From a virus, in the IMG/VR virus record IMGVR_UViG_3300029811_000293, positions 1 through 21,426 of that record: a stretch of DNA of 21,426 nt. One strand, given 5' to 3'. The notes beneath the pieces are model-generated. The model was not told the DNA's origin, made no database searches, and saw only the letters and a program-made list of their open reading frames with translations. The translations under genes and the position numbers were made by a program. Positions 1-21,426 of the stretch are shown piece by piece; within the stretch, counting starts at the first letter, position 1, and each line of letters starts with the position of its first letter.

Positions 1-1488
1 GATAAGCTCAGCTATATCCGTTGCAAACTTCTGGATGGCCGGAGCGATTTGCTCTTCGCCCTGGGGCTGACCTTCCGGCAGTGATGGTCCGGTGATTCCC
101 TCAATACCTGCTTCGAGGGCGAACCTGGCCGGGACCTGGCCCATACCAATCCACCAGTCATTGCCCCAGTCAACCTGCTCGTAAGGCAAATCGTGGGTCT
201 CGATTATGTCGTTGAGGGGGATACCGGCCTTGGTATAGCCAAGGACCTTGGCTGCTACATCACGATTGACTTCCTGGACTACCGGATGCTGGTCGTAATC
301 GAACCAGGCGAAGAGTTTGTTTTTCGTGGCGACGGCCTTATTGATCGCATCATTGAAAGAAGCCTTCTTCCGCAGCGTAAGCCGGCGTCCCTTATAGCTT
401 CTCGAATCGGCCGGCTCGACGGCGAGGGAGCGAGGCTCAGTGGAATAGAATTTAGAAATAATGCCGTATGTCAATTCGCCGGCGAAAAGCTTTGCTAATG
501 GAATTATGGTATTGAAGATAAAATCCTGCATTGCCGGGCCGTGCGAATACTGGGCCTCGGTGATAAGGCCGGCGATACCGGGAGGGACGCCGAAGGTGGA
601 GCAAATCTTTTTATCGCTCATCTCAGTAATCTTTGCAACCTCCATATCAGCCATCTTCATAGCGATGGTCGTAATGTCCATGCCGCCCGTAAGAATAGCG
701 GTCCGCTTGGCTTTACCAGCCCCTCTGTGGCGTGCTTCGAATTGATTTCGCAGCAGCTCTATTTGTTCCCGGTCGAGCTTGCCCTGTGAGGTTAGAATCG
801 CACCGGGCTCGGCGGCATTGGCCAATGTCATTGCGTTATAGAGGTCGGCTGCGTAGCTGTAATTGATGTTAAGCTCACTTGCCTTGGCCGGCCCGAGGCC
901 GTGAAACTTATCGTAAGGATTGAAGTTCTTCCATTGATAGATTTCGTCCAGGGTAAACTTGGCCCGCTGACCGCCGATGCCCCTGAATTCCCAGCCGAGC
1001 AATACACCGCCGGCGGTGCGGTCGTGGGTTATCGGGTGCATCTGCGAGCCGCTTATGACAGCTATTTCTTTGGGCCGGCGGCCCTGCATATCGGTGAAGA
1101 CCCAGAAGACATCCCGGCTCAAGGTGTAATGGCCGACGGTGTCGGTAACGAACTTTTGAAAGCTCATTAACGGGTTATTAAAGAGCACATCATAAACGGG
1201 GCCGGACTCGATGATTTTCTCATCAACGGTCGAAAGGACCAGCGATAAGCCGGATATGCTATTGATTAACTTATTGACACAGGTAAAGACCAGGGCTACC
1301 TGGCCGTAAGGTTTGCGCGGCTTACTTTCCGTACTGTCCGGCATGTCCATACCGGCCAGCCACATCTGGGCAAGCTGGCCTGTACCGAACGATTTGGTTG
1401 CCGATTCAATTTGCCGGTCGATGCCAAACCTTAGCATCTCAGCGGCTTCGGGACTTAAACGCCTTGTAGCTATTACCTGCTCGGTCAC
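1..1488 (-). CDS. HK97-type phage portal protein (3' part outside window)
   Basis: Portal proteins form the dodecameric ring at one capsid vertex through which the terminase pumps DNA and to which the tail attaches. The minus-strand frame is open for 496 codons from a GTG at 1488 to the window edge. Visible family features are VALVFTCVNKLINSISGLSL (about residues 64-83), the VYDVLFNNP segment (98-106), FNPYDKFHGLGP (189-200), the GAILTSQGKL helix entry (229-238) and the C-terminal FGVPPGIAG (299-307), which is characteristic of the HK97-like portal family (PF04860). Mu itself uses a gp29/DUF935 portal, so this is a mosaic partner for the Mu-type terminase. The GTG at 1488 gives a 4-base GTGA overlap with the terminase stop and has a GGAG 11 bases upstream. 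A GTG at 1500 in the same frame is an alternative. The C-terminus is missing because the gene continues off the left edge. The family call is firm; the exact start is less sure. Confidence 0.88.
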   Translation of the reverse strand, partial: MTEQVIATRRLSPEAAEMLRFGIDRQIESATKSFGTGQLAQMWLAGMDMPDSTESKPRKPYGQVALVFTCVNKLINSISGLSLVLSTVDEKIIESGPVYDVLFNNPLMSFQKFVTDTVGHYTLSRDVFWVFTDMQGRRPKEIAVISGSQMHPITHDRTAGGVLLGWEFRGIGGQRAKFTLDEIYQWKNFNPYDKFHGLGPAKASELNINYSYAADLYNAMTLANAAEPGAILTSQGKLDREQIELLRNQFEARHRGAGKAKRTAILTGGMDITTIAMKMADMEVAKITEMSDKKICSTFGVPPGIAGLITEAQYSHGPAMQDFIFNTIIPLAKLFAGELTYGIISKFYSTEPRSLAVEPADSRSYKGRRLTLRKKASFNDAINKAVATKNKLFAWFDYDQHPVVQEVNRDVAAKVLGYTKAGIPLNDIIETHDLPYEQVDWGNDWWIGMGQVPARFALEAGIEGITGPSLPEGQPQGEEQIAPAIQKFATDIAELI

Positions 1489-2816
1489 AGCAAAATACAC
1501 TCCGGAATTAAAACGGTAGTGGCGGCTTCACCTGATAAAGAAAAGGCCCAGAAATCATCAGCATGACCTGCCTCGGTACTGGCCGCATCGTAGCGGACAT
1601 TACCGGCGGCGGTTACTGTCTTACGGACGGAGTGAAAGCTTTCGCGGGTCTGGCGGTCTTCAGGGACCCTGCACCTTTTGTCTTCAAATCGGCCAAGGGC
1701 CAGGCTGGCAAGATGCTCCTTGACCGGACCGGTAAACTTGACCTTCTCCACGCGATAAATACCGAACCTGTCTTGAAGAGCTTCGACCAGCATATCTCCG
1801 ATACCGGTGGCATCGATACAGGCACGCTCGATATTCTGATTAGCCAATAAGTCAGTAACGACTTGCTCCTGGACGTGATATGGGGTCTTGGACAATCTGA
1901 TGACTTTGCGGGCGACAAGCACATCGCCTACAAGTTCGGATATCCAGAATACGGTCAAATGCTTTTCCCTGCCGATGTCACCGCCGAGATAGTAATGCTT
2001 TCGCTCTTTGGTATGGGGGACCAGCGGCTGGAGACAGCTCGGGTCCTCGCAGCTTTGATATAAATCGTAAGGGATTAGGGCGGTAAGCGCAGTTGAAGGT
2101 ATGCACATATATTCCTGGTTCCAGGCGTCCTCATTGCGACAACGTGCGCGGCATTCGGCCAGGAACCGCTTGCGTATTTGCCGGTCGATATGGTCTAATT
2201 TGTAAACCTTTTCGGCAAGGCCCTGGTCAACTGCAACGGTTATAGGTATATGATGATGACTCCAATTGAGGGTTTTGGCCTGCTCGAAACTCAATTCGCC
2301 CGACAATACCCTCTTTATCAATTGAACAATCCTGTTAAATTCAGATTCCTCACCGTTGTGAGTGGAAAGTATGCGTATATTGTAACCCCACGTGGTGACC
2401 GGCATTGCTGCATCGAGCATTGCACGGGCATTATCGTGCCAGGCGAATTCATCGAGGACGACATCACCGCCCTTGGAACGGAACCGGCGGGGATTGCTGG
2501 TCATGCAATTGATACGAGAGCTGTTAGGAAATTCGACAACGTAATTATTAAACTTAAACCCTCTATCATCCTCGAGCTCCTCGGTAATTTCCTTGACTGC
2601 GGCTTCCAGGATTTCACACCATTGACGGCAGTACAGAGCATATTCAAAGGCAGCCGATTCATCGGCGCTCGAGAACCACAAATCCCGCCTGTAGTCGATG
2701 GAGTTTCTTTCCCTGCAGGACTTATAACTATCGGCGTAAGTCGCACCGACACGTCGGCTTTTTTCATCGAGCATTGCGTTGCTCTGGTCCAGAATCCAGG
2801 CGACCTGATAGAACAA
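1485..2816 (-). CDS. Mu gp28-like phage terminase large subunit
   Basis: This is the ATP-driven DNA-packaging motor and headful nuclease. Counted from the TTG at 2816, an atypical Walker A-like EKSRRVGAT lies at 18-26, Walker B VVLDEF at 119-124, and the coupling-type motif ILSTHNG at 149-155. The RNase H-like nuclease half has acidic residues in GGDIGREK (D280), CIDATGIGD (D335) and GHADDFWAF (D420 or D421). The order and motifs fit the Mu gp28 terminase family, and the length (443 residues or more) is normal. TTG 2816 is the first conventional start in frame and has a GGAAGG about 7 bases upstream. However, the frame is open further up and encodes family-like residues (ILEGYFLFYQ), so the real start is probably upstream, perhaps an ATC at 2855 behind an AGGAG. 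The gene lies between the DUF3486 gene and the portal gene in the leftward packaging operon. The function is sure; the N-terminus is not. Confidence 0.93.
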   Translation of the reverse strand: MFYQVAWILDQSNAMLDEKSRRVGATYADSYKSCRERNSIDYRRDLWFSSADESAAFEYALYCRQWCEILEAAVKEITEELEDDRGFKFNNYVVEFPNSSRINCMTSNPRRFRSKGGDVVLDEFAWHDNARAMLDAAMPVTTWGYNIRILSTHNGEESEFNRIVQLIKRVLSGELSFEQAKTLNWSHHHIPITVAVDQGLAEKVYKLDHIDRQIRKRFLAECRARCRNEDAWNQEYMCIPSTALTALIPYDLYQSCEDPSCLQPLVPHTKERKHYYLGGDIGREKHLTVFWISELVGDVLVARKVIRLSKTPYHVQEQVVTDLLANQNIERACIDATGIGDMLVEALQDRFGIYRVEKVKFTGPVKEHLASLALGRFEDKRCRVPEDRQTRESFHSVRKTVTAAGNVRYDAASTEAGHADDFWAFSLSGEAATTVLIPECILL

Positions 2817-2848
2817 AAAATAACCTTCCAGAATTTTGTCATCTCGAG

Positions 2849-3415
2849 CTACGATTTTACTACTCCTAAATGTTCATCTATGATTTCCTGAATGAGTTTT
2901 CTGTTGACGCCGGCCTTGGTAAGTTTCTTTTTCGTCGATTCGGCAGCGGCCTTTACTTTTTTGCCGAGCTGCTCGCGGATGTACGTATCAGCCTTAATAG
3001 ATACAGCAGTGCAGTCACGAACGGCGGCGGCGACTTCCTTCGCCTGGCGGCTGCTCAATTCGTCCGTGCATACGAGCTCGAGTACCCGTGCAGTGATCAT
3101 CTCTGCGGCCGCCTTCTGGGTTTCTGTAGCTTTTTCCGCTGACAGGTCGGCCATAACACCCCGCACCAATTCGGCCCGGGTACGCAATAGCTCAAAACTC
3201 AATAGCTGCTTTGCCCATCGTCCGACGGCAGAGCGGCTGACGGCCTCACCGTGCAGCTGACAGTACGTTACGATATCTTCGTATCGCGGCTTGCCCGAGT
3301 AATCCGGCGGCGGCGGATAATCTTCGGGCCAGGCGCCGTCCACTATCATTACCGTGATTGCCTCGCGGATTCCGGCGGGCAGCTTATCTATCGAGCTGTG
3401 GATCCTTCTTGTCAT
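2849..3415 (-). CDS. Mu gp27-like DUF3486 protein, probable terminase small subunit
   Basis: This 188-residue protein begins with an SSIDKLPAGIREAI segment (7-20) and carries AVSRSAVGRWAKQL (58-71), the helix-turn-helix-like core typical of DUF3486 (Mu gp27) proteins. A long helical, lysine-rich C-terminal half follows. In Mu-like phages this gene sits directly before the gp28 terminase and is thought to act as the small terminase subunit that recognises DNA for packaging. The same order is seen here. Its start codon directly abuts the stop of the upstream winged-helix gene, with GGAGAT spaced appropriately before the ATG, so the pair is probably translationally coupled. The family assignment comes from motif pattern and synteny. 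The packaging role is inferred from the family. Confidence 0.87.
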   Translation of the reverse strand: MTRRIHSSIDKLPAGIREAITVMIVDGAWPEDYPPPPDYSGKPRYEDIVTYCQLHGEAVSRSAVGRWAKQLLSFELLRTRAELVRGVMADLSAEKATETQKAAAEMITARVLELVCTDELSSRQAKEVAAAVRDCTAVSIKADTYIREQLGKKVKAAAESTKKKLTKAGVNRKLIQEIIDEHLGVVKS

Positions 3416-3724
3416 TTATATCTCCAGGGCGCCGTTAATTTGCGTACGGTCCGCTATCTCTTTCCCTTCCGCCGTCAGGCCGATACACTTTTCTCCGAAG
3501 CCGGTGGCGCCGCCGATTCTCTCGTCGATATACTCGAGGTAGCCCTTCTGCTTTAAATAGGTGATGTCCTTTTGTATGAGCGAGATGCTGTAGTTCTCGT
3601 CAAAGCCGCAGAGGACACGGTATAGCGTGCGGACCTGCAGCGGTGTCGGATAGAGCCGGTTGAGATTATTCAATATCAACAGACGCATCTGCATCATCTT
3701 GACGGTCTCGGGGTCTTTAGCCAT
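3416..3724 (-). CDS. Small winged-helix protein of the packaging operon
   Basis: This 102-residue protein has the length and helical pattern of a single winged-helix domain. An N-terminal helix (about 8-22) is followed by a PTPLQVRTLYRVL helix, a likely recognition helix in SISLIQKDITYLKQKGYLEYI (47-67), a beta-wing with glycines (GGATGFGEKCIGLT) and a final helix. Small proteins of this shape occur upstream of DUF3486 in Mu-like phages and may correspond positionally to gp26 or gp25 of Mu. I do not recognise a named family. Its GGAG is 8 bases before the ATG, and its stop abuts the start of the DUF3486 gene, so it is part of the leftward late operon. A DNA-binding or late regulatory role is inference only. 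Confidence 0.75.
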   Translation of the reverse strand: MAKDPETVKMMQMRLLILNNLNRLYPTPLQVRTLYRVLCGFDENYSISLIQKDITYLKQKGYLEYIDERIGGATGFGEKCIGLTAEGKEIADRTQINGALEI

Positions 3725-3726
3725 TA

Positions 3727-4074
3727 TTAGTCTCCGTTCTTCATTTCCTTGACGATTTCCCTCGATATATCACCGCAAATATTCGGAAGCTGGTCGACGA
3801 TAGTCAGCTTGCCTTCGAGACGGTTTACCGATGCGATAAGCCCTTCGAGGGCCCGTCTCGTAAAGCCGGTCTCGCGAAGAAATACCTCCGCCTTAACGAA
3901 GGTCCTATCGCAGTCGATTTTGCAATTTGCAAACTTGGTCTGCAGCCCCTGGGCACTCTCAGCCTGTTTGTCCTGACAGTGCTTAATGGAGCGGAGGTAT
4001 AGAGCTATCAGACTGCCGACAATCGCCAGGCAGCCGCTTACCAGAACGGCTGCCAGGGTCAAAAGTACGTTCAT
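3727..4074 (-). CDS. Small single-pass membrane protein with coiled-coil tail
   Basis: The 115-residue product has one strong N-terminal membrane segment (about residues 3-27, LLTLAAVLVSGCLAIVGSLI within it). A mainly helical soluble region follows, with four cysteines and leucine/isoleucine heptad-like spacing, as in ALEGLIASVNRLEGKL. The arrangement resembles DUF2730-like (Mu gp25-like) membrane proteins found before gp26/gp27 in transposable phages. It could also be an inner-membrane spanin paired with the neighbouring lipoprotein. A CCGAGG lies about 7 bases before the ATG. Only two bases separate its stop from the next gene, indicating one transcript. The membrane anchor is seen directly; the DUF2730 or spanin assignment is inference. 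Confidence 0.72.
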   Translation of the reverse strand: MNVLLTLAAVLVSGCLAIVGSLIALYLRSIKHCQDKQAESAQGLQTKFANCKIDCDRTFVKAEVFLRETGFTRRALEGLIASVNRLEGKLTIVDQLPNICGDISREIVKEMKNGD

Positions 4075-4094
4075 TTTTTGCCTCGGATTATGAA

Positions 4095-4598
4095 TTATGT
4101 TTTGAGCTCTGCCCGGGTTTCTTCCCTGGCCTTTGCGACATCGACATCGTGCTGCTCTTTGGTCAATTGATTACGGCCTACGAGCTTTTCCTTACCGAGC
4201 AGCAGCGCCCCGCCGCCTATACCCAAATACGACAAGATGCCGAGGACGCTGTATGGCTGGTCTTCACTGCCGATAACGATTTCCTGTGCCCGCCGGGATT
4301 CGGCAATGGCGGGCTCGAGATAGCCCTTGGCATCCTGATACGCAGCCTCGTCTTTTCTGAGCCAGTATTCCCAGTCAATCAGTCGGTCGCGGCGGGTAGA
4401 AAGTATCCCCTGCATTAAGTTTTCGGCATCGTACAGAGAATGGAACCAGCCGTAATCGTTGGGGTCCTTGTTGATGTAATCCAGGGATTTCTCAGGGAGC
4501 TTCGACGGTGTGAATCTATCCAGATAACTATTGCAGCTCGTGATTATTAGGCAGGTCAAGCCGACAAAAAGCAGCAGAATTGTTTTCCAGTTTTTCAT
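4095..4598 (-). CDS. Predicted phage lipoprotein
   Basis: The 167-residue product begins with a lipoprotein signal: positive MKNWK, a hydrophobic stretch and the lipobox ITSC with Cys22. It would therefore be processed by signal peptidase II and tethered to a membrane. A mixed-charge middle region follows (PNDYGWFHSLYDAENLMQ, DWEYWLRKDEAAYQDA), then a second hydrophobic glycine-rich stretch (about 120-136, ILSYLGIGGGALLLG) and a charged C-terminal tail. No enzymatic motif is visible. Its place at the head of the leftward operon, next to a small membrane protein, would fit an outer-membrane spanin or an envelope or superinfection-exclusion role, but the second hydrophobic stretch is unusual for a spanin. 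AAAGGAG precedes the ATG at good spacing. The exported lipoprotein call is firm; the function is unknown. Confidence 0.78.
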   Translation of the reverse strand: MKNWKTILLLFVGLTCLIITSCNSYLDRFTPSKLPEKSLDYINKDPNDYGWFHSLYDAENLMQGILSTRRDRLIDWEYWLRKDEAAYQDAKGYLEPAIAESRRAQEIVIGSEDQPYSVLGILSYLGIGGGALLLGKEKLVGRNQLTKEQHDVDVAKAREETRAELKT

Positions 4599-4634
4599 TT
4601 TGGACTCCTTTCAAAAATGAAAGTGATATTATTA

Positions 4635-4841
4635 TCAGACATCCATACCCGAATACTTTTTTGCCTTGGCGTCGCTTCTTAAAATTCTGATCGCAAGGGG
4701 ACACTCAAATATGAGCCTAACACTTTCTAAGAAGCATGAATCATCTAACTTTATTTCTCCGATTGCTCCCGGATATCCTTGTATTCCTATTGAAATTTTT
4801 TTACCTTTACGTAGCCGAATGAGCAATCTGTGTTTTTTCAT
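4635..4841 (-). CDS. Small hypothetical protein, first gene of leftward operon
   Basis: This 68-residue basic protein (MKKHRLLIRLRKGKKISIGI at the start) reads as mainly beta-structured, with alternating hydrophobic residues; no family is recognised. It has a clear AAGGAAAGGA ribosome site before the ATG. It is the first gene downstream of the leftward half of the divergent promoter region at 4857-4884: on the minus strand a TAAAAT hexamer at 4869-4864 would start a transcript with a short leader carrying that site. A 36-base gap with its own ribosome site separates it from the lipoprotein gene. It is probably real because of the start context and operon position; its role is unknown. Confidence 0.55.
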   Translation of the reverse strand: MKKHRLLIRLRKGKKISIGIQGYPGAIGEIKLDDSCFLESVRLIFECPLAIRILRSDAKAKKYSGMDV

Positions 4842-4856
4842 TTTGGCATCCTTTCC

Positions 4857-4884
4857 TTGACTGATTTTAACTTCCTGTTAAAAT
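4857..4884 (+). promoter_or_regulatory. Sigma70-like promoter, probably leaderless
   Basis: TTGACT (4857-4862), a 16-base spacer and TAAAAT (4879-4884) make a strong housekeeping-type promoter. The ATG of the rightward gene begins after exactly six bases, so transcription would start at or near the start codon. No Shine-Dalgarno precedes that gene, in agreement with leaderless translation. Confidence 0.7.
4864..4884. promoter_or_regulatory. Palindromic operator over divergent promoter
   Basis: This is a perfect 8-base inverted repeat: arms ATTTTAAC (4864-4871) and GTTAAAAT (4877-4884) flank a 5-base centre. It covers the spacer and -10 box of the rightward promoter. By symmetry it supplies a TAAAAT on the minus strand for the leftward operon. 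A dimeric repressor bound here could shut both directions. No T-tract follows either arm, so it is not a terminator. Confidence 0.6.
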
Positions 4885-4890
4885 ACGTTT

Positions 4891-5286
4891 ATGGCTAACG
4901 AATTTGACAATTTCCTATACTACGCTCATTTCCTTTTACAAGTATTCAACTGGATATTCCCGCTGTTGACGAAGAAGGGTGTCGAGTTTTACAAGTGGTA
5001 TTACGCCACTTACGAGTCTGACGTCGAGTTATATTCTTCATCAGACTTAAAAGAGATGGCGGATTCTCTGGAGCCCTTGCGAAAAGATAACGATATCGAG
5101 AAGCTGGTCGAATGGCTCCAGCGCCAGCCCATAGCAGACGCAGTAGGCATAATGGATGCCATTCAAATGCGAATCGAAGGGGCTGAGCGAAAACCGCGTC
5201 AATTGCCAGGACACCCGGACGGCTGCGTGGAGGCGGTACGTTTTGCCCTTTTGGAACTTGCCAGGCAGATTGACGAGCGGAGCTGA
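4891..5286 (+). CDS. Hypothetical protein behind the operator-controlled promoter
   Basis: This 131-residue product has an aromatic and hydrophobic N-terminal half (NFLYYAHFLLQVFNWIFPLL, about 7-26) and then acidic helices (SDLKEMADSLEPLRKDNDIEKL). Its C-terminal half is helical (AVRFALLELARQIDERS). No helix-turn-helix or catalytic motif is visible and no family is recognised. The hydrophobic stretch could be a membrane-associated helix but is rich in aromatic residues and could equally be buried. It is the only rightward gene of this strip, and its ATG lies six bases after the -10 box of a strong promoter overlapped by a palindrome. That placement suggests lysogenic or regulated expression. 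Function unknown. Confidence 0.65.
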   Translation: MANEFDNFLYYAHFLLQVFNWIFPLLTKKGVEFYKWYYATYESDVELYSSSDLKEMADSLEPLRKDNDIEKLVEWLQRQPIADAVGIMDAIQMRIEGAERKPRQLPGHPDGCVEAVRFALLELARQIDERS

Positions 5287-5417
5287 AAAACCTTTTTGTT
5301 TGCAGCAAAGCGATGGTAGGCGTTACGATACGGCTTCTGCACAGGATTTTGAGTAAAGTCTTTTTCATTCCGTCAATTCCTTTCCGCCACAGATTTCACA
5401 GATTTTTTGAGGGGCGC

Positions 5418-5462
5418 AAAAAAAGCCCGCAACAAAGTTTGCTACAACTCAGTCGACGGGCT
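5418..5462 (-). terminator. Rho-independent terminator for the leftward transcript
   Basis: On the minus strand, AGCCCG (5462-5457) pairs with CGGGCT (5429-5424). A run of T follows the stem, seen as seven A bases at 5418-5424 on the plus strand. The 27-base interior has further complementarity. It lies about 140 bases after the stop of the leftward gene 5599-5988 and would end that transcript before it reached the opposing gene. Confidence 0.65.
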
Positions 5463-5513
5463 GATTGATTACAGGCCGTTCGGCGAAATGCAGGAACATC
5501 CGCCTATTTATTA

Positions 5514-5547
5514 GCGTATAGCGTGCAGCGTATAGCGTGCAGCGTAT
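5514..5547. repeat. Tandem 14-base repeat built of two 7-base words
   Basis: The unit GCGTATAGCGTGCA occurs twice in tandem (5514-5527 and 5528-5541), followed by a partial third copy. Each unit is itself two related heptamers, GCGTATA and GCGTGCA. It is non-coding and downstream of a terminator, consistent with a slippage-grown microrepeat. Confidence 0.8.
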
Positions 5548-5598
5548 TTACTATCCGCTGATTATACGTATCGGCGAAGCCGTGTCAAGGGCTAAAAT

Positions 5599-5988
5599 TT
5601 ATTTTTCCTCAAATGGTTTGGTTATAGTTTCTCCGGATGGTTTGACTATAATTTCTCGATCCTTGGTTATCCTATGCATCTCAATTGTTTCGTGGCGGTT
5701 ATTTGACCACCTACGGGAAATTTTTACGAATTGTGTATTGGAATCGGGTATCTTAATGCTTTTAGAGCGAAGAATCGTTTCTATTTGAACAATGCGATCT
5801 TGTGATAAATTTACTTGTATAACCAATTGGCCGCACAATCTCCGCAATGCCCATATCTCATTTTGATGGCGGTACAATTTGACGGAAGCAGAAGATTGGA
5901 TAGGTCGGGATATATTTATTCCTCTGCTGGCCATTACTAATCCTCCCAGCATTAACAATATTAACACAATCGTAAGTTTACCTTTCAT
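5599..5988 (-). CDS. Small exported or signal-anchored protein
   Basis: From the ATG at 5988 the product is 129 residues. A basic start (MKGK) is followed by a hydrophobic segment (about 5-20, LTIVLILLMLGGLVMA) acting as a signal peptide or anchor. A charged, probably coiled-coil region (KLYRHQNEIWALRRLCGQL to RIVQIETIL) precedes a basic C-terminal part. The start was chosen because AAAGGA stands 8 bases upstream; an ATG at 6042 in the same frame would hide the signal sequence. A 24-codon reading frame ends just upstream (6002) and probably shares its promoter at 6083-6110. No family is recognised. The placement between lysis-type genes makes a spanin-like or envelope role possible but unproven. 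Confidence 0.66.
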   Translation of the reverse strand: MKGKLTIVLILLMLGGLVMASRGINISRPIQSSASVKLYRHQNEIWALRRLCGQLVIQVNLSQDRIVQIETILRSKSIKIPDSNTQFVKISRRWSNNRHETIEMHRITKDREIIVKPSGETITKPFEEK

Positions 5989-6001
5989 TTCAATTATCCT
6001 T

Positions 6002-6076
6002 TCAGTTAAGTTGTTTATTAGTATAGACTTCAGGAACTTCATATTTGGTTTTACAGGATGGGCACTGGACTTTCAT
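6002..6076 (-). CDS. 24-residue zinc-ribbon-start miniprotein (possibly leaderless)
   Basis: This frame encodes MKVQCPSCKTKYEVPEVYTN and four more residues before TGA. The pattern CPSC-x-x-x-Y-x-V-P matches the first half of the short zinc-ribbon motif common at N-termini of bacterial proteins. The second CxxC pair is absent because of the stop, so it is truncated or works as a dimer. The ATG begins exactly six bases after a TATATT -10 box, so it may be leaderless. Its stop lies just before the AAAGGA site of the gene at 5988, suggesting it acts as a coupled upstream frame. It is too short to be certain. Confidence 0.45.
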   Translation of the reverse strand: MKVQCPSCKTKYEVPEVYTNKQLN

Positions 6077-6082
6077 ATCCGC

Positions 6083-6110
6083 AATATAACAAAAATGTGT
6101 GAATTTTCAA
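6083..6110 (-). promoter_or_regulatory. Leftward sigma70-like promoter
   Basis: On the minus strand TTGAAA (6110-6105), a 16-base spacer and TATATT (6088-6083) form a good promoter. The miniprotein ATG (6076) follows after six bases. Its -35 box stands 19 bases from the -35 box of the rightward promoter at 6130, so the two are back to back. Confidence 0.6.
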
Positions 6111-6129
6111 GAGGGATTTTATTTTTTTC

Positions 6130-6158
6130 TTGACTTTGAAAACGACAGATATTAGACT
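6130..6158 (+). promoter_or_regulatory. Rightward sigma70-like promoter, probably leaderless
   Basis: TTGACT (6130-6135), a 17-base spacer and TAGACT (6153-6158). An ATG starts exactly six bases later at 6165, as at the 4857 and 6083 promoters. A T-rich stretch precedes the -35 box. Confidence 0.5.
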
Positions 6159-6164
6159 ACGACA

Positions 6165-6278
6165 ATGCCCAATGATAACTCCCTCGTAGCAAGGACGTTA
6201 CGATGGAAAGCCGTGGCACACTCAGAACAGTTGATTTTGAAAAAGAACGCAGAATCCAGGAAATCACGCAGATTTTGA
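6165..6278 (+). CDS. Possible leaderless 37-residue protein
   Basis: An ATG at 6165 opens 37 codons (MPNDNSLVARTLRWKAVAHS and 17 more residues, ending ESRKSRRF) before TGA at 6276-6278. The product is small and strongly basic at its C-terminus. Support is the promoter-to-ATG spacing, identical to two neighbouring promoters. Against it, the last third is made of the CACGCAGATTT-type microrepeat, and the end overlaps the 3' end of the opposing gene 6264-6590 by 15 bases. Another frame (ATG at 6203, AAGGA upstream) competes for the same transcript. No family recognised. Confidence 0.3.
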   Translation: MPNDNSLVARTLRWKAVAHSEQLILKKNAESRKSRRF

Positions 6279-6287
6279 GGATTTGGC
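6246..6287. repeat. CACGCAGATTTTGAGGATTT-type interspersed microrepeat
   Basis: Bases 6246-6287 contain the words AACGCAGAATCC and CACGCAGATTTTGAGG. Related CACAGATTT and CGCAGATT words recur at 5385-5412, 7494-7551 and 7870-7898. Here the repeat forms the last codons of the leftward gene 6264-6590. Confidence 0.6.
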
Positions 6288-6590
6288 CTGCTTCGGAGGT
6301 TTCTTGGCTTTACCAATCAATCCAGAATCTCTCAGAATCTGAAGGACCGCACGCCGAAACTCCTTCTTCTCGGGGGACAAATAGGTCTCACCGGGACCAT
6401 AAAGTTCCGCTTCATCAGAGGGTAAGCCATTAGCTTCAGCAATAGCTTTTTGTATCTCCTCCGGTGGCAATTTGTCCAGAACGATCACGCCTGCTGAAAG
6501 AATTTTCTTGACCGAATGCGCAGTGATTTCCTTCAAGCGTTTTGCGACCGGTTTGGCAGCATCTGTTAAATCGTCAATTCGTGTTCCCAT
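6264..6590 (-). CDS. Hypothetical 108-residue protein
   Basis: The product is helical and mixed-charge: MGTRIDDLTDAAKPVAKRLK, then a valine/isoleucine-rich segment (VKKILSAGVIVLDKL, 27-41), an acidic middle (EAELYGPGETYLSPE) and a lysine-rich tail (KAKKPPKQAKSSKSA) partly made by a microrepeat. No family is recognised. A TTGCAG / 16 bases / TATATT promoter lies on the minus strand immediately upstream (6628-6601), leaving only ten bases between -10 box and ATG, and no ribosome site is visible. It would thus have at most a very short leader. It stands alone, divergent from the ribbon-helix-helix regulator at 6737. A role in phage control is possible from context only. Confidence 0.6.
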   Translation of the reverse strand: MGTRIDDLTDAAKPVAKRLKEITAHSVKKILSAGVIVLDKLPPEEIQKAIAEANGLPSDEAELYGPGETYLSPEKKEFRRAVLQILRDSGLIGKAKKPPKQAKSSKSA

Positions 6591-6600
6591 AACATTTATG

Positions 6601-6628
6601 AATATAGGGAAATTTTTTTGTCCTGCAA
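6601..6628 (-). promoter_or_regulatory. Promoter for the leftward gene at 6590
   Basis: On the minus strand TTGCAG (6628-6623), a 16-base spacer and TATATT (6606-6601). The gene start follows after ten bases. It is divergent from the rightward promoter at 6683-6709. Confidence 0.5.
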
Positions 6629-6682
6629 GTCTTTATTATAAATACAGTTATGTATTTTCTGTATTTTTTGTACATTTTTGTC

Positions 6683-6709
6683 TTGACTTCTGCCGACACA
6701 CTGTATAGT
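6683..6709 (+). promoter_or_regulatory. Promoter for the ribbon-helix-helix gene
   Basis: TTGACT (6683-6688) and TATAGT (6704-6709) are separated by 15 bases, shorter than ideal; a 17-base spacing would use TAGTTT instead. A GAAGGG ribosome site and the ATG at 6737 follow, so this transcript has a normal leader. Confidence 0.5.
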
Positions 6710-6736
6710 TTTGCAATACAAGTGAAGGGTAAAATT

Positions 6737-6943
6737 ATGGCTATAACCAACAAAGTCGAATCACTCAACTTTAACGCCAAACGCGACCCTGAACTAATCG
6801 CCAAGCTCAATGCCGTTGCTCCATACGAGCGCCGCAAGGTCCATACACTTGCCCGGCTCATATTGCTTAAATATCTCGACGAACGGATCGAGGAGCTCAG
6901 CATCGATATTTACGAGGCTACAACTCAGCCGACTGTCGGCTGA
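6737..6943 (+). CDS. Ribbon-helix-helix DNA-binding protein
   Basis: The 68-residue product has the Arc/CopG-like pattern. A short beta-strand (ESLNFNAKRD, about 7-16) is followed by helix A (PELIAKLNAVAPY), a turn, and helix B with HTLARLILLKYLDERIEE (about 34-51). Such proteins dimerise and insert a beta-ribbon into the major groove of operator DNA. The start at 6737 was chosen for the GAAGGG 7-8 bases upstream; the longer frame from 6650 would place the promoter inside the coding region. The gene is monocistronic: a promoter at 6683 and a terminator overlapping its own stop codon. It is the best candidate in the window for the regulator of the palindromic operator at 4864-4884 or of the early operon, but this link is inference. 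Confidence 0.75.
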   Translation: MAITNKVESLNFNAKRDPELIAKLNAVAPYERRKVHTLARLILLKYLDERIEELSIDIYEATTQPTVG

Positions 6944-6956
6944 GTATTTTATTATT
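6923..6956 (+). terminator. Terminator overlapping the regulator stop codon
   Basis: ACTCAGCCGA (6923-6932) and TCGGCTGAGT (6936-6945) form a perfect 10-base stem with a 3-base loop, followed by a T-rich run (6946-6956). The second arm contains the TGA stop of the ribbon-helix-helix gene. Confidence 0.75.
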
Positions 6957-6958
6957 GT

Positions 6959-6984
6959 CCCGGTGGGGCAGGAAACCCGCCGGG
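6959..6984 (+). promoter_or_regulatory. GC-rich hairpin in the endolysin leader
   Basis: CCCGGTGGG (6959-6967) pairs with CCCGCCGGG (6976-6984) through eight Watson-Crick pairs and one G-T pair around an 8-base loop. No T-tract follows, so it is not a classical terminator. It stands just after the 6923 terminator and 63 bases before the endolysin start. Role unknown. Confidence 0.45.
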
Positions 6985-7047
6985 GCTGAAAATTAACGGG
7001 CATCCGTGTCCGAAATGATATAGCGAAGGTTAAAACACTATACAGCA

Positions 7048-7908
7048 ATGAGCGAAAAAGTCAAGAAAAATTTTGCTCGATTTTACAAGCTTCGATATTC
7101 GAGATTCAATATATTCGATGCCTGCCTTACTACGCTAATAGTTTTGCTTTTCATCACCCTCCTTCGACCCGCATCTGTCAGGTCCGAACACAACCTCGAT
7201 GGGTGCGGGAGCCATTGTTTTCTCCCTCATTGTTCCAGGGCCGGCCAATTATGGCGAGCTGCTGCTTGGCCGGCCGAAAACGAACAGCCTGCAAGGGCTG
7301 CCGACGATACACATAATGTTCTTCTCCAATCTCCTGATAAAGCCGGCCGGTGGTCCGGAGCCAGTCATCGGCCGGCAGAAAACGAGCAGCTGATAACGGC
7401 TGATGATAATACGAAAACTTCTTCTGCTAAGGCGGGCGGTACGGTGGAGCACTGCATCAGGAACCGCCCGCCGGATATTTACGATCAGAAATTAGCCACA
7501 GAGGATGGTCAAAAATTGGACGCAGATTTCGCAGATTACGCAGAGGATTGGTTGGATAAGCTGCTCACAAAAATCCACGTTGTCGAATCGGGCGGACAGC
7601 TCGAGCCGCCGGACGGAGACGGGGGCCGTGCGGTCGGCGCCCTGCAGCTGCATAAGTGCGTAGTGGACGATGTGAATCGTCATTATCAAACGAATTTCAG
7701 CTACGCCGACAGACGCGATTTTCCAAAGGCCAGATTGATAGCACGGCTCTATATCCGGATGTGGCTCGATGCTCACAAAGAGGAAATCGCTTGCCGGATT
7801 TTCAACGGCGGGCCTCGCGGCTGGCAAAAGACTTCAACTGATGCGTACTGGAAACGAATCAAAAATATAGCCACAGAGAACATAGAGAACACAGAGGAGT
7901 TGAAATGA
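7048..7908 (+). CDS. Signal-anchored lysozyme-like endolysin (transglycosylase fold)
   Basis: The enzyme would cleave peptidoglycan glycan strands during lysis. Of 286 residues, a basic N-terminus is followed by one membrane segment (about 24-39, ACLTTLIVLLFITLLR), serving as signal anchor or secretion signal. Residues 41-165 form a poor-complexity linker containing an imperfect 34-residue tandem duplication (PAENEQ at 75-80 and 109-114) and a microrepeat-encoded patch. The C-terminal domain (about 168-275) has the lysozyme/SLT pattern: catalytic-type Glu180 in IHVVESGG, GRAVGALQLH (193-202) and IFNGGPRGW (252-260). The last residues (ATENIENTEE) come from a CACAGAGAACA repeat. No clear ribosome site precedes the ATG. 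The next gene overlaps by four bases. The catalytic fold is confident; the exact glycosidase class is not. Confidence 0.78.
   Translation: MSEKVKKNFARFYKLRYSRFNIFDACLTTLIVLLFITLLRPASVRSEHNLDGCGSHCFLPHCSRAGQLWRAAAWPAENEQPARAADDTHNVLLQSPDKAGRWSGASHRPAENEQLITADDNTKTSSAKAGGTVEHCIRNRPPDIYDQKLATEDGQKLDADFADYAEDWLDKLLTKIHVVESGGQLEPPDGDGGRAVGALQLHKCVVDDVNRHYQTNFSYADRRDFPKARLIARLYIRMWLDAHKEEIACRIFNGGPRGWQKTSTDAYWKRIKNIATENIENTEELK
7240..7430 (+). repeat. Imperfect 102-base tandem duplication in the endolysin linker
   Basis: A block starting GCCGGCC at 7240 recurs at 7342, 102 bases (34 codons) later. Shared words are GGCCGGC and GAAAACGA(A/G)CAGC. The copies stay in frame, so the linker was lengthened without a frameshift. 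Confidence 0.7.
7494..7551. repeat. CGCAGATTTCGCAGATTACG microrepeat inside the endolysin gene
   Basis: GCCACAGAGGATGG followed by CGCAGATTTCGCAGATTACG and CAGAGGATTGG. This patch encodes residues around LATEDGQKLDADFADYAEDW and is of the same word family as 5385, 6246 and 7870. Confidence 0.65.
7870..7898. repeat. CACAGAGAACATAGAGAACA microrepeat
   Basis: Short-word repeat with period about 9-10 (CACAGAGAA, CATAGAGAA, CACAGAGG). It forms the last codons of the endolysin gene just before its stop. Confidence 0.65.
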
Positions 7909-8120
7909 TAATCAAGGTCAAGTGTCCGGCCGAATGCCCGCTGCGGATTTTTGTGGGCGGTAAGTTTGTGTGCTTTGCAAAGAACAACGCGCAGGATACC
8001 TGCAACGATGCAATGAATTTTCCAGCAGACTGCCCGCTGCATTCGAGGACCGTGATTATACATAAAGAAGAATCAGAGGCGGATTTTGCCGCCAGATTTG
8101 CGTCGCCTCACCCCGTGTAG
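7905..8120 (+). CDS. Small cysteine-rich protein
   Basis: The 71-residue product carries six cysteines: KCPAECPLR at the start, FVCFA, DTCND, and ADCPLH. The spacing suggests a metal site or disulfides rather than a classical zinc finger. There is no signal peptide. The ATG overlaps the endolysin stop in an ATGA arrangement, so it is translated by coupling in the same operon. No family is recognised. It may support lysis or an early function, but the sequence does not say which. Confidence 0.62.
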   Translation: MIIKVKCPAECPLRIFVGGKFVCFAKNNAQDTCNDAMNFPADCPLHSRTVIIHKEESEADFAARFASPHPV

Positions 8121-8137
8121 AATTGAAAAGTTAATAT

Positions 8138-8222
8138 TGCGAGGTAGCTCAATTGGATAGAGTACGTTGCGATAACGCTTGAAACTCAACGAAGGTTGCA
8201 GGTTCGAATCCTGCCCTCGCTA
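8138..8222 (+). tRNA. tRNA-like element with a 17-base anticodon loop
   Basis: Cloverleaf parts are clear. Acceptor strands GCGAGG (8139-8144) and CCTCGC (8215-8220) pair fully, and T8/A9 follow. The D stem is GCTC/GAGT with GG in the loop. The anticodon stem CGTTG (8165-8169) pairs with CAACG (8187-8191), and the T arm GCAGG-TTCGAAT-CCTGC is canonical. The oddities are a 17-base anticodon loop in place of 7, a T-T mismatch at 1-72 and no encoded CCA. The loop contains GCGATAACGC, itself able to form a small hairpin (using G8169). Removing ten bases from any point in the loop does not restore T33, so no anticodon can be read. It may be a decayed tRNA, an intron-bearing tRNA or a tRNA mimic. 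Confidence 0.55.
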
Positions 8223-8230
8223 TTTAAGTA

Positions 8231-8252
8231 GTGATTGGTAATTGGTAACTGG
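8231..8252. repeat. ATTGGTAATTGGTAACTGG microrepeat
   Basis: Three near copies of the word ATTGGTAA in tandem just after the tRNA-like element and directly before the ATG at 8259. Confidence 0.65.
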
Positions 8253-8258
8253 CGAATT

Positions 8259-8705
8259 ATGGTAGCGATAAACAAAGAGCAAGAGACCGGTAAAGGGACG
8301 GACGTGGCCTGTCCGGAGTGCGGGAGGCCAATACCGCTTTCAACAATCATGTGGAATGGCACAGACCGTTATAACAGGACAACGAGGTCCTGGTTAGGCG
8401 GATGCCTTGATTGCCTGAGGAGGTACGTGGTAGTTGAATTTTTGCAGGATGGTAAATGGCTTATCCACAAGTATCGATACTATGAAGTACCGGCAACAAA
8501 AAAACCACCCGGGGATTGGATTATTTTAAACGATTTACCGGAAGCGCCGCCGATAGTGGTCGGGCCGGGCGGGGAATACGATAAGCAAATCGAGCTCGAC
8601 CACGTCGGGGTATTAAAGTTGCTGCAAAAGACCCTCGCAAAAACCGGCGAATTGTTAAAGCAGCTGCTCGATTTACATATTACAAAAGACAAGGCTGATG
8701 GCTGA
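8259..8705 (+). CDS. Zinc-ribbon-containing hypothetical protein
   Basis: From the ATG at 8259 the product is 148 residues. A four-cysteine zinc ribbon (ACPECGRP near residue 20 and GGCLDCLRR near residue 50) is followed by a beta-rich segment (YVVVEFLQDGKWLIHKYRYY). A leucine-rich helical tail (LKLLQKTLAKTGELLKQLLD) ends the protein. A GTG at 8235 would add eight residues but lies inside an ATTGGTAA microrepeat, so 8259 is preferred. No strong ribosome site is visible. It begins the rightward early operon ahead of the transposase. Function unknown; binding of nucleic acid or a partner through the ribbon is inference. Confidence 0.68.
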   Translation: MVAINKEQETGKGTDVACPECGRPIPLSTIMWNGTDRYNRTTRSWLGGCLDCLRRYVVVEFLQDGKWLIHKYRYYEVPATKKPPGDWIILNDLPEAPPIVVGPGGEYDKQIELDHVGVLKLLQKTLAKTGELLKQLLDLHITKDKADG

Positions 8706-8940
8706 AACGACAGGAAAATGTTTGGAAAGAGTGTATAGCTATTCTTTCTCTCTTTGGCCGCATGAAAAGTGGGATTTTCCTCATAGTATGTTTGAGGTTT
8801 TTGAGTGTCTGAAAGGTCGGATTGAATTTGATTGGACGAAAGAGCACTTTGAAAAAGTCAGAAGTGATTTATCACATTATGGGCTTGTGATGCACGAAAT
8901 TTCGCGGCGGCCTTACCAAAAAGAAGAGACAATTTTGTAA
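8698..8940 (+). CDS. Small hypothetical protein before the transposase
   Basis: The 80-residue product (MAETTGKCLERVYSYSFSLW at the start) is rich in aromatic and acidic residues, with FEVFECLKGRIEFDWTKEHF in the middle. It overlaps the upstream gene by eight bases and ends 28 bases before the transposase. The base composition is more AT-rich than that of its neighbours, which hints at separate acquisition. No family is recognised. Confidence 0.55.
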   Translation: MAETTGKCLERVYSYSFSLWPHEKWDFPHSMFEVFECLKGRIEFDWTKEHFEKVRSDLSHYGLVMHEISRRPYQKEETIL

Positions 8941-8968
8941 ACTAAGCAACAGGCCCAGTACAGGAAAG

Positions 8969-10939
8969 ATGGCTAAATACGTAGATAGCAAAGTTGCGGC
9001 ACAACGGCTCGACTGTGGCGAGCAACACGTCTGCTCGATGTGCAGAGATGGGCAATTACCCGGCGCCGTCAAGAACGGCAGCCGGTGGAAGATACCGACC
9101 GCTGCACATCCGAAACTGGCCGAGGCCGAAGGGCCTCAAAACCTGCTAAACTCTGACGAACTGTCCGGCGTGCCGGCAAACAAAAGAGATGAGGCCATCA
9201 GGCGGCTGGGGACCATCCAGGATTTCGAGCGATTTGCAGCAGACTTCGTTCGGGCAGGGGGCCTTCGCTGCAAGCCCTATCGTGATGATGATAGCGAAGA
9301 TGCTTTTGATGTTTATGTGGCTCTGCATGAAGGACTTACAAAGCGGTCTTTACAGCGATGGATAGTTCGCTTTCGCCATCAGGGACTGCTCGGCCTGGTG
9401 GATGCGAGGGGTGGGGGCAAGTTCTTCAGCGAGCTGATAAACCCGGATGCGTTCGAGCTGTTCAAATCGATGTACCTTACCCGGCAGCGGCTGAGTGTTA
9501 AGCTATGCTGGCAGAACATAAACTTCGTTAATAAAAATGAAGGCAGGGGCTGGAAGGTCCCGAACCTGCCGTTTATGTACCGCTACGTAAAGAGCCAGAT
9601 TCCGCTGCCGGTACAGATTTTACATCGCGAAGGAATAAAGACTTACGAAGAAAAGTGTGCACCGCATATCGAAATAGACCCCGACAGTGTCGAGCCAGGT
9701 GAGGTATGGGTAGGGGACCATTCGCAATTTAACTGCTGGATTCGGCATCGAGGCAGGTGGATTCGGCCCTGGATTACCTGCTGGGAAGATATGCGAAGCC
9801 GGCTCATTGTCGGTTACTGGATATCGGCATCGCCGAACCAGACGACAATCCTGCTGGCAATGAAACGGGCTGTCGAGAAATACGGCCCGCCGGATTCGGT
9901 CAAAATCGATAACGGCAGGGACTACGATTCGGAATGCTGGACGGGGAAGACAAAAGCCGTAAGAAAAGCCCTTCGAAAGGGCTATATAGATAAGCCACTG
10001 GTGGCGGGGATATATGCGATGATGGAAGTGGGGGTGTCTTTTGCAATACCATACAACGCCAAGGCGAAGCGGGTCGAAAGATTGTTCGCAACGATAGATT
10101 CGCAGCTTATAGCAACGATGCCGACCTATTGCGGCAAGGACACCTTGCGAAAACCGGAGGACCTCAATAAAAAACTTAACGATACGAAGGTCATTGAAGG
10201 GGCGTTAGACCTTGAGCGGTTCGCCGAGCTGTTCGGGCAATACGCAGAGGTCTATAACGATTCGGCCCATACCGGTAAGGGGATGGAAGGCAGAACGCCT
10301 GCAGAGGTTTTCGCAACTCGCTCGTCAAGGCGGGTGATGACCGAGGGGGTATCAGAGCTGGTGCTGCGGGCATGGAGCGGCGAATTGACGGTCGGCAAAA
10401 ACGGTGTGCGATTCAAGAAAATGTGGTACGGCCAATACGATATGGACCTCGCCGTCCACCAGGGCAAAAAGGTCCGGCTCAGCTACGACCCGGACGACTT
10501 GAGGAGGGTTTATGTCTATGATGCGGTGACCTTTAAGCTCATTACGATTGCCGAACAAAATGAGCTTATCCGGTATGGCTCGCAGGTCGGCGAGGATAAT
10601 CTACGAGAGGCGATGCACCAGAAATCCCGAGCACTTAGAAATATCAAAGACTCTCGTGATTCACAGCTTACGGCCAATATGGACTTAACCGACCTTACGA
10701 TAAAGGCAATGCAGGAAGGGCGGAAAAAGCCGGTTGAAAAACCACAAAAGACAAAGACGCTGCGGCCGGTGCGGACGCCGCTGGACGGTCAGGTCCGCGA
10801 GCATGAACGGCAGGAGATTCTCAAGGCGGTCAAAAAGGCCGCCGGGGCCGAGTCGGTAAAGAAGGTGCTGGACTTTGATTTTTCATTGTTCAAGCCAGAC
10901 AACAAATATGAGGGAGTGAGGTTGCTCGATGATGAATGA
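8969..10939 (+). CDS. MuA-type DDE transposase
   Basis: This enzyme cuts and joins phage ends during integration and replicative transposition. Of 656 residues, the N-terminal 45 form an excisionase/MerR-type winged DNA-binding domain (MAKYVDSKVAAQRLDCGEQH, then PGAVKNGSRWKIP). Helix-turn-helix-like segments follow around 120-145 (LTKRSLQRWIVRFRHQGL). The RNase H-like core holds D250 in WVGDHSQF, D314 in KIDNGRDYD and E370 in AKRVERLF. Spacings of 64 and 56 residues are close to those of Mu A (67 and 56). A mu-type beta-barrel domain (about 460-530) and a basic helical tail follow; in MuA the tail contacts MuB. AGGAAAG precedes the ATG. The 3' end overlaps the MuB gene by 11 bases. Identification is firm. 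Confidence 0.95.
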   Translation: MAKYVDSKVAAQRLDCGEQHVCSMCRDGQLPGAVKNGSRWKIPTAAHPKLAEAEGPQNLLNSDELSGVPANKRDEAIRRLGTIQDFERFAADFVRAGGLRCKPYRDDDSEDAFDVYVALHEGLTKRSLQRWIVRFRHQGLLGLVDARGGGKFFSELINPDAFELFKSMYLTRQRLSVKLCWQNINFVNKNEGRGWKVPNLPFMYRYVKSQIPLPVQILHREGIKTYEEKCAPHIEIDPDSVEPGEVWVGDHSQFNCWIRHRGRWIRPWITCWEDMRSRLIVGYWISASPNQTTILLAMKRAVEKYGPPDSVKIDNGRDYDSECWTGKTKAVRKALRKGYIDKPLVAGIYAMMEVGVSFAIPYNAKAKRVERLFATIDSQLIATMPTYCGKDTLRKPEDLNKKLNDTKVIEGALDLERFAELFGQYAEVYNDSAHTGKGMEGRTPAEVFATRSSRRVMTEGVSELVLRAWSGELTVGKNGVRFKKMWYGQYDMDLAVHQGKKVRLSYDPDDLRRVYVYDAVTFKLITIAEQNELIRYGSQVGEDNLREAMHQKSRALRNIKDSRDSQLTANMDLTDLTIKAMQEGRKKPVEKPQKTKTLRPVRTPLDGQVREHERQEILKAVKKAAGAESVKKVLDFDFSLFKPDNKYEGVRLLDDE

Positions 10940-12062
10940 AAAAAGTGTCCAGAAAGGCCTTGAGCAGGATGCTGAGTTTCTTAAGGAAAGGATGCCGGAA
11001 AAGATGAGTAAAATCAATGCAAGGCAAAAGGCCGAGTCACTTCGGCGATTCATGGAGAAGCGCGGCTATAGTCAGGGCAATATCGCCAAGATGATTGGCG
11101 TAAGCACAACGGTTATAAATCAATTTCTTAATAACAAATATCCGGGCGACGTCGAGACGCTGGTGAACAAAATAGTCGACCTGATCAATACTGTGGACCG
11201 GCGACAGAGGCGGCTGCGGCATAAGCCGTTTATCGAGACCAGAATTGCGAAAAAGATAGGAACGCTCATAAAACAGACCAGGGCGTTTACTACCGAAGAA
11301 GAAGGTGCGATTGCGATCATCATCGGTGACAGCGGCCATGGTAAAAGTATTTGCCTGCGCCAATATGCCGAGGCGAACAAGAACACGATGTATGTTTTGC
11401 TCGATGACGCGATGAACTCGACCAGGGTTTTCTCGGAGATTGCCCGGAAGCTGGGCATAGACGCATCAGGCTCGATGGACAATATAACGAGGCGGATAAT
11501 CGGGGCGCTGCAGAACAGGGAAATCGTCATAATGATAGACGAGGCATCGGGGCTTAAAGTAAAGCAATTGAGTCAGCTGCGAACGGTCCTGGTTGATCAG
11601 TGCAGATGCCCCATTATATTAGCCGGAAATTTAGATCTACTCAAGACGATTATGCAGCCCAAGACAAGGCGGGGCTTCGAGTCGCTGGACCAGTTCAGAT
11701 CGCGGCTGACCTATATACTGAATCTCGACGAGCTTGCAGCTCGCAAAGACAGCGGACTTTATACGGCAGAGGACATTCGCAAGCTCTACGAATACGGAGG
11801 GCTGCGATTGGCTTCCGATGCGGTCGGCGTGCTTCGCAATATCGGCAGGACGCCTCAGTCCGGCAGATTACGGACGTGCAACCGGATTATCACGGCCTTG
11901 CATGTCGCCCACATGGCTGGGAAAATCGGCAAGCTCATAGAAGCGGCCCTTATCCTCGAGGTGATTGAGGAGCTGGGCCTGCCGGTCAAGGTGTATCTGC
12001 CGGTGGCTGTTAAAGAAACAGACGAAGAGCAAAAAGAAAAACAGGTAACGAAGGCGGGATAG
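10929..12062 (+). CDS. MuB-type AAA+ ATPase, transposition target protein
   Basis: MuB coats target DNA in an ATP-dependent way, delivers target sites to the transposase and gives target immunity. The 377-residue product has an N-terminal helix-turn-helix (SLRRFMEKRGYSQGNIAKMI then GVSTTVINQFL, about 37-67). Walker A is GDSGHGKS (133-140), Walker B IVIMIDEA (199-206) and the sensor-1-like segment IILAGN (229-234). A C-terminal helical domain follows. The architecture matches phage Mu B and related AAA_22 proteins. The gene overlaps the transposase end (GATGATGAATGA), so the two are coupled. Either of two successive ATG codons could start it. Confident identification. Confidence 0.93.
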   Translation: MMNEKSVQKGLEQDAEFLKERMPEKMSKINARQKAESLRRFMEKRGYSQGNIAKMIGVSTTVINQFLNNKYPGDVETLVNKIVDLINTVDRRQRRLRHKPFIETRIAKKIGTLIKQTRAFTTEEEGAIAIIIGDSGHGKSICLRQYAEANKNTMYVLLDDAMNSTRVFSEIARKLGIDASGSMDNITRRIIGALQNREIVIMIDEASGLKVKQLSQLRTVLVDQCRCPIILAGNLDLLKTIMQPKTRRGFESLDQFRSRLTYILNLDELAARKDSGLYTAEDIRKLYEYGGLRLASDAVGVLRNIGRTPQSGRLRTCNRIITALHVAHMAGKIGKLIEAALILEVIEELGLPVKVYLPVAVKETDEEQKEKQVTKAG

Positions 12063-12066
12063 GAAA

Positions 12067-12276
12067 ATGCAGATTAGCGAAGAAAGAGTTCAGTGGCACC
12101 TGGATGTTCCTGTCTGCAGGATATTGCGAGGGCTTAAAACCCACTTGAGCTTTGTCAGCCTGGGCGAAAAATGGCAGCTATGCTGGTACTTCGGTGTCGA
12201 GACAATCGAGGCCCTGGCAAAGCAGATGTGGACAAGGATAAGGGACGGGAAGCGAGTGGCAAAGGCAGGACGATGA
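12067..12276 (+). CDS. Small hypothetical early protein
   Basis: A 69-residue product, rich in tryptophan (RVQWHLDVPVCRIL, EKWQLCWYFGVETIEALAKQ), with a basic end. It starts four bases after the MuB stop behind a GATAGGA-type ribosome site, and its TGA overlaps the next ATG. Its position between B and gam-like genes is that of small host-interaction genes in Mu-like phages, but no family is recognised. Confidence 0.6.
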   Translation: MQISEERVQWHLDVPVCRILRGLKTHLSFVSLGEKWQLCWYFGVETIEALAKQMWTRIRDGKRVAKAGR

Positions 12277-12485
12277 AATATCACGTACACATTTATAAAG
12301 TCGCTGGCAAGATGGAAGTTGATATAGAAGCCAAAGTTGCATCGATAGCAAAATCGAAAGCCCTAAAAGTCCTTAAGCAAATAAAGAATCCTTCATCTTT
12401 GTTTGGCGAATCCGATTGTCAATATATAGCAATAGCTTTTCGAAGCAGCGGCGGTGGGCTCCTGGGGACTGCACAGAGGATTTAA
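12273..12485 (+). CDS. Small hypothetical early protein
   Basis: From the ATG at 12273 the product is 70 residues: a beta-strand start (MKYHVHIYKVAGKMEVDIEA), a lysine-rich helix (SIAKSKALKVLKQIKN) and a final strand. The beta-helix-beta order is compact, but no family is recognised. The start was chosen because ATGA overlaps the previous stop and a GGCAGG lies just upstream; an in-frame start at 12171 would overlap the previous gene by over 100 bases. Confidence 0.58.
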   Translation: MKYHVHIYKVAGKMEVDIEAKVASIAKSKALKVLKQIKNPSSLFGESDCQYIAIAFRSSGGGLLGTAQRI

Positions 12486-12542
12486 ATGCTCAATAACCGG
12501 CAGATAAACGGCCTTTAAGGCAGGTAAAAATACGAGTTTAAA

Positions 12543-13061
12543 ATGCTAAACACATCGCAAATCAAGCTCCTTCAAACGGCCGTCAGGGCGGCCGGGCTGC
12601 GGACCAGACAATTCGAAGGCCGGTACCGGATGCTGCTCGGCCAGTACAAGCAGCCCAGCGGCAAGGCCGTGACGAGCTGCAAGCAGCTCAATAATTCGCA
12701 GCTCGAGGACCTGTTAGCTATTTGCGAGGCCCACGGGTTCCGGATGCCGGGCAAGCCGGAAAACCACTTTCGATTCAAAGTTGCCACAGAGAGCCATATT
12801 GCCAGCTTCGCCCAGCAGTCGGCAATTAAACATCTGGCGGGCGATCTCGGCTGGAACAATGAGCAGCTGGGCGGGATGCTAAAGAGAATGACCGGCGGCT
12901 TTGTAACAAACACAGCAACCCTGAGACCCGGCCAGGCCTATAACGTCATCGAGTCGTTAAGGGCAATTCTTAGCAGGGAAAAAGGCAAGCATTATTCGAA
13001 CCTCAGGGAAATACAAAAGGATATGGAGGTGGCCAGGGATGGCGAAGCGAATCAAGTCTGA
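12543..13061 (+). CDS. Mu gp16-like DUF1018 protein
   Basis: The 172-residue protein fits DUF1018 (Mu gp16 family), regularly found in the early or middle region of transposable phages. Family-like features are the start (IKLLQTAVRAAGL...YRMLLGQY), the central ICEAHGFRMPG and the C-terminal DLGWNNEQLGGMLKRMTGGF (about residues 100-119). The biochemical role is not established. The coding end overlaps the gam-like gene by 23 bases. No strong ribosome site is visible before the ATG. Confidence 0.85.
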   Translation: MLNTSQIKLLQTAVRAAGLRTRQFEGRYRMLLGQYKQPSGKAVTSCKQLNNSQLEDLLAICEAHGFRMPGKPENHFRFKVATESHIASFAQQSAIKHLAGDLGWNNEQLGGMLKRMTGGFVTNTATLRPGQAYNVIESLRAILSREKGKHYSNLREIQKDMEVARDGEANQV

Positions 13062-13557
13062 TAGGCCGGTTCTTATACCGGTTCCCGATTGGGTCCATGC
13101 CGACAATTGTATCTGGAGAACCGGTGATTTACAAACACAGATCCGCGAAGCAGAGGAGACTGCAAAAGACGACATTAACAAAATCAAGGCCAAATTGGCT
13201 AAAAAAACAAAACCTCTGCAGGAGAAAATCAAGCTATACGTTCAAAGCCTGGAGGCGTTTGCGGCGACGCATAAAAACGACTTCGGCAAGCAACGCAGCA
13301 GAAAACTCAGCTTCGGCATTCTGGGCTGGCGAAAGAGCACCTCTATACCCATTAAGAAGAATACCCTCGAGCGGATAAAGCAGATGTTTGTGAAGGCCAC
13401 TCAGAAGATGTGCATCAGGGTCAAAGAGTCGGTGGATAAAGAGGCCCTGGCCAAGCTCACGGATGAGCAATTAGCCAGTATCGGGGCTCGGCGGAAGGAA
13501 AAGGACGTCTTTTTCGTCGAGCCATCCTCGCAGGAAGCGGTCGATTATTATGAGTGA
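13039..13557 (+). CDS. Mu Gam-like DNA-end-binding protein
   Basis: Gam dimers bind the ends of double-stranded DNA and protect linear phage DNA from host exonucleases; the fold is related to Ku. The 172-residue product has the family's long antiparallel coiled-coil helices (about 32-75, TQIREAEETAKDDINKIKAK then LQEKIKLYVQSLEAF). The characteristic strand FGILGWRKS follows, then a C-terminal region ending in the FFVEP motif. GGAGGTGG lies shortly before the ATG. The final codons (QEAVDYYE) and the following overlap lie in a 29-base sequence that recurs 208 bases downstream. Firm family call. Confidence 0.9.
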   Translation: MAKRIKSDRPVLIPVPDWVHADNCIWRTGDLQTQIREAEETAKDDINKIKAKLAKKTKPLQEKIKLYVQSLEAFAATHKNDFGKQRSRKLSFGILGWRKSTSIPIKKNTLERIKQMFVKATQKMCIRVKESVDKEALAKLTDEQLASIGARRKEKDVFFVEPSSQEAVDYYE

Positions 13558-13558
13558 A
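13530..13558 (+). repeat. Gene-junction repeat B, copy 1
   Basis: This 29-base sequence matches 13738-13766 except for one base (ATTATTATG here, ATTATTGTG there). It contains the end of gam and the start of the next gene, an 8-base ATGAGTGA overlap. Confidence 0.9.
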
Positions 13559-13765
13559 AAAACGGCTCATTATTTGAAGCGAAAATCGAGCTTTATCGTT
13601 GTTGTTTTGAGGTCATTGAGGCACAAGGCCTGTGTCGGTTGCGGCAAGCCGATCGCATCGTTTGAGGAATCTGTTAAGCATTGGGAAAAGGCCCTGAAGG
13701 ATGAGCAGCCCAAAAAGGAGTTACTTAAATACGCAAAGCAGGAAGCGGTCGATTATTGTGAGTGA
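13550..13765 (+). CDS. Small zinc-knuckle-like protein of duplicated cassette
   Basis: The 71-residue product has a basic start (MSEKTAHYLKRKSSF), a CVGCGKP pair that may bind metal, and an acidic/lysine-rich C-terminal half (ESVKHWEKALKDEQPKKELL) ending QEAVDYCE. The last part is encoded by two repeats: the 65-base repeat A (13666-13730) and the 29-base repeat B (13738-13766). Its ending resembles that of Gam (QEAVDYYE), showing that gene ends were copied. It overlaps gam by eight bases and the next gene likewise. Function unknown. Confidence 0.6.
   Translation: MSEKTAHYLKRKSSFIVVVLRSLRHKACVGCGKPIASFEESVKHWEKALKDEQPKKELLKYAKQEAVDYCE
13666..13730 (+). repeat. 65-base direct repeat A, copy 1
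   Basis: Matches 13998-14062 at 64 of 65 bases, 332 bases apart. It contains AAAAAGGAGTTACTTAAAT, a ribosome-site-like segment that here is inside a gene and ends in ATA rather than ATG. Confidence 0.93.
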
Positions 13766-13766
13766 A
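13738..13766 (+). repeat. Gene-junction repeat B, copy 2
   Basis: Second copy of the 29-base junction sequence, carrying QEAVDYCE codons and a GTG in place of the ATG of copy 1. Confidence 0.9.
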
Positions 13767-13991
13767 AGATGTGCTGCGAGATTTAATCCAACAGTATCTT
13801 GTTGTGGTGAATATATACCATCTGAGGGACTCTGTTTGAGGCACGCTATTTTATTTGATGTATGGATTTGTGAGTATAAAGGTTGTCGGGTATACAGAAC
13901 AGACTATCCACGAGAATGGAAACGCTCAATATTTCACAAGTGGTTAGATAAAATCGGCCTTACAAATGCGGTAAAAATATGCAAACGGTAA
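13758..13991 (+). CDS. Cysteine-rich small protein starting at GTG
   Basis: From the GTG at 13758 the product is 77 residues: SERCAARFNPTVSCCGEYIP at the start, then CLRH, WICEYKGCRVYRTDYPREW and a basic end. Its six early cysteines (CAARF, SCCGE, GLCLRH, ICEYKGC) suggest a zinc site. The GTG was chosen because the surrounding 29 bases duplicate the junction at 13530, where the matching ATG starts a gene. The composition is more AT-rich than the flanks, suggesting inserted DNA. No family recognised. Confidence 0.58.
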   Translation: MSERCAARFNPTVSCCGEYIPSEGLCLRHAILFDVWICEYKGCRVYRTDYPREWKRSIFHKWLDKIGLTNAVKICKR

Positions 13992-13997
13992 ACAAAT

Positions 13998-14062
13998 GGA
14001 ATCTGTTAAGCATTGGGAAAAGGCCCTGAAGGATGAGCGGCCCAAAAAGGAGTTACTTAAAT
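13998..14062 (+). repeat. 65-base direct repeat A, copy 2
   Basis: Second copy of repeat A. It lies in the gap before the gene at 14061, and its AAGGAG provides the ribosome site for that gene; the first base of the ATG lies at 14061. Confidence 0.93.
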
Positions 14063-14327
14063 GCACAGACCAGAGCTGACGGCGGATGACATTAACATTG
14101 CTATCCGTAAATTACAAAAAGAAGTTGCACGCAGGCTGAACGAAAAGGGCAAGGGCAGCTTTGTATTACGACATGAGATACTCGGAGCCATCACTGAGGA
14201 ATATCACAAGCTGATTGAGGCCGTAACCTTAAAATCATTGACCGACGTTGAGGACGAATTATTCGATTTGGCGGTGGAAGCTGTTATTTCTGCAGCCTGC
14301 ACAATGGCAGGGAACGTGAACTTGTAA
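14061..14327 (+). CDS. Small all-helical protein, weakly MazG-like
   Basis: The 88-residue product is helical: MHRPELTADDINIAIRKLQK, then LRHEILGAITEEYHKLIEAV and DVEDELFDLAVEAVISAACT. The EEYHKLIEA and DELFDLAVEA segments recall the acidic helices of MazG/all-alpha nucleotide pyrophosphohydrolases, but the full metal-binding set is not evident. Its AAGGAG ribosome site is supplied by repeat A copy 2, nine bases before the ATG. Its stop overlaps the next start (TAATGA). The MazG link is a weak inference. Confidence 0.62.
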   Translation: MHRPELTADDINIAIRKLQKEVARRLNEKGKGSFVLRHEILGAITEEYHKLIEAVTLKSLTDVEDELFDLAVEAVISAACTMAGNVNL

Positions 14328-14710
14328 TGAACAAACCAAATATAACAACTCTTGAGGCGGCCGAGTGTTTATCGTTTCTCAAATCGATAACCGAGCCGAT
14401 AGTGGCGGCTGAGCTGGCAAAGAAATTGCGGCTGGCCGGCAGCCGCGAGACACAGCGAAGGCACGTGCGGGCGATAATTGAGCATATAAGAAATAGTGGT
14501 TCATGGGTAGTTGGTGATAATCGAGTTGGGTATTTTTTGACTACTGACGCAAAGGTGTGGCGAGAATACCAGGAGCATCGGCAAATTGAGGCCAAGCGGG
14601 TCTTTGGTGTTACCCACAAACGCAAGCGGATGCTGACCGACAGCCAGGGCCAGGGCGTATTGTTCGGGCAGCGGATATGCTGCGGAGTGGCAACGATGGG
14701 AGCAGGGTAA
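14327..14710 (+). CDS. Winged-helix DNA-binding early protein
   Basis: The 127-residue product opens with TTLEAAECLSFLKSITEPIV and AAELAKKLRL, then the basic helix SRETQRRHVRAIIEHIRNSG (39-58) and a wing-like strand (WVVGDNRVGYFLT). This order is typical of small winged-helix phage proteins. A basic segment (KRVFGVTHKRKRML) and a glycine-rich tail follow. The start overlaps the previous stop by one base. DNA binding is a good structural guess; the target is unknown. Confidence 0.68.
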   Translation: MNKPNITTLEAAECLSFLKSITEPIVAAELAKKLRLAGSRETQRRHVRAIIEHIRNSGSWVVGDNRVGYFLTTDAKVWREYQEHRQIEAKRVFGVTHKRKRMLTDSQGQGVLFGQRICCGVATMGAG

Positions 14711-14749
14711 AGGCAGGAGATATCAGAGAGGCCGGAAAGGAGTCCGAAA

Positions 14750-15499
14750 ATGATAAGGCAGGAAGACATTGAAAAAGGCAGGTTCTTTACGGTCACCGGC
14801 GGCGACATCTGGAGAGTAAAAAAGGTCCGGCTGATTACAGAAGTCGAGCTTCACAACTGCGAAACCGGCCGGATGGAGACATGCAGGGTAGGTGAAAAGT
14901 CGGCGGAACGGTTCATCGCTATTGTCATACCCACCGTGAAACGAGAGACGAGGGATGAGGGACGAGGGACGAAAGGTAAGCGACGAGGCAGGCCGCCAAA
15001 AACCTCGCTCCAGAAGGCAGGCGACGAGGGACGAGGGACGAAAAGTAAACAACGAGGTAGGCCGCCAAAAAAACGCAAAATCAAGTTGGCAGGACAGAGC
15101 CCGGCGATTCGCCGCGAAGGAGATAAACGTGGTTGTAGGAAAGGCAAACCACCATCATCTCAGTACTTCGGCGTTACCGTCAAGCAGGAAAAGAGCGGGC
15201 CGAGATATTACGCGCAATGCCATCGCGGCGGCAAATTCAAGGGTCTCGGAATCCATAAGGTAGAGGAGCTGGCGGCGGCGGCCGTGCAGGAGCATCTCGG
15301 TAATCACACAGAGGCCGAACGGCTGAGAAAAATCGCAGAACAAAAAACCGATATCGCAATCAAAGAGCTGAAGGGAGATGTTGGACCGGTGCGGTTTTTA
15401 TGTGCCGGCTGCGGGGCCGATTACGAACAAAAACTGGAGAAGTGCGTCAAATGCGGCGGCGGTAGTTTCGAGAAAATCAGAAGCCGACAGGCGGGGTAA
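14750..15499 (+). CDS. AT-hook, AP2-like and zinc-ribbon DNA-binding protein
   Basis: The 249-residue product combines several DNA-binding elements. Residues 1-65 form a beta-rich domain. A very basic linker carries two AT-hook cores, RGRPPK at 79-84 and 102-107, on a 23-residue duplication. Residues about 138-190 (SSQYFGVTVKQEKSGPRYYA, then GLGIHKVEELAAAAVQEHLG) resemble the AP2/ERF DNA-binding domain known from phage and homing-type proteins. A C-terminal zinc ribbon has Cys218, 221, 232 and 235 (CAGC, CVKC). An AAAGGAG site precedes the ATG. It sits in the early operon after a winged-helix gene. A role in binding AT-rich phage or host DNA is inferred from the domains. Confidence 0.75.
   Translation: MIRQEDIEKGRFFTVTGGDIWRVKKVRLITEVELHNCETGRMETCRVGEKSAERFIAIVIPTVKRETRDEGRGTKGKRRGRPPKTSLQKAGDEGRGTKSKQRGRPPKKRKIKLAGQSPAIRREGDKRGCRKGKPPSSQYFGVTVKQEKSGPRYYAQCHRGGKFKGLGIHKVEELAAAAVQEHLGNHTEAERLRKIAEQKTDIAIKELKGDVGPVRFLCAGCGADYEQKLEKCVKCGGGSFEKIRSRQAG
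14952..15071 (+). repeat. GACGAGGGACGAGGGACGA repeats, 69-base in-frame duplication
   Basis: A block at about 14952-15002 recurs at about 15021-15071, offset 69 bases (23 codons). Each copy holds GAGGGACGAGGGACGAAA followed by CGAGG(C/T)AGGCCGCCAAAAA. The second part encodes RGRPPK, so each copy contributes an AT-hook. Confidence 0.85.
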
Positions 15500-15502
15500 A
15501 TC

Positions 15503-15817
15503 ATGGCTGACGAAAACGAAATGGTTGTGATTGAGATGTGGCCGGATGACCGGCGGAAGCTTTACGGCCATATCACAAGCCAGATGGACCATCTCGGGTA
15601 TAACCCGTGCGATTATGGCTCGCTCAATCTGGGTATTGAGCTGCCGGCCGACTGGCCGCACGCCGAGAATGCCCAGCCGACGCTGGCACAATTGATTATC
15701 GTGGCCCGAAAACTCGAGATGAAGATTATCATTCATCACCTGGAGCTGGAGCCGAGGAAAGTGCAGAAACCACCGGAAAAATCAGAATATGGCAGCGGAG
15801 CAAATGAAGGATTATGA
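15503..15817 (+). CDS. Hypothetical early protein
   Basis: The 104-residue product has a compact start (MADENEMVVIEMWPDDRRKL), a middle with GYNPCDYGSLNLGIELP, and a helix/strand end (LAQLIIVARKLEMKIIIHHL). A GGCGGGG-type sequence precedes the ATG, and it starts three bases after the preceding stop. No family is recognised. It ends by overlapping the following gene, consistent with one early operon. Confidence 0.62.
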   Translation: MADENEMVVIEMWPDDRRKLYGHITSQMDHLGYNPCDYGSLNLGIELPADWPHAENAQPTLAQLIIVARKLEMKIIIHHLELEPRKVQKPPEKSEYGSGANEGL

Positions 15818-16157
15818 GTTCGAGGAGCGGGCGGCGATTCGAGAATACGATGGCGACTTGCCGGAAGGGACCGCCAATTTCTTCGCCCGGCAGGAACTCG
15901 ATGCCAGGAAGGCACAGGATGGTATCCGTAAGCGAAAAAGAGATGCTGCTGGGGCGAAGGAGAATAAGATTACAGAGGCGGCTGATGGACCCGCGAAAAC
16001 GGCAAAAGAGCAGATAGCGACTCTTCAGGAAAAACGGGACCGGGTAGGCAAGGAAATGAGAGCACTAAAAAAATCGCCCTGCAAAGACGAGTTGTTCGGC
16101 GAATGGATGGAGCTGTGCGGGCAGATTATCGAGTTAAGAAAGGAGCCTAAAAAATGA
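15789..16157 (+). CDS. Hypothetical coiled-coil protein
   Basis: The 122-residue product is charged and helical: FEERAAIREYDGDLPEGTAN, ARQELDARKAQDGIRKRKRD and a coiled-coil-like segment TAKEQIATLQEKRDRVGKEM. The start at 15789 overlaps the previous gene by 29 bases; an ATG at 15804 with GGAG four bases upstream is a reasonable alternative. Its stop overlaps the next ATG by four bases. It bridges the early genes and the appendage genes. No family recognised. Confidence 0.62.
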   Translation: MAAEQMKDYEFEERAAIREYDGDLPEGTANFFARQELDARKAQDGIRKRKRDAAGAKENKITEAADGPAKTAKEQIATLQEKRDRVGKEMRALKKSPCKDELFGEWMELCGQIIELRKEPKK

Positions 16158-16921
16158 CTATGACAGGCGGTTATCCGGCTGAGGTCGATATCGACCAGTA
16201 CCTGAGCGATAGGGGTTTAGAGCTGATTCCGGAAAATAATGCGAACTTTATCCTCGATGACAAACAGAAGGCCTGGGGCATTCTGAACGCCCTCGATTGG
16301 GCCTCTGTCCTGGGCGTTTACTGCCCATCACCGACCACGTTTAACGTTCGCGGCGGCAAATATTTATTCAAGGGTGAAGTCAAGACCTATACGCCCGGCT
16401 CTGCCGTTGACCCGACCGACAACGATACGACCTATATCTGGCTCAAGCCCGACAATTCGATAGGCAGCGCCATTGATGGCACCGGCTGGCCGTCGACCGA
16501 GCACATCAAGCTGGGCGAAATCGACGTCGATTCCGATGGAGTGATTACCGATGTTCGCGATCTGCGGGGCCAGACGTTTCTTAATTATCACAGCAAAAAG
16601 GCAATCGAGGCCCATACCGCCAATGATACGCTGACGGCGGCCGAATCCGATTCGGTGCATACGAATTTAGGGGCCGGTGGGGCTATTACGCTTACGCTGC
16701 CGGCATCGGCCCCGCAGGGGACGGTATTTACCTTTGCGGTCCAGGCGGCCCAGGAGCTGCGTGTGGACCCGGGTACGGCAACTATCAGGGACGACAGCGG
16801 CCAGACGGCTGACAAGTACAAGTCGGCAGATGCTATCGGGGAATGTTTGACACTCATTGCCGATTCGAACGGCGACTGGGCGACTATTGCCAAGAACGGA
16901 ACCTGGACAGAGGAAGGATAG
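16154..16921 (+). CDS. Phage tail-fibre or appendage-like structural protein
   Basis: Residues about 60-145 (TFNVRGGKYLFKGEVKTYTP, NDTTYIWLKPDNSIGSAIDG, HIKLGEIDVDSDGVITDVRD) follow a pattern I recognise from phage tail or fibre proteins. It consists of a beta-rich domain with a gut of TYIWL, a turn, then I-x-L-G/A-E-I and a DxR end. A second domain (about 170-255) is beta-structured and alanine/threonine-rich, as in trimeric appendages. At 255 residues it is short for a fibre and may be a base or adaptor piece. The neighbouring beta-helix gene supports a virion role. The specific part is inferred. Confidence 0.65.
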   Translation: MTMTGGYPAEVDIDQYLSDRGLELIPENNANFILDDKQKAWGILNALDWASVLGVYCPSPTTFNVRGGKYLFKGEVKTYTPGSAVDPTDNDTTYIWLKPDNSIGSAIDGTGWPSTEHIKLGEIDVDSDGVITDVRDLRGQTFLNYHSKKAIEAHTANDTLTAAESDSVHTNLGAGGAITLTLPASAPQGTVFTFAVQAAQELRVDPGTATIRDDSGQTADKYKSADAIGECLTLIADSNGDWATIAKNGTWTEEG

Positions 16922-17256
16922 TGAAAAATCATCCGCTTTATAAAAAGCTGAAACAGATAGCTCTCGACGGTCATTATACCATCGAGCAGGTTCGTAGCGC
17001 AAGCATCAGTCAAGTTACTACTCTGCTCGAAACTTCTCATTTCAGCAGCGGGTTTTTATACAATATGAAGCGGCTGCTAATATCCGAATTACAGGATAGG
17101 CAGGATGAGCGGGACACGCACGAGCTGAGGCAGGTAGCTATGACCTGGCTTAATGCGAACTTTCCTGATTGGCAGGCTGAGAGGGGCAGAGAAGGTGATA
17201 AACCATACGTAACTATCTGGTTAAAAGGAAAACCGAATGGGTCAGACGATATTTGA
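16921..17256 (+). CDS. Small helical protein of the appendage module
   Basis: From the GTG at 16921, whose G is the last base of the preceding TAG, the product is 111 residues and helical: KNHPLYKKLKQIALDGHYTI, then MKRLLISELQDRQDERDTHE and a WLNANFPDWQAERG segment. An in-frame ATG at 16843 is rejected because it would overlap the preceding gene by 79 bases. It overlaps the beta-helix gene by 20 bases. It could be a chaperone or assembly protein by position; no family is recognised. Confidence 0.6.
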   Translation: MKNHPLYKKLKQIALDGHYTIEQVRSASISQVTTLLETSHFSSGFLYNMKRLLISELQDRQDERDTHELRQVAMTWLNANFPDWQAERGREGDKPYVTIWLKGKPNGSDDI

Positions 17257-18670
17257 GAAGGAAGACACCGTTAATTTTGTGGGTGGCATAACCACCAAGA
17301 CAGGCGATGATAACGCAGGTGGTGGTTGCTCACTTGCCGATTGGAATGACGCTGGGAGCTTGAACAAGCAGCTTTCAGACGTGATGGAAGATGATGGCAC
17401 ACCGAAGTCTGATGATGGTGCATGGAACGGTGCTCACTCCGGCTGCACCGTTAGGGGTGGAGGTGGAGGGGGGGATGTGCGTCTGACAAGAGAGGGAGCG
17501 TTTGTTAATGTTAAGGTAGGTTTGATCGCTAACGTGGAGTTTCTCAACCCAGTGGATTGGGTAAACGGACGATACAAGGTCAAAGCAAGAACTGATGATA
17601 TGATAACACTTGACTATCCTGATGCCGGTTCAGCGGATTCTGCTGATGTTAAGGTAGGTGGTGCCTTTGCCAAGTTTCAGACGGCCTGGGCCAATACACC
17701 GTGTTGCGACAACAAAAATCCTACCATTTATAGTAACAAGAACCAGTCATTTGGAGCCGGTGATTTTACGGCAACCTGGCATCCAGGTGGTGGGGGTTTT
17801 CTTACTAACGAGACATTCAAGCGGTTCTGCGGGTTTGAGACACAGCCGGAGGATGGAGGTCAAATCACCTTTGATGGCGGGGGTGATGCCGCTTTCAGTC
17901 CTGACGGTGGAATAAATCTAAGCAGTGCGCTCGATATAAATGAAATCTTTGAGAACATCATTGTTAAGAATGCCTACGTAAATTGGAAGACATCCAATGT
18001 TGGTGTCAATAGCATACGATTTATAAATTGTCAGGGTAATGATGCAACCATCGGTTGGTGGTTAAATTATGGTAGGGGATTTGTGCTGATTGATTGCCGA
18101 GGCAACGATAACAGCCAGTACGGATTTTGGTTGGGATATGCGAGTGGTGCTCCGAATCATCTTTTGATAAAGTGTATCGCTCACGGCAACACGAGAGAGG
18201 GTTTCAAAGGTGTGGGTGCTCTTGGTGGTGGTCAACTTATTGGGTGCCTTGCTTATGATAACGGTAACGGCGGAACAAAGTACAGTGGGTTTACCACGAG
18301 CAGCACTTACGGCTGCGGAGCGAAGATGAACTGCGTTGCCTATAACAATGGCAAGCACGGCTTTGAGTTTGCAAGAGCCAATCCTATCGCCATCAATTGC
18401 ATTGCCAAAGACAACGGACAGTGGGGATTTTATGCGGACATGGCTGTCAATGACATAATGGCACCGCACGTTACTCATTGTTGCGCTCACGGAAATGGTA
18501 GCGGGCAGTTTAGTTTGTTTGCTGCGTTACCAGAAAAGAATTGCACCGAAGAAGACCCACTTTTCAAAGATGCGGCCAACGCCGATTTCCGATTAAAAAA
18601 TAAGTTGATGGGTCATGACGTTGATTCACCCTGTTTGAATATCGGCAAGGAAACGCTGGGAAAATCATAA
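17237..18670 (+). CDS. Right-handed parallel beta-helix protein, tailspike-like
   Basis: The 477-residue product has the regular pattern of right-handed beta-helix repeats, roughly 20-25 residues each. Examples are NSIRFINCQGNDATIGWWLN, FVLIDCRGNDNSQYGFWLGY, LLIKCIAHGNTREGFKGV, IGCLAYDNGNGGTKYSGF, MNCVAYNNGKHGFEFARA and AINCIAKDNGQWGFYAD. The C-terminus has the common closing element EEDPLFKDAANADFRLKN and SPCLNIG. Such proteins occur as phage tailspikes with polysaccharide-degrading or -binding activity and as host surface proteins. No catalytic residues can be assigned. Cysteines stack in successive coils. AAAGGAAAA precedes the ATG. The position suggests a host-recognition spike. Confidence 0.8.
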   Translation: MGQTIFEKEDTVNFVGGITTKTGDDNAGGGCSLADWNDAGSLNKQLSDVMEDDGTPKSDDGAWNGAHSGCTVRGGGGGGDVRLTREGAFVNVKVGLIANVEFLNPVDWVNGRYKVKARTDDMITLDYPDAGSADSADVKVGGAFAKFQTAWANTPCCDNKNPTIYSNKNQSFGAGDFTATWHPGGGGFLTNETFKRFCGFETQPEDGGQITFDGGGDAAFSPDGGINLSSALDINEIFENIIVKNAYVNWKTSNVGVNSIRFINCQGNDATIGWWLNYGRGFVLIDCRGNDNSQYGFWLGYASGAPNHLLIKCIAHGNTREGFKGVGALGGGQLIGCLAYDNGNGGTKYSGFTTSSTYGCGAKMNCVAYNNGKHGFEFARANPIAINCIAKDNGQWGFYADMAVNDIMAPHVTHCCAHGNGSGQFSLFAALPEKNCTEEDPLFKDAANADFRLKNKLMGHDVDSPCLNIGKETLGKS

Positions 18671-19330
18671 ATGATGCCTGGTTATACAAATATAGGCGTA
18701 TGGACTCCTTATGTCAGCATGGGCGTTTGGCAGCCACCCCGGCTGTGCCATTGTGTTTTTCGCGGCCAGGATGGCAATCTCGATTATGACAATATCGTGG
18801 CCGTTATGAATCCTTCTGATTCGCAGGTTTTGATTCCCGAACAGGCCTTGCCGACTGAGACGATATGGCATTATATCCGCCGACAGGTGAGCGGCTGCGG
18901 CCTGGGGTCAGATGATTCGCCGGTTTGCGAAGTTATAATTGATTCGGTCGGCGATATGGTTCCAGCCACGCCGAATCGGCCGCTCGATTTGACAATTGAG
19001 CAGTTAAGCGGAGCCAAGCTGAAGCTGCGGTGGCGATATACCCGACTTGCGGAAGAAATTACCCCGACCGGCTTTAAGGTTTATATGGATTCCGGCACGG
19101 GTTTCAATTTTGACACGCCGACCGCCACAGTGCCATACGGCATTGGCGGAGCGAGCGAGTTTCAGTGGACATCGGAGGCGCTAACGCATGGTAAGTTGTA
19201 TCGCTTTTGCGTGCGCAGCTATCGAGCTGGCGGAGGTGAGACCAATAATACCGATTTTGTCGCGGCCGAGGCGGATTCGGTTGGTCCCGATGCGATTGTC
19301 GGTTTGCGGGCCACGTGGGAGGAGATTTAG
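18671..19330 (+). CDS. Fn3-like domain protein of the appendage module
   Basis: The 219-residue product starts with a short beta-rich, tryptophan-containing part (MMPGYTNIGVWTPYVSMGVW). Residues about 100-205 read as a fibronectin-III-like sandwich: PNRPLDLTIEQLSGAKLKLR, TGFKVYMDSGTGFNF and GKLYRFCVRSYRAGGGETNN. Fn3-type domains are common in phage tail and adhesion proteins. Its ATG follows the beta-helix stop directly. No signal peptide is seen, which suits an assembled virion part rather than an exported host protein. The domain is moderately certain; the role is inferred. Confidence 0.65.
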   Translation: MMPGYTNIGVWTPYVSMGVWQPPRLCHCVFRGQDGNLDYDNIVAVMNPSDSQVLIPEQALPTETIWHYIRRQVSGCGLGSDDSPVCEVIIDSVGDMVPATPNRPLDLTIEQLSGAKLKLRWRYTRLAEEITPTGFKVYMDSGTGFNFDTPTATVPYGIGGASEFQWTSEALTHGKLYRFCVRSYRAGGGETNNTDFVAAEADSVGPDAIVGLRATWEEI

Positions 19331-19331
19331 A

Positions 19332-20162
19332 ATGCTACGATCGGATATTATCAGGAAGGTTGTTCGATCCGACCAGGCCGCAATCCGCGAGAAGCTCCAA
19401 TCGCCGCAGATGGTGCAAAAAACCAAAGCCGTCCGTTTTCCAACCTCTAATATCCCTAAGATTTTCGAAGTACAATCATCTGCGCTGGGGCAGGCAGTTT
19501 ATACCTGTTACGAGTACAAGGTAGATGCTACGAATTGGGATGCTACGGATGGTTCGGATAAATTTGCAGCATCGAGTAGTTTTGATGAGTGGAACAGCGA
19601 AACTGAATATGAGGTAGGAAATTATGTCTGGAATGGTAATGCGACAACAAGAAAAGTTTATAAAAGTATTGCAGCTAACACCAACAAAGAGCCGCCGAAT
19701 GCAATTTACTGGCTGGAAGTTTCTGTTGAGATTTTGAATTTAGACGAAAATGACCCTTACACTGCTGCGGGTTATATACCTGCGTTGTGCTTATATGATA
19801 GAATATTGGCCTGGCTTATTGTTGATGATGGAGGAAATAATCGCTGGGTTGGTATCCCTATTGCGCCCCCTTTGCGAATTGTTAAAGCAAGAATAATTCC
19901 ATCTACTGAAATTATTGGTTCAGTTGCAGGTAGGGTAACGTGTGATGCTTGGTTACGTGGTGCTGCGGCAGTAGATGGTGAATTGGGTTACGGAATGAAA
20001 ATTTACGGTCGTGCTGTTCCGGGTGTCATTACTTGGGACGATGCTGTACCTATACTTCAAGTAGATGGTTTTTATCTGGTTTCTTGTGAGCAAGGACACT
20101 GGTATTTTAATGACCACTTTATGCCTTCCTGCATCAACGATGCAAATGTTGGTTGCCTCTGA
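19332..20162 (+). CDS. Appendage protein with CBM5/12-like motif
   Basis: From the ATG at 19332 the product is 276 residues. Residues about 86-127 (EWNSETEYEVGNYVWNGNAT, then RKVYKSIAANTNKEPPNAIY and W) have the W-x-y-G-x-x-V-x-Y-x-a-x-x-N-x-x-P-YW pattern of CBM5/12-type carbohydrate-binding modules, which occur in chitinases and phage tail proteins. The N-terminal part (MLRSDIIRKVVRSDQAAIRE) is helical and may attach it to the tail; the rest is beta-rich. GGAGAT lies before the ATG. The in-frame ATG at 19188 overlaps the preceding gene and is rejected. Binding of a surface glycan is inference. Confidence 0.62.
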   Translation: MLRSDIIRKVVRSDQAAIREKLQSPQMVQKTKAVRFPTSNIPKIFEVQSSALGQAVYTCYEYKVDATNWDATDGSDKFAASSSFDEWNSETEYEVGNYVWNGNATTRKVYKSIAANTNKEPPNAIYWLEVSVEILNLDENDPYTAAGYIPALCLYDRILAWLIVDDGGNNRWVGIPIAPPLRIVKARIIPSTEIIGSVAGRVTCDAWLRGAAAVDGELGYGMKIYGRAVPGVITWDDAVPILQVDGFYLVSCEQGHWYFNDHFMPSCINDANVGCL

Positions 20163-20173
20163 GGTTAGTTATT

Positions 20174-20917
20174 ATGGCTAATGAACCTTGCGGCGGAGCA
20201 ATTTTGAAAGATTCAACCGGTAAAATCCTGCTTACCGATTCGGGCAAAATACTGCTGTCTAAAAGAATCGTTTGCTGTGGCTGTGAGCTGGGCTGGACTG
20301 GTGGTGGTCAATGTGGAGAAATTGTTTCACACGAAAACGCACACTGGCCTCATTGTAAAACGCCCTTGTATATTTTTGTTACCTTCGCCAATCTTATCAG
20401 ATTTGGTGATGATGAATGCAGCATTGGTGGCGGTGCACCGTGTTATGACTGCCCTTTTCCTGAGCCGCCTAACGGCCACAAATTCAAACTCAAATACGTA
20501 AGAAGCAGCCCGTATGGTTGCTTCTGGGCAGCAGACAAAATAATAGGCAGTGACAGGTGGATTGTGGAATATTGTGCACATACTGCCGCAGCCCCCTTGA
20601 GAACTGTTTTGCAATTGTACGTGATGGATAGAAACCCCAACAACCCGGAATATACCGACTCTTATGGTCTGCCGGGCAATTATTTTCTCAGTCACCAAAC
20701 GCCATACAATTATGAAGAATGTTCTGATGGCCCCGCATCGTGTACACCACAAGTCAGCGGCGGCCTCATAAGCAATGTGATTGACCATTGTATGGATTGC
20801 ACTCCCCCTCCTAATGGTGGCTGTGATTGTGGTTTTCCTGACCCAGCCTGTGCACCCGGCTGCGCTCACGGCGGCACAGGAAAAGTTGAATGGCTTTTGA
20901 CAATACCACCAGAATAG
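20174..20917 (+). CDS. Cysteine-rich protein with short strand repeats
   Basis: From the ATG at 20174 (GAGG ten bases upstream) the product is 247 residues with about 19 cysteines. Near the N-terminus the units DSTGKILLTDSGKILLSK form short beta repeats of the type DxxGKILL. Cysteine clusters follow: CCGCELGW, CSIGGGAPCYDCPF and the C-terminal HCMDCTPPP, CDCGF, ACAPGCAHGG. It may be disulfide- or metal-stabilised. It sits among appendage genes and may be part of the virion tip. No named family is recognised. Confidence 0.6.
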   Translation: MANEPCGGAILKDSTGKILLTDSGKILLSKRIVCCGCELGWTGGGQCGEIVSHENAHWPHCKTPLYIFVTFANLIRFGDDECSIGGGAPCYDCPFPEPPNGHKFKLKYVRSSPYGCFWAADKIIGSDRWIVEYCAHTAAAPLRTVLQLYVMDRNPNNPEYTDSYGLPGNYFLSHQTPYNYEECSDGPASCTPQVSGGLISNVIDHCMDCTPPPNGGCDCGFPDPACAPGCAHGGTGKVEWLLTIPPE

Positions 20918-20942
20918 GACATCAGAACAAGGAAAATATAAA

Positions 20943-21218
20943 ATGGGTTGTTGTGGAAAAGCAAGAAACATCGCATTAGGTTGGTATCGACTAACCAGCG
21001 GTTTTACTGCGCCGTGGGCAGTTGAACGTCAGGAAAAATGCGAGGAGTGTGATGAACAGAGCAAAGGAGGTTTTTGTAAAATATGTTGGTGTCTGGTCAA
21101 AGCTAAAGTGTTAGTGGAAAGCGAATATTGCAAACTTGGAAAATGGACAGCGATTTCACCATTGCCGCCGAAACCGCCAAAACCTCAATCAGGAACAGAA
21201 TTTATAATCCCCGAGTAA
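20943..21218 (+). CDS. Zinc-binding small phage protein
   Basis: The 91-residue product starts MGCCGKARNIALGWYRLTSG and carries EKCEECDEQSKGGFCKICWC, then KAKVLVESEYCKLGKW. The C-x2-C, C-x2-C plus C-P/K-LGKW order matches a small zinc-binding phage protein type that I have seen near tail genes in diverse phages. Its biochemical role is unknown. The tail is proline-rich (PLPPKPPKPQ). It is the last gene of the rightward operon and of the window. The match is from memory of the pattern, not from a search. Confidence 0.62.
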   Translation: MGCCGKARNIALGWYRLTSGFTAPWAVERQEKCEECDEQSKGGFCKICWCLVKAKVLVESEYCKLGKWTAISPLPPKPPKPQSGTEFIIPE

Positions 21219-21426
21219 AAATTTTTTTTATTTTTTTAAAGAATTTCCCAATTTTTTTCAGATTTGACTTTTTCCCGCATCACCAAGTGTCCAACTCTAC
21301 CGCCATCTTCTGTAATTGTCCGCCACTTTGACTGTAAAACTACAATTACACTTAAAACGGCTGCCAAAGCATAATTGGTGCTATAAATCAACGGCGATGT
21401 TTACAAAAATCAACATAAACCGTAAC
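21219..21426. other. AT-rich non-coding end with repeats
   Basis: The final 208 bases carry no supported gene. They contain T/A runs (21223-21262), then two related words TGTCCAACTCTACCGCCATC and TGTCCGCCACTTTGACTGTA. A 9-base inverted repeat TGTAATTGT / ACAATTACA lies at 21311-21319 and 21342-21350. Two AAATCAAC words lie 22 bases apart near the edge. These could be protein-binding sites at or near a phage terminus or contig end. No GC-rich terminator is visible after the last gene. Confidence 0.5.

Follow-up and report, generated by a model that had tools for sequence, protein, structure and literature searches.

Candidate leaderless control genes and a putative trans-pairing RNA in a Mu-like phage

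Promoters whose -10 box ends six bases before an ATG raise the question of whether the mRNA begins at the start codon itself and is translated without a leader. Three such sites, A, B and C, are present in the window, i.e. the whole analysed stretch of 21,426 bases (IMG/VR record IMGVR_UViG_3300029811_000293, a 21-kb contig). The initial annotation had described them and taken their identical spacing as a sign of leaderless mRNAs as a class in this phage. All three are confirmed by a check of the sequence (Table 1); the interpretation is partly supported: it holds for A, is likely for B, fails for C and has its best case in a fourth gene, the leftward gene starting at 6590.

Judged from its MuA and MuB homologues, the phage is a Mu-like transposable phage, and the studied part is assigned to its control region; terminase genes are located on the minus strand of the window. 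The closest relative in named genomes is L001 (MuA 66%), which lies inside a Planctomycetota MAG, and more relatives came from viral contigs. The host is therefore probably a member of the Planctomycetota. Single-protein scans of viral contigs with gene A or MuA yielded no matches, but alignment queries did find relatives.

Table 1. Features of the control region and of the Mu-like genes, with positions in the window (SD, Shine-Dalgarno site)
Feature	Position (strand)	Remarks
Promoter A	4857-4884 (+)	TTGACT-16-TAAAAT, then ACGTTT, ATG 4891
Conserved 16-mer AACTTCCTGTTAAAAT	4869-4884 (+)	inside promoter A
Gene A, 131 aa, leaderless candidate	4891-5286 (+)	no family match, no SD
Leftward RNA or attenuator (predicted)	5554-5418 (-)	hairpin 5504-5482; terminator hairpin ~5463-5424 and T-run
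Complementary segment in terminator left arm and loop	5457-5441 (-)	complementary to 6917-6933
Consensus promoter of leftward RNA	5588-5561 (-)	TTGACA-16-TATAAT, 12/12 matches
Gene downstream of B, 129 aa	5599-5988 (-)	hydrophobic N-terminus, own SD AAAGGA
Peptide B, 24 aa, leaderless candidate	6002-6076 (-)	first half of zinc ribbon
Promoter B	6110-6083 (-)	TTGAAA-16-TATATT, then GCGGAT, ATG 6076
Promoter C	6130-6158 (+)	TTGACT-17-TAGACT, then ACGACA, ATG 6165
ORF at C, 37 aa	6165-6278 (+)	not conserved
Conserved small gene, 76 aa	6203-6433 (+)	SD AAGGA at 6191-6195
Leftward gene, 108 aa, near-leaderless candidate	6264-6590 (-)	promoter at similar distance (5-10 nt) in 13/25 relatives
Promoter of leftward gene	6628-6601 (-)	TTGCAG-16-TATATT, 10 nt 5' of ATG 6590
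Divergent rightward gene, 68 aa	6737-6943 (+)	SD GAAGGG 6724-6729
17-nt target at rightward gene 3' end	6917-6933 (+)	covers the left arm of hairpin 6923-6945 and its single-stranded flank
MuA transposase homologue	8969-10939	criterion for a Mu-like phage
MuB ATPase homologue	10929-12062	criterion for a Mu-like phage

Spacing of -10 boxes and start codons

Only at sites A, B and C does an ATG of the window, on either strand, follow a TA...T box (up to two mismatches) at exactly six bases; the -35 box of each has one mismatch. With strict criteria the window contains 12 promoters against 6.4 expected from 200 dinucleotide shuffles. Three of these have an ATG at spacing 6, a number reached in 0/200 shuffles (0.15 expected), but the strict -35 cut-off was picked after the sites were known, which makes 3 against 0.15 optimistic; the related phages therefore served as the real test. 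A count of -10/ATG spacings against shuffled sequence had been proposed in the initial annotation. Spacings 6 and 7 jointly are enriched in 34 related phage loci (534 kb; 18 against ~5 expected), but spacing 6 by itself is not prominent there, and 554 kb of host MAG DNA shows no spacing peak, so that leaderless genes as a general host habit were rejected for the DNA sampled.

When the -35 box is relaxed to two mismatches, the count in the window comes close to background (3 against 0.93 expected, P=0.06). This value and the inconspicuous spacing 6 across the phage family are in line with the better surviving alternative, according to which the -10-like boxes of A, B and C arose by chance in AT-rich DNA between genes and the genes are served by upstream promoters or read-through, with SD-less translation; so is the fact that planctomycetes, among the phyla with few SD genes, make little use of SD sites generally (PMC5397173). 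This alternative also gives the better account of ATG 6165 at site C, but the core of A is conserved in four phages and an arrangement of 5-10 nt is conserved at gene 6590, and we regard chance boxes as unlikely.

Genes of this region normally carry SD sites, as the initial annotation had claimed: the predicted anti-SD pairing amounts to -2.7 to -8.8 kcal/mol at nine other tested starts, against +1.0 (A), -1.1 (B) and +0.4 kcal/mol (C). The identical six-base gap did not hold up as a special sign. Six bases are the ordinary distance between a sigma70 -10 box and +1, the gap ranges from 6 to 10 in relatives, and the same shape recurs in a promoter family of the host. In host MAG G001, TTGACTTTTGTTTGAAAAT.TGTTAAAAT-6-ATG is present in 11 copies followed by non-conserved ORFs of 7-46 aa, and in several copies a hairpin ATGTTTGCC-AGAA-GGCAAACAT starting at the ATG is possible. 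The -10/6/ATG spacing by itself proves nothing, because this family is identical in shape and lacks a conserved reading frame. The family is repeated in G001 in the form TTGACTTTTGTTTGAAAAT.TGTTAAAAT-6-ATGTTTGC (e.g. L136 909-946, L142, L152) and occurs singly or a few times in 5/58 other genomes of the same order. It lends some credit to a second alternative, in which the promoters are real and the first bases of the RNA act as RNA, the ATG at +1 belonging to a structured 5' end or to a leader peptide; this may hold for C, but is very improbable overall, with the ATG of A opening a 131-aa protein conserved from Met1 and that of B a zinc-ribbon N-terminus.

Candidate leaderless genes and their relatives

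The reading of A as a leaderless gene is well supported by comparison. Homologues of gene A are found in L007 (40%), L018 (26%) and, with an alignment query, in the planctomycete genome L193, and its Met1 aligns with Met1 of L007 and L018. AACTTCCTGTTA before the start is kept in all four homologues (window, L007, L018, L193), although the proteins have diverged to ~20-40% identity. The -10 box reads TAAAAT in the window, L007 and L018 and TACAAT in L193, and is separated from the ATG by 6 nt in the window, L007 and L193 and by 9 nt in L018, where an ATT codon occupies the six-base position. The mRNA of gene A is thus a candidate for a leaderless or nearly leaderless message. When viral contigs were scanned for exact 18-mers of the A core, the hits were confined to L007 and a single site that has no start next to it. 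A role of the core as a palindromic operator was considered and is not claimed; the inverted repeat is long in the window alone and down to 3 bp in L018. An SD-led 68-aa gene is located at 4635-4841 (-); its L003 homologue has a weak CsrA match (E 0.021) that is absent for the window protein.

The strongest candidate, missed by the initial annotation, is the leftward gene 6590. Its relatives combine a ACTTGCAA-like -35 box, a 16-17 nt spacer, a TATTTT, TAAAAT or TATAAT box and 6-10 nt to the ATG, without SD. If up to 4 of the 12 box positions may differ, 13/25 relatives have a sigma70-like promoter 5-10 nt 5' of the ATG, and the others, about half, lack one. Shuffling of the upstream sequences gives 2.3, and windows placed elsewhere upstream give 1-2. 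Such a promoter occurs at 0/8 of the SD-led rightward starts, and the mean anti-SD pairing is -0.5 kcal/mol at 11 leftward starts against -5.4 kcal/mol at 7 rightward starts. A few leftward relatives either carry a weak SD-like stretch, as L205 does, or have a gap of 9-11 nt, which would leave a few bases of leader. The protein has no Pfam or PHROG match, a weak AlphaFold model (pLDDT 68) and no PDB fold match, and its designation by eye as a ribbon-helix-helix regulator was dropped, unsupported by Pfam, PHROGs, AlphaFold and Foldseek. The divergent rightward 68-aa protein also has a ribbon-helix-helix look by eye, without a family match.

Peptide B matches Zn_ribbon_4 from residue one (E 8.5e-7), and its Met1 fits the family. 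Full-length syntenic homologues are present in L001, L008 and others; in the same place, the zinc ribbon of relatives is complete and forms part of a longer fusion protein, and their zinc-ribbon gene either directly follows an upstream gene (operon) or is SD-led. The promoter and its spacing were not found in the closest relatives of B. L067 has a TATAAT six bases 5' of the zinc-ribbon gene ATG, without a clear -35 box, as the contig begins there. Because the ribbon is truncated in the window and an SD of its own precedes the next gene, a leaderless start peculiar to this phage is plausible for B. The arrangement of the 129-aa gene behind B is similar in L007.

At C the leaderless reading gives way to another assignment. 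No homologue was found for the 37-aa ORF at 6165. The protein starting at 6203 matches L021 with 43% over 42 aa, beginning at Met1, and the window, L007 and L021 have a common start block of AAGGA or AGGGA, then GTTA, then ATG. Because this ORF and its start block are conserved and the 6165 ORF is without homologue, promoter C most likely drives an SD-led mRNA for gene 6203 with a leader of ~38 nt, and site C is probably not leaderless. L007 possesses a promoter-like box ~90 nt upstream of the small-gene start, i.e. a long leader. The distance from promoter to SD is long in L007, ~770-680 (-), as well as in L021, ~7600-7727 (+), and both leaders contain the blocks AACCCGAGG ... GAAACCGCAGCGA ... 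AGCGTAA; the leader is shortened in the window. Gene 6203 runs antisense across the 3'-terminal part of gene 6590, an overlap that L007 shows too.

What is common to these loci, namely the anatomy of promoter and start codon, its conservation and the missing SD, is read directly from the sequences. The class of leaderless mRNAs proposed in the initial annotation is retained for gene A and extended to gene 6590, both backed by relatives; for B it is plausible, with a true protein N-terminus and no SD, but a promoter and spacing not common to the closest relatives. We put a probability of about 0.75 on the view that gene A, gene 6590 and probably peptide B are leaderless or near-leaderless, against SD-led rightward genes and an SD-led gene behind promoter C. 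The three would be transcribed from sigma70-type promoters with the -10 box 6-10 bases before the ATG, and their mRNAs would begin at the AUG or at most ~4 nt before it, without an SD site; translation of the early genes read in the opposing, rightward direction, and of the gene that promoter C drives, would rely on an SD. From this anatomy we infer the transcription start sites, leaderless translation and a regulatory role: ribosomes would initiate directly at the 5'-terminal AUG of the leftward control genes, as in lambda cI, and expression of these genes would answer the state of the ribosome differently from that of SD-led genes.

TA-led leaderless bacterial genes (Zheng et al. 2011) have a TANNNT box ~12 bp upstream of the start codon and no SD (PMC3160421), features common to the phage genes. 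A, B and C have the box at this distance exactly, gene 6590 has it at 16 bp, and 13/25 of its relatives are in range; the start of a real protein is found at A and B, not at C. TA-led genes are a genome-wide class found by signal (PMC3160421), in contrast to the few genes of one phage family reported here, with no peak in sampled host DNA. In telomere phage PY54, cI and cro are leaderless, with 5' ends determined by RACE, and lambda cI is leaderless as well (PMC4488713). These phages likewise have a promoter directly 5' of the AUG in divergent control genes. Unlike in lambda and PY54, no CI or Cro homologues are present here, the 6590 protein has no family or fold match, the divergent partner is SD-led, and the leaderless 5' ends are predicted from sequence instead of being mapped by RACE as in PY54. 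Few systems with leaderless phage control genes have been described; in the present case they would recur across one family of phages of planctomycetes, which make little use of SD sites and whose phages have seldom been studied by experiment, and leaderless leftward versus SD-led rightward control genes form a testable contrast.

A predicted leftward RNA covarying with the 3' end of the rightward gene

The promoter, hairpin and terminator of the predicted leftward RNA are common to 15 phages, and its first hairpin has six pairs with compensatory changes. The 3' end of the rightward gene, where hairpin 6923-6945 holds the stop codon, is the best match to the terminator segment in the whole locus in 9/10 phages, the pairing sites having initially been located by best match and the L003 pair, the second-best match there, by eye. 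Pairing within the own phage covers 230/238 positions, against a mean of 153 and a maximum of 204 in 100,000 random re-pairings. In a gap-free alignment of 12 phages 96.6% of the cells pair (L001 and L008, shifted by the aligner, are left out of the pair count), double changes are present in 12/17 pairs, and the covariation score is reached by none of 500 shuffles. The target was also predicted from the L193 RNA before it was seen: the complementary 14 nt are located at the 3' end of the rightward gene (L204), in a sixteenth phage. Duplication of DNA instead of RNA pairing was rejected, as the similarity ends at the left arm and flank in most phages; in L023 and L025 it spans the whole hairpin and looks like duplication. 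The same test on seven other host-genome loci, most with a differing arrangement, detected no such pair.

Across 14 phages the 17-bp duplex shows covariation in trans: its two sites appear to have changed together with each phage pairing best with itself, a pattern resembling incompatibility or immunity specificity. An RNA switch that pairs in trans is rather likely in the control region; in it, the segment in the terminator arm and loop would pair with the end of the rightward gene. The leftward RNA could regulate the early mRNA by antisense pairing; alternatively, that mRNA could invade the terminator, with the loop as toehold, and let transcription continue into the leftward late operon. 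Because an SD-led leftward gene starts 40-95 nt after the terminator in several phages, an attenuator of the leftward operon is favoured; an antisense role is equally open.

Lambda OOP, a short antisense RNA equipped with a separate promoter and terminator, pairs at the 3' end of a gene (references in PMC5869508). RNase III-dependent cleavage of the target is a trait of OOP-type RNAs. The c4 antisense RNA of P1 and P7 is likewise short, has a promoter and terminator to itself, and can pair with control mRNA (PMC12197685). The leftward RNA resembles both as a short promoter-terminator phage RNA able to pair with a control mRNA. It differs from OOP in that it is not cis-encoded, 5457-5441 and 6917-6933 being ~1.5 kb apart, and from both in pairing via a terminator arm and loop that differ between phages. 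If confirmed, it would represent a phage-specific RNA-RNA recognition system absent from Rfam, which could decide which phages interfere with each other. An Rfam 15 covariance-model search of the window (E up to 1) detected no match for 5554-5418 and a tRNA alone. This tRNA-like gene is located at 8137-8223 (+), matches Rfam tRNA with 43.7 bits and was also recognised by ARAGORN, with its anticodon not called.
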